Source of the DNA: Mesorhabditis belari
Lineage: Eukaryota; Nematoda; Chromadorea; Rhabditida; Rhabditidae
Reading direction: 5' to 3'
DNA: 64,000 nucleotides
NCBI GenBank assembly: GCA_958450365.1
Contig: CAUEEP010000601.1
Location: 86,666 to 150,665 of the forward strand
The notes under the pieces were generated by a model. That model had not been told where the DNA came from and made no database searches. It was given only the letters and a program-made list of their open reading frames with translations. Position numbers and translations under genes: made by a program. Shown here in pieces: positions 1-64,000 of this stretch. Numbering within the stretch: the first letter of the stretch is position 1; each line of letters opens with the position of its first letter.

Positions 1-213
1 TTCTCTTGTTTTAACAACTACAAACAACTTTTTAATCGATCCAAACTTCAATCTGGAATGCACACTTGAAATCTAATTGCTAGAAGTTAAAGTCGATTCA
101 TTTACAAGTTCTCTCAGAATTCCCAAAAACAAAAAACTGTGTCAGCTCTACTATTCAGATGGTCAACAGATTTGCTTTGCTGATGTCCCTATCTGTTTTC
201 ATCACACACAGTT

Positions 214-290
214 GACCATGGCGGGGATCGAACCCGGGTCCGTCAGCGCCGGAGTGGAGACCACTACCAATACACCACAGAGAGATCTCT
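214..290 (-). other. tRNA-like degenerate sequence
   Basis: Read on the minus strand, this stretch has a D-arm-like segment (TGGTGTATTGGTAG), a possible anticodon arm and a T-loop (GGTTCGATCC). The acceptor stem does not pair and the T-stem has a mismatch, so I do not see a functional cloverleaf. It could be a tRNA pseudogene or the head of a tRNA-derived SINE. It may lie inside the 3' part of the minus-strand EDEM gene. Confidence 0.4.
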
Positions 291-564
291 CTTCGGGTTG
301 TGGAGAGGCCATTTACTCCGTACCTAGTTGGGAAAAGAACCAAAAATCCCTTTAAATCTTAGTTTTTATCAACCAGAATTCAAGTGTGAGTTCCAGATTG
401 AATCCTGGGAAAGTTTTGATAGCTTTTTATGAGTTGTTTCTTGGGAAAAATGATTGCTTTCAAAATTTGATGTTTTCTTTTAATATAATTGACTCTAATT
501 GACTTTTTCGAGATCTTTGAGCTTCGACAGCTCAAAAGCTTCCAGCTTTGACAAATTCACTTAC

Positions 565-3500
565 GGTTTCATACATTGTGCACCGGTTTGTCCATGTTGA
601 GCTTGTAAAACAGCGACTTCTTCTAAAACGCTCTTCGTTCGCTCGCGAATCTTCTTTGGGAGATCGGCGTCAAGGCGATCCCGGTGAGACCACTGAAAAG
701 AAAAGAAAGAAAGATTTGAGTTGTGGGCAAGAGATGGGATAGAGATCTGAACTGGCTGGAGATCTGAACACTGGCTAGAGATCTGTACACTAGCTAGAGA
801 TCTGAACAGTGGAAAGAGATCTGAACTGGCTAGAGATCTGAACAGTGGCTAGAGATCTGAACACTGGCTAGAGATCTGAACACTAGCTAGAGATCTGAAC
901 ACTGGCTAGAAATCACTGGCAAGGGATCTGAACACTCGCAACTCACTGGATTCGCGTGTTGTGCTTTAGCCATGTCGACCTCTTCTTCACCCTTTGCATC
1001 GAAAATGATCTTACGGGGAATCTGTAAGATCTCTGTCTTAAATCTGTCGATCGTCGATCGATATCGATCGATATCGTCGGTCGATCGATATCGTCGATCG
1101 TCGATGTCAATCTTTTTAATGCAAATTCTCTCACCTCATCCCCAAATGGATTCGCCATACTTAGCGGAAGAAAATGAGCCTCTGTAGTCATGACATATTG
1201 ATCGGGATCGAGTGGAAGATCCTCAGGCTCCGAAAAGATCATGTACAAATACTTGAATGTTTCCGATAACACAAAGGAGTCCATTCTGAAATCGGAATTG
1301 AGATTGTGCGTTCCAGGATTGACAATGCTGGTTGTGGATTGAGATTTGCACTCACCGATCCTCGTGAACCATCGTTCGAATGTCTTTGATCCCTGCAAAG
1401 CCACAAGAGACTTTCACGTTCTCATTTAAACTGTCCATCACCTGGAATTGAATCGTGTATGTTAAACGCAGCCTTTCTGGTGTACTCAGTTCTTTTTTTC
1501 TGGCTTTTCTGGCGCTAGAAATGGCTTGGTTTTATAAGAAAATGAGGAAAAAGCGTTGAACAAAAGTTCGTTTAAATTTTTTGATAAAACTCACCAATTT
1601 AGCCACTTCTAAATAATGCTCATCGTGTGTTGATCGATACAAAAAATAAGTTGACTCGATAAATTCCGGTCTTAATGGATGCTCAGCCCAGTGAACTTGA
1701 AAATCGTGCGTGAACGCTTCTGGCAAGAATTTGTGACGCTAAACGGGTGCAATAATGATTTTTCTCTTTAGATTTGATCGTTCTGGAACACACAGCGCCT
1801 ACCTTAACCACTTGGAAGAGCATCTCGTGCATTTCGATTGCCTCTCGCACATCTCCCTTCAACACTTGTAATCCAGGCCAAAAGGCTAACAGTGCATCCA
1901 TGAATGAACTAAAATATTAAATTAAACGTCTAGCATGACCTTAGGGGCTTCCAGGGCTTCTAGGACTTCTAGGACTTCCAAATTAGCTCTTACCGAGTTG
2001 CCACAGTTGGTCGATGCATATGAACGTCAACAAAAAATGGTCCTTTGTTCACATATCTCATCACCGCATCGTAATGCTAAAGTTTGATTTGCCTGACATC
2101 CACGATTTACAAATATTTAAAAAGCTTTTCAAAAAACCTTATTAAATCGCTCTAAATAGCTGTGATCTCCAAGCAAAATATAGGCCTTGAGACAATACTC
2201 ATAGTACGAGTCGATTCCAGCACCAATGCCCGAGTCTAAAGCTTTTTTTGGATGTCACGCTATTGATTTGGATGTCTAAATCAATGTTTAAATCAATGCT
2301 ATTTATAGGACTCACCCCGTCGAACCCAGTCTCCAGAATGAACATTGAGAACGGTGCCCATCAGATCGGAGGCTCTAAAGAAAGCCGATTTCATTAGGAG
2401 ATGTAATTTAAATGTTTCTTGAGTTAATTTCAAGCTCACCGATGTCTTTGTGCCCAGAGAAAATCCATCGCTTTTTTCGCTTTCTCCTCGTAGATTGGAT
2501 TGCCGGTAAGGCTGAAATAATATAATCATTTCAATAGCTGGCTTTTGGCTATGTGGCTTCTATTTCAGTCTGGCCCTAAGCCTACTTACAATCTGATTCT
2601 GTAGCCAGGTCAGGTAAGTCCATAAGCCAAGTCCAGCCTGGTTAAACTCTAGAGAGTGGCTCTAGAAAGTGCTTTGATCTTAACCCTGTCCTGGCCTGAC
2701 TCTTCTTACTTTCCGGATCCAGATAAAACAGAAGTCAAGCCCTAGCTTATTAGTCATGTTTGACTGTGTGTTCTAGGACAGCCTGAAGCCAAGCCTGAAG
2801 CCAAGTCTGAAGCCTGAAGCCAAGCCTAAAGCCAAGCCTGAAGCCAAGCCTGAAGCCAAGCCTGAAGCCTGAAGCCAAGCCTAAAGCCAAGCCTGAAGCC
2901 AAGCCTGAAGCCTGAAGCCAAGCCTGAAGCCAAGCCTAAAGCCAAGCCTGAAGCCAAGCCTGAAGCCAAGCCTGAAGCCCTAGTCTGTAAATTCACTGAC
3001 TCAAATCCAAATAATCCAAAAAAGACAAAAATCAAAAATCCGAACCTTAAAGAATCTAGTGTGACATCCAGATACAAGAAAAAACGCAATAGAAATAGAA
3101 TTGCTCTTATCAATTTTTCAAAATACCGCACTGTCGAGAGTTTGCGATTATTCCGAGAAATTGACGAGAGCAATTCTGATTTTAAACGCGTTTCTTCTTT
3201 TATCTGGATGTCACACTAGACTTTTTCGGGTTCAGATTTTCGACTTTCACACATATTTGTACTCGATGTGTGACTTACCGACTCAACGCAGCGAACTCGA
3301 GCAACAATGTCCCTCACAAGCCGGGGCCTTTTCCTTTTTTTTTTTCAAATACTCGAGCATTCCATGCGGAGTGGATCGGAATTTGAGGTAAGAGGTAATC
3401 ACAATAGGTAAATTAAATGTAATTATAAAAATAAAAAAAATAAAAAAAATAAGGTAGTGTCAAGTCTAGTATCCAGTCTAGTATCCAGTCTAAGATCCAG

Positions 3501-5658
3501 TCTAAGATCCAGTCTAGTATCCAGTCTAGTCTCCAGTCTAGTCTCCAGTCTAGTATCCAGTCTAGTATCCAGTCTCATCTCCAAAAACCAAACAAACATT
3601 CCAAAAGGGGAATCCCTGATGAAGTGTTAAAGGCGGGCAATAAACGATCAGCCAAATCAATTGCCATTTTCAGCAACTGTCGATCAGTATACCATTGTAG
3701 ATATCGTTCGTCTTGTCCTCGCAAGCGCTCGGCCATCAAATGACCTAAATAGTTTTGTGGAATGAACATCCTGGATCGCACAAAAGCTCTAGAAACAGTC
3801 CACAAGAAGGATTTTTGCAAAAAATGACAAACTGTTGTTATACTTGGCATTAAAAATTATAAAGTTGACAATATTAAGTTTTCAGTTTAAATCTAGCTTC
3901 TGTGATATCCAGAACGAGCCGCTTACCCGATATCAAACCGCCTAGCATGCGAATGTTTGTCTCAAACACAGAGACAACGATGTCCGAGTCGAAACGCACA
4001 TTGTCGACAATCTGAAGAGAGGTTTAATGAGTGAATTGCGAGATCTGGATGTCATGCATGAAAATGGATGAATGATTTTTGAGAATTTACCAATTTGACA
4101 CTTTTCGCGAATTCCTCAAATTCGCCGACCACGTAGAGAGTGTCCAGAGCATCTACGAGGGTCAGAGAAAAGCTGAAAGAGAATAGTTTCAAGTAAAACT
4201 AAATTTAGATTCTATTTGCAATAAGCTATTCAATCAACTATTCAATCTCTTCAAAGCTCTGCCATTCCAGCACTAGAAAAGAGTTCACACTTGTATGGGG
4301 CTTCTTTTCAAAGCTCTCACATTTTCATCAACTCTATGTTCTATCCTGGATGTCACCACTCACTTTCCCAGCGCCTCATCGACATCTCCCCTCGACGGAG
4401 TGACGCCTCGTTGTCTTCCCTTGCAACTCAAAGGCATCAATTCGTCAGCCGGCCAGGCGTATCGCATGTACGATCGATAGCCGTGCATGAACATTTCGTA
4501 AGCTTCTTTTCTGAAATATTATCTATTGATTTCATCTATTACAGTAACTAGTTATTTAGAGTTAGAAATTTTGAGTTTAACTGATCAAATTTCGATTTTA
4601 CACCATAGCGTTGTTTTTATACGTAAATTTTAGCTATTTAGCCAATTACAGTAATCATTTAAGGCTTTTTAGCAGTTTAGCCAATTACAGTAATCATTTA
4701 TGGCTTTTTTTAGCTATTTAGCCGATTACAGTAATCATTTAAGGCTTTTTAGCTGTTTAGCTGATTACAGTAATCATTTAAAGCTTTTTTTAGCTGTTTA
4801 GCTGGTTACAGTAATCATTTATGGCTTTTTTTAGCTATTTAGCTGATTACAGTAAACATTTATGGCTTTTTAGCCATTTAGCCAATTACAGTAATCATTT
4901 ATGGCTTTAAAGATTGAGATTACTGTAACTAGGTTAACTTTTATGATATAGTAATTTAGCTTTCTGTAGCAGTGAGTTTATTGTAATCAAATCAACTTTT
5001 TGATGCATATTCTTGCAAAATTGATGTTCAAAGTGTAAACCCAACCTTTCTAATACATTAAATTCTTCATTTTCTTGCAACCAAAACTACTTGTTTATGC
5101 AGAATTCACTGCACTAGAAGGAGACGTTCACAAATCTTAAGCACAAAGCACACCGCTGTACTCTACTCGACCTCGATTTCACTACTATTAAGAGATTTCT
5201 CAATATTTACATTTTCTATTGACCATGAGCATTGATTTGAGTGCGAATTGCCCTTGAGAGAGAACCAGAACCGGTTCTTTCACCTCTCCCACTCCCCTCT
5301 CCCTCTTCTACCATCAACCTTTGTGTCTGTAAAGAAAACCTCTGTTCTAAAAGTCCTCTACGACAATCATGGCATGCACAAAGGACATTGAAAGTATTTT
5401 CATTCTCTAGCTTAACACTTACATCAAAAGTTTCAAAAGTTTCCCTTCACAAAAATTAGTTTCTTAATTTTCGCTTAAATAAAGATTTTACAAAATAGAA
5501 GTCTACTGTGACCTCCAGCATAACCATTTTTTAAAAAAAGAATTCTTTAAAACCAACTTCAAGGCGGCTTTATCGATGGAAAGAGTCGGTAGGGGTAGAG
5601 CCACGAGGAGCAGTGCGAGGAGGCCGAGCGTCGATCGAGAGACCATTCTGGAGTGCAT
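565..5658 (-). CDS. EDEM: EDEM-class GH47 alpha-mannosidase-like protein (ER-associated degradation), 3' end outside window
   Basis: GH47 family; EDEM proteins trim or recognise mannose on misfolded glycoproteins in the ER and route them to ERAD. Exons read: 5558-5658 (start MHSR, or MVSR at 5646; hydrophobic signal segment), 4364-4510, 4091-4172, 3927-4011, about 3598-3786, an unclear exon near 3268-3385, 2440-2511, 2316-2374, 2138-2235, 1994-2076, 1803-1908, 1595-1738, 1356-1441, 1135-1285, 947-1021, 565-692. Family motifs in order: [83 protein letters not shown] and TTEAHFL. The [16 protein letters not shown] region resembles EDEM3 more than EDEM1, from memory of the family. Around 3268-3598 I find no clean splice join: the block reading [10 protein letters not shown] is open only in a shifted frame next to a poly-A run, so there may be a frameshift or sequencing error. 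The last exon read ([14 protein letters not shown]) ends in a donor at 565, so the gene should continue past the left edge. Confidence 0.85.
745..940. repeat. Minisatellite, unit about 19 bp (ctagagatctgaacactgg)
   Basis: At least eight imperfect tandem copies of a CTAGAGATCTGAACACTGG-type unit. The array lies in the EDEM intron between exons ending at 947 and starting at 692. Confidence 0.9.
1046..1104. repeat. Palindromic ATCGATCGATATCG cluster
   Basis: Dense overlapping ATCGATCG and CGATATCG palindromes within the short EDEM intron between exons 1135-1285 and 947-1021. Simple-sequence origin is likely. Confidence 0.7.
2762..2987. repeat. Minisatellite, 12 bp unit (aagccaagcctg)
   Basis: About eighteen imperfect tandem copies of AAGCCAAGCCTG and its variants (CTGAAGCCTGAAGCC). 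It lies in the large EDEM intron between 2511 and about 3268. Confidence 0.9.
3021..3250. mobile_element. Imperfect inverted repeat, MITE-like (about 230 bp)
   Basis: Arms of about 100 nt face each other. TCTAGTGTGACATCCAGATA near 3054 is the reverse complement of a stretch near 3203-3224, and the similarity runs inward through AGAATTGCTCTTATCAATTT. No ORF of its own. It sits in an EDEM intron. Confidence 0.7.
3454..3585. repeat. Minisatellite, 12 bp unit (tctagtatccag)
   Basis: About eleven tandem copies of TCTAGTATCCAG with TCTAAGATCCAG and TCTAGTCTCCAG variants. It lies just downstream of the EDEM exon ending near 3598. Confidence 0.9.
4620..4925. repeat. Tandem repeat, unit about 45-60 bp
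   Basis: Five or six imperfect copies of a unit containing TTTAGCCAATTACAGTAATC followed by ATTTATGGCTTTTT. The array lies in the first EDEM intron (4511-5557). The rest of that intron holds nothing else I recognise. Confidence 0.85.
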
Positions 5659-5779
5659 CCAAGCGATTAGCGTGAAGATTTTCGAAGAATTTACCCGTTT
5701 GTGCAAAAACCTAAAAGCTACTCAAGTAACTGTCTTAGATTTAAATTACAGTACCCGTTTGTGCAAATCTAGTAGTTGA

Positions 5780-8010
5780 AGAGAAGGCTCTTGTCCTCTT
5801 GAGTCCTCGTCGAGATTCAAATTACCACATTCTAGTAGAAAAATAGTCAAAAAAAGAATTAAGAATCGAAGAACGTGAATTGAAGATTAAAAATCTGAAA
5901 ATTAAATCCGAAATTGAAATTTCAGACAATAAAGTTCACTTTTTAATAGAAAAGGAATGAAAAATAATTGAGTCAAGCTTGTTTATCCAGCTGTTTTCCT
6001 TTTTCTTTTCTCGATATTTCATTTATCTAGATATGAGCGTTTATTTGAAAGTAAACTTAGACTACGGGCTATAAGGGCTAAGATTAGAGTATTTATGATA
6101 GATAAATAGTAGATAAGTAAAGAAGGAGTAGGAAAGAAGAAGGTACGAAACGCGAGAAAAATAAAAATTTTGTTAAAATCAGAATTTGGATGCAAACAAA
6201 TACCATGGCTTAGTCTCTTACATCAGCTGCTTAAAATGCTCAGGATCAACCAGATAACATGAGTTTTGTCAAAAATCTTGAAAAACCTTGAAAAATCTTG
6301 AAAAATCGAAAAACCCGGCTCTGGGATGTTGAAATTCGTACGCAGCGCATCCAATTACTCCAGAAAAGCCTCATTTTTTTTTGCTTTTACTGGTATATTC
6401 TTAGCGTTTATTTGAAAGTAAACTTAGACTACGCGATGCTTCTAGAAGGGCTTCGTTTAGAGTATTTATGGCAGGTAAATAGTAGATAAATAAAGAAGGA
6501 GTAGGAAAGAAGGAGGTACGAAACACGAGAAAAAGGAAAATTTTGTTAAAATCAGAATTTGGATGCAAACAAATACCATGGCTTAGTCTCTTACATCAGC
6601 CGGTCAAAATGATCAGGATCAACCAGATAACATAAGTTTTGTCGAAAACCTTGAAAAATCGCAAAATTCAGCTCTGGGATGTCGAAATTCGTACTCAGCG
6701 CATCTCCAAAAAAGCCATACTCCAGAAAAGCCTCAATTTTTCGCTTTTACTGGTAAATTCTTAGAAGTATGCTAAAAGTTTCCCCGCTTTTCCCTTTCCA
6801 ATCGCTTTCTCCAGCTTGATAGAGTATTTATGACAGGTAAATAGTAGATAAGTAAAGAAGGAGTAGGAAAGAAGAAGGTACGAAACGCGAGAAAAAGAAA
6901 AATTGTGCTAAAATCATAATTTGGATGCAAACTCCTACCATGGCTTAGTCTCTTACATCAGCCGCTCAAAATGATCAGGATCAACCAGATAACATGTCAA
7001 GCTTGTTTATGCAGATCTTTTTCTTTTTCTTTTCTCTATATTTTATTTATTTATTCGTGCTGGGTCATACCAATGAATTATTTAGAAAAATTCCAATTAA
7101 TAAGCGATCAAATTTCCATTTTAAACAGTTGTTTATTAGTTAAATGACAGCTGCAAATTGATTCTAATCAAAAAAAATTTGAAAAACAAATTTTTAAGAC
7201 GAATCTTTGGTTGAGATAAGAGAGGAGGAAATGAGGTAAAATTGATTTCGAAAATAATTGATTAAAATTGATTTCTCTAAAGTGTAACACACTTAAATTT
7301 AGATTGATAACTTGAAAGTTGTTTTGTTTGACAATGCTTTGTACTTTTTATTAAATATATTTAAATATAGAATTGAATTAGTGATAGATTATCGAATTTT
7401 CGAAAAGCTTAAGCAAATTTGAGTCACTTTTGAAATAAATTTGAGCAGAAAGTCAAGCTTTTCTGAAAATTCTTCAAATCAAAATCGACTTCCCGAGAGT
7501 TTTGAGTGAGTTCAATAGTCTCGAAACCTTTCAATTATCTGTAGATGATCTTGATCTTAAAGCTCTAGTGGATTCTTAACGTTATCTGTGCTATCAATTA
7601 CATACATTAGATCGTGTTGATTTTTATCGGCCCTTTTCGTGTTATTTGTATGAATTCATGTGTCTTAAATAATCTTAAAATTAAAGTTTTAAATTAAAAT
7701 GAATCTTAAATCTAGCGAAATTTATTTCAGATCCTGAATAAAGTATCTATAGAATTATAAGAAAAGTGATCGAGCCAAGAATCTAGCCAAGAATTCAGCT
7801 ATATGCCTAGCTTTTTATCGGCCATTTTCGTGTTATTTGTATGTAATTAATTGTATTTGTATGTAATAATAATTATTTGTAGTTCATGTGTATTCATCTT
7901 AAATCTAGCGTACTTTATTTCAGAATAAAGTATCTAGATTCAGAATAAAGTATCTAGATCTAAATAGAACTATAACAAAAGCGATTGATTAGATCTAGCC
8001 AAGAAATCAG
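5780..8010. repeat. Gene-free stretch with repeated units of about 350 bp
   Basis: Two near-full and one partial copy of a dispersed unit (about 6030-6370, 6395-6720, 6820-7000). Shared landmarks are GAGTATTTATGGCAGGTAAA, AGAAGGTACGAAACGCGAG, CCATGGCTTAGTCTCTTACA and CTGGGATGTCGAAATTCGTA. Another copy lies near 8697-9020. The short ORFs inside repeat with the unit and look non-coding. From 7000 to 8010 I see only AT-rich DNA. Confidence 0.75.
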
Positions 8011-8011
8011 C

Positions 8012-8190
8012 TACAGTCGAACCTCTCTATAACGTAACTCACGGGACGGCTATAGCTTACGTTATATAGAGGTTTACGTTATATAGAGTGCCGTTTTATA
8101 TAGCTTAACGTCGGCCGGGACCGGTCACGCCTTACGTTATAGAGAGGTTTACGTTATATCGAGGTTCGTTATAGAGAGGTTCGACTGTAT
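8012..8190. mobile_element. MITE with 23-bp terminal inverted repeats, flanked by TA
   Basis: The left end CAGTCGAACCTCTCTATAAC is matched in reverse at the right end (CGTTATAGAGAGGTTCGACTG). Subterminal ACGTTATATAGAGG repeats lie inside. TA on both sides and the TIR style point to a pogo/Tigger or other Tc1/mariner relative. No transposase. Confidence 0.85.
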
Positions 8191-9892
8191 ATGCCTAACT
8201 TTTCATGCTCTATCTTTTTTCTATTAACATTAAAATAGGTTTATGTGAAAGAAAGTGCTCAAATGGCTTCATCAAGTGTTCATCATTTTTGTTTCCACAA
8301 CTTCTTTCCCCCTAGAAACACACAAAAAACAAAGCTTTTCTATATCTATCAAAAGCCTATTTTAGAGAATAAATGCGCCTTTTTATTGGTAAAAATTAAT
8401 TAAACTAGTTATTTTTAAAAGGTGCAATGAATAAATGTACTAACTTTCAAGTTACTAATCTAATAATAAAATATAGATATTGTTAGCTGTAATTATAGTA
8501 CAGTATACTTTGAATATAATTTCCTTTCTTTTATTCAAATTTCCTTTCCAATATTAGCTCTTTTTTTTGCCACTTTTTTAATCATTTTTTCTAAGCGCTG
8601 ATTAATGCTAAAAATATGTGTTATATCTTAAAAAAACACTCATTCTCTCTACTTTAATTTGATACAAAAAAACGCAGAAAAAAAAGTATTGGTGTCGAGA
8701 TATGAGCGTTTATTTGAAAGTAAACTTAGACTACGCGATGCTTCTATGGGGGCTTAGATTAGAGTATTTATGGTAGGTAAATAGTAGATAAATGAAGAAG
8801 GAGTAGGAAAGGAGGAGGTACGAAACGCGAGAAAAAGAAAAATTATGTTAAAATCATAATTTTCATGCAAACTAATACTATGGCTTAGTCTCTTACATCA
8901 GCCGCTCAAAATGATCAGGATCAACCAGATAACATAAGTTTTGTCGAAAACCTTTAAAAATCGCAAAATTCAGCTCTGGGATGTCGAAATTCGTACTCAG
9001 CGCATCGAATTACTCCAGAAAAGCCTCAATTTTTTTGCTTTCACTGGTAAATTGTTAGCAGTATGCCAAAAGTTTCCCCTCTTTTCCGTTTCCAATCGCT
9101 TTCTTCAACTTGATACAATCGATATGCTAGGGAAAAGATTGAAAATTGAAAAATTGAGGAAAGATTTGAAAGAAGAACTTATTCCCAATAAACAAAGCAC
9201 TGGAACGTTTTGAACAAACAAAATAAAACAAAACGTTGAAAAAAAGTCAAATTTTTACAAATCTTTGGCTAAAAACTTTGGTTTAAACTTCAAAAATATA
9301 TGAGTAAATAGAATTTTTCAAATTAAAGCTTGAAAAACAGACACCGGAAAAGGCGTGTGACAGGTGGATGAATGGAAAAAAAGGTGAATGAGAAAATTGG
9401 GAGGGGAAAACGGAACGATCGGTGCGGTCGGATGGGTGGAAAAGAGGAGCCGCTTCACAAACAATTCACACCGATGCGTCGCGTGTTTTCGGGGGAAAAA
9501 AGATCCATGAAAAAGGGGTTTATCTCTTGGCTAATTCGAGTAAAAGATAGTAAAATATAGTAAAAAGTGATTTCATTTTAAATAAGACTCAAAAAACTAC
9601 GATCTTAGTTAGATATTGTACTTTTATACTATGGTAATTGTCAAAAATAGGTTAAAACTTGGAAGATATAGTCTAAAATAACTAACTAATCTGAAGATTT
9701 TAGGATAACTAGTTATTCTAGGCTTTTTCTAAGGATAACTAAGCTTTTTCATTTTTTAAAAAGAAAAAAAACCAAAGAAACGCCACATTTCCATTGGTAG
9801 GAACAAAAGTCGATAACTAAGCGGTTTTAGAATAACTAAAACTTATATGGGGCACAATATTCAACAAATATTCTTATAGACAATGCATCTCT
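8191..9892. other. Gene-free stretch
   Basis: Contains another copy of the 6.0-7.0 kb dispersed unit at about 8697-9020. Otherwise AT-rich DNA without an ORF, splice pattern or RNA gene I can support. The 62-codon ORF at 9372-9560 is Lys/Arg-rich and unrecognised. Confidence 0.5.
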
Positions 9893-10067
9893 CGTAACTA
9901 GACTGTGTAACTCGTAACTAGACTAGACTAGACTAGACTAGACTAGACTAGACTAGACTAGACTAGCCTAACTAGATTATACTAGACTAGACTAGACTAG
10001 CCTAACTAGATTAGACTAGACTAGACTAGACTAGACTAGACTAGACTAGACTAGACCAGACTAGACT
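9893..10067. repeat. Pentanucleotide microsatellite (gacta)n
   Basis: An almost perfect run of GACTA units, broken briefly by CCTAACTAGATT around 9965-10010. Confidence 0.95.
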
Positions 10068-10358
10068 ATTAACGGGTTTTTTTTAAAACATCTCAACTTT
10101 CACAACATCGTAATCCTGTCACTCATTTTTATCCAATCTATCCATTTTTTGGTTGGATTCTTTGAGAATTCATGAAGGATTTTTAAAAAATAAAAAAAGC
10201 CAATAGATTGAATAAAATAGAGAGATTTCTTTTCAAAATTGAAATCTTTTAAAAACACTTTGCATAGTTGAGAGAAGCATTGTAAGTATGAAATAATACA
10301 TAAAGTCTTAAGCAAATAATAAATCATATGTTCAGTTTTCTCCTTCCTATTCCTAATA

Positions 10359-10527
10359 CCGTATTTTCTCTAATAGTAGTGCACCCTGAGCATCGCCTAA
10401 ATTCCTCGAAATCTCGAGAACCGCTTATCAGAACCTATCGATGTGTGGTCGGAAAATGTAGCTGACGACGAGATCTAGTGGGGGATTAGAGTGTTCAGCT
10501 TCTGGGAAAGCTTGGAAACCGTAAGCT
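10359..10527. mobile_element. Partial MITE, TACCGTATTTTCTCTAATAG family
   Basis: Starts with ACCGTATTTTCTCTAATAGT and matches the complete element at 52818-53033 over about 160 bp, up to ACCGTAA. The right terminal repeat is missing. The next stretch, 10528-11596, has a fragment (about 10565-10700) related to the end of the Tc1-like element at 22.6 kb and is otherwise AT-rich without genes. Confidence 0.75.
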
Positions 10528-11596
10528 AGACATTAACTAGACATTATCTAGGCTAATTCTTTTGACAAATGGTAAAACGTGCTCTGTACGATCCAGTACT
10601 TTGGATGAATGAAATGACTTGAAATTTTGCATGCGATGCTTTCTTTATGTGAAAGAAACGCAAAAAGACTTTTAAAGACTTTTCACTAGGCTAGTACTTA
10701 TGTACTTATGTACTTATGGCGCGCTCAAAGCTAGCAAAAAAAGATATAAGATATAAGCTATAAGCTATAAAATATCCAACAAATCGAAACTTTTTCACTT
10801 TAAAATCTCATCATTCTGTCTTAAAATCTCCACAAAGGTTTCCTTTTTTCGTTGACGTTGTCCGGCAACCGTCTGATTTTCTTTTCAAGCAAATTTTTGA
10901 ACCGTAAACTTTCAAATCTCAACATGGAAAAGTTTAGATTTACAGAAAATTGCTTATTTATCAATATTATATCAAATAAAGTTACAGAAAGTTTAAAGAT
11001 TCGAAAAATTAGATAGAAAATCGAAAACTTTATGCAAGAGTCTAAAGAAATTCACCTGGATTCGCTCAAAAACAAAAATCAAATCAAACAAAAAAACACC
11101 AAACTCCTTCAACATGTAGTGTTTTTGATTTGAAAAACTCTGCAACTATAACAAAAAAAGCGCAACATTTACACCTGCAAGTCTTGTGAGTGGAGAAATT
11201 TCGTTTTTTTTCAGTGAGCAGCTGGGATTCTGGTTACAGGTGAACTTGCTGAACCTTTTTTAAGGGTAATTAAAAACATTGATACTGAAATGTTGACTCA
11301 TTGACAAAGCTAGGCTTGTAGACAGTCACTTTCCGCACTTTAACAAACACCCCTTTCATCAAGTATGAGAAATTCCTTTCAAATCCATGCTTTAGAAGCA
11401 AAAATCTTTTGCTAAAACGCAGAAAGTGACTTTTCAATGTCTAGAATTGTTGAAAATGACAAGGCAAGGTTCATAGTCCAAAAAAAAACTATCAAAAACA
11501 GATTAATATGTTGTTAAAGACCTCAAAGTTGTCTTTTTTCTAAAAGACACCATTTTGTAAATAAAAGGAGGATTTTAGTGAACAAAACAAAACAAA

Positions 11597-12046
11597 GGGA
11601 GTGGGACAAATGCGACCTTTTTTTTGCGCACCTGGACATTTGCGCACCTGGACATTTGCGCACCTGGACATTTTGCGCACCTTTTTTTGCTAGAAAAGAC
11701 CTTAGGAAAGGTCGTAGAGCTTCAAAAAAGTTTTCATAGAAGGGAATCGTATGCGTAGATTCCGAATTTCGACAAATCAGATTTCGCTGACACGTCAAAT
11801 TTGGACTAAAAGGCAAAAACTACGCAACTTAACGCTTTTCCGCAGTTTTTGCCCTTTAGCCCAAATTTGACGTGTCAGCGAGGTCTGATTTGTCGAAATT
11901 CGGAATCTACGCATACGATTCCCTTATATGGAAGTATTTTCGAAATATTTTCGAAGCTCTACGGCCTTGCCTAAGGCCTTTTCCAGCAAAAAAAAGGTGC
12001 GCAAATGTCCAGGTGCGCAAAAAAAAGGTCGCATTTGTCCCACCCC
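11597..12046. mobile_element. Foldback MITE, GGGACAAATGCGACC family (copy 1)
   Basis: Two arms of about 200 nt in inverted orientation. Both ends carry GGGACAAATGCGACC then a poly-T and GCGCACCTGGACATTTGCGC. The inner parts contain GATTCCGAATTTCGACAAAT. Four more copies lie at 40.7, 50.5, 51.7 and 56.4 kb. The short ORFs within are mirror images of one another and are not genes. Confidence 0.9.
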
Positions 12047-12184
12047 AAAAAAAACATAAACAAAACAAAAACATAAACAAAACATAAAGAAAACAAAACA
12101 TTTAACTTTAAAACAAGTTCAACTCTTGAAAATGCCAGCGTTCAATCGATTTTCGCTTTTTGACTTTCTAAAGCGTAGATGAAA

Positions 12185-12346
12185 AAATTTTAAGATCGGG
12201 AGGGTAAAATTTGTTGCACTTATTGAGATCTACAAAATGAAACCAAAATCATAAAGATTGGCCGACTTAGAAGAAAGTTACGGCGGGTTTGCGCAAACGA
12301 CCCAGTTGCGCAAAAAAAAATTGCGGAAATTTGCCTACCCCGAAAT
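12185..12346. mobile_element. Half copy of the GCGCAA/TAGGCTAATTTCCGC MITE family
   Basis: Shares CAAAATCATAAAGATTGGCC, GACTTAGAAGAAAGTTA and the end GCGGAAATTTGCCTACCCC with the complete element at 28571-28850. Confidence 0.7.
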
Positions 12347-12665
12347 TTGGGCGAAATGAAATTAGGCAAAATAAAGCTTTCCCATAGAATTGACGTGTAA
12401 CCATATTGAACATCTTAAATCTTTGTCATTTTTACTTCGATTTTAAATGTTCTTATCATTTTTGTTATGGGATAAATTAGCCTATCCCCTGAAAAGTTCA
12501 CATTATATTTTACTTCGCTAATCTCTTACACAAATGAGCAAGACAAAGATTTCAGCTTCATTTTTGCAAACTTACGAAAGCTTAATATTCATATTGTTTC
12601 ATCTTTTTGCTCTAGTTTCATTTGTCAACTTCTCGAGATGTTTTCCATGATGTTTTCCATTTAGG

Positions 12666-13928
12666 ATGAGTCTTTTCACGATTACAACGAACTGTTTGCT
12701 GAGCCTTTTGGGTGGTTTCGTCTCGTTGAAGCTGATACAAGAATACATTCCAATCTTCATTCAACGTGGGCACTATGGAAACGATCAATGCAAGGTTTGG
12801 ATCAGTTTTGGTTTATTAAGAAGAAAGCAATAGGTCATAAGCAATGGCAATAGTGAAATAGGTCAATTAGTTTTGTTTTAATGTTAACCTTTATCTTTAT
12901 TATTTTTAGGTGAGCAACGCTCCAATTCCTGAGCCGATGGGTGTCATCACTGCAGCCGTTTATCTTATTATCATGTTCATCTTCATACCATTTCCCCTTC
13001 TCGAATGGACATACACCGAGTCAGTTTTTATGATATTCTTAATGGAAAAATTGTATAAAACCATATAAATTGAATTTTTAGGCGTTTATTCCCGCACGAT
13101 AAATTCTTGGCCTTCCTCTCAGCGATCATCTCGATTTGCACAGCAATTTTATTGGGTTTCGCCGATGATATGCTTGATTTGAGGTTAGAAGATGTTTAGT
13201 TTAGAAGGTGTAAAACAAGATTCCTCAAATTTTCACTCACCTTTATTCATTGATAAAAAAGTGAGTGGTGACAAAAAATAGGCATTTATTTCTTGGCGAC
13301 ATCTCATCCACTCGTTCGTCTATTTTTGATTGGCGATCTTTGCCAATTCTTCGGGTGTCTTGTCTGGACATTGCTCGTATCTAAAATGAAGAATTGTTGC
13401 ATGAAAAAGACAAGCAACGTTACTAAAGTGACAAGTTTAAGCGTTAAATTAACTCAGCCTGCTGCTTCGGCGTCTCCTTCCGGTTTTGGTGCCGCTGGTT
13501 TCGGTCGGTCAAAGTCTCATCATTGCTTCATCGACCACTTTATACAATGTCATACAGGTTTGTTCGTGTGTTTCAATAATTTACAATCACTTATTTAGCT
13601 ATATCGCCTTCAAGATCCGATCGAATGTTGGTACAATTGGTTGTCAATCTACTTTTTGTTACCATTCATCACAACATCGTTGATCCTCTATAACTTCAAT
13701 AAGGTAGGTAATTTTATCAGGTTTATCTTCATTCATTGACTTTTAGTATCCGGCTCGCGTTTTCGTTGGTGACACGTACTGTTATTGGGCGGGCATGACG
13801 TTGGCTGCAGTGGCAATTCTCGGACATTTCTCAAAAACGGCGATGCTTTTCTTTATTCCACAGGTTAGTTAAAAGCTTTTTTTTGCAACGATAATATCAT
13901 TTAAGGCATTCAATTTTATCTATTCGAC
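12666..13928 (+). pseudogene. DPAGT1: DPAGT1 copy 1, internally deleted and truncated
   Basis: Exons 12666-12794 ([10 protein letters not shown]...), 12910-13019 and 13082-13183 (FADDMLDLR) match the first three exons of the complete copy at 25.6-28.4 kb. Exons 4-6 are gone. A piece of a small gene on the opposite strand (13290-13500) is joined directly to exon 7 (13504-13557), then come exon 8 (13599-13703) and exon 9 (13747-13863). Exon 10 starts at 13905 and is cut at about 13928 by repeat DNA. Without the loop and membrane segments of exons 4-6 and the C-terminus it cannot encode a working enzyme. Confidence 0.9.
13293..13503 (-). pseudogene. Fragment of a small nested gene ([19 protein letters not shown] end)
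   Basis: On the minus strand, 13465-13500 encodes an Ala/Pro/Glu-rich stretch (AAPKPEGDAEAAG). After a short intron, the exon near 13320-13378 ends [19 protein letters not shown] and stop. The same gene sits in intron 3 of DPAGT1 copy 2 (27.3-27.7 kb), where the last exon has an early stop. The donor here has lost GT. I do not recognise the protein. Its 5' exon is missing at this copy. Confidence 0.5.
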
Positions 13929-14640
13929 AAAAAAGTTTTGGGAGACCATTTTTAGACTTCTGAATGGCCGGAAAATTCTAACACTTTCACCGTCAATCAC
14001 CAGCTAAGTTTTTCATATGCTCTTGAATTCTGCTAGTCCTTTTTGGATAAGTGCGTCTGTCAATAACTTCGGGTTCACCTTCAATTTTTCTAGCTTTTTT
14101 TTGCTCGATATTTGACGACCCAAGACGACATTTCAAAGAAAATAAAGATTTGAAAAAGTTTTAACGGTTAGAAACTGACACATTGCACAGTGAAATTCAC
14201 AACAAAAGAAATTTGAAAGTTTTCCAAAGCGTGGCTTTTTTAAATAGACAGCTTTTTCGAATATTCAGTTGATTTTGCAAGTATAAATCTGGTCAAATTT
14301 TTATCGCGAAGCAATTGTTCAATTGAATATTTTGAGTTGTACAGGAAATTTTCGTCCGAAGGGAAATCTTTGTTATTTCATTCTCCAAATTCCAAAAGCA
14401 GCAATGTTTTCAAATTTATGTGTTGCATTAGCATTTTTGGCTTGCCATAGGGGTCGCTTCTTTGCGCCAAATTTTTTGCCCAACTCGCCATAACTTTCTT
14501 CTAAGTGGGCCAATCTTTATGATTTTGGTGTCATTTTGTAGATCTCAACAAGCATAACAAAATGACACCAACCAAAATCATAAAGATTGGTCGACTTAGA
14601 AGAAAGTTGTGACAAGTTGCGCAAATGATCCCAAAAATTT
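13929..14640. mobile_element. Repeat insertion shared with 19.7-21.05 kb
   Basis: From 13929 to about 14440 the sequence is matched in reverse complement at 19780-20141 plus 20881-21050 (landmarks GACTTCTGAATGGCCGGA and GACAGCTTTTTCGAATATTC). From 14450 to 14640 there is a partial element of the GCGCAA / CATAACTTTCTTCTAAGT family with inverted halves. No coding capacity recognised. Confidence 0.75.
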
Positions 14641-14884
14641 GGAGCAAAGTAGCGATTGTCCGAGTAATCTTGGAGTAATTAGAATTTACGGAGGTGGCAA
14701 TCCAAATAAGCGTTTGAGAAAGTTTTGAGTTGGTATGAAAAAAGTATTTGTAAAATTATATCCTTAATATACCTTTTGAATTATTAGCTGCTTGTTATTT
14801 GATCTATTGATGGCCACCAGACAGAAATTTCAACTGTTTTCCTTTCAGTGATCCACCTCCTTGAAATCAGTAGCTGTTTTCAAT

Positions 14885-16210
14885 ATGCCAACGCTCTCGA
14901 TTGAAGGTGAACTTATTTAATGTTTTGATATTGACAATGTTTTTTGTTTAGATGAAGCTCTCCGTGTTGGTATCAACTATCATATGTGTCGCCTCAAAAA
15001 CAAGCCCTTTGATCCAAATCCAGAAGCCATTGCCGCTGGTATGATTGTCCAGCCACGCGAGCTCTTTTTCGATGTGAATACAATTGAAAAAGGTAAGATC
15101 TCAATTTTTAAAGTACGGGTTTTCGGACATGACCACGTGGTAACGATAAAGTATTTGTCATTTTAGCTGCTGTGTCGAAGAAGTTGGTTCAAGACATTCG
15201 CGCAAAGCATCAACCAAATAATATGATCATCTATGTAAGGACATTGACGGGAAAGAGAATCGGACTCGAGCTAAATGGTGATTACACTGTCGAAGAGCTG
15301 AAGATGCTTATTCAAGACAAAGAAGGAATTCCTCCCGATCAACAACGTCTCATTTTTGCTGGACAGCAATTGGAGAATGGAAGGACTTTGAGTGAATACA
15401 GCGTCAAAAATAAATCTACTATTCATTTGGTGCTGAAACTTCGAGGAGGAGGATGTACCGCTTATCAAATGCACAAGGAATGCTTTGCCGAGAAGTTCAA
15501 TTACGATTTCACGAAGATTTTGATCGATCAGCAACCATTCTCTCGTGGTGGAGCTCTCTACACTCGTCCACTTGGATCAAGGCGTTATGCTCTCGCTGTT
15601 CTTGACAAATATGGAGACAATGTTTGGCTTGGAAGTCTTCGCCGGTAATTTTTCTCCCGTTTTATTTTGTTAACTACAGGTTTAGCCAAAGTGCGAACAG
15701 CTCTATTGATGGCGAATGGCCAGTTGCTTATCATGGAACAACCGATCCGCGTGCTGCTGAAATTGTTCGTAGTGGTGGACTTGATTTGGTTTGTTATTTT
15801 GGCTTTTGAATAAATAGTGGGTAATCGGGGATCCTTTTTACAAAATATTCTTCTAGGAGAAAGGAAAGCGCTTTGCTTTTGGTCATGGCATTTACTGCAC
15901 TCCTGATCCAAAGACTGCACTCGCTTATGCATCGACTTACAAACACGATGGAAAAACCTACAAGTTGATTGTTCAGGTGAGATTTGTTACATACTTCTTA
16001 GTCGTACACATCCACATACAAACGATAAATAACAACTCAAAATTATTTCTTGGAAATACTTTATTAGTTTTGTTTCAGGCTCGTGTCGATCCATCTCGTC
16101 GTGAAATTGTGCCCAAGTCGAAACACGGTCGTGCCAATCTTGATGACTACTGGATTGCCAAGGAGAATGACGCCATTCGTCCATACGGAATTTGTGTCTT
16201 TCCTTGCTAG
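14885..16210 (+). CDS. Ubiquitin-ART fusion protein, copy A (333 aa)
   Basis: Six exons, all in phase: 14885-14906, 14952-15092, 15167-15644, 15680-15788, 15857-15976, 16079-16210. Residues 1-73 are an N-terminal region of unknown role (PRELFFDV). Residues 74-149 are a 76-residue ubiquitin-like module ending LKLRGG, with Leu8, Ile44 and Val70 kept but R6, L29, Q48 and N63 in place of the usual lysines; K11, K27 and K33 remain. Residues 150-214 ([17 protein letters not shown]) and 215-333 form a domain with WPVAYHGT (His232) and FGHGIYC (Tyr263), the order expected of the first two motifs of ART/PARP folds. I see no clear catalytic Glu. ART activity is inference. The start follows an orphan TTTCAG at about 14849, fitting trans-splicing. 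A poly(A) signal AATAAA lies at about 16448. Confidence 0.85.
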
Positions 16211-16660
16211 ACTTGCACGTTGATTATTTTTCATCTGTTAAGTTTCACTTTGTTATTCTCTTTTCCGTGTACATACTTATCATTGAATTGCACACTGGTT
16301 CTCTCTCATTTGTTAAGTTTCATTTTGTTATTCTCTTCTGCATGTACATACTTATAACCCTTTTTACTTTTTACTTACTTTTTACTGTTATCGGATTCTT
16401 TATTCTCATCTTGCACATATATAACGTTTTATCGCTGTTACATCCGTAAATAAAGTCTTTTAAAAGTTAGTGATTGCACTAGTTAAAAGTTTGACTGTGA
16501 ACGAGCTTTATCTTGACCAATTGGTCCGACATTTCATGAAACTTGAAGTAAATTTATACTACGACAATCGAAATGGGTATTTGTGTTGAAATCTTTGTTA
16601 AAAACGTTGCTTACTATTAGCTTGAATTTGCAGTGACCAATTTCCACTTTCTTTTTACAG
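16211..16660. other. 3' UTR of copy A and intergenic DNA
   Basis: Contains two imperfect copies of a TTAAGTTTCACTTTGTTATT stretch (16238 and 16312) and an AATAAA near 16448, which probably ends the copy A transcript. No further gene seen. Confidence 0.6.
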
Positions 16661-17356
16661 TTTTTCAAATTGCGGATAAAAAGAAAAACTCAAGCTTTAT
16701 AAGCGTTTTTCATTTTTTCATTGACACCGTTTCATTGTCCATCGCCAATTCTTCCAAAGGCAGAAGTTGTCTCAAAGCGACCAAAGTCACCGCTCTATCG
16801 GCAAAGCTTGAGTGGAAAATTGAGCAGGTTTGTAAGCTTGATTTATTTTTGTATTTATATGCTAGCTGTGAATATAATCGTTTTCTTTAGTTTGAACGTC
16901 TCATGAAGCTCTCTAAGAACGGGCAGAATCTCATCTCGAAGCAATTTGGCTGTCCAGAAGCTACCGTTGTTTCTTGGGAACTGCACGTCTATCCAAATGG
17001 AAAACGCGATGAAGATGCAACTAACGTGTCATTCTTCTTGCGTCAAGTTGGCCTCGCGGTGAGGCTTTACACGGTTTAATGTCTAGATCACCTTAAGTAC
17101 TGACTAGAGTAGACTGTTTAGCGTGGTGAGGAGCCGATCATGACTGAATTTCAAATTTACGCAGTGAATAAAGAAAACCAACGTGTTAGTGTCTGCCGCG
17201 ACACGAAGGATTTCTCCAATCAACAAGGTCGTGGGAAGTTTCAGGTATCAAGTTGTTGCAAGTAATTGCTCATCTATTCACATTGAGATAATAGTAATTT
17301 TGGTTTGGATGTCTGTAAGCCAAATTAAGGTTTCGCGTGAAAAAATGAATAACGGT
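16661..17356 (+). pseudogene. MATH-domain protein gene fragment
   Basis: Exons 16661-16827, 16891-17058, 17122-17244 and the start of another at 17330 splice in one frame. They read ...EWKIEQFERLMKLSKN, WELHVYPNGKR, FFLRQVGLARGEEPIMTEF, VSVCRDTKDF and QQGRGKFQVSREKM, a typical nematode MATH (meprin/TRAF homology) domain. At about 17356 the exon runs straight into MITE sequence (GTCATTTTGTTACGC) and no BTB or other downstream domain follows. MATH proteins often pair with BTB as Cul3 ubiquitin-ligase adaptors, but nothing shows that here. The 5' end is also unclear. Confidence 0.7.
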
Positions 17357-17445
17357 GTCATTTTGTTACGCTTGTTGAGATCTACAAAATGGCGAGTTCA
17401 TCGCGAGTTGCGCAAAAAATTTGGCGCAAAGTAGCCTTCGAACAA
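17337..17445. mobile_element. Partial MITE interrupting the MATH gene and an ART fragment
   Basis: TTGTTGAGATCTACAAAATG and CGCGAGTTGCGCAAAAAATT belong to the family that is complete at 28571-28850. It lies between the broken MATH exon and a fragment of the short ART gene. Confidence 0.65.
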
Positions 17446-17600
17446 TCTCCGCAGCACGTGGATGTGTTGTCGCATGGTAAGCGACTAGCCAATCATTTGG
17501 GACAGAATTCTGGTCACTTAGGTAATTAAAATCAATATACATCTTAGATATTTCAGTGCATTTCCTTTCAGCTTAACCACTACAACTAGAGTCTTTTGTC
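17446..17600 (-). pseudogene. Remnant of a short ART-like gene (D-type)
   Basis: Reverse complement matches the first exon and upstream region of genes D (33109) and D' (23339), including the CAGAATTCTGTCCCAAATG stretch. It is cut off after the AACACATCCACGTGCTGCGG equivalent. It follows gene B on the same strand as D' follows C and D follows F, so a long-plus-short pair is the ancestral unit. Confidence 0.65.
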
Positions 17601-17730
17601 TAATAATATACTTTATCCGTCAAATAAAGTGATCCAATAAATGACACAGGAGAATAGTTGAAAGTTAAGCTTGCAAAATAACAATCTATGCAAAAATTGT
17701 GCATGTCACAGATCAAAAAGTAGTTTCTAC

Positions 17731-18811
17731 TTAGCACGGAAAGACACAAATTCCATATGGACGAATGGCATCATTTTCCTTGAGAATCCAGTAATCACCA
17801 AGGCCAGGCTCACCGTGTTGAGACTTGGGCACAATTTCACGACGAGATGGATCGACACGGAGCTGAAACAAAATGAATACTTCCAACAAATCAGTTACTT
17901 ATTGACTATATTAAAGTCCGTAACAAATCCCACCTGAACGATCAACTTGTAGCTTTTTCCATTGTGTTCGTAAGGAGATGCATAATAGAGTGCAGTCTTT
18001 GGATCAGGAGTGCAGTAGATACCCTGTCCAAACTTGAAACGCTCGCCTTTTTTCTGCAAATAATAAAATAAAAGCAAATGTATACTCCAAACCAAATCAA
18101 GTCCACCACTACGAACAATTTCAGCAGCCCGCGGATCCGTTGTTCCATGATAAGCAACTGGCCATTCGCCATCAATAGAGCCGTTCGCACTTTGGCTAAA
18201 CCAGTAGTTAATAAAATAAAACAAGAAAAATTACCGCCCAACGTATCCGAGCCAGGCATTGTCCCCATATTTGTCCAGAACATCGAGAGCATAACGCACT
18301 GACCCCAGTGGGCGAATGTATTGAGATCCACCCCGAGAGAATGGTTGCTGATCGGTCAAAATATTCGTGAAATCGTAATTGAACTTTTCGGCAAAGCCTC
18401 CTGGGTGCATTTTGTAAACGCTGCATCTTCCTTGCCGACGTCCCAGCATCAAACGACGAGCAGCACCACGAAAGCGAGCTTTCGTACCTTAAGGATAAAA
18501 AGTAAACACTTTGAAAGAAAATTGGCTGGAAATTGAACTTACCCTTTTCAACCGTTTTCTGAATCGTATTCACATTGAAAAAGAGGTCGCGTGGTTCGAC
18601 AATCTTTTCAGAATCTGAGTCAGAATCAGAATCAGAACCCGAGCACGAATACAAAGCCGGATCGGAACCGAGATCTCCCATTGTAAAAGTCCCATTGTTG
18701 AGATGATGCATGTGACAGTTGATGCCAGCAAGGAGAGCTTGGTCTAAACAAAGAAATTTAGTCAATAGCAAAACATGAAATAAGTTTACCATTGATAGAA
18801 AGGGACGACAT
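17731..18811 (-). CDS. ART-like protein without ubiquitin, copy B (276 aa)
   Basis: Exons 18790-18811, 18543-18743, 18235-18487, 18093-18195, 17934-18053, 17731-17862 sum to 831 nt, in phase. The N-terminus matches copies A and C (PRDLFFNVNTIQK). In place of the ubiquitin module there is an acidic run GSDSDSDSDSDSE before it and a basic stretch after it (KARFRGAARRLMLGRRQGR). The later parts keep [25 protein letters not shown] and [11 protein letters not shown]. The exon 4 acceptor used in A and C (CTACAG) is CTACTG here; an AG six bases further on keeps the frame and removes only Phe-Ser. Start chosen after an orphan TTTCAG, as in A. Likely a functional paralogue; activity unknown. Confidence 0.8.
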
Positions 18812-18859
18812 ATTGAAACCAGTCACCGATTCCGAGAAGGTAGATCACTGAAAGAAAAT

Positions 18860-19314
18860 TACCGTAATAATTCTAATAGAAGACCATGGTCTTCTAATTT
18901 TCAACCCCCCCAAAATTGGTGAGTCAAAAAAGTAGGTAAAGGTCCCCCACATGAATCAAAAAATTAAAAATAGTTAAAAACTATTTCAAACGATAGCCCT
19001 TGCCCCAAAACATGCCAAAAACATGTCTAAAAGTGAAATTATTTTCTTGCCCGGACTCCATAGAAAATCTTTCAAAAAAATCCATGTAGGGGACCACATG
19101 AAATTTTTCCAAAAAGTTATTTTTTAATTTTTTTCAAAAACTACGTCTCCAATTTTACTGCCGGGGCTAAAATATTACTATCTGGACCCAAATCTTTCAT
19201 TCTACTTGAACAGAAGTTTTAAAAGGTCCCGATTTCAAGGGGTCAAGGGGGTGGTCTTCTATTGGAGACTGGTCTTCTATTAGAGACTGGTCTTCTATTA
19301 GAATTATTACGGTA
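18860..19314. mobile_element. MITE with TACCGTAATAATTCTAATAG ends
   Basis: Left end ACCGTAATAATTCTAATAGA is mirrored at the right (TCTATTAGAATTATTACGGT). The right arm also repeats GGTCTTCTATTAGAGACT in tandem. It lies 48 bp upstream of the gene B start. No transposase. Confidence 0.85.
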
Positions 19315-19694
19315 GTTGAAATTTCTGTTCGATAGCATTCAAAGCATAAAAAAAGAAGTCTGCTAACAATTCAAAGGGTATATCAAGGATAATTTTAAAA
19401 CTACTTTTCTCACACCAACTAAAAACTTTCTCAAACACTTATTTAGATTGCCACCTCCGTAAATTCCAATTACCTAAAGATTAATCGAACAATCATTAAA
19501 CCATGAAACAACTGATATTGGATACGCTCCTCGATTTCGTGAAGTGGAGCCAACGAATAAGAAAGAAATTATGCGAGTTGTAGTAGACCACAAATCGAGA
19601 AACGAAAGTTAAAAAATACGATTCAAACGTCATCTAGGAGCTATTCATAACCTGCCTATAACTGGGCTTCTAACTGTCCAAAGTGCACTAGAAC

Positions 19695-21050
19695 TATTTT
19701 AAAAAGCCAAGATTAACCCACTTAGAAGAAAGTTATGGCGAGTTGGGCAAAAAAATTTGGCGCAAAGAAGCGACCCCTATGGCAAGCCAAAAATGCTAAT
19801 GCAACACATAAATTTGAAAACATTGCTGCTTTTGGAATTTGGAGAATGAAATAACAAAGATTTCCCTTCGGACGAAAATTTCCTGTACAACTCAAAATAT
19901 TCAATTGAACAATTGCTTCCCGATAAAAAGTTGACCAAATTTATACTTGCAAAATCAACTGAATATTCGAAAAAGCTGTCTATTTAAAAAGCCACGTTCT
20001 GGAAAACTTTCAAATTTCTTTTTTGTAGATTTCACGGTGCAATATGTAGGTTTCTAACTGTTAAAACTTATTCAAATCTTTATTTTCTTTGAAATGTCGT
20101 CTTGGGTCGTCAAACGTCGAGCAAAAAGAACTAGAAAAATTGGGGAGGTAGTCAAATGAGCGTCAATCATTTTAGCGCGCGTTCATTTCAGCGCCGAATC
20201 AACCCATTCTGTATATGCATGTTATTTTTGCATTTTCTGCATGATCTCAAAGTTTTTACTGTATGTTTTTATCTAAATCATCTGAAGATAAAAATAATTC
20301 TTGGCAGCAAAATAAACCAAAATAAATCATGAACAAAACGTTACTTTGACTCCGAGTGTTCCTTTGTCTCGCCACTTCTTGCGCAGTTCACGAGCCTAAG
20401 CAAAGAACTATGTTAACTGTAAGCAAATTGTAAACGAAAACGGCAAGAAACGGTGAAAAAGCATGCTATTGGGGGAAAATATCATACAACTAGCAAATTT
20501 ACACATTTTCATCAAAAAAACCTTAAATACGAGCTAATCTAACAATTTTTTCCGCGCATTTGGTGCCTACTGCCGTGCCCTAGGTCAAATGAGTGAAAAA
20601 AGTGTAAAAACAGAAGCAAAACCCTAAAAAAACATGCAAAAGCAGCGTAGAAAGCAAAAATATTAAAATTTAGTCGCGCTGAAATGAACGTTTTCCAGTC
20701 ATTTTTGGCCCGGCGCTTAAATGAACGTTTTTAGGCCTTTTTAATTTGGCGCTCAAATGATTGTTTTCCAGTCATTTTTGGCACGGCGCTCAAATGAGTG
20801 GCGCTGAAATAAGCGTGAGCCAAATCGTTGGCGCTGAAATGATTGGCGCCCAATTGTTGGCGCTCATTTGACTACCTCCCAAAGATTGAAGGTGAACCCG
20901 AAGTTATTGACAGACGCAATTATCCAAAAAGGACTAGCAGAATTCAAGACCATATTAAAAACTTACCTGGTGAAAGTGAAAGTGTCACGGTGAAAGTGTT
21001 AGAATTCTCCGGCCATTCAGAAGTCTAACAATGGTCTCTCAAAACATTTT
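19695..21050. mobile_element. Inverted copy of the 13.9-14.5 kb repeat, split by another element
   Basis: 19735-20141 and 20881-21050 together are the reverse complement of about 13929-14500. A second element (20142-20880) has inserted in the middle. 19316-19694 holds AT-rich DNA with fragments that also flank the DPAGT1 3' ends. Confidence 0.75.
20142..20880. mobile_element. hAT-like non-autonomous element (about 740 bp)
   Basis: Ends are inverted: GGGAGGTAGTCAAATGAGCG at the left, CGCTCATTTGACTACCTCCC at the right. Both sides are rich in GGCGCTGAAATGA-type repeats. Flanks AAAAATTG and AAAGATTG look like an 8-bp target duplication with one change. The same repeat at about 14085-14105 lacks the insertion. 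Eight-base duplications are typical of hAT elements. No transposase seen. Confidence 0.8.
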
Positions 21051-21305
21051 TTCGACATCAAAAACTTCTTTGGTGGCATTCACCTACTCGAGAGTTCAGG
21101 GAGTTTTTCTTGTCTAAATGTGCAAAAATGCCAAGTAATTTAATGAATCTAGGATTTTTTGATGTGCTCTTTTTAATAAAAAAGAATTCAAACAGTAGCA
21201 TGCTGCTAATTTAATATTGGATATTGCGATATTGCGATTTTCTTGGGTGAATTTATTGATGTGAAACGCGGTGTACTTTTGTGTTATAGATAAGGGAAGT
21301 ATAAG

Positions 21306-22267
21306 TTATTTTGTCATACCCCGTTCTGTTTCTTGTGTCTGGGCTGTATGGAGGAGCTGAGATAAGTTGAACACGATTTGCTTTGAATCATCCTGGAAGA
21401 CGAGCTTTTCCACCATTTGCGAGACTGACGAGACCCGGCCCATTAGCAATTGGCTCTTGTGGCAAGGCGCATTATCCTGATAAAGCAGCCATCCAGGACC
21501 CATTTTTGCAATTGAAAATGGCAGAAGATGATTCTGGAGAAGTGATTTGCAGCCTTCAGCATTGAGCGTTGAGTTTAGTAGCACTAGCGGACCTGGTGAA
21601 TTTCTCGACATTGCACCTGAAAAACAGTTGAGAGTGTGCACCATGAAAGTAGCCCTTACCCCAAAGCATGATTGATCCTTGGCCAAATTTCACGGTTGGT
21701 CGCACATATCTGATGTTGTACCGCTTTCCTATTGGTCTTCTGATGTTGTACCGCTTTCCTATTGGTCTTCTGATCAAGTGGTTGCCATCCGGGAGAAAAA
21801 GATTGACTTTTGACTCATCAGTAAAAATCACATTTGCCCAATCATTTGTCGTCCAGGAAGCATACTTCTTTGCAAACTCCAAGCGAATCTTCCGATGCTT
21901 GGCATCGGCAGGGCTTCTTGGCTGCGCTTCTCGTCACCAACCCACCACGAATCAAGCGTCGGCTCACTGTCATTCGTGATACATCCTTGCCGAATTGACT
22001 TTTCATCATGACGACTCCATCGCTCGCATTGAGATCCTTGTTATTTTTGTGAGCTTTGACGAGCGCTTTATCCTCTCTGGGTGTTGTAATTGGTGGACGG
22101 CCTGATTTTGAAGCTCGGTGAACAGATCCAGTCGTTTTGAACGTCCCGACAATTACAGATACCGTTTTTTCACTGCATTTGAAGAGAGCTGCCACATCTT
22201 TCCTCTGAATTCCTCTATCTCGCGCTTCCACATTTTTTTCTTTGTCCCGAGTCCAGTGTCCAGGCAT
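21306..22267 (-). pseudogene. Tc1/mariner transposase, degenerate
   Basis: The N-terminal part (22267 down to 21842) begins MPGHWTRDKEK and has paired HTH-like segments (RKDVAALFKCSEKTVSVIVG, GRPPITTPREDKALVK). The next frame holds the catalytic-type FTDESKV and GSIMLWG, and a third frame LLYQDNAPCHKS. Two frameshifts break it, and the region after QDNAPCH does not give a convincing third acidic residue. RRPIGKRYNI is duplicated by a 30-bp tandem repeat at about 21718-21780. The upstream end (22560-22700) matches fragments at 10.57 and 33.67 kb. The other terminal repeat was not found. Confidence 0.85.
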
Positions 22268-22935
22268 CTAAAAAAATAATTTTTTGTTATATAAAAAGAA
22301 AATAAAAACAAAAACAAACAAAAAAAGCAAAATACTTCAAATGTTACAAGACTTTTGAGCATCAAAAATAGGCCCGTTTTTTGTTTTTACTTGTTTTTCC
22401 TAATTTTTGTTAATCGTTTCAATAAAGTTTTTCTTACATATAAAAATAGAAATTTTTGACAACTGAAAACCAAAAACTGTTTGAGAATTCGCCTCTTTGC
22501 AAAAAGTTATTACACTTTGAAATTTGCTAAACTGGATGTTACAAAACTTTTGTGCATGACTGTAGTTTCTTCCATGTAAAAACACAACCCATGCAAAATT
22601 TCTGGTCATTTCGCTCATCCAAAGTACTTTATCGTACAAAAAACGTTTTATCAGCTGTCAAAAAATTATAGACGCACTTTTCTTTTATAAAGAAAAAGTT
22701 AACAGAAATAAAAATAACAACGAAAATAACACCTAAATACTTTTTCGTTCATAATTATCCAGCCACATTCATCAAGCACCCCAATGTGTACTTCTTTAAC
22801 GCAATGGATTTATCTAGTGAATGTAACTGAAATGACGAAGGTATTTATGTGCAAAATGGAAGTCATCATAACAAATTTGTAAAGTTATAACAAATTGGGC
22901 TGTATGTGCAAAGCGAAAAAACAAATTACAAGTTA

Positions 22936-23339
22936 TCAAAGGAGAACACAAATTCCATAAGCACGATTGGCATCATTCTCTTTGGCGATCCAGTAGTCAT
23001 CAAGATCGGCAACGCTGTGTTTCGACTTGGGCACAATTTCACGACGAGCTGGATCAATCCCAATCAACTTGTAGGTTCTTCCATCGTAGTGATAAGTCGA
23101 TGCGTAAGCAAGAGTAGTCTTTGGACCAGGAGAGCAGTAGATGCCGTAAGCATAAGCAAAGCGTACCCTTTTTGCCTAAAAGAAATACAAGTTAGATAAA
23201 CTCCAATATGAAAAACCAAAACAAGTCCACCACTTCGAACAATTCCTACAGCACGTGGATCTGTTGTCCCACGGTAAGCGACTAGCCATTCATTTGGGGC
23301 AAAATTCTGGCCACTTAGGTAATTAATATCAATATACAT
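22936..23339 (-). CDS. Short ART-like protein D' (120 aa)
   Basis: Two exons, 23217-23339 and 22936-23175, 363 nt in phase, starting MYIDINYLSG. It covers only the C-terminal ART-like domain of the long copies. The first motif reads VAYRGTTDPRA, so the His of YHGT is Arg. The second is AYGIYCSPGP, lacking G-x-G. The intron that splits this region in the long genes before RVDP is absent and the QARV residues are missing. The open frame with lost motif residues may mean recent decay or a non-catalytic role. It follows copy C by 190 bp on the same strand. Confidence 0.55.
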
Positions 23340-23529
23340 CTTAGATATTTCAGTGGATTTCCTTTCAGCTTAACCACTACAATTAGCGCCTTTTGTATAA
23401 TAATATATAGTTTATCCACCAAATAAAGTGATCCAATGAATGGCATATTAGAATAGTTGAAAGTTAAGCTTGCAAAATATCAACGTATGCAAAAATTGTG
23501 CATCTCACAGATCAAAAAGTAGTTTCTAA

Positions 23530-24856
23530 TTAACACGGAAAGACACAAATTCCGTATGGACGAATGGCGTCATTTTCCTTGGCAATCCAGTAGTCATCAA
23601 GGCCAGGAACACAGTGTTTCGATTTGGGCACAATTTCACGACGAGATGGATCGACACGAGCCTGAAACAAAACTAATAAAGTATTTCCAAGAAATAATTT
23701 TGAGTTGTTATTTATCGTTTGTATGTGGATGTGTACGACTAAGAAGTATGTAACAAATACCACCTGAACAATCAACTTGTAGGTTTTTCCATCGTGTTTG
23801 TAAGTCGATGCATAAGCGAGTGCAGTCTTTGGATCAGGAGTGCAGTAAATGCCATGACCAAAAGCAAAGCGCTTTCCTTTCTCCTAGAAGAATATTTTGT
23901 AAAAAGGATCCCCGATTACCCACTATTTATTCAAAAGCCAAAATAACAAACCAAATCAAGTCCACCACTACGAACAATTTCAGCAGCACGCGGATCCGTT
24001 GTTCCATGATAAGCCACTGGCCATTCGCCATCAATAGAGCTGTTCGCACCTTGGCTAAACCTGTAGTTAACAAAATAAAACAGGAGAAAAATTACCGGCG
24101 AAGAGTTCCAAACCAAACATTGTCTCCATATTTGTCAAGAACAGCGAGAGCATAACGCTTTGATCCAAGTGGACGAGTGTAGAGAGCTCCACCACGAGAG
24201 AATGATTGCTGATCGATCAAAATATTCGTGAAATCGTAATTGAACTTCTCGGCAAAGCATTCCTTGTGCATTTGATAAGCGATACATCCTCCTCCTCGAA
24301 GTCTCAGCATCAAATGAATAGTATATTCATTTTGGATATTGTATTCACTCAAAGTCCTTCCATCCTCCAATTGACCTGTAGCAAAAATGAGACGTTGTTG
24401 ATCGGGAGGAATTCCTTCTTTGTCTTGAATAAGCATCTTCAGCTCTTCGACAGTGTAATCCCGATTTATCATGAGACTGATTGTCTTTCCCGTCAATGTC
24501 TTTACAAAGATATTCATATTATTTGGTTGATGCTTTGCGCGAATCTCTTGGACCGACATCTTCGACACAGCAGCTAAAATGAAAAATACTTTATCGTTAC
24601 CACGTGGTCATGTCCGAAAACCCGTACTTTAAAAATTGAGATCTTACCTTTTTCAACTGTACTCACATCGAAAAAGAGCTCGCGCGGTTCGACAATCATA
24701 CCAGCGGCAATGGCTTCTGGATTTGGATCAAAGGGCTTGTTTTTGAGGCGACACATATGATAGTTGATACCAACACGGAGAGCTTCATCTAAACAAGAAA
24801 AATTTGCCAATATTAAAACATCAAATAAGTTCACCTTCAATCGAGAGCATTGGCAT
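23530..24856 (-). CDS. Ubiquitin-ART fusion protein, copy C (333 aa)
   Basis: Exons 24835-24856, 24648-24788, 24096-24573, 23952-24060, 23764-23883, 23530-23661; 1002 nt, exactly the lengths of copy A. Its ubiquitin module is closest to ordinary ubiquitin at the start ([12 protein letters not shown]6 and K11 kept) but has T47-G48 instead of G47-K48, L29, N63 and M70, and ends LRLRGG. Motifs [25 protein letters not shown] and [10 protein letters not shown] are intact. The start follows an orphan TTTCAG with a leader similar to copy A. This copy lies in the left arm of the large inverted repeat, just downstream of the complete DPAGT1. Confidence 0.85.
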
Positions 24857-24899
24857 ATTGAAAACAGCTACTGATTTCAAGGAGGTGGATCACTGAAAG

Positions 24900-25632
24900 G
24901 AAAACAGTTGAAATTTCTGTCTGGTGGCCATCAATACATCAAATAACAAGCTGCTAATAACTTAAAAACGAAAATTAAGAAAGCAATTGTACGAATACCT
25001 ATTTAAAACACCTAAAAACCCAAAAGTGCACTAGAACTATTTTAAAAAGCCAAGATTAACCCACTTAGAAGAAAGTTATGGCGAGTTGGGCCAAAAAGTT
25101 TGGCGCAAAGTAGTCACCCCGTGAAATTGTCTAAGCAAGCTAAAAACGCTAGTGCAACACATAAATTTGGAAACATTGCTTCGGTATTTGGAGAATGAAA
25201 TGACAAACGATTCCCCTTCCGACGAAAATTTCCTGTACAACTCAAAATATTCAATTGAACAATTACTTCCCGGTAAAAAGTTGACCGGAAAACGAAAATT
25301 AGGAAAGCAATTGTACGAATACCTTTTTACAACACCCAAAAACTCTTTCAACCACTTATTTGGGTTACCACCTCCGTAAATTCAAAATATTGGGATTAAA
25401 ACCCTCCATCAAGATCATTAAGAACACTTCACCCGAATCAAATAAAATATCGTGTAAACTCCAACAATAACAATAAAAGAACATATTATGCAACATTATG
25501 ATCGACAATCACGATAATCTAAAACACTAATAAAATAAACAAAAGAGATTACCATAAAATCACATATAAACTTTAAAAAAATGTTCGATTAAACTAAAAT
25601 TCCTAGAAACAGCAGAATCTCATCCAAATTTC
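24900..25632. other. Spacer between DPAGT1 copy 2 and copy C
   Basis: About 25050-25120 is a partial MITE (CTTAGAAGAAAGTTATGGCG). 25130-25400 resembles part of the 14.3-14.5 kb repeat. 25380-25600 is AT-rich and duplicated in reverse at 31150-31400. Small ORFs here are repeat-derived; no gene seen. Confidence 0.6.
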
Positions 25633-28377
25633 TTACAAAACAACATCGTACAGTATTCGAGCCAAAAAGAAGCGAATTATGAAAGCGAGAATCGACGAGA
25701 ATACTTGTAACAACAGCAGCAATTTGGTGAGAGTGCCTGAAATCATGGAAATCACTTTTATTCGCTTTGTCTATTAACTTTCCGTCAACAAAACTCACCC
25801 TCGCGCACTGGTCCAACAAACTTCAGCACCAAGTTGATCACCGTGAAGTTGTTGAGCCGAATCCATCTAAAAAAAAGAGTCGTTGAGCTTTACTATATAT
25901 TACTATAAAGGCTTATTCCTTACTTTTCTCCATCGTTGTTGAAATCTTCCTTGAATAGAAGGCCAATCGTCGACAAAATCGTCACTACCCATTGCCCGAA
26001 TCGGTCTAGTTCGGATTTCTAGAAATCAAATGAAATAAAATCAAATGTATTCATTCGAAAACCCACCTTAAATTCGGCAAAACTCATCCCGACTGTGTCT
26101 GTCTTAGAATCGAATTTGGGTAATCGATGTCTCGGGCAAGGTACAAGATGGAAAAGTTGAGGAGTCGAATATATAAAATTGAATGCCTTAAATGATATTA
26201 TCGTTGTAATAAAAGCTTTTAACTAACCTGTGGAATAAAGAAAAGCATCGCCGTTTTTGAGAAATGTCCGAGAATTGCCACTACAGCCAACGTCATGCCC
26301 GCCCAATAACAGTACGTGTCACCAACGAAAACGCGAGCCGGATACTAAAAGTCAATAAATGAAGGTAAACCTGATAAAATTAGCTACCTTATTGAAGTTA
26401 TAGAGGATCAACGATGTTGTGATGAATGGTAACAAAAAGTAGATTGACAACCAATTGTACCAACATTCGATCGGATCTTGAAGGCGATATAGCTAAATAA
26501 GTGATTGTAAATTATTGAAACACACCAACAAACCTGTATGACATTGTATAAAGTGATCGATGAAGCAATGACGAGACTTTGACCGACCTAAATGAAAATG
26601 AGCTCTTTCCACTTAATCGTTTAACCTCCAATCCGTTGATTCCCGCGTAAATATTGATCGAATTTGTGCAGAAGACAATCACCATTCCCATGAAAACGTA
26701 GTAGAGCAAATTGATGTCAAGGGAAGTTGTCATCTAAACCAAAATATTGTTGACCATAAAAAGTTAAAACTTTACCTCAAATCCAAGAAATGAAACAATG
26801 GAACGAGCAATCTTCGGCACAACAATCGTCGTCGAGCTGCCTGAATTAAAACTAAAAGATCATTTTGAATGAATCAAATCACCTTGTACATAGTAGACCA
26901 TCAAAACCGGTAATGATGAAAGCGTTGGGAAAAGCAACTTGTGACGCCATCTAAAGAACATCTAAAGAATAACGGTATTCAAAAAAAGCTACCGTTAGCA
27001 TTTACAAGCTCATCAATCAGTAAACTTTAATCGGTTTACATATCTGACAATCTAATTTGCATTTCACACCAACGCTCTCCATAAAAATCATTTCACTAAC
27101 TACTTTTGCCGAATTTGTTTCCTAACACACGATTCCTACAAAGGTTGGTTTTTTTTCTTATTTGAAAACTTTTTACTTGCTTAGCTTAGTTTTAATTGTT
27201 TTGTTTATTGTTTATAAGATTAGTCTTTATTGTTTCATTGGATGTTTAGCATTTTAAATACTAGTTTCTTTGAACTTTGCCAAATCTTTCCTTTTTAGCA
27301 GTCGCAACATGGTTAATGTGGATGATCTTTGTGTACGTGGCCGCAATCTCTCATTCAATCATCAAATGTGGTGGCGATAAGGGCAAGAAGGATCCACTAC
27401 CCAACAAATCACAGTCACCACCGGTAATTGATTCAATTTTACTTTGAAATCTATGAAGCAGTATGCCGATGGGTAACTGACCCAAAAAATCAAAAAATGC
27501 ATTGCCTGTAACTTGTTTTTATTTTAGCCAGCAGCAAAGGAAAAACCAGCGGCATCAAAACCGGAAGGAGGCGCCGAAGGAGCAGGGTCGGTTAATTTAA
27601 TGCTTAAACTTGTAACTCTAGTAACGTTGATTGTCTTTTTCATTCAACAATTCTTCATTTTAGATACGGGTAATGTCCAGACATGACACCCGAAGAATTG
27701 GCAAAGATTGCCAATCAAAAATAGACGAACGAGTGGATGAGATGTCGCCAAGAAATAAATTCCTATCTCTTTGTCACCACTCACTTTTTTTATCAATGAA
27801 TAAAGGGGTTGATTTGAGTGAAAATTTGAGGAATCTTGTTTTACAACTTCTAAACTAACCTCAAATCAAGCATATCATCGGCGAAACCCAATAAAATTGC
27901 TGTGCAAATCGAGATGATCGCCGAGAGGAAGGCCAAGAATTTGTCGTGCGGGAATAAACGCCTAAAAATTCAATTTATATAGTTTTATACAATTTTTCCA
28001 TTAAGAATATCATAAAAACTGACTCTGTGTATGTCCATTCGAGAAAGGGAAATGGTATGAAGATGAACATGATAATAAGATAAACGGCTGCAGTGATGAC
28101 ACCCATCGGCTCGGGAATTGGAGCGTTGCTCACCTAAAAATAATAAAGATACAGGTTAACATTAAAACAAAACTAATTGACCTATTTCACTATTGCCATT
28201 GCTTATGACCTATTGCTTTCTTCTTAATAAACCAAAACTGATCCAAACCTTGCATTGATCGTTTCCATAGTGCCCACGTTGAATGAAGATTGGAATGTAT
28301 TCTTGTATCAGCTTCAACGAGACGAAACCACCCAAAAGGCTCAGCAAACAGTTCGTTGTAATCGTGAAAAGGCTCAT
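25633..28377 (-). CDS. DPAGT1: DPAGT1 / ALG7, UDP-GlcNAc:dolichyl-phosphate GlcNAc-1-phosphotransferase (414 aa), complete copy
   Basis: Catalyses the first step of N-glycan assembly at the ER membrane, making GlcNAc-PP-dolichol. Thirteen exons, 1245 nt in phase: 28249-28377, 28024-28133, 27860-27961, 26883-26950, 26776-26840, 26626-26733, 26534-26587, 26388-26492, 26228-26344, 26067-26186, 25924-26018, 25799-25866, 25633-25736. Features: multiple hydrophobic segments, [13 protein letters not shown] (about 106-118), [16 protein letters not shown] (about 179-194), [15 protein letters not shown] with Asp256, [11 protein letters not shown], and the family's C-terminal [14 protein letters not shown]. 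Length matches human DPAGT1 (about 408 aa). Intron 3 is unusually long (27859-26951) and holds a small gene relic on the opposite strand. The two other DPAGT1 copies in the window are broken, so this is probably the working gene. Confidence 0.95.
27303..27721 (+). pseudogene. Small membrane-type gene nested in DPAGT1 intron 3, probably inactive here
   Basis: Exon 1 (about 27309-27423) reads [15 protein letters not shown] then [15 protein letters not shown], a single hydrophobic segment followed by a basic tail. Exon 2 (about 27529-27588) reads [20 protein letters not shown]. The last exon should give [19 protein letters not shown] as at 13.3 kb, but here TACGGGTAA puts a stop after two codons. 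The start is preceded by TTTTAGCAGTCGCAAC, a possible trans-splice acceptor. Unrecognised family. Confidence 0.5.
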
Positions 28378-28570
28378 TCTAAATGGAAAACATCATGGAA
28401 AACATCATGGAAAACATCACGAGAAGCTTGAAGTTGACAAATGAAACTAGAGCAAAAAGATGAAATAATATGAATAGTAACCTTTCGTAAGTTTGGAAAA
28501 ATGAAGTTATCTTTGTCTTGCTCATTTGTGTAAGAAATTAGCGAAGTCAAATATAATGTGCACCTTTCAG

Positions 28571-28850
28571 GGGATAGGCTAATTTCCGCAATTTTTTGCG
28601 CAATAGGGTCGTTTGCGACTACTTTGCGCCAAATTTTTGGGATCATTTGCGCAACTTGTCACAACTTTCTTCTAAGTCGGCCAATCTTTATGATTTTGGT
28701 TGGCTTCATTTTGTTGCACTTATTGAGATCTACAAAATGAAACCTACAAAATCTACAGAATCGGAAAAATTGGTCGACTTAGAAGAAAGTTATGGCGAGT
28801 TGCGCAACCGACCCTGTTGCGCAAAAAATTGCAGAAATTAGCCTACCCCC
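28571..28850. mobile_element. Complete MITE, TAGGCTAATTTCCGCAA family
   Basis: Left end GGGATAGGCTAATTTCCGCA and right end GCAGAAATTAGCCTACCCCC are inverted. The two arms share GCGCAATAGGGTCG, CATAACTTTCTTCTAAGT-type and GTTGCACTTATTGAGATCTA-type segments. It is 195 bp upstream of the DPAGT1 start. In copy 1 the matching flank at about 12480-12500 (GGGATAAATTAGCCTATCCC) looks like a footprint or short remnant of the same site. Confidence 0.85.
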
Positions 28851-29175
28851 TTTTCAGAGGTATAGGGTACGTTATATATGTTACATCCGTTATGGAATCG
28901 TTTATTTGATTCGGTTAAAGTGTTCTTAATGATCTTGATGGAGGGTTTTAATCCCAATATTTTGAATATTGAGATTAAACGGAGGTGGCAACCCAAATAA
29001 GTTGTTGAAAAAGTTTTTGAGTGTTGTAAAAAGGTATTCGTACAATTGCTTTCTTAATCTTCCTTTTTAAATTATTAGCAGCTTGTTATTTGATGTATTG
29101 ATGGCCACCAGACAGAAATTTCAACTGTTTTCCTTTCAGTGATCCACCTTCTCGAAATCGGTAGCTGTTTTCAAT

Positions 29176-29607
29176 ATGCCAACGCTCTCGATTGATGGTG
29201 AACTTATTTAATGCTTTGATATTGACAAATTTTTTTGTTTAGATGAAGCTCTCCGTGTTGGTATCAACTATCATATGTGTCGCCTCAAAAACAAGCCCTT
29301 TGATCCAAATCCAGAAGCCATTGCCGCTGGTATGATTGTCGAACCGCGCGAGCTCTTTTTCGATGTGAGTACAGTTGAAAAAGGTAAGATCTCAATTTCT
29401 AAGGTACTGGTTTTCGGGCATCACCACGTGGTAACGATAAAGTATTTTTTATTTTAGCTGCTGTGTCGAAGAAGTTGGTTCAATACATTCGCGCAAAGCA
29501 TCAACCAAATAATATGATCATCTATGTAAGGACATTGACGGGAAAGAGAATCGGACTCGAGCTAAATGGTGATTACACTGTCGAAGAGCTGAAGATGCTT
29601 ATTCAAG
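29176..29607 (+). pseudogene. Ubiquitin-ART copy E, truncated inside the ubiquitin module
   Basis: Exons 29176-29197, 29243-29383 and 29458 onward match copies A and C ([29 protein letters not shown]) until residue 31 of the ubiquitin module (LKMLIQ). At 29607/29608 the sequence jumps to the reverse complement of DPAGT1 intron 3 DNA (from 27285). No downstream part remains. Confidence 0.85.
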
Positions 29608-29939
29608 CAAAGTTCAAAGAAACTAGTAGTATTTAAAATGCTAAACATCCAATGAAACAATAAAGACTAATCTTATAAACAATAAACAAAACAATTAAAA
29701 CTAAGCTAAGCAAGTAAAAAGTTTTCAAATAAGAAAAAAAACCAACCTTTGTAGGAATCGTGTGTTAGGAAACAAACTCTACAAAAGTAGTTAATGAAAT
29801 GATTTTTATGGAGAGCGTTGGTGTGAAATGCAAATTAGGTTGTCAGATATGTAAACCGATTAAAGTTTACTGATTGATGAGCTTGTAAATGCTAACGGTA
29901 GCTTTTTTTGAATACCGTTATTCTTTAGATGTTCTTTAG

Positions 29940-31143
29940 ATGGCGTCACAAGTTGCTTTTCCCAACGCTTTCATCATTACCGGTTTTGATGGTCTACTAT
30001 GTACAAGGTGATTTGATTCATTCAAAATGATCTTTTAGTTTTAATTCAGGCAGCTCGACGACGATTGTTGTGCCGAAGATTGCTCGTTCCATTGTTTCAT
30101 TTCTTGGATTTGAGGTAAAGTTTTAACTTTGTATGATCAGCAATATTTTGTTTAGATAACAACTTCCCTTGACATCAATTTGCTCTACTACGTTTTCATG
30201 GGAATGGTGATTGTCTTCTGCACAAATTCGATCAATATTTACGCGGGAATCAACGGATTGGAGGTTAAGCGATTACGTGCAAAGAGCTCATTTTCATTTA
30301 GGTCGGTCAAAGTCTCGTCATTGCTTCATCGATCACTTTATACAATGTCATACAGGTGTTTGTTGGTGTGTTTAAATAATTTACAATCACTTATTTAGCT
30401 ATATCGCCTCCAAGATCCGATCGAATGTTGGTACAATTGGTTGTCAATTTACTTTTTGTTACCATTCATCACAACATCGTTGATCCTCTATAACTTCAAT
30501 AAGGTAGGTAATTTTATCAGGTTTACCTTTATTTATTGACTTTTAGTATCCGGCTCGCGTTTTCGTTGGTGACACGTACTGTTATTGGGCGGGCATGACG
30601 TTGGCTGTAGTGGCAATTCTCGGACATTTCTCAAAAACGGCGATGCTTTTCTTTATTCCACAGGTTAGTTAAAAGCTTTTATTACAACGATAATATCATT
30701 TAAGGCATTCAATTTTATCTATTTGACTCCTCAACTTTTCCATCTTGTACCTTGCCCGAGACATCGATTACCCAAATTCGATTCTAAGACAGACACAGTC
30801 GGGATGAGTTTTGCCGAATTTAAGGTGGGTTTTCGAATAAACACATTTGATTTTATTTCATTTGATTTCTAGAAATCCGAACTAAACCGATTCGGGCGAT
30901 GGGTAGTGACGATTTTGTCGACGATTGGCCTTCTATTCAAGGAAGATTTCAACAACGATGGAGAAAAGTAAGGAATAAGCCTTTATAGTAATATATAGTA
31001 AAGCTCAACGACTTTTATATAGTAAAGTAATATATAGTAAAGCTCAACGAATTGCTGCTGTTGTTACAAGTATTCTCGTCGATTCTCGCTTTCATAATTC
31101 GCTTCTTTTTGGCTCGAATACTGTACGATGTTGTTTTGTAAGT
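29940..31143 (+). pseudogene. DPAGT1: DPAGT1 copy 3, lacking exons 1-3 and 12
   Basis: Exons 4-11 are present and match copy 2: 29940-30007, 30050-30114, 30156-30263, 30302-30355, 30399-30503, 30547-30663, 30705-30824, 30873-30967. After exon 11 a short duplication of TATAGTAATATATAGTAAAG has replaced exon 12, and exon 13 begins only at AATTGCTGCTGTTG (about 31050). No start exon exists, because the copy begins inside intron 3 at 29608. Confidence 0.9.
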
Positions 31144-31594
31144 AATTTGGATGAGATTTCTGTTGTTTCTAGGAATTTTAGTTTAATCGAACATTTTTTA
31201 AAAGTTGATATGTGATTTTATGGTAATCTCTTTTAGTTATTTTATTAGTGTTTTAGATTATCGTGATTGTCGATCATAATGTTGCATAATATGTTCTTTT
31301 ATTGTTATTGTTGGAGTTTACGCGATATTTTATTTGATTAGGTTAAAGTGTTCTTAATGACCTTGATGGAGGGTTCTAATCCCAATATTTTGAATTTACG
31401 GAGATGGCAACCCAAATAAGTGGTTAAAAAAGTTTTTGGGTGTGGTAAAAAGGTATTCGTACAATTGCTTTCTTAATTTTTCTTTTTAAGGTATTATCAG
31501 CTTGTTATTTGTTGCATTGATAGCCATCAGACAGAAATTTCAACTCTTTTCTTTTCAGTGATCCACCTTCTCGAAATCAGTAGCTGTTTTCAAT

Positions 31595-32917
31595 ATGCCA
31601 ACGCTCTCGATTGAAGGTGAACTTATTTAATGTTTTGATATTGGCAATTTTTTTTGTTTAGATGAAGCTCTCCGCGTTGGTATCAACTATCATATGTGTC
31701 GCCTCAAAAACAAGCGCTTTAATCCAGATCCAGAAGCCATTGCCGCTGGTATGATTGTCCAGCCACGCGAGCTCTTTTTCGATGTGAATACAATTGAAAA
31801 AGGTAAGATCTCAATTTTTAAAGTACTGGTTTTTGGGCACCACCGCGTGGTAACGATAAAGTATTTTTTATTTTAGCTGTTGTGTCGAAGAAGTCGGTCC
31901 AAGAGATTCGCGCGAAGCATCAACCAAATAATATGACTATCTTTGTAGCGGTATTGGTAGGAAAGAAAATCATACTCGAGCTAAATGGTGATTACACTGT
32001 CGAAGAGCTGCGTACGCTTATTCAAGACAAGGAAGGAATTCCTTCCGATCAACAGCGTTTCATTTTTGCTGGACAGCAATTGGAGAATGGAAGGACTTTG
32101 AGTGAATACAATGTCAAAAATCAATCTACTATTCATTTGATGCTGAGACTTCGAGGAGGAGGAGGATGTATCGCTTATCAAATGCACAAGAAATGCTTTG
32201 CTGAGAAGTTCAATTACGATTTCACGAAGATTTTGGTCGATCAGCAATTATTCTCTCGTGGTGGAGCTCTCTACACTCGTCCACTTGGATCAAAGCGTTA
32301 TGCTCTCGCTGTTCTTGACAAATATGGGGACAATGTTTGGCTTGGAACTCTTCACCGGTAATTTGTCTCCTGTTTTATTTTGTTAACTACAGGTTTAGCC
32401 AAAGTGCGAACAGCTCTATTGATGGCGAATGGCCAGTTGCTTATCATGGAACAACGGATCCGCGTGCTGCTGAGATTGTTCGTAGTGGTGGACTTGATTT
32501 GGTTTGTTATTTTTGCTTTTGTATAAATAGTGGGTAATCGTGGATCCTTTTTACAAAATATTCTTCTAGGAGAAAGGAAAGCGCTTTGCTTTTGGTCATG
32601 GCATTTACTGCACACCAGACCCAAAGACTGCACTCGCTTATGCATCGACTTACCGAGGGAAAAACCTACAAGTTGATTGTTCAGGTGGGATTTGTTACAT
32701 ACTTCTTAGTCGTACACATACACATACCAACGATAAATAACAACTCAAAATTATTTCTTGGAAATACTTTATTAGTTTGTTTCAGGCTCGTTTCGATCCA
32801 TCTCGTCGTAAAATTGTGCCCAAATCGAAACACGGTGTTGCCGATCTTGATGACTACTGGATTGCCAAGGAGAATGACGCCATTCGTCCGTACGGAATTT
32901 GTGTCTTTCCGTGTTAA
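31595..32917 (+). pseudogene. Ubiquitin-ART copy F, frameshifted in exon 5
   Basis: Exons 31595-31616, 31662-31802, 31877-32357, 32393-32501, 32570 onward and 32786-32917 correspond to copy A. The ubiquitin module is the most altered (A6, V7, V9, I14, R27, S38, F43, Q48, N63, M70) but still ends LRLRGG, with one extra Gly after it. In exon 5, TAC is followed by CGAGGGAAAAACC where A has 18 bases, a net loss of five, so the frame stops early in exon 6 (SFRSISS, stop). A shortened protein retaining YHGT and GIYC remains possible. Confidence 0.8.
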
Positions 32918-33108
32918 CTAGAAACTACTTTTTGATCTGTGACATTGCACAATTTTTGCATACGTTGATATTTTGCAAGCTTAGCTTTCAACTAGTCTAA
33001 TGTGCCATTCATTGGATCACTTTATTTGATGGATAAAGTATATATTATTATACCGAAGGCGCTAATTTTAGTGGTTAATCTGAAAGGAAATCCACTGAAA
33101 TATCTAAG

Positions 33109-33512
33109 ATGTATATTGATTTTAATTACCTAAGTGACCAGAATTCTGCCCCAAATGAATGGCTAGCCGCTTACCATGGAACAACAGATCCACGTGCTGC
33201 TGAAATTGTTCGAAGTGGTGGACTTGATTTGGTTTGTCACATTTCAGTTTATCTAACTTGTATTTCTTTTAGGCAAAAGGGGTACGCTTTGCTTATGCTT
33301 ACGGCATCTACTGCTCTGCTGATCCAAAGACTACTCTTGCTTGCGCATCGACTTATCACTACGATGGAAGAACCTACAAGTTGATTGGGATCGATCCAGC
33401 TCGTCGTGAAATTGTGCCCAAGTCGAAACACGGCGCTGCCGATCTTGATGACTACTGGATCGCCAAAGAGAATGATGCCATTCATGCTTATGGAATTTGT
33501 GTTTTCCTTTGA
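33109..33512 (+). CDS. Short ART-like protein D (120 aa)
   Basis: Exons 33109-33231 and 33273-33512, 363 nt in phase, starting MYIDFNYLSDQN. It keeps [20 protein letters not shown] but has AYAYGIYCSADP instead of the G-x-G-I-Y form, then [19 protein letters not shown] and a C-terminus GICVFL. It lies 191 bp after copy F in the same arrangement as D' after C. Expression and function are unknown. Confidence 0.55.
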
Positions 33513-35330
33513 TAACTTGTAACTGTTTTTTTCGCTTTGCACATCGATCCCAATTTGTTATAACTTTACAAATTTGTTACGGTGCCTTCCATTTTACATA
33601 TAAATACCTTCGTAATTTCAGTTACATTCACTAGATAAAGAGTTAAAGAAGTACACATTGCATGCGATGTTTTCTTTATGTTAAAGAAACGAAAAAATGC
33701 TTTTCACTGTACTAGCACTTATATCCGGCTCTAAACTAGCAAAAAACATGGTGTGTCTATAATTTTTTTGATAGTTTTTATTAAACTTTATCATTTTGTT
33801 CGATCGTTGAAATACAGCGTTAATTTCATTAAAACAGGTGGACTAACTCAAAAGTTGGCTAATGTAATTTTGAAATGGATAAAAATGCCTCAGGGTGTCA
33901 TATCCAAAGAAAGCACTTTGAAATGCTCAAGAAAATGCGAATAGCAATTGAAAATTGATTGAGCGGATAAAAGAACTACAAAATGGCATTTTTTCATTTT
34001 TTTTCCAGATTCGGATTCAAATTTGTTACTCATCGAATGAATGTCTGTCTGCCATTGTTCTACCCCAATTCTCAATCCTTCGACTCCTAAATGAAACTCG
34101 AAATTCGATCTTTTCCAAATTAAACTACGAGAATTTGATCAATTTGTTGAAAGTAACGAAACAGCTTCGAAATGATCGAAGAGATCGTGACTGAAAAATT
34201 CGACAACCTTTGCGCAATTCTTGATTGAAGACATTGATTGAAGATGATTGACATTGATTGACATTGATTGAAGACGCAATTCTGTTACCCGGAACTTCTT
34301 CATTTTCTCGAGAACTTTAAGCTAAGAAAAGTGCAACTTTCTTAGCTTAAGCAGTTTAGCGGGTGAAATATCGTTTTTTATAATTCCAAAGGCGACAAAA
34401 CTTGAAGAAATTACGAAAAAAATCACATTTACCACTCACCTTTTAACCTTAACTTTTAAAGAAGTTCCGGATAATAGAAATTCGTGATGACGGTTTTTTG
34501 AGTGTACAGACGCGTAGTCGTTACTGTTTTGACTTGATGAGAATTCAAAGATAAACTATTCTAGCCATTCGAAAGCCCAGAATCTCCTCTTGAAAACTAG
34601 TACAAATTTACTGGGAACTTTCCCCAAAATAAGTAAAAGTCCGTAAAACCAAGTTGACACCAAAAATAATCGTCATTAGTACAGCTCACCGGTGAGTCGG
34701 ATCGAAGTGAGCGTGTTAAATGTGCTTTTCTGCAACACCAACTCTCAATTGTATCTAGATGCGAAAGGAAACGACTCTTCGTTTCTGCAATAGCGAAAAT
34801 AACTCTTATGACTATGGTTTATTGCTGGGGAAAATTCTCGACCGGTGCATTCATTCAGATTCATTCAGATCAAAATACCCGAATCTAAACGAGATCCTCG
34901 ATTCGTTATCTACGAGAAATCTTTGGCATTTTTGAAAATTAAAGTTCAACTATTGATTTTTGATGTAGAGTTAACTTTTCGACAACAAAATTCTTGCATC
35001 TTTCTTGAAAATTTGGATTTGAAACGTTACAGAAATCTCGTAGTTTAATTTGGAAAAGATCGAATCTCAAGTCTCATTTGGGAGTCGACGGATTGAGAAT
35101 TGGGGTAGAACAACGGCTGAATGAGACATTCATTCGATGAGTAACAAATTTGAATCCGAAACTGAATTGCGAGAAAAAAAGAATCTGATTTTGTAGGTCT
35201 TTTATTCGTCGAAATTTTCCAAGAAAAAACCCGAATGCTTTCAGGAAATTTTAAGCGTATGTAAAGTTTTTTTTTGTAAACCCGATGCGGTGGAGCGAGT
35301 CGAAACGGTTTTGACTTTTTGAAACGCGAA
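33513..35330. repeat. Stretch with a long inverted repeat (arms 34008-34137 and 35036-35160)
   Basis: The arms share CAAATTTGTTACTCATCGAA, CTACCCCAATTCTCAATCC and GATCGATCTTTTCC-like segments in opposite orientation, about 1 kb apart. 33655-33760 is a fragment of the Tc1-like element end at 22.6 kb. I find no gene between the arms; the 67-codon ORF at 34845 is unrecognised. Confidence 0.6.
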
Positions 35331-35390
35331 ATTTCAGAGCTTTGCGAAAAATTGGTTCCAAATCGTTGTCAGTTTTTTTAGAAAAAAGGT

Positions 35391-35551
35391 CACCTTAACT
35401 GCCATCATTCAAATAAATGAGGTTACAGATGAATTGAATAAGGTTCCGTATCAAATGCCGCATGTTCACATAACTACCCCGCTGTCACTTCTTCAAGAAG
35501 CCAAGCGAGTTCATGATTTGAGCATTCAAATTAATTCCAGACAACAGTAAC
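35391..35551 (+). CDS. Possible terminal exon of an unrecognised gene
   Basis: An open stretch follows a TTTTTTTAG and reads VTLTAIIQINEVTDELNKVP, then QMPHVHITTPLSLLQEAKRV and ends SIQINSRQQ, stop. Codon use looks coding and it is amphipathic, but no clear upstream exon was found. It could be a repeat-borne fragment. Confidence 0.3.
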
Positions 35552-35988
35552 TTCGTTTACTAGTAATTTTTCCTTTTTTTGCTTGCTAATTAATTTTGTT
35601 TATTGTATCTTACAGTTACTTCAGTAGTTCACTATTTTTCATTCTCATTTTCAATCAGAATTCTTTGTGTTCCTATGAAATTTGTTACTTTATACATTTT
35701 GCCTAAAAAACAAATCATTGACTGACTGAGGGAAATTTAACGAGGGACTTCGAAGAAAACTACAAGTAACCACTCACCTATGAAAGAAAATCGGAATATA
35801 GAAAATGGGGGCTCGAAAAAGGAAATTGAGCAAAAAAATTTACATAATATAATCTTTAAAAGACAATCCCTTAAAAATGATCGTATAACTAGGGAAAATT
35901 AGGCCATTTTTAGGCGCAAAAAAGAGTGATTGGCTACGTACATCACATAAGCAAAAACATAATGACAACAGACCTAGAAAAATACCAC

Positions 35989-36962
35989 TTAAATAAGAAC
36001 GTCGAAATCTCGGAGTTCCTCTTCAGCCGGAAGTTGGGCGGTCACTCTGTCACGTGGAAGTAGATCAGGTGAAATCAATGGGAGGCCAGCTTTCCTGTAA
36101 AAATATAGATAGATTCAAACTTTTACATTGACTAATCCTAAGCCGCATCATCCATAACCTTAGGTAATTTATTAAACTTTTGCCCACCTTCTACGTTCAA
36201 TTTCTAGATGTGCTTCTCGTAGAGCCCACTCTTTTGCTTGTGGCCAGTCGGGGCGGAACCAGATGATATAAGACGTCACCCAAATCGTCAACAACTAAAA
36301 CCAAGAAATAATTATCAAAGTATAGCACGTAAACGACTCACCGTCATTGATGTAAAGAAAACTGAGTGAAATCGTTTCCAATCGGCATGTTCATCATGAG
36401 CAACCTAAAAATTTAGATTTTAAGCGTCATACTTCCAAAAGAATACCTGACTAAACCAAATCCATTCACGACGCATCTTTGCTCCTTGATCTTTAGCAAG
36501 CGGTCGCCGCCATCTAAAATTTGCCACGAGTACATTAAACGCCCGAGTTCATACTTTAGTTAAACTCATCAAATGAAATGTCGATTTTAAGCCTAATTGT
36601 AAAAATAATCAACTATGTAATGAAGATCAAGCTCACCCATCACCGAAGAGCCAATCGAATCGTCCACCATTCAGCTTGGGCCAGGGATTCTCGTAGGCGT
36701 AAGTGTCCTGACCAGGTCGATAGTCGTCTGCCTAAAAAGAAGTAATGAATTGGTTTTAAATTTGTTTCTTGTAAATTCTATGATACTCAAATTTTTTGAT
36801 GCCTAATATCGTATGACAGATAAGCAAACATGCCTGGCGCTGAACCTTTGCATCTCCCTCATTTCCATGTCCATGTCCCCCACCAGCCAATCCTCGATTT
36901 GTACCAACAACACGGCTTCTCAACGGTCCAAGATGGCCACAACCACCCAAACGCCCGAGCAT
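35989..36962 (-). CDS. NDUFB11: NDUFB11 (ESSS) subunit of mitochondrial complex I (184 aa)
   Basis: Six exons in phase (555 nt): 36846-36962, 36637-36731, 36447-36513, 36342-36404, 36188-36294, 35989-36094. The N-terminus MLGRLGGCGHLGPLRSRVVG fits a mitochondrial presequence and is followed by GGGHGHGN. DDYRPGQDTYAYENPWPKL leads to a single hydrophobic segment (LLTIWVTSYIIWF). The C-terminal WPQAKEWALREAHLEIERRK and AGLPLISPDLL matches the family's K-E-W-x-x-R-E-A...G-L-P-I pattern. The start lies five bases after TTTGCAG, suggesting trans-splicing as an operon downstream gene. Confidence 0.8.
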
Positions 36963-38076
36963 TACCTGCAAAGTTTATTTATTCGATGAAAGAAATAAAC
37001 GTGAAAAAATTTAACAACAACTTACGAAAACAATACAATAAAAATTTGAGACCAACATGAATAACGACAAAATGAACCAGAAAATTAGCCGTGAAATACA
37101 ATACATTAACGCCAAAATATAATTTAGAAGTTGTTTCTTTGGAAATCGCGACGAGGTCCACTCGAGAAGTCGCGTCCTCCGCCACTCATTCGTCCACCTC
37201 CTCGATGATGATCACCGCCTCGTTGAAATTTATGCCGCCATCTAAAATTTGCCACGAGTACATTAAACGCCCGAGTTCATACTTTAGTTAAACTCATCAA
37301 ATGAAATGTCGATTTTAAGCCTAATTGTAAAAATAATCAACTATGTAATGAAGATCAAGCTCACCCATCACCGAAGAGCCAATCGAATCGTCCACCATTC
37401 AGCTTGGGCCAGGGATTCTCGTAGGCGTAAGTGTCCTGACCAGGTCGATAGTCGTCTGCCTAAAAAGAAGTAATGAATTGGTTTTAAATTTGTTTCTTGT
37501 AAATTCTATGATACTCAAATTTTTTGATGCCTAATATCGTATGACAGATAAGCAAACATGCCTGGCGCTGAACCTTTGCATCTCCCTCATTTCCATGTCC
37601 ATGTCCCCCACCAGCCAATCCTCGATTTGTACCAACAACACGGCTTCTCAACGGTCCAAGATGGCCACAACCACCCAAACGCTCTTCGAAAAGAAGTAAT
37701 GAATTGGTTTTAAATTTGTTTCTTGTAAATTCTATGATACTCAAATTTTTTGATGCCTAATATCGTATGACAGATAAGCAAACATGCCTGGCGCTGAACC
37801 TTTGCATCTCCCTCATTTCCATGTCCATGTCCCCCACCAGCCAATCCTCGATTTGTACCAACAACACGGCTTCTCAACGGTCCAAGATGGCCACAACCAC
37901 CCAAACGCCCGAGCATTACCTGCAAAGTTTATTTATTCGATGAAAGAAATAAACGTGAAAAAATTAACAACAACTTACGAAAACAATACAATAAAAATTT
38001 GAGACCAACATGAATAACGACAAAATGAACCAGAAAATTAGCCGTGAAATACAATACATTAACGCCAAAATATAAT
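36963..38076. repeat. Tandem duplication of SAP18 3' end and NDUFB11 5' exons
   Basis: Minus-strand blocks: a SAP18 3' fragment at 37124-37231 (from FQRGGDHHRGGGR to the stop). Then 37232-37680 repeats 36507-36956 (NDUFB11 exons 1-2 and flanks). Then 37691-37925 repeats 36733-36965, giving a third exon 1 with its ATG near 37916. The intact SAP18 lies just upstream at 38077. Junctions are abrupt. The extra exon 1 copies are preceded by the same TTTGCAG acceptor, so mixed transcripts are possible. Confidence 0.85.
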
Positions 38077-38829
38077 TTAGAAGTTGTTTCTTTGGAAATC
38101 GCGACGAGGTCCACTCGAGAAGTCGCGTCCTCCGCCACTCATTCGTCCACCTCCTCGATGATGATCACCGCCTCGTTGAAATTGTGGCAACGTGATTGCG
38201 ACATCGATGTAGTCTCCGATCTCAAACTTGCACTGGTTGAGCGATTTGTTATCGTCTACTCCGCGCGTTCCATTCATCGTGTTCCCGATATCACGCATTG
38301 AGTAGCGAGCCTAAAATAAAATTATTTTATGAGTGGAAAAGCCTGTTAAATCTGAAGTCTGAAGATCTAACAGTTAAACTATAACCTTAAACTAGAGTTA
38401 CAACTACTCATTTGGTTTGCTCATGCTTAAGGTAAATTATTTGAGAGTTAGCTCAAAATTTTCAATTCTAACTAGCTTATGGCCAATTCTTTAACCTAAA
38501 AGCTATTAATTTACTTTCAACTTTGAAAAACCTAGTCAAAAAATAACCTGAAAGCGATCCGGTGCCACAATCGAGAAGTCAAAAGTCGTTCCCCTTTTTC
38601 GTGCTTCTGGATTGACTTCTTTGATGAGCGAGGTGAGCTCCCTCAATGTGCAATCCAACCATGTGTAGATTTGAAGCTCGTTTGCCGGCACACTTCCTCG
38701 TCCATACTCGCTGACTGCATTGTGGCGACCGTTCGAGCAGAAGATTCGCAGCAAAAGTGGGCAGATCTTTTCGCGATCGACAACCGCATCGCTTGTCGTA
38801 TTCACTTGGCTTGTCACTTGCGAAGACAT
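38077..38829 (-). CDS. SAP18: SAP18, Sin3/HDAC- and ASAP-complex subunit (171 aa)
   Basis: Two exons, 38548-38829 and 38077-38310, 516 nt in phase. It has the SAP18 signature: DREKICPLLLRIFCSNGRHN, VPANELQIYTWLDCTLRELT, SLIKEVNPEARKRGTTFDFS, then MRDIGNTMNGTRGVDDNKSL and FEIGDYIDVAIT. Human SAP18 is about 153 aa; the extra length is an RGG-rich tail (GGDHHRGGGRMSGGGRDFSS). It links transcriptional corepressors and splicing-associated ASAP/PSAP complexes in the nucleus. The ATG follows TTTCCAG by six bases, a trans-splice-like start. About 115-160 bp separates it from the next NDUFB11 start, fitting an operon. Confidence 0.93.
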
Positions 38830-39187
38830 TACTACCTGGAAAAATTTATCATCATGTAGAACGAAACGGCTTAGAGATTTCAAATTTAGAGATCGATGCT
38901 TAACATTTGTCGCGAAAATTTTTGATACCACTTTCTAAATTTGAAATCTCTAAACAACATCAGTAAATTGAAAATGCAAAATTGACAACAAAACAATAAA
39001 CGAAATGATAGAGCTGAAGCTTAAAACGTGACAAGTACCCGTCTATGAGCGGCGCCCTTCTAAGCACCGGGTCACAAATCTAAAGTCGAAATCAGAATAT
39101 CGATACAGAAAATACTCCCTGAAAGGTTAGAAATCTGAAAGGCTCAACAGAACATAAATTGGGCAAAAACATGAAAAAACAAATGAT

Positions 39188-40351
39188 TCAATACATTCCG
39201 TAGTTAAAATTCGGTAGTCCTTGTCTTCGGGGAGTCGTATTGATCACGGGGATAAAGTTGGCCGACGTTTTCACTTCCATCAATGGCTTTAGTGTGATTT
39301 TCACCGGTTCCACAATGGTAATAGGAAGGGTTTTGTGTTGTGGCACAGCCGTTTGAACGGCTTTCAGATCAGCGATCATTGGCGGCGGACGAGAGAAGTC
39401 GGGCAAACCAACAGAACTCGATGATGTTGAAGCTGAAGCAGTGGATGGCTCAAAGCTCGGAGGTGGCAACGTAAACGCGACGGCACCCAGAGGCGGAATT
39501 GATGGAGGCGGCAAAGTAAAGTTGAGACTAGGCCCTTGTTGCATTGGTACTCTTTGAGTTGATGCAACTTGTGGGGCAGGTGCAAACGGAGCATCACGAG
39601 AAAGCGGTCGGCCGGGGCGGCTCATTGGGCGTCCTGGTGGTGCCAACGAAGCAGTCATGTCCTCAAAGCTTTTCGCGTTCTCTGCACGGTCCAATCTTTC
39701 ACGCGACGGCACACTGAAACCAGGCACAGGCCCATTTGGCACCGTTTTTGCAATGTTCTTGTGTGGCATGTCAATTCGCAAGAAAGTCATGCGAGCATTG
39801 TGCAACCAACGGCGATGATCCTCGGGGGCAGCACCCGGCACTCCATGTGGCAGCAACTCGGCTCGTCTCTCCATTTCACTCAAACAAAACCTCGTATCCG
39901 CCGACTCTTGCTCGTAAATCTTTACCATTTTCTGTCGAATGTCCTCTTTGCCGACGGATACCTTGTTGAGTCGTTGTTCCACCGTCAACATATTTTCCAG
40001 CAAAAGCGGTAAATTTTCCGGTTGTACCGCAAAAACGTCAACATCCAAAAAGCGGAAGGCTTCATTAATGATGTCACTGTCGCTGATTTCAGGCGGTCGA
40101 GCTTGTGGGTGGTCCAACTCGTTGAAAACTTTCTTCTCGACTTTCGGTCTCTTCCGAGCTCTCAAGTCCTCACCCTCCAGATCCTCGTGTTTTCTCCTGT
40201 TCGTTTGATCAGATTGTGGTGCGTCAAAGCCACGTCTATCCTCCAATTGGCTTCTCTTTTGGTTGTCATCTGGTTCTTGTCGCGTCGATCCACCCAATAA
40301 TGATTTTGACGGCGGAAAGCAGCGTTGATTCATCTCGAGCGCTCGTCGAGC
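39188..40351 (-). CDS. Unrecognised Pro-rich protein (381 aa)
   Basis: A single long open frame. The ATG is at 40333, 18 bases after a TTTTAG acceptor at 40352, so the exon begins with either a trans-spliced leader or an upstream exon. The N-terminal third is charged with a basic cluster (RARKRPKVEKK), a likely nuclear signal. The middle (ISDSDIINEAFRFLDVDVFA to TFLRIDMPHK) looks helical and folded. The C-terminal half is Pro/Ser/Ala-rich (NFTLPPPSIPPLGAVAF, AFTLPPPSFEPSTASAS). It is first in a same-strand set with SAP18 (358 bp downstream) and NDUFB11. I do not recognise the family; a nuclear role is inference from composition. Confidence 0.75.
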   Translation of the reverse strand, partial: ARRALEMNQRCFPPSKSLLGGSTRQEPDDNQKRSQLEDRRGFDAPQSDQTNRRKHEDLEGEDLRARKRPKVEKKVFNELDHPQARPPEISDSDIINEAFRFLDVDVFAVQPENLPLLLENMLTVEQRLNKVSVGKEDIRQKMVKIYEQESADTRFCLSEMERRAELLPHGVPGAAPEDHRRWLHNARMTFLRIDMPHKNIAKTVPNGPVPGFSVPSRERLDRAENAKSFEDMTASLAPPGRPMSRPGRPLSRDAPFAPAPQVASTQRVPMQQGPSLNFTLPPPSIPPLGAVAFTLPPPSFEPSTASASTSSSSVGLPDFSRPPPMIADLKAVQTAVPQHKTLPITIVEPVKITLKPLMEVKTSANFIPVINTTPRRQGLPNFNYGMY

Positions 40352-40664
40352 CTAAAATTTAAGAATTAATAAGAGTAAAATGAATGAACAAAGAAAGAAA
40401 AGTGAAAACAGGATACTTTTGCTAGGAAAATGCTGGAAAGTGACATTTTGCAAACGAGGAATTTTTGCAAATTGCAAACTTTATAGGAAATTCTTTGAGA
40501 CAAAGACATTGTTTTGAAAAGCTGAAAATCTTTGTTTGTGTGGGTTAAAGACAAATTTTAAAGGTTTTAAGTGAGCAATTTACAAGCCAATCTTTAAAAG
40601 ATAGCCAGTTTTCGAATAAAAGCTATTTATATAACGTTAAGAAGGGTGAAAAACGGTCAGTTTT

Positions 40665-41110
40665 GGGAGTGGGACAAATGCGACCTTTTTTTGCGCACCT
40701 GGACATTTGCGCACCTTTTTTCTGCACTTAGCCCATTAGCGCACCTTTTTCGCGCTTTAAAAAAGCTCTAAAAGCTAATATTAATCAATTTCTATTCCAA
40801 AAGTTGTTTTTCTAGGTAATTTTAGGGCGTAGAATCCAAATTTTGACATATCAGAGCTTGTGGAAGCGAACGGACGGAGTTATACAAAGACAAATCAACA
40901 ATTTTCTGTAATCTAGCCGTTTTGTCTTTCAAATTGGTTCCACAAGCTCTGATATGTCAAAATTTGAATTCGACACCCTCAAATTACTTAGAAAAACAAC
41001 ATTTGGAATAGAAATTGGTTAATATTAGCTTTTAGAGCTTTTTTAAAACGCTAAAAAAGGTGCGCCAATGGGCTAAGTGCGGAAAAAAAGGTAGCATTTG
41101 TCCCACTCTC
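40665..41110. mobile_element. Foldback MITE, GGGACAAATGCGACC family (copy 2, second subtype)
   Basis: Arms are inverted with ends GGGAGTGGGACAAATGCGAC and GCATTTGTCCCACTC. Inner parts differ from the 11.6 kb copy (TATTCCAAAAGTTGTTTTTC, TCTGATATGTCAAAATTTG) and match the copy at 50.5 kb. The 41111-41990 stretch beyond holds no gene I can support. Confidence 0.9.
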
Positions 41111-41990
41111 CAGTTTTTTATTTTAAGCCACAAAGGAATCTCCTAAAGCTTAAATACAAAAAGATATTTAGCATTCTAAAGAAAAAACAATAATCTAACT
41201 TTGCTGGCTGAAAAAAAGCATAGCACCGCACAAAAATTGGGACCCCGCAAAATGCGACAAGCGGCCATATAGAAATCGTCATTTCATAGTGTCTCGTTGC
41301 CTGGCACGGCCGTCCACCCATGCCTGGCACCGATCGAAGTTTTTCGTAACCCGTCAATAGAAACGATTTTCGTTCAAGTGTTGTCGTGCAATTGTTTTTA
41401 AACTTCTTCCGAGTTATTGGAGCTGTTTGCATTGATTTTATAGCTCTAACCTTGAGAAATTTTTTGATTTTGCCAGATACAATATTTTGTTCTATTAAAT
41501 CTTACCCCGGCATACCTTTAATCGATATTCAGCTGTCTACTTTGCAAAAATTCTTAATCTTACTATCGTAAGCCTTCATATCCTGCCTAGCTACAGTTCC
41601 CCTAACGAAAAATGTTCAACTCATTAATCTTTGGCATTTAATTCTTTGATTTGATTTCAATGATTGATATTGCAATTGTTTTTTTTGTTTTTTCAGCCGT
41701 CTATTTTGCGAATATTCTTAAACTTTATACCGTAAGCTTATTACGTGTTATTTACCTATTATTTACCTGTTATTTACCTGTTAAACTTGTTATTTTCGCC
41801 ATGGACCAATCTTGGCAATCATTTTTTGTACACTTTTTATTTTTCTTGCCGACGAACTCTTCATTGACGCTTCGACATTCTTCATTTTATCATTAGTCAT
41901 CTTGTTTTATTAACTAGCTTTCACTCATTTTCCAAAAATTCAAAGAATCCGCAAAATCTCTTTTTCAGTGTGATTGGTCACTTCTTCGAA

Positions 41991-44900
41991 ATGATCGCCC
42001 CAATAAGGGCACTTCTTGTCGCGTTCCTTTTGTCGACAATCAACGCCGATCCGTGCAAGAAGATCGATGAGACTTTCCGAAAAACCTCCAGTGAGAATGG
42101 ACCGGTTGGTTGCGTAGAATTATCATTTGTCTATAAAGTTGTGATTTCTTATAAAAAATTCTTTTCAGGTCTCATGCAAATGTCTAATCGACCCACTCGT
42201 GCCAGAATTCTATCAAAACGTTTGGATTGGATGCACGGGTCAATCGATGTCAGCCGTGTTCAGTGAATTGGGGTCAGTTTAGCTCTTAATCAGGATTCAT
42301 TTTCAAATAATTTTAGCTCACTCAACGAAACCCTCGTCAACCGTATCCACATCTGGGACAGTCAATTGGACATCATTCCAGCGGAAATGTTCGAAAAAGT
42401 GAGTTTTAACAGTTAACGTTATCTTTGTTTGAGCTCAAAAATGCAAACGCACTGAATTCATCATTTTTCTGAGTCATTCTGCGAGAAAAATGAAGAAGCC
42501 AGTGCACTAGAAAGAGAACGTTTACAGTTTTAGCACAAAGCACATTATAAACCCATTAAATATTCAAATATTTAGGTGAAACCAAAGAAGCTGATCATCG
42601 AGAACTCACTGGTGAACATCGTTCGAAAGGGGACATTCACTGTGATCGGGCCACGACTGCAAGAGCTTCGCTTGAGGAATAATGCGATGAAAAAGGTTCG
42701 GATCAAAAAAATACATAAATATTATCTAAAAACGCTTGTTAGCTAATTTTTATCTATAAAATAGACGTAATTGTAAGTTACTTATTGTAGTTTGTTACTT
42801 GATACCTGAAAACTGGCTGAATAAACAGCTTTTTTATTTAAAGTACTGGATTCTAGTATAAGTTTTTAATCAAAATTTCTATATTCTAATCATTTTACAT
42901 ATTTTTGGATATTTTAAAACCCTTTTATCATTCAATTTTTAGAATCTTGATCCCGAGATGCTCACCGGCCTCGATCATCTGCAAATCCTCGATTTGAGCG
43001 GTATATTTTTACAAGAATAAAATGCTTTGAGTTTAGAAATGAAGCTATTTATCTAGAGATGTTAATTTTGAATTAAAATACAAACATTTTAGGCAACAAG
43101 TTGACGAAAATTCGCTCAGCCGACTTTGAAAAAGTGGCCGAATTGGAGGAATTGCTGTTGAACGAGAATGGAATCGGAGAAATCGAAGAGGGATCATTCG
43201 AGAATTTGTCTCAATTGAGAGTGCTTTCCATTCAGAATAATCAGATCACAGCGATCACCAAGTTAGTTTAAAACAATTTCCTTCTGCGCTAGTAGATCTT
43301 GAGCATCGTAGCGATGTACTTTGTGCTTAAAAAGTGTAAAAAAACCTCATCCGGCGCACTTAGCTCTTCCTTGTCGGCTAGTGCGTTTCCTACTTACTCT
43401 AGAAAACTCTTGCCAATCAGCTAGATTTCCTTCAATCAGCCCAATTTTTGTATCATTTGATGAGAAATCACAAGGCTTGATCAATGATATCAAAATTTGA
43501 GTGATCTAATGGCCAGTATGTGCCAGACAGTATTCCTTTATGCAAAAAAAGTGAACTCAAAGAAAATCTAAACCAAAAATCTTCTAGGAACACTTTCAAA
43601 GGCTTGGAGAATTTGGAGGAGCTTTACTTGCAGAACAATCAAATCTCGAGCATTGATTGGACGGCGTTCAGAAATCTGAAGAAACTCAAGGTTTGTTTTA
43701 AATCTATACCATCAAGAACTAAGCACTCTAGCAGTTTATCAATTGAATATCTTCAGATTCTCGATCTCGGCCGGAATCACATCTCCTCCGTCGATCTCCA
43801 AGGCTTTGACAAGCTCGAGAAGCTCATCCTCAACAATAACTCTATCCAAACACTGAAAAACGTTGTTCTGAGGTAAGTGAGTGTGGTCCTGAAACGCACA
43901 GCAATTGAACGGTAAAAATAGCCTTTTATCTTTAGAAGTCTTCCCTCTTTGGTCTACATCTCGTTCGATCGAAACACGATTGCCGAAATCGAAGATGACA
44001 GCTTTAGGGGTCTTGCCACCTCACCCAGATTGGATACAGTATCAATGGTAGGCTATAATCAAAATAAATATCTTTACCGTATCCTAGGCTTCGAACAATA
44101 TCACAGTGATTGGGGGAAATGCCTTCAAGCATGTCACTTCGATTCGAAGTCTCGCTCTGCAGATGAACCAGCTATCAAGTGAGGATATAGAAATTAACCG
44201 TATGATTTGGTACCATCACTCACATAATGTAAAAAGGAATGCGTAGTCGAAGTGTGAGCATTTTTCAATGAGCAAATTTGACTCGGCAAAGTTTCGGCAA
44301 TTTTTGGCAAGCTTTGGAAAACTTCCAAATTAAATCAAAAGACTGATTCCAACCGATTGACGCAGTTTTTTTTAAAGCAACCAAGTCTGGTCAAGTTGTC
44401 AGACTGACAGTTTACATTTCCCATGTCTTCTCAGATGTCAACAATTCCATTCCAGGTCTATCCTCGAATGGTTTGGCCGCACTTTCCCCACTTCGTCACC
44501 TTTCCGTTTTAATCCTTTCCGGGAATCGTTTGGATGCACTTCATGAGGGAGAACTCCCGAAATCTCTCCGTGTCATTCTACTCGACAATAATCAACTAGC
44601 ACATGTGAGTTTGTTTCTGAATTCTTGAAAATGAAACGATTGTTTTGTAGCCAAAGGTTAGATTTGATTACCCAGCCAGGCCCTTTCCATAAGCAATTGA
44701 AAGCTGACCACGTTGGGTAATTGAGCCAAATTTTAGTCTTAAAATGATCTAATTCTTTCAAAATTCGTTTCAGATAGACTCGAGCACTTTCCGTGGTCTT
44801 TCCATTGAACGTCTCCATCTCAACTCGAATCGTCTCACCCATTTGCCGAAGGGAACTTTTGATGACATCGATTTAACCGTTTTGAAGCAAATTGACATCA

Positions 44901-45879
44901 CCGGTAAGTGTTAAAATAAAATTTTAAAGTTCAAAAAACCTGGGAATGCTCAGAAAATCGTTGGCAATGCGTTTGCGAGGAGGAATGGTTGGGTTCATGG
45001 TTGGATAAACTCGGCGAATCAGATGTAGGCGATGGAACGATCGGATGTCTAGCGCTTGCGTGTCCAAAAGTTGAAGTGAGCTTTTAATATTTGATGACTA
45101 GATGTATCTAAAATCTATATGTAATTATTTAAATAGTTTATATAGCTAAAAAATAGCATATAACCATTTCCAGGAAGAGTCCAATGGCTCCAAATGGGTG
45201 ACCGTTGTGGCCTCAGTGCTGGCTGGGGTTTCCGTTTTGATTCTGATCGCTATCGCCTATCTCTATATCGAAGATGTGCGCTCCAGGGTGAGTAAATCTC
45301 GAATTAAAATCAAATTTCAGTGCATAGTTTTTGTGATCATCATCTGATAACATTTAGGCGATGATAAAGCGCCCATTCGGCCGTGTCGACTCGGATTTAG
45401 CGCGGCTGATAGAGAAAGAGGTTTGGTGATAAATTAAATATCTAAATTTACGTACCGTATTTCTTCGAATAGAAGACCGGGTAAAGAGTATCATCGCGTA
45501 CTCCTGCGTAGCAGCCCTTTTTAAAATTTCTTTTCTGCATAAAAGCTTTCAATGAAGTGCTATAGGGCTGGAAAATGACTCAAAAATACCACATGAGCTA
45601 ACAGATTTTTGAGCCATTTTTCAGCTCTATAGCACTTGATTGAAAGCTTTTATGCAGAAAAGAAATTTTAAAAAGGGCTGTTACGCAGGAGTAAGCGATG
45701 ATACTCTTTACCCGGTCTTCTATTCGAAGAAATACGGTATCTAGTTTTAAATATAGAGAATTATCTAGATATAAAAAGGTATTCAGGCGAAAACGGATGC
45801 CGATCGGGGTCTAATCCGAAAACAGAAAGCTCCCGAAATTGTGCAAAATAATAAAAGAAACGTACGATTTGTGAGCTAA
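41991..45879 (+). CDS. Leucine-rich-repeat transmembrane protein (586 aa)
   Basis: Sixteen exons, 1761 nt in phase: 41991-42104, 42169-42272, 42317-42398, 42576-42695, 42943-43000, 43093-43261, 43588-43690, 43757-43872, 43936-44047, 44088-44178, 44435-44604, 44774-44903, 44954-45075, 45174-45287, 45358-45420, 45787-45879. A signal peptide (MIAPIRALLVAFLLSTINA) is followed by a Cys-containing cap and about twelve LRRs (LQILDLSGNKLTKIRS, LEELYLQNNQISSI, LSVLILSGNRLDAL). Then a Cys-rich C-cap (WQCVCEEEWLGSWL, GCLALACP), a membrane segment (VASVLAGVSVLILIAIAYLY) and a short basic cytoplasmic tail. Size and layout recall the nematode PAN-1/eLRRon class, which I cannot confirm. The last intron (45421-45786) contains a hairpin MITE; skipping that splice would end the protein at EKEVW. 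Confidence 0.85.
45453..45740. mobile_element. Near-perfect hairpin MITE in the LRR gene's last intron
   Basis: Left TACCGTATTTCTTCGAATAG and right CTATTCGAAGAAATACGGTA are exact inverses. The match continues through CCGGGTAAAGAGTATCATCG and CTTTTCTGCATAAAAGCTTT to a short centre. The TIR style resembles the element at 18860 (TACCGTAATAATTCTAATAG, then GAAGACC). Confidence 0.92.
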
Positions 45880-45969
45880 ACCTTTTATAACTCGAAAAAT
45901 TTGTTGCCTGTGTTGTTTCCAAAACGTATTTTAACTTTAAACGACAAGAAAAAAATTGAAGTTATCATT

Positions 45970-46262
45970 TTAGCTCGTGTACTTTGTGCTCTCACAACCA
46001 CACACTCTCTGGCACACCCATTTTGCGTAAATAACCCATCAACTGTGCTAGAAAGTGTGTGTTTATCAGAAATTGCGTAAACGCAAGTCTTCTGGCGCAC
46101 TTAACCAATTTTATCCAGTGTATCCAGTGAGCCAGAAAGTGTGCGTTTATGGGCGCACAAAGTACAGCTTTGGTGAGCAACACTTTCTGGTGCACTGAAC
46201 ATTAATGAATGAAATAATTTGCCAGAAGCTGAGCATTTAGGAAAGCACAAAGTACGAGCTAG
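45970..46262. mobile_element. MITE with TAGCTCGTGTACTTTGTGC ends
   Basis: Starts TTAGCTCGTGTACTTTGTGC and ends GCACAAAGTACGAGCTAG, inverted. The inside is built of repeated AGAAAGTGTGYGTTTATSRG and GCGCAC motifs. Related fragments (CACTAGAAAGAGAACGTTTA, AGCACAAAGCACA) occur near 5105, 42505 and 43310. 46263-47316 has no gene I can support. Confidence 0.7.
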
Positions 46263-46798
46263 AGTTGGCCAATCATTTCCTTGTCGTTTCCCAATTTTTG
46301 AATCCGGTTTTTCGATTTCTTACTTTACTTTGCATTCTCTCAATGTTTATTTCTTTACCTCTTTTCCCCCAAATCTCATTAACCTCAATTTTTTTCTCAT
46401 TTTCTCACTTTTCCGATAATCAATTGCAAATACTGGTCAATTTTCGTGACTGGTCCGATGATTTTTTTTGCAACTACAATTTTCGCATTTTTTGAAAGCA
46501 CTTGAGCTTCTTTTACGTCGAAATACAGTAGTTTTGACGACAAAATTTGCATTTAAAACAAAAACTACCGTATTTTTTGTTGAATATTTTGATGAATACG
46601 TGTTTTCTTTTGAGACTCCCATCCGAGCATCATTCAGGTTCTCACCCACGCCCACTTTGTATTAACCCAAACTATCGTAATTCTCATTTTTGTGCTAATT
46701 TTTTATGAACTGAATAAATAGACATAGATAATTGTTGGCTATTTAATTAGTTAATCATGTAGAGAGCTGAAATAGGCAAAAAAGGAGACCCTTTATCG

Positions 46799-46852
46799 CT
46801 GTGCGTACCTTTGGTGTGTCTCGTGGGAAAAACGGTATCTGGCACACGACCC
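46799..46852. repeat. Dispersed repeat, GTGCGTACCTTTGGTGTGTC family
   Basis: GTGCGTACCTTTGGTGTGTC and the following CGTGGGAAAAACGGTATCTG recur in the same orientation at 53935-53985 and inverted at 52555-52625 and 57190-57245. The two inverted copies extend further (GGTAATTAAACCGAAATYGG). Nature unknown; probably ends of a transposon. Confidence 0.7.
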
Positions 46853-47316
46853 TTTTACATAGCACGACAGAGACCTCACGCTTCGGTTGAATTACCCAAG
46901 TTTAAGGTTAGCATTGACCCAGAGACTTTGAGAAATTTTGGAACGCGTTCCCTTGAAGGGAATGCACAAAGCAAGGTTTATCTTTATAAACCAATTGGAT
47001 CCGATCAATACTTTGAATAGTATCCAAATACTGATAAATCAGTTCATTCCACCGGAAAATAATCACTTCTAGAGGTTAATTGATCAAGAGCCGTTTCCTT
47101 TTGTAGTTCGGAGACAAAATCAAAAACAACAAGAATAAGCAAAATTAGAAGTATTGATTTGATGCTCGAAAAATGTATTCCCTTGCACTCTGTTGACTTC
47201 AAATTTATCGCCCTAAACAATCTATCACCAACAACAAACAACAAGAAAAAAACAACAAAAAAACAAACAAACAAACAAAAGAAACACAATCAATTATCTC
47301 GATAATTTCCATCCAT

Positions 47317-49566
47317 TTAGAGTCCCTTATTGTAGTAGACGTATTCGGGTGGGTGTGGCAAGAGAGCGATTTTCTCGCGGAGTTCCTGCTCGAGATGTGA
47401 CACCTGAAAGAAGGAGAAATGTAAAGTGCTCAATTTTTTTATTTAAAAGCCACTCCAATTTATCCAACTATCCGAAAAATAAAATAGTTACGAAGTGTCA
47501 ACTATTATAGGATTTAAAGAGCATTCAAAAGATTACCTTGATACTGCTCTTTTGCGGGAAAAGCGCGCAGGCGAGTGGAGTGGAAAAAGTGAGACAAAAG
47601 CCAGCCAATGCCGATTGAATTGGAATCGAGATCCAGGAACGCGACTAAAAAGATGAAATTTGAAACAACAAAGTTCTCCAACTGTATAAACTTTTTTGTC
47701 AAAACATGCATGTTTTCACAAAATTGTCAAGCTTTAAGAACTAAATTTGTATTTAAAAGTCAAAGATTCACTTTGTACCACGCCTTTCGCGAAATGATGT
47801 TCATGATTAACGGGATGCCGACTAAAAAAGAACATTAGAAGTTTTACACCAAAAAATAAACTCACTAAAGCTCGGAATCGTCATTCCGATCCTCGACAAT
47901 ACAACTTGTGGGATGGCCATTTGGGGACTCGTTTCGATTCACCAAGCACATTTCCCTCACGATCCTCCACAGGGATACCATCGGAGAATTCACTAAAAAG
48001 GTGCACATTAAAGCAGTTAAGTTAAATGGTTAATCAGGAAACTATAAGAAAGTTTTATTAGAAAAAAACTTTACTCACTTGCTCCTCATTATTGGAATGT
48101 TGACCACATTAGCGATGGCAATTGCAGCAAACGGGACGAGTCGACCACGAAGACTATGTTGATCCTGAAAGTGGGAATGCTTAAAATATACAATCAGTAT
48201 TTAAAAGTACCACACCTTGACAAGAGAGTTCAAATAGAGAGCGGCGAAGAGAGCCGATCCTGTTGCGCAACAGTAGGACACAAAGAGGTGTTTCGTCTAA
48301 AATTGAGACAATTAAAATGATCTTTAACAATATAGTGGTCAAGTAAAAGTTCAACAACTCCAGCAATACCAAATTTATTTAAGTTCTATATTAACTTTAA
48401 ATCTCCACCGATGCCGCATGTGAACCCGACCGGTTTGTGTAGTTGACCACCGCGTTAAACGATTGATTAATCTAAAAATAACAGAAACATTAGATTGCAA
48501 ATAAGTAGCCCTAAAGCACAAGTTTCTTTGTCATCTATCATTTTTCTTTTAACACAACTGGTATGTCAAAGTTCAACAATGACACACACCCATTGCCAAA
48601 AGATAACGTGATGAAAGCGGCGATAAAACGTCAACATTCCACCGGTGATCACCATATTGCCCCAAACCTAAAAAGAAAACTTTAGTGATGAAAAATCTGT
48701 TCAATGTTTGTTTAATGTTGTTCAATGTTTAATGCCTAAACTAAATTACTGCTATTGCTAATGCTGAGTTTACTCTAACAAGCCTCAAATTTACCTGAAA
48801 GCTCATCCTTCCCGGTAAGAACATTTTGTTGCCGGTGTCTGGGTGAAAAGCCGAATCGTAGAGATGTTTCGCTTTCCATAATTCCTCGACCGTTATCGAT
48901 GAATCGATTTGGCCTTTCCTAAACAAATCTACTGCAAAATACATAGTTTCAAAAAGCTACCTGTAACTTTTAACAATCTCTCGACATTGCTCGAGTTTTG
49001 ATGACGTCACAAAGATGTTCATCGGGTTGACCGTTGTGAAGAAATGAAGAGCTCTGAACAAGAAAATTATATAAGAATTGTATGCAAACAGGCTATGTTA
49101 GCCATCTAGCCAAGACTTATTTGGAACTAAGCAAACCAAGGAGTAAAAAATGGGTCAAAGCCTAAAATTCTATCCATTTTTATGCAATTTCAAGGGTTTA
49201 ATGATCTAAAAGCCGTAAAAATCGTCAGAGCTTGACTCTTTAGAAGAGCTCAGTTAGCCCAAGTGCTATCAAGCTCAAATCTTTATCGATTTTCAATAAG
49301 TATCGATGTTTTTAAAACAATCACACACTCTGATTCATTCTAAACATCTATGTTTTGAACAACATCTATGTTTTGTTAGTTGTTAAAACGCTTTGCTGGC
49401 AGTGCTACTAACACTGCATTTTCAAGAAACAGCTACATCTAAACAGCTTCTAGAAACAGCAATAAAACTTTCCGCACCTTCCCTTGTAAGTATTTTGATC
49501 CCATCGTGGACGGCTCAAATCGGGACGCGGAAAAACATCGATCACACGAGCATTTGGAGGGATCAT
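47317..49566 (-). CDS. SFXN: Sideroflexin (mitochondrial serine transporter family), one-base frameshift
   Basis: Inner-membrane carriers that import serine for one-carbon metabolism. Eleven exons: 49478-49566, 48961-49053, 48795-48918, 48590-48667, 48409-48471, 48216-48296, 48079-48164, 47866-47992, 47772-47821, 47537-47644, 47317-47403. The family is clear: [92 protein letters not shown] and the typical C-terminus VYYNKGL. Exon sum is 986 nt. In exon 8, GESKRV and [12 protein letters not shown] lie in different frames, so one base is missing near 47910-47930. Either a recent mutation or a sequencing error. Start MIPPN is placed six bases after a TTTTAG. Confidence 0.9.
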
Positions 49567-50020
49567 GATTCTAAAATGAAAATGAAGCAGCTAAAGCTAA
49601 TCAAAAAAATAAGAATACTATAAAATTACAATTATAAAACTACATTTTTACAAAAACACTACGCTTTTTCGATGAAAATAAGCAAAAACATCGACTTCGA
49701 CGCTTTCAAATAGGAAACTGATCAAAACAGCGCCGTGTACAAACAGCGCCACAGCAAAAATAGCCCCTCTGCTGTTAAGTTTTTATGTGTTTTGAAAATG
49801 AAGCAGCAAAAGCTAATCAAAAAATAAGAATACTATAAAATTACAATTATAAAACTACATTTTTACAAAAACACTACGCTTTTTCGATGAAAATAAGCAA
49901 AAACATCGACTTCGACGCTTTCAAATACGGAGCTGATCAAAACAGCGCCGTGTACAAACAGCGCTACGGCAAAAATAGCCTCTGCTGTTAAATTTCTATG
50001 TGTTTCTTATTCTTATTAGA
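49556..50020. repeat. Direct duplication of about 220 bp
   Basis: 49568-49780 and 49791-50010 repeat each other: AAAATGAAGCAGCTAAAGCT, ACTACGCTTTTTCGATGAAA and ACATCGACTTCGACGCTTTC, then CAGCGCCGTGTACAAACAGC. The GCGCC-rich end is related to the 51.1 kb element. Confidence 0.85.
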
Positions 50021-50467
50021 TGCAGAATAAAATTACCTACATTTTGCATACTTTGGGATCACTAAAAACAGAATTAATGTCCAGAAAAGCGCAGTTAACC
50101 TCTTTTTGAGCCCTTTTTTGTTTTTTGGCATTTTCTGATCCTAGATTTGTTCTAAACGGCTTCAAAAAATTCAACAAACAGCTAATTTTTTCTTTCTACA
50201 TCCAATGAAAATAAGAAACACAAAGAAACTTAACGGCAAAGGCATTATTTTGCCCGGCACTGTTTTGATTAACTTCCATCAAATGTTTTTATCCATAAAA
50301 GAAATCTTTCACAAAAATTCAAGCTTTCACAAAAAAGCTCACTTGTTATTCATCGATACTCGTTGAGTTTCCCCGTCTTGGCCGCTTTCGACTAATGATT
50401 TTAATCTAAATGATAAAATTAAAAGCGATTAAGTGAAGTGAAAAGCGATTAAATAAAAAGTTAATTT

Positions 50468-50969
50468 GGGAGTGGGACAAATGCGACCTTTTTTTTGCGC
50501 ACCCGGACATTTGCGCACCTTTTTTTCCGCACTTAGCCCATTAGCGCACCTTTTTTCGCGTTTTAAAAAAGCTCTAAAAGCTAATATTAACCAATTTCTA
50601 TTCCAAAAGTTGTTTTTCTAGGTAATTTGAGGGTGTCGAATTCAAATTTTGGCATATCAGAGCGTGTGGAACCAATTTGAAAGATAAAACGCCTAGGTCA
50701 AATTACAGAAAATTGTTGATTACAATTACAGAACATTTTTCTCTTTGTATAACTCCGTCCGTTCGCTTCCACAAGCTCTGATATGCCAAAATTTCGATTC
50801 TACGCCCTCAAATTACCTAGAAAAGCAACTTTTGGAATAGAAATTGGTTAAGATTAGCTTTTAGAGCGTTTTTAAAACGCGAAAAAAGGTGCGCTAATGG
50901 GCCAAGTGCGGAAAAAAGGTGCGCAAATGTCCGGGTGCGCAAAAAAAAGGTCGCATTTGTCCCACTCCC
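50468..50969. mobile_element. Foldback MITE, GGGACAAATGCGACC family (copy 3, second subtype)
   Basis: Ends GGGAGTGGGACAAATGCGAC and GTCGCATTTGTCCCACTCCC. The interior matches the 40.7 kb copy (GCTCTAAAAGCTAATATTAA, TTCCAAAAGTTGTTTTTC). Confidence 0.9.
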
Positions 50970-51116
50970 GTTAGTTTGATTAGAATAAAGCATTAAAATT
51001 TTAAGCGTAAAACACTAACTTTTCGATAATAGTTTAAAAAAAATTTTCTTTTCGGAAACCACGCAGAAATTGTTAAGTGAAAATTTGGCTGTATGAAGTT
51101 TTTAAAAGGACATTGA

Positions 51117-52412
51117 TTTTACGGGGCCTAGTCAAAATAGCGCCGCCAAAACAGCGCCATTCAAAACAGCGCCCGTACAAAAATAGCGCCGCTCAAAACA
51201 GCGCCCATACAAAAATCGCGCCGTTCAAAACAGCGCCCATACAAAAATAGCGCCAAATTGAAAGAGACTGCGATTAGATTTTTCAACCCCAATGTTTTTA
51301 TACTTCTCATCAGAACTTGTAACTTTGGTTATTTTTTAAACATTTCTAAGCACCTTGCGCGTGTTTTGACAAACCGACAGATTATTTCATCATCAGAATC
51401 AGGTTTTATGGCCCATTTTAAATAAACAATGCGACACATTTTGATTTTCATCGTTTTTTTCTTGTTTTTTCTGTTCCCAAGACTTAGTTTTTTGTTTTTT
51501 TAGGTAAAAGAACGTCGCCTGAAGAAATAGAAGACTCCTTGCAAGTGATTCGGCGTGGCTAGCGACAAACACAGGTACTTTTCACACAATATAGTTTGCG
51601 AAGAAGTTCTACTTGTATAAGGTAGTAACTTTGTTTCTTTGATCTTAAATAAATGTAAAAAGATTGATTAAGCCAGTTTTTGGGGGGTGGGACAAATGCG
51701 ACCTTTTTTTTGCGCACCTGGACATTTGCGCACCTTTTTTTTTGCTGGAAAAGGCCTTAGGAAAGGTCGTAGAGCTTCAAAAATATTTCGAAAATTTTTC
51801 CATATAAGGAAATCGTATGCGTAGATTCCGAATTTCGACAAATCAGACCTCGCTGACACGTCAAATTTGGGCTATAAGGCAAAAACTGCGGAAAAGCGTT
51901 AAGTTGCGTAGTTTTTGCCTTTTAGCCCAAATTTTACGTCTCAGCGAGGTCTGATTTGTCGAAATTCGGAATCTACGCATACGATTCCCTTATATGGAAA
52001 TATTTTTTGAAGCTCTACGGCCTCGCCTAAGGCCTTTTTCAGCAAAAAAAAAGGTGCGCAAATGTCCAGGTGCGCGCAAAAAAAAGGTCGCATTTGTCCC
52101 ACCCCCAGTTTTTGCACTTTTCTGCAAAATTTTGGTATCTTTTTCGTTTAAATTTTTCATTTCGTCGATCATTTAAAATCTTTATGTTATTATATTCATA
52201 TGTGTTAACTCCGTTGTTTCATTTTTTCATTTCGTTAATTGAATAAACAAATTTTTATGTACTATTTTACTTGAGAATGCACGAGAAAATAAAGCCTTTA
52301 TGGAAAACTCCAAAAGAGCATTGGTTAATCTACATTAAAATCTTTAAATTTGGCGCTGTTTTGAATGGCGCTGTTTTGAACGGCGCTATTTTGACTAGGT
52401 CCCGATTTTACA
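51117..52412. mobile_element. Element with GGGCCTAGTCAAAATAGCGCC ends, carrying a nested MITE
   Basis: The left end CCTAGTCAAAATAGCGCC is followed by tandem AAAACAGCGCCCATAC-type units. The right end (TTGAACGGCGCTATTTTGAC, TAGGTCCCG) is its inverse. Another MITE (51682-52106) lies inside. No transposase seen. Confidence 0.75.
51682..52106. mobile_element. Foldback MITE, GGGACAAATGCGACC family (copy 4, first subtype)
   Basis: Inverted arms with GGGACAAATGCGACC, GCGCACCTGGACATTTGCGC and the inner GATTCCGAATTTCGACAAAT shared with the 11.6 and 56.4 kb copies. It is inserted within the 51.1-52.4 kb element. Confidence 0.9.
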
Positions 52413-52817
52413 GACTTTTCCAATTTAATTTGTGCATCCCCTCTTTAGGGGACGGGTTCCAAAATTTGTTAAGACACTTTAGCAATGCTTGTGGGTTAAC
52501 GCTAAGCTTCAACTTCGGTAATTAAACCGAAATTGGAGGTCGCTGTCGCGCTATAGGAAAAAGCCGTGTGCCAGATGCTGTTTTTTCCTACGAGCCACGT
52601 GAAAGGTACGCATAGTGGCGGCTCTTCATTGATAATTGAATGAATTGATTTGTGTGTTGAGGTAAACTTTTATTAATAAACTGTTCTCCAGACATATTAT
52701 TCATTTATTCCCCATCTCGACCAGAAAAAATGGCTTTTCTCTATTTGCAGCAAATTTCTCAAAGGGCTGAATTATTAGATTGATTGGATTGAATGCAATT
52801 AAACTAGATGGATTTCC

Positions 52818-53033
52818 GTATTCTCTCTAATAGTAGTGCACCCTGAACGTCGCCTAAATTCCTCGAAATCTCTAGAACCGCTTATCAGAACCTATCGATC
52901 TGGGGTCGAAAAATGTAGCTGACGATGAGATCTAGTGGGGGATTAGAGTGTTGAGCTTCTGTGAAAACTTTGAAAGCCGTAAAATAGTTCAACTCGGCTC
53001 GCCGGGATGCACTACTATTAGAGAAAAAACGGT
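52818..53033. mobile_element. MITE, CCGTATTCTCTCTAATAGTA family (complete)
   Basis: Left CCGTATTCTCTCTAATAGTA and right GCACTACTATTAGAGAAAAA are inverted. It matches the partial copy at 10359-10527. A related right end (TTATTAGAGAAAATACGGTA) lies at 53716-53738, bounding the transposase fragments. Confidence 0.8.
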
Positions 53034-53177
53034 AGTAAGCCTCTTTTCGTCAACCACTCTTCAGCTCGAACTTTGGTAGGCAACGTCTAGCTCGCCAAAA
53101 AGATTGACTTAGACAAAAAGATTGATAATAATCTAAAAAGCTACCGTAATTCGTCTATTTATTTAGTTCTATTCTTT

Positions 53178-53660
53178 TTATATCAAAATCAGCCCAGAAG
53201 TAGATAAAGATACAATTCGATCGATCAAATTTTTCATAGGAGTCACTTTGGCTTTGAGATACGTTCGAACACACGTCTCAGAACGTCCAATGCAACGAGC
53301 AATGCCCTTGTTTGAGTGGCCAAGCGTGTGAAGCACATCAACATTTTGTCCGGAAGCTTCATCTCTTTGCAATTACGAGGCATCTTTCCAACACGCAATT
53401 ACGAGACATCACTCGAAGAGGTTCGCAAGGAGATTAAGCTTCCGGACCAAATTTTGATTTGCTTCACACGCTTGACCACTCAAACAGGGGCATTGCTCGT
53501 TGCATTGGACGCTCTGAGAAGTGTGTTCGAACGTATCTCAAAACTGAAACTCTTCGAGTGATGTCGTCGTGTTGGAAAGATGTCTCGTAATTGCGCGTTC
53601 GTCTTGATCGGTCAACTTTTTCTTCCGGCCCCGTGTTTCTTTCTTCTTAGGAGTCACTTT
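53178..53660. pseudogene. Two inverted Tc3-like transposase N-terminal fragments
   Basis: Minus strand, about 53372-53220: NVDVLHTLGHSNKGIARCIG, RSETCVRTYLKAKVTP. Plus strand, about 53445-53550: NFDLLHTLDHSNRGIARCIG, RSEKCVRTYLKTE. Both are the HTH DNA-binding head of Tc3/Tc1-type transposases, facing each other around 53390. No catalytic part remains. A third repeat of GGAGTCACTTTGGTCTTGAG near 53650 shows further shuffling. Confidence 0.7.
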
Positions 53661-53995
53661 GGTCTTGAGATACGTGCGAATACTGTAAAATAGTCACCAA
53701 CTCGGCTCGCTGTGAACTTTTATTAGAGAAAATACGGTATTTTTACCGAGAAAATCGAAAGCATTTGCGATTTGTTGTTGATAATTTAATGAAAGAGACA
53801 ATCCGCCAATGTTCGCTTCAAGTGATTCCTGAACAAATACATAATACATTCAGATTACAGTAGCTTTCAGAAAGTTGAAACGTTTTGGAAAACGATTTGT
53901 TTTAAATGCTAGCTTTATTCGAGTACCGAACACTGTGCGTACCTTTCATGTGTCTCGTAAAAAAAAAAAACGGCACCTGGCTTTTTAGGTGCTTA

Positions 53996-54579
53996 TCGTA
54001 AATACTGTAATAGTACCCCACCCCCATAATGACGGTGCGGAGCGTTGCGTTGTCTAGCTTTGAACGAGTTTTTCTTGACACTGGTTTATGCTACGATGCT
54101 ACGATGTGCTGAACGCGATATTATGTGGAAGGAACTTTGCGACTATCATGGAATATCAAAGGAGATTATTGAAATTTTTGCAAAGCTTTGTGATGAATGC
54201 GAGCTGAAGAAGGGTATACCCAAGAAAGGAATTGTTATAAAACCAATTGTGACAATTGCTAATTTTGTTATTGTTATTGTTGTTACCGTAAATACTGTAA
54301 TAGCACCCCATCCCCATAATGACAGTGCGGAGCGTTGCGTTGTCTAGCTTTGAACGAGTTTTTCTCGATATTGGTTTATGCTACAATGTTCGTTTTGGTA
54401 TCAAAAAATAGCTGAGATTCAGGGCTATTTTTTGATACTAAAGACGCATTTTTTCAAAGTACGGGTGCTTTGAAAAAAATGAAATACTAAAAAACTTTTG
54501 CGACTACGCGACTGTACGGGGGGGGGGGAGGGCTGGGGTACTATTACAGTATTTACGGTGCAGCCGTATTTACGGTAAG
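53996..54579. mobile_element. TIR element, CCGTAAATACTGTAATAGTACCCC family, with integrase-like fragment
   Basis: Ends CGTAAATACTGTAATAGTAC and GTACTATTACAGTATTTACG are inverted. An internal copy of the end lies at 54284. Between them the frame starting at 54045 reads ...MWKELCDYHGISKEIIEIFA and KLCDECELKKGIPKKG, then IVIKPI, which resembles the H2C2 zinc-binding region of integrase-like transposases (C-x-x-C-x-L-K-K...KPI); that assignment is inference. A run of ten or more Gs is at 54518-54528. Confidence 0.65.
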
Positions 54580-54732
54580 TCTTTTCAAAATTGCAGATAT
54601 TAAAAGTGAATGAGAAAGGAATCTTTGATGAATCTTCTTTCACTTTTTATTTTAAATCAAGTAATTGCTTTAAAAACTTTATTCTCAGCATTTATCCTTC
54701 ATAGATTCGAAAGTAATCCTCTCGACCTTTAA

Positions 54733-55019
54733 AGAAGCGACCTCCCTAAAACCAGTAATTTGTAGCCTACATTTCTCGAACCTGTTGCCAGGGACAAGTG
54801 AAAGGAGGAGTGATACATTTACAGCCAGCTCTTCCCATATGGCAACAACTTTCTTGAGGAATTTTGCAATTCTTCTTCTGACAACACGTTTGTCCAGTGT
54901 TCTAGGAGATTATGAATACTGATTTGTAGAGTTCGGCAAACAAAACCAAAACCAAAACTCAATTTGCATATAAATAAACATGTAAATTTAAAATTGTAAA
55001 ATGCAAATTTGCCTTTCAC
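54733..55019 (-). CDS. Possible small Cys-rich secreted protein
   Basis: A hydrophobic ATG-led stretch (MKGKFAFYNFKFTCLFICKL, from 55019) lies upstream of an exon that begins after CTCCTAG at about 54904 and reads NTGQTCCQKKNCKIPQESCC, then HMGRAGCKCITPPFTCPW and a stop near 54780. Ten cysteines in about 40 residues suggest a disulphide-rich peptide. The donor joining the two parts is not certain, and I know no named family match. Confidence 0.3.
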
Positions 55020-55182
55020 TTTTTCTCACTCCCCAAAATCTCGCGGCCGAAAAAAGGACCAAAACACGACCTCGAAATTTCGAAACAAAAAATAGCCTAT
55101 GGGATAGATTTTTGGATGCTGATTTCAAATCTGCAAACAGATTTTCGCTAGCTCCTCCCAGTCGCGAGATATTGCCGAGTTT

Positions 55183-55250
55183 TGGTTAGTTTTGGTTTTG
55201 GTTTTGGTATTGGTTTTGGTTTTGGTAGTTTTGGTTTTGGTTAAGTTTTG
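55183..55250. repeat. (GGTTTT)n microsatellite
   Basis: About ten GGTTTT units with single-base variants. 55251-55870 beyond it has a short GCTTTTGAAA tandem (55545-55590) and no gene. Confidence 0.85.
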
Positions 55251-55874
55251 TTTTCCGAAGTCTACTGATTTGTTTTTAAACGCTTTGCCGTTTGCCGTAA
55301 AAAAAAAACTTTGCCAAACTTACTTGTCCAAAAGAAAAACTAGCGAAAATTAATGAAATGATCAAAAATTTGAACATAATTTTTAGAAATTTAGAAAAAT
55401 TTTAGAAATTTTTAGAAGAAATTTTCGAAAGTCAAATAATTTTAACAAATGAAACTCTTAAAATAGAATGATGCATGGAGAATTAATGAGAGGAAAGCCA
55501 AGTGAAGAATGAAGAATAAAAGAATCAATAACAAAATAAACTTTTGCTTTTGAAGCTTTTGAAGCTTTTGAAAGCTTTTGAAAGCTTTTATTATTTATAA
55601 AGCATCGTATTTTTAAAGGGAGGAACTATACGTTCCTAGGTCGGATGTGGACTAGAATTTGGGTTAAGTTAAAGAGAGCGGATCCCTTTTTGATATCTCG
55701 CCATCTCTAACACACCGACAACCCAACTCAACTCCTCCAACGTATTAGAGAGGAGTCTCTGTGAAATGACCGACCTGTACTGCAGTTGCATAGACCCGGA
55801 AGATACGTATCTTTATTTACAGTAATACAATAAGATGAATAGATTAGAAATGAGTGTAAGGGGAAGGGGGAATC

Positions 55875-56025
55875 ATATTGGAATCCTATTGGAACCGTAT
55901 TGTAGCCGTATTGGAACCGTATTGGAACCGTATTGGGACCTTAAAAGGAAACAGTATTGGAACCGTATAGGGACCTTAAAAGGAACCGTATTGGAACCGT
56001 ATTGGAACCGTATTGGTATTGGTAA
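55875..56025. repeat. Minisatellite, 12 bp unit (attggaaccgta)
   Basis: About nine copies of ATTGGAACCGT(A), two of them interrupted by GGGACCTTAAAAGGAA. The overlapping ORFs on both strands are products of the repeat. Confidence 0.9.
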
Positions 56026-56344
56026 GACAAACTCCAAATCACTCCAAATCCAAATGAGAGTCTCATTTATCCTCCTAGGCAGTCCCAAGGACCGCCCCTT
56101 CTCGGCAATAAAAGGGATAAGCACAGGGGAGGACACATTTGCCACAATAGACAAGTCATTCAATAATGACAATAGTAACTAAAATATCAGTTTGGCTCGG
56201 AGCTGACAGAACAATAAATGTGTAATTGAAGAGGCAACACTTCTTAATTCATTTTAAATCCAAAAATAGATCTTTGGGTTACTTTAGCTTTTTCCTAAAA
56301 CAAACATTATCCAAGAGCAATATGGGCAAGGGTTTTAAAAGCAT

Positions 56345-57024
56345 ACCGTAAATACTGTAATAGAGGGATGGGACAAATGCGACCTTTTTTTTTTTTGCGC
56401 ACCCGGCCAAAAGCGCACCTTTTTTTTCGCTGGAAAAGGCCTTAGGAAAGGTCGTAGAGCTTCAAAAATGTTTTCATAGAAGGGAATCGTATGCGTAGAT
56501 TCCGAATTTCGACAAATCAGACCTCGCTGACACGTCAAATTTGGGCTATAAGGCAAAAACTGCGGAAAAGCGTTAAGTTGCGTAGTTTTTGCCTTTTAGC
56601 CCAAATTTGACGTGTCAGCGAGGTCTGATTTGTCGAAATTCGGAATCTACGCATACGATTCCGCTCTGTGGATACACTTTTAAAGCTCTACGACCTTTCC
56701 GGGCCTTTTCTAGCGAAAAAAAGGTGCGCTTCTGGCCGGGTGCGCAAAAAAAGGTCGCGCTTGTTCCACCCCCTGTAATAGTACCCCCCTCGTACAGTCG
56801 CGTAGTCGCAAAAGTTTTTCAGTATTTCATTTTTTTCAAAGCGCTCGTACTTTCAAAAAATGCATCTTTGGTATCAAAAAATAGCCCTGAATTTCAGCTA
56901 TTTTTTGATACCCAAACGCGCATTGTAGCATAAACCAGTGTCGAGAAAAACTCGTTCAAAGCTAGACTACGCAACACTCCGCACCGTCATTATGGGGCTG
57001 GGGTACTATTACAGTGTTTACGGT
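56345..57024. mobile_element. TIR element, CCGTAAATACTGTAATAG family, split by a foldback MITE
   Basis: Left end ACCGTAAATACTGTAATAG is followed directly by the MITE at 56364-56773, after which the element resumes (CTGTAATAGTACCCCCCTCG) and ends GTACTATTACAGTGTTTACG. The part GCAAAAGTTTTTCAGTATTT matches the 53996-54579 copy in reverse. Confidence 0.85.
56364..56773. mobile_element. Foldback MITE, GGGACAAATGCGACC family (copy 5, first subtype)
   Basis: Ends GGGATGGGACAAATGCGACC and GGTCGCGCTTGTTCCACCCC. Arms share GCTGACACGTCAAATTTGGG and GATTCCGAATTTCGACAAAT with the 11.6 and 51.7 kb copies. CTGTAATA/TGTAATAG on both sides suggests a duplicated target. Confidence 0.9.
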
Positions 57025-57460
57025 AAGTGTTGGCGAGTTGAGAGGCTACTGGCATACTAAATCTTTCATTTGCGGAGACGAGTTCTCAAATTTCTCAAGA
57101 CACTTTTTGAAGTCTGTCCAAGCCGTTGAAGTCTAACCTCGAACTTGGGTAATTAAACCGAAATCGGAAGTCTTTGCCGCCCTATCAGAAAGAGCCGTGT
57201 GCCAGGTGCCGTTTTTTCTTACGAGATACACCAAAGGTACGCACCGCTGCTGCTTTTCACTCGAAAGGCAACCCTTTCGAGTGAAAGGGCCTTGTTTCTT
57301 GGTAGTTTTTTTAAGTCAAAAATTTATTTTTCTATTTATTCGAAAACAACAATATACAATGTACACGAGCTATTATACATATTTACATTTCATTTTTTTC
57401 TGAGCAGTTTATCACAATAGAACAAATAAAATCAAAAAAGGCACAAATTTCGTAAAACGA

Positions 57461-60400
57461 TCATAATGGTTGCGTCCAAAACTCTTCCTCGTCACCCAAT
57501 TGCATGAAATAATCGAAACCCTCACGATTTGTGTGACCATCTAAGCCGAATGAGAAGCTGAAAAGAATTTCGGCTTATTTAAGTGTACTTTTTTCTGTAA
57601 AAATTCAAATCCAAGGCAGTTCAGGGCAAAAAGTGAATGGGATTTTTGAAGAAACTCTGATAATTGTTACAACCACGTCTTTACTATTTAATTTAAAAAT
57701 TGTTTACTAGTTAGTTATGAATTACCGATGATATGTGCCACCAGCACAGAGAGCAACGATTGATTGGATTCTTGTTGATGAACCAGGCACAAATGCCAAT
57801 GTGAGAACACGAGGCTCGAGACTGATTTGAGCGATACTGCGCTGCTCCGATGGCATGAACTAAATTCAATTTGATAAAAAGAATTGCATAGATATGTAAA
57901 TTTTCTCTAGTAGTCTAGTGGACTGTTGAGATTAAAATTTGAGTTTATAAGTTTCAATTGAAAGTTGTGGATGGAAGGTGGTTCGTTTTTAACTTTAAAA
58001 AAACAAACTTGTTGAAGCAAATTCTTCTTTGTCGAGCCAACATTACTCTTTGAGTCACGACAAGAGAAAATATGAATCGTTCCTTTGTCTGACGAAACGG
58101 CTAAGAAAGTTGAACAAGGGGAAAACTGAAAAGTGTTGGTTAAGATGATAGAAAAATGTTTCTCATTACCTGAATACAGTGCAATCCAGCTGGATCAGTG
58201 CCTCGACGAAACTCCCACATTGGCGCGCAAGTTCTTGTGTCGAAAATTCGAATCACTAAAGTTAGAGTTTATTTTAGATTGGTTCAAGTGATGATTTTTG
58301 ACTAGTATTGTAGCTTTACAGCGTTTAAAAAGGCCATAGGATTTTTCACTAGATAGAAATCGATTAACTGCAAAGATTCTCATTTAATGCATTAATTTTT
58401 GATATTTGTACGCTTTGAAGGTCAATAACTTTCTCCAGAGATAATATTTTTATTAACTTTTTATATCATTGTACAGAGGACATTTCAGGCTTTCAAATGA
58501 TACCAAATAAAGCTTGATTGGATAAACTCGTGTCCAAGAAAATCAGAGCCAACTCTAAGCAAATGAGGCCTATCCAACTCGCCTTGTTTGCATGAGAATG
58601 AAAAATCAAATCAACCTTTATTTGATATCATTTGAAAGCCTAAAATGTCCTCTGAACAATGATATAAAAAGTTAATAAAAATATTATCTCTGGACAAAGT
58701 TATAAGCCTATAAAGCCGTTCAAAATACCCGAAAACTACGCAAGGGCCAGGATTTCTTTTAAGGTTTATATTAACTTTTCACAATGAAACCAACCAGTTC
58801 CTTTAATCGATCCAGTGGCTAGCAACATTCCCTGCTTATTCATTGCCATATGAGCGATTTCATTCTGATGAGCGTCTACTGTTTTCGAATGTTGAGACAG
58901 AGTACTCGACACTTTGTCTAATCTCATAATTTGAACGCTTCCGATCTAAAAATCGTAAAGTTTTCCCTTAACTGCGTTTTCAAAGTCTAATTGAATATAT
59001 TAGGTTAGCCGATAAGTCTAAAAACAATAAACAAACGTTTTCATAAGATTCAAACGTTATTTTGTAGAAAAATAGGTACTTTTCTAATATCGGGGGAGCG
59101 AAAGGAAAATCGGGGGGCAAATTTTGCCCCTTCGAAAAATGCATTTCCGAGACTGTATTTTAACTCCAACGTTTTTTTTTAAACTTTAACGACGATGCGC
59201 TTCTCCGACATTTATGTGTTTAAGGAATCGACGGCAATCGATTATTTCGTCACCAAAGGAGTCATCCAGTCGTGGATTTGCAACTGTTGCGAATCGATGA
59301 AAGTCCGCTCAAAGGGAAAAGATCTATTTAGCTGGGCGTTAGATATTTAAGTCACTTTTGTGATCTAATATAAAGGTTGTGAGAATAACGGGTAATTCGC
59401 GGATTTTATGGCGGTAGTTTGTATAATATAGGATATATGTAGCGCTGCCAAAATTTGCTCCCCCGATTTTCCTTTCGCTCCCCCGGCATTGGAAAAGTAC
59501 CGAAAAATAATAGGCCTTTCTAATGGAGCCAATTGTATGTCAATTGGTGAATTTGTCATTTATAAAAGCTAATAGAAAAAATTTTCTAAAGACTTATCAG
59601 CTAACCTAAAACTTTAGACTTATCGTCTAAAGTTTGTTTCACTACATTACCGTACAATTTGTTTTTTGTTTGTTTTGTTTCACTACACTTCAATATACCA
59701 AAATAGAATGCGATTGATTGAATAATCTTAAAGTTCTTCAACAACTAAACAGCAACAACAACAACAACTTTGGAATACCTTTTCAATAGGCTACTGTCAC
59801 TTAAACGTAAACATAATACTTCAGTTCTTTAGTTGTTTAGTTCTCTTTTACACGAATTGCACCAATCAACAAATTCAATTCAAACCTTGAATCCTGAAAA
59901 GGCCAAACAAGGGAAAGTGACATCGGCACTCAAAGCGCAAATCGTCTAAAGTCAAAAAAGTTGTTGTTTTGAAGGTTTTCCTACTTTTTGACTCAATCCA
60001 ACTTCCTCTGATCGCAAAAGTTTGCACGGATTGGGGAACTAAAGCTTTTTAAAGCTTACGATAATTTATAAAACCTGGAAAATGTGTAGTTTTCTTGCTT
60101 GCACGACGATCAAATGGGTGTATGAGGCTAAAATGTTGAGAATGGCACCGCCGGGGACTGCAATCTAGAAAAAAAAACATTGAATCAAGGAATATTGTTG
60201 ACATTATTGAAGTGATGCTGGCAAAAAATTAATTAAACGCACCTCCAACACCAATTCCTTTGCTTTATCATCCCAGACGAAGACTGTATTTGAGGGGAAT
60301 TTCGAGCCAGGTGCCCCCGAGAAAATGATGAGATTTGAGCGGTGGAGAATCGTGCAGAAACCGACTGATCCGACGAGGTCCTAAAATGATTTTAGTTTAA

Positions 60401-60910
60401 AGTAACAGCCTTCAGCTCAATATTTAGCTAATCGAAAAAAGTTTCTAAAGACTTACCAGTCAACCTAATAGTTTACTTATTTAGCTGAATATCTTGAGCT
60501 TTAAGTAAAAAGCTTAGAAGTTATTTACTCTGGCATTGGGCTGGTAAAGAAAGCCAAAAAAAACAAGGCTGTTAAGTCAATGTTATGGCTTTCAATTGGC
60601 TTTAGCCATTTGATTGAGCCATTCAATTGAAATTTCAAGCTTACTGTTGAATTTGTTCAAATTTCGCTCAAAACCTTGACTCTTGGCCTAGAATTTGGCT
60701 TTTTTTGTCAACCTGTAGTAGAGCAAAATAGATAAAAGAGCAAAAGCTTATATAAAGCTATAAAAATAGATTTTAAATCGTTACCTTACTAACACTTGAA
60801 AGCAATGCCAGTGGATTCACATTGAATAAGCGAATTCCCGAATCGGTGGCTACTGAGAAAATATCCTGATCAGCATTGATGCCCACTGAGTTGATCTTTA
60901 TTGAACGCAT
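57461..60910 (-). CDS. PROPPIN / WIPI-family WD40 autophagy protein (312 aa)
   Basis: PI3P-binding seven-bladed propeller acting in autophagosome formation. Eight exons, 939 nt in phase: 60785-60910, 60243-60380, 60075-60164, 58795-58945, 58170-58255, 58009-58125, 57726-57859, 57461-57557. MRSIKINSVGINADQDIFSV is followed by ATDSGIRLFNVNPL, then VFVWDDKAKELVLE, HQNEIAHMAMNKQGMLLATG, KGTVIRIFDTRT, and the diagnostic WEFRRGTDPAG, whose FRRG is the family's double lipid-binding motif. LAVSSDKGTIHIFS and GGTYHRFSFGLDG follow. Size fits WIPI3/WIPI4 (WDR45B/WDR45; EPG-6 in C. elegans). The ATG is four bases after CTTTAG, suggesting trans-splicing. Intron 3 (about 1.1 kb) and intron 4 (about 0.5 kb) carry inverted-repeat elements. 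Confidence 0.92.
58423..58708. mobile_element. MITE-like inverted repeat in PROPPIN intron 4
   Basis: CCAGAGATAATATTTTTATT at the left and AATAAAAATATTATCTCTGG at the right are inverse. The pairing continues through TATATCATTGT and GGACATTTCAGGCTTTCAAA. Arms are about 90 nt around a 100-nt centre. Confidence 0.85.
59001..59610. mobile_element. Mariner-like TIR element with a second inverted repeat inside, PROPPIN intron 3
   Basis: Outer ends TTAGGTTAGCCGATAAGTCT and AGACTTATCAGCTAACCTAA are inverse and resemble mariner terminal repeats. Inside, GGGGGAGCGAAAGGAAAATC (near 59092) is mirrored at 59460-59482. A part of another end (AAAGACTTACCAGTCAACCT) lies at 60448. No intact transposase. Confidence 0.75.
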
Positions 60911-61138
60911 TCCACTAAAGATCCTTTTTAAGTACACTAGAAAGAATATGTTTACAAAGTTGAAAACAAAAAATATACAAAATAACAAAGCTAGTAGTTG
61001 CAAGTTTAGCAGAAAAGCTTAGAAGAAAAGATAAATCTGTAAATTTCAAAAGACCTCAACAACTAAATTCTAGAATATTAAAATCTTGAAATGTAATTTC
61101 AAAAATCAGTAAAAAGTGGTTTATCAAGCCAAATATTG

Positions 61139-61344
61139 AGCTTAAGAGGCCCATCGGAAGACCAGCAACGAGGTGGAGCACAAGAGTGGCAGAGACGGTC
61201 AGAGAAAGGATGGCTAGAGTGCAACCACCACCAGCACAAGCAAGTCGAAGACTTCGAACCAGGAACAATCAAGCTAGGAAACACTGGATGACAATAGCAA
61301 GGGATAGAGAAATGTGGAAGCAGGTTGTGATCTGCGCAAAATAG
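61139..61344 (+). pseudogene. LINE reverse-transcriptase C-terminal remnant
   Basis: The open frame reads KRPIGRPATRWSTRVAETVR, then HWMTIARDREMWKQVV and a stop. The R-P-x-G-R-P-x-T-R-W...W...A-x-D-R-x-x-W-K pattern is the usual tail of RTE/CR1-type LINE polyproteins. Nothing upstream matches a reverse transcriptase, so it is a 5'-truncated copy. The minus-strand ORFs over it are shadows. Confidence 0.75.
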
Positions 61345-61723
61345 GAACACCTGAGTGCGAAAACAGATAAAAAAAAATATCGAGCTTCACTCACGCGGTG
61401 CAATTCTCTTGCAGATGAGAAACAGATGGTGTGTATTGTAGTCTTGTGTAGCTACACTGCACCCAACTACAGCAATTTCACATTTACCACACGTAATTTG
61501 ACATTTTCTTAATAATTTGTGAATTTAGGGCAATTAACAAAGTTAGTGCAAAATAGAAAACGATTTGCGATCGAAAAATAAAAATGACGTTTTCTATTTG
61601 ACACTAACTTGATAAGAATTTTTGAATTTTCAATTGTTTGATTGAATAACTTTTATTTGAAGGCTTTTGAAAAAAAGAAATTTGAAAAAGGCTAATTGGT
61701 TAGTTTTTTCACGCAGATTTTGC

Positions 61724-62183
61724 GGTAGGCTAGTTTCCGGGACTTTTTTTTTGCGCAATAGGGTTATTTCCGCAACTTTCCATTTCCATAGGCTTTGGTT
61801 TGACTTGGCCTAAAATTAGCGTTGGCTTGGTTTTGCCTTGATTTAAACTGAAAATTTTGCTTTTTGCCAACTGTGGTGCTATTAAATTGACTAAAAAACG
61901 CAAATTCTGAAGCTCGGTGTTAAAAGTGTTGACATTATTTGACGGGGGTGGCTACTTTGCGTCAAATTTTTTGCTCAACTGAGTCTTCTGCCCAACTCGC
62001 CATAACTTTCTTCTAAGTCGACCAATTTTTCCGATTTTGGTTTCATTTTGTAGATCTCAATAAGTGCAACAAAATGAAACCAACACTAAAGATTGGCCGA
62101 CTTAGGAAGAAAGTTATGGCGAGTTACGTAAATGACCCAGGCCCAGTTGCGCAAAAAAAATTGCGGGAAATTAGCCTACCCCC
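61724..62183. mobile_element. MITE, GGTAGGCTAATTTCCGCAA family (longer copy)
   Basis: Ends GGTAGGCTAGTTTCCGGGAC and GCGGGAAATTAGCCTACCCC are inverse. It shares TTGCGCAATAGGGT, CATAACTTTCTTCTAAGTCG and GTAGATCTCAATAAGTGCAA with the element at 28571-28850. About 160 bp of extra DNA fills the left arm. Confidence 0.8.
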
Positions 62184-62439
62184 CAGATTTTGTTTCAAGA
62201 ATTCCGTAAAATAAGCATTTTTTAAGTACATTTGCTTTTTTATAACTTTGATAACTCTCCAACCTTATAATGTTTTTCTATTTTTCAAGAAATGGCCCTT
62301 CTCAACGTTTCTGATTCATGGATCATCATCTCGGCCACGTCGAAGCTCTTCTTTCTTCAACGAAAAGGAAAAGATTTGGAAACGACTTCACATAAGGTAT
62401 ATTTCGTTTAAAATAATTTGCAAACACAACTTTCGGTAC

Positions 62440-63052
62440 TATGGCTGTTGGGGGCACTTTTTTTCATGCAAAACCACTTCTTCTGGGGTAGTTTTATGCG
62501 TAGATTCCGAAAAACACAACGAGAGCTCGGGAAAAGGCGTTTCAAGCCGAGTTTCGGGGCTTCAAAGTGTATACAGTGTGATGAGAGGGATACACATAAG
62601 GGAAAGGTCTAAAAATGGTCTCTCAAAACATTTTTTAAAGCCAAAAACACTTTTTCTGGCATAATTAAACCTATTGTTTACGTTTATGATCAAATTGGAG
62701 CAAAATAAAATTTTTTTTAAAAATCTTGTCCATGAGTCAAAATCTCAAAAATTTTCCAATTCATTTTGCTTCTACCAGTCAATTTAAGTTAGAAAATGAA
62801 TATTTAGTGGTTGAAAATGGTTTTGGCTCTAGTTTTGACCTTGAAAAGTGCCCCAATAGTCGATAGCTTGAGCTCCGTATAGTGAAGTACACTATAGAAG
62901 CGCGCACTTTAGAGTCCCGAAACTCGGCTTGAAACGCCTTTTCCCGAGCTCTCGTTGTGTTTTTTTTTGGAATCTACGCATAAAACTACCCCAGAAAAAG
63001 TGATTTTGAAGAAAAAAAAAGTGCCCCCCGCCAACTGCCTTAGTACCCAACT
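62440..63052. mobile_element. Inverted-repeat element (about 610 bp)
   Basis: GTAGTTTTATGCGTAGATTC, GAGAGCTCGGGAAAAGGCGT and AAGCCGAGTTTCGGG near 62485-62565 recur in reverse at 62920-62990. The ends are GGGGGCACTTTTTTT-like and AAAAAAAAGTGCCCCC. The 138-codon ORF from 62248 runs through the arm and is not supported as a gene. Confidence 0.75.
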
Positions 63053-63138
63053 TTCTTGCTAAAAGATAAGGGTTTGGTAGAATTTATGCACTCTACAAAA
63101 TCTTGCAGCTTAGCAAAACATGGTAAATGATTCATAAC

Positions 63139-63396
63139 TACAGAGGTGGCAAAAGGGACGGGGCGAGATTTTGTAAATTTTTGCAAGAGGCGGGGAAATA
63201 TAATTAAACCTATTGAAAACAGTGAATTTGTGCAAATTTACACTAAGGGGCGGGGCGAGCTTGAAAAAATGAAAAATTATAACTAGAAAGGGGCGAATGG
63301 AGAGCGATTGGGTCTTAATTCTGCGGATATAAGGAGCGGAAAATTTTTGGGGGACCGGATGAGGGACAGGAGGCGACCCTTTTGCCACCTCTGTCT
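63139..63396. mobile_element. MITE with ACAGAGGTGGCAAAAGGG ends
   Basis: Left ACAGAGGTGGCAAAAGGGAC and right CCCTTTTGCCACCTCTGT are inverse. GGGGCGGGGCGAG-type motifs repeat inside. It lies between the PROPPIN gene and the WD40 gene at the right edge. Confidence 0.85.
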
Positions 63397-63574
63397 AACT
63401 AGGCTTGCATAAGTCATAAAAGCTCAAAAGGCTTATGCCTTTGGTTGAAAACATAAAATTCCCAGAATGAATAAAATTTGTTAACAATGTGCTTTAATGA
63501 GCTGTTTTAAGCTCGTTTTTGCAAAAAAACTTAATGTAATCAAAAGTTTAAGTAGATATGATTATTTCATTTAG

Positions 63575-64000
63575 ATAATCGATGTGACGGAGGTATCAAC
63601 GAGTCTCCCATTTGTGCGTACCACCTACGAGTTGGAGGAAAACGTTCGAACGAATCAGGGGGAGAAAATTGAGGTAAATCAAATAATTTTTTTACATCCC
63701 TTCCTTTAGATGTGTTGTTCAGCGATTTCTCGAGACGGACAACTCTTTGCTGTGGCGATTTCGTCGAAGATTTGTCTGATATACTCCCTGTCTTCATCGA
63801 TTGAAATGAAGCGAGCATTCCGAGTGCCAAAAGCCCCATCAGTAATCACTTTTGATCCACAAGGAGAACATTTGGTAAGTTATCAGCTTTTTATGGTAAA
63901 ATTCAACAAGTTAAATGTGCAATTTTACTGCTTTCATATTTTAGAAAATGAAACGCAAGGTATTATAATGGTTTAAACATTATTTAAAGTCATTTTAGAT
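63575..64000 (+). CDS. WD40-repeat protein, 5' part (possibly WDR4/TRM82-like), cut by the window end
   Basis: Exons 63575-63673 (IIDVTEVSTSLPFVRTTYEL) and 63710-63874 join in phase. The second reads MCCSAISRDGQLFAVAISSK, then ICLIYSL and RVPKAPSVITFDPQGEHL, a WD40 blade followed by the R-x-V-P-K-A-P link seen in WDR4/TRM82, the non-catalytic partner of the tRNA m7G46 methyltransferase. The assignment is tentative because only one blade is visible. The start exon was not identified with certainty; it lies upstream of 63575 or is trans-spliced. Confidence 0.5.

What the first reader, a model, noticed from the sequence alone, without database searches (positions are those of the whole stretch)
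14885..33512. Local family of ubiquitin modules fused to an ART/PARP-like domain
Copies A, C and F encode an N-terminal region, a 76-residue ubiquitin ending LRGG, a conserved middle segment (FSRGG, LDKYGD) and a C-terminal domain with YHGT and GIYC motifs in ART order. Known systems link ADP-ribosylation and ubiquitin through separate proteins (PARP9/DTX3L) or bacterial effectors (SidE family); a host gene family carrying ubiquitin and an ART-like domain in one chain would be a self-contained link. The Ub could be a cis substrate, a recruiting module, or be cut off after LRGG. Catalysis is inference: I see no clear catalytic Glu.
Basis: partly seen in the sequence, partly recalled or inferred. 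Interest (0 to 1): 0.88.

Follow-up and report, generated by a model that had tools for sequence, protein, structure and literature searches.

The report
Ubiquitin fused to PARP-like enzyme domain
A nematode carries a cluster of genes that join an altered ubiquitin to a PARP-like ADP-ribosyltransferase domain in one protein; the same design occurs in many other eukaryotes, and here the ubiquitin half changes faster than the enzyme half, which hints at a role in conflict or defence.

Summary
The window is from the nematode Mesorhabditis belari. Copy A (14885-16210) is an open six-exon gene of 333 residues: N-terminal segment, 76-residue ubiquitin ending LRGG, PARP-like ART domain. Ubiquitin and the start of the ART share one exon. 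Copy C is also intact. Copy F has a 5-base deletion in an ART exon. Copy B lacks ubiquitin.

The design is not private to this worm: Ub-ART chains occur in other nematodes, Hydra, a rotifer, fungi, Dictyostelium and Balamuthia. My searches found no paper on the family, though one reports ubiquitin-related domains in Acanthamoeba PARPs.

The eight worm ubiquitins keep RGG (8 of 8) but K48 in none and K63 in one. Omega is about 2.1 for ubiquitin (p 0.008; five intact copies 1.85, p 0.077) against 0.3 for the ART.

Best reading: a PARP-fold transferase with a ubiquitin-shaped bait for ubiquitin-handling proteins. Activity, cleavage and targets are unproven.

The parts
14885..16210 (+). Copy A, Ub-ART gene, 333 aa; exons 14885-14906, 14952-15092, 15167-15644, 15680-15788, 15857-15976, 16079-16210 (stop included)
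   Evidence: all introns GT-AG, open frame
15223..15450 (+). ubiquitin domain of copy A (residues 74-149, ends LRGG, next residue G)
15451..16207 (+).
   Evidence: PF00644 E 3.8e-4, 20.5 bits, below cut-off; fold shown on copy B model
17734..18811 (-). Copy B, ART gene without ubiquitin (public protein P0004, 276 aa); stop codon just below 17734
23530..24856 (-). Copy C, intact Ub-ART gene, 333 aa
24290..24517 (-). ubiquitin domain of copy C
29176..29612 (+). Copy D, truncated: N-terminal exons and about 31 residues of ubiquitin
31595..32917 (+). Copy F, Ub-ART gene with a 5-base deletion in the GIYC exon
31933..32160 (+). ubiquitin domain of copy F
33079..33512 (+). extra C-terminal ART exons downstream of copy F; no ubiquitin found with them
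22936..23369 (-). extra C-terminal ART exons downstream of copy C

Best explanation
These are genes of an old eukaryotic family in which a ubiquitin-fold domain stands directly before a PARP-fold ADP-ribosyltransferase domain. Shown: the architecture, the open frames, the ubiquitin match, the predicted PARP fold (copy B), the wide spread, conserved His and Tyr of the triad, and uneven evolution of the two halves in this worm. Inferred: the ART binds NAD+ and acts as a mono-ADP-ribosyltransferase. The ubiquitin module keeps most of the residues and the tail by which ubiquitin is grasped but is rarely equipped for chains at K48 or K63, so it works as a tethered bait or address. It brings the ART to ubiquitin-handling proteins, of the host or of invaders, which the ART then marks. 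The ubiquitin of this worm's copies diversifies because the partner changes. Cutting after LRGG by a deubiquitinase, which would free the ART, is a possible switch and is not shown.
Against: The residue at the catalytic Glu position is not invariant (E 41, D 22, K 7, A 4, N 3, others 7 of 84) and is D in this worm. Copies A and B score below the Pfam PARP cut-off of 26.7 (20.5; 16.5), and three Ub-bearing relatives (Hydra P0095 and P0105, and P0103) show no PARP match at E <= 0.01. Omega above 1 is not significant with the five fully intact copies (1.85, p 0.077), and gene conversion among copies was not modelled. The N-terminal segment is also fast (omega 1.3, p 0.37). Over all 300 non-Mesorhabditis pairs ubiquitin and ART are equally alike (0.49 and 0.49; ubiquitin lower in 162). 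Many members, among them the fish proteins seen and copy B, lack ubiquitin, so the ART can do without it. No expression, activity or partner data.
Confidence: 0.42

Rival explanations
1. Ubiquitin-fusion precursor: the ubiquitin helps folding and is cut off after LRGG by deubiquitinases, freeing the ART, as in ubiquitin-ribosomal protein fusions.
For: RGG followed by Gly in the 8 worm copies; GG strongly kept in relatives; the ubiquitin domain of a relative superposes on deubiquitinase-bound ubiquitin (1xd3).
Against: Ubiquitin is only 63-75% identical to canonical ubiquitin in the 6 worm copies measured, with K48 gone; several relatives have tails such as FGGG, LSGG or FRYG; one worm copy has PRGG.
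Confidence: 0.22
2. Self-contained ubiquitin modifier: the ART ADP-ribosylates its own ubiquitin or free ubiquitin, in function like SidE (R42) or CteC (T66).
For: R42 kept in 30 of 35 and T66 in 29 of 35 relatives outside Mesorhabditis, and each in 7 of 8 worm copies; known targets from PMC11668277 section 5.
Against: R42 and T66 also belong to ordinary ubiquitin, so this is not specific; many members have no ubiquitin; no catalytic Glu in this worm.
Confidence: 0.13
3. Pseudo-enzyme: the ART is an inactive scaffold, like PARP13 (inactive by recall), and ubiquitin is a docking domain.
Against: His, Tyr and the IRPYG strand are near invariant and the ART is under purifying selection (omega 0.3, p 1e-6); E or D in 63 of 84.
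Confidence: 0.18
4. The ubiquitin stretch in this worm is a decaying remnant or is spliced out; only the ART matters.
For: Four public gene models (P0001, P0002, P0007, P0010) remove ubiquitin as a GT-AG intron of 276-346 bases, two of them with the same acceptor motif; omega is not below 1; one copy lacks a ubiquitin codon.
Against: The four predicted introns have four different donors inside one open exon. Ubiquitin is free of stops in all 8 copies; neutral simulation, substitutions only, gives on average 4.0 copies with a stop and none in 1.9% of 5000 runs. Drift predicts omega 1, not 2. RGG kept in 8 of 8, LRGG in 7 of 8.
Confidence: 0.1

Closest known systems
PARP/ARTD enzymes (PARP16, PARP10, PARP4, PARP15; Pfam PF00644)
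   Same: Fold over about 125-150 residues in the 50 entries listed; His and Tyr of the triad; HGT and GIY motifs
   Different: Sequence identity about 10-17% in those entries; Asp or variable residue at the Glu position; RP-G-R and IRPYG motifs of its own; ubiquitin in front
Ubiquitin-related domains with PARP in Acanthamoeba (Perina et al. 2014, PMC4245714; passages read)
   Same: Ubiquitin-related domain plus PARP in one protein
   Different: In the passages seen, one sentence on Clade 5 PARPs, without analysis of the ubiquitin; whether it is this family was not tested
PARP with ubiquitin-conjugating domain in fungi (Citarelli et al. 2010, PMC2964712; passages read)
   Same: ART linked to the ubiquitin system in one chain
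   Different: E2-like domain behind the PARP, not ubiquitin itself
SidE effectors, CteC and DTX3L/PARP9 (PMC11668277, abstract and section 5)
   Same: ADP-ribosylation meets ubiquitin
   Different: Ubiquitin is a separate substrate, not part of the enzyme; no sequence test made
Ubiquitin-eL40 and ubiquitin-eS31 fusions
   Same: Ubiquitin with LRGG in front of another protein
   Different: There ubiquitin is canonical (recalled); here 63-75% identical in the 6 worm copies measured

Membership tests
PARP/ARTD superfamily | PARP catalytic fold | tested here: met
PARP/ARTD superfamily | Pfam PF00644 score over the curated cut-off of 26.7 | tested here: not met
   Copy A ART piece 20.5 bits, copy B 16.5. 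Among relatives P0012 30.8 and P0099 37.9, P0092 29.6, P0046 28.3 pass; P0120 26.4, P0100 23.1 and P0059 19.8 do not; P0095, P0105, P0103 had no match at E <= 0.01. I therefore call the window proteins PARP-fold, PARP-like
PARP/ARTD superfamily | His and Tyr of the NAD+ site | tested here: met
   His 81 of 84, Tyr 84 of 84; both line up with the worm's own PARP in a local profile alignment, probability 68%, E 4.8e-5
Active poly-ADP-ribosylating PARP | Catalytic Glu | tested here: inconclusive
   Asp in M. belari; E 41, D 22 of 84. The match of this position to PARP Glu rests on strand order; the profile alignment did not reach it
PARP/ARTD superfamily | NAD+-dependent transfer | not testable with these tools
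   needs protein
Ubiquitin family (PF00240) | Score over the cut-off | tested here: met
   92.5 bits against 25.4
Ubiquitin proper | Near identity to ubiquitin, with K48 and K63 | tested here: not met
   63-75% identity in 6 worm copies; K48 0 of 8, K63 1 of 8
Ubiquitin proper | C-terminal LRGG | tested here: met
   Met in 7 of 8 worm copies, among them A, C and F; R74, G75, G76 in 8 of 8, L73 in 7 of 8
tRNA 2'-phosphotransferase (TRPT1/KptA) | Closest fold | tested here: inconclusive
   Not among the 50 entries listed; weak sequence hints only: PTS_2-RNA in 3 of 40 members, best E 0.062, NCBIfam E 0.029 for P0012, one PDB chain E 0.35
SidE effectors | mART plus phosphodiesterase acting on ubiquitin | not tested
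   No phosphodiesterase domain among the Pfam families listed (25 of 31 shown); no direct comparison

The most novel reading that the evidence does not exclude
A eukaryote-wide class of ubiquitin-guided ADP-ribosyltransferases: the tethered ubiquitin is a diversifying bait for ubiquitin-attacking or ubiquitin-reading proteins of pathogens, and capture or cleavage after LRGG triggers the ART. Ubiquitin, normally almost frozen, would here be under positive selection as an immune sensor.
Probability: 0.2. Interest if true: 0.88.

Novelty: new variant of a known kind. Interest (0 to 1): 0.62.

Why it matters
Ubiquitin is among the most conserved proteins known, yet in this worm it is the fast half of a two-domain protein while the attached PARP-like domain is the conserved half. 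If the ubiquitin is a bait or a switch, this is a built-in link between two major protein-marking systems, found in animals, fungi and amoebae but, as far as my searches went, not described as a family. Dictyostelium and Hydra carry members, so it can be tested in laboratory organisms.

Tried and rejected
PDB by sequence with the copy A ART alone: no significant match; the profile did better. Viral contigs: no pattern match. Bacterial and archaeal genomes: 12 pattern matches, none confirmed. These two scans used one short motif each, so absence is weak. A first Ub-against-ART identity count cut two ART segments wrongly (P0046, P0038) and is replaced; only its identities to canonical ubiquitin are used. 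A motif tally read gapped rows and loose patterns and is not used; one search replaces it. Codon fits with a poor kappa range are replaced. Automatic alignment of the third motif to PARP failed. NCBIfam gave only sub-cut-off matches. TRPT1 was not among the listed fold matches. The rows shown by the full-length fold searches are all ubiquitin structures, so the arrangement of ubiquitin and ART was not tested. The most variable worm ubiquitin sites include 2, 4 and 12, which I recall as the Phe4 patch; this is post hoc and not used as evidence. Literature: the listings (17, 60 and 81 empty) showed no paper on this family by title or abstract start; PMC7955679 was looked at in passages and treats another ART-like family. 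The library lacks most subscription papers, and the 2015 ART review chapter by Aravind and colleagues was not available to me. Rows dropped: one search used 84 of 141 proteins; one search used 127 of 149 rows, leaving out nine worm rows (mis-annotated, truncated or damaged) and rows of unsuitable length; one search used 31 selected rows; one search used the 35 relatives with ubiquitin over 40 bits. The eight-copy codon tests keep F and two other damaged or odd copies; one search leaves them out.
Full report
Where it lies. The window is contig C446, bases 86666-150665, of a 207.6 Mb assembly. This nematode has a highly heterozygous genome (PMC10456839, passages), which fits the near-identical gene sets seen on C446, C451 and C561; part of the copy count is therefore probably two haplotypes of one locus.

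The genes. Copy A has six exons with GT-AG introns of 45, 74, 35, 68 and 102 bases and encodes 333 residues. Residues 74-149 are ubiquitin. The exon 15167-15644 carries ubiquitin and the first part of the ART together, so ubiquitin is not an optional exon of its own. Copy C has the same structure and is intact. Copy F has a 5-base deletion in the GIYC exon. Copy D breaks off within ubiquitin. Copy B has no ubiquitin. The genome search gave eight places with a match over the whole ubiquitin-plus-middle query, five on C446 and three on C561; in the stretches I fetched, spliced alignment found the ART behind all eight, not all undamaged, and twelve further ART genes without ubiquitin, several paired between contigs. 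More divergent ART pieces lie on C681 and C294, and one close piece on C242.

Public annotation. Four annotated proteins of this family (P0001, P0002, P0007, P0010) have the ubiquitin removed as a predicted GT-AG intron of 276, 285, 339 or 346 bases. The four donors differ, two share an acceptor motif, and all lie inside one open exon, so I take them for prediction artefacts, but RNA is needed. All eight copies keep the ubiquitin frame free of stops; one lacks a codon. Neutral simulation of substitutions on their tree gives on average 4.0 copies with a stop, and none in 1.9% of 5000 runs. In other organisms, ORFs whose names point to transcript assemblies (P0089, P0097) carry both domains.

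The ubiquitin domain. In eight worm copies R74, G75, G76, I36 and L71 are all kept and L73 in seven; K48 is Q or G in all; K63 is N in seven and K in one. In 35 relatives outside Mesorhabditis, G75 is kept in 31 of 33 and G76 in 30 of 30 where aligned, K27 in 34 of 34, R42 in 30 of 35 and T66 in 29 of 35, against K48 in 14 and K63 in 8 of 35; the mean over all positions is 61%. Some relatives have altered tails.

Uneven evolution. Pooled pairwise counts over the eight worm copies give pN/pS of 0.95 for the N-terminal segment, 1.36 for ubiquitin, 0.39 for the middle segment and 0.33 for the rest of the ART. Codon models give omega about 2.1 for ubiquitin (against 1: LR 7.0, p 0.008), 0.3 for the ART (p 1e-6), 0.4 for the middle (p 0.006) and 1.3 for the N-terminal segment (p 0.37). 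Dropping any one copy leaves ubiquitin at 1.94-2.60, p 0.003-0.024; six copies, F included, give 1.90, p 0.040. With the five fully intact copies omega is 1.85, p 0.077. So the contrast between the halves is firm, while positive selection on ubiquitin is likely but not proven; gene conversion was not modelled. Between species, ubiquitin is less alike than the ART in 15 of 15 close non-Mesorhabditis pairs (ART identity at least 0.60); over all 300 such pairs the two halves are equal, 0.49 each, with ubiquitin lower in 162.

Spread. Two protein searches gave 141 proteins. Ubiquitin with the ART occurs in records named Ditylenchus, Panagrolaimus, Aphelenchoides, Acrobeloides, Diploscapter, Hydra, Didymodactylos, Glomus, Funneliformis, Dictyostelium and Balamuthia. 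The fish members seen and some nematode members lack ubiquitin. Balamuthia adds a WWE domain, and several proteins without a source name have WWE plus ART. On a quick tree of 127 ART domains M. belari is one group (SH-aLRT 99) and its six ubiquitin-bearing rows are one group inside it (99); the ubiquitin label needs at least 19 changes, against 42.1 on average when shuffled. Gains and losses cannot be told apart without a root, and some rows without ubiquitin may be truncated gene models. No viral or prokaryotic relative was found in two motif-limited scans.

How it may work. A conserved PARP-fold domain joined to a changing ubiquitin look-alike whose tail is kept fits a bait or address module better than a ubiquitin supply or a chain unit. 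Which partner, whether the ART transfers ADP-ribose, and whether the chain is cut after LRGG are open. I put about 0.42 on the bait reading and list the rivals.

What is known. Links between PARPs and ubiquitin are established: fungal PARPs with an E2 domain (PMC2964712, passages), ubiquitin-related domains with Acanthamoeba PARPs (PMC4245714, passages), SidE, CteC and DTX proteins (PMC11668277, abstract and section 5). The searches named in Tried and rejected showed no paper on this family.

Noticed in passing
C446:16530-17812 (P0001), the gene at C446:22371 (P0007), C561:411966-413290 (P0010), C561:484595-485919 (P0002): Public gene models cut the ubiquitin out of four family members with four different predicted introns inside one open exon; database domain counts will miss these fusions.
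   Followed up: yes
22936-23369 (-), 33079-33512 (+); also 17366-17572 (-), where one search shows only the YHAT exon: A second, partial set of C-terminal ART exons follows family genes here and at several other places in the genome; function unknown.
   Followed up: partly
26512-26733 (-), 30156-30398 (+): Frames that resemble, by eye, the tail of public protein P0009, which is named as a UDP-GlcNAc dolichyl-phosphate transferase and starts as a family ART, lie between the copies; the duplicated unit may include pieces of that gene.
   Followed up: no
21306-22267 (-): Broken frames that look like a Tc1/mariner-type transposase by recall; no search made.
   Followed up: no
C446, C451, C561: Near-identical family genes on three contigs, for example C446:28176 and C561:398288, point to uncollapsed haplotypes.
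   Followed up: partly
protein P0046 (Balamuthia) and P0119, P0120, P0121, P0123, P0124, P0125, P0129, P0132: WWE domains occur with this ART type, once together with ubiquitin.
   Followed up: partly
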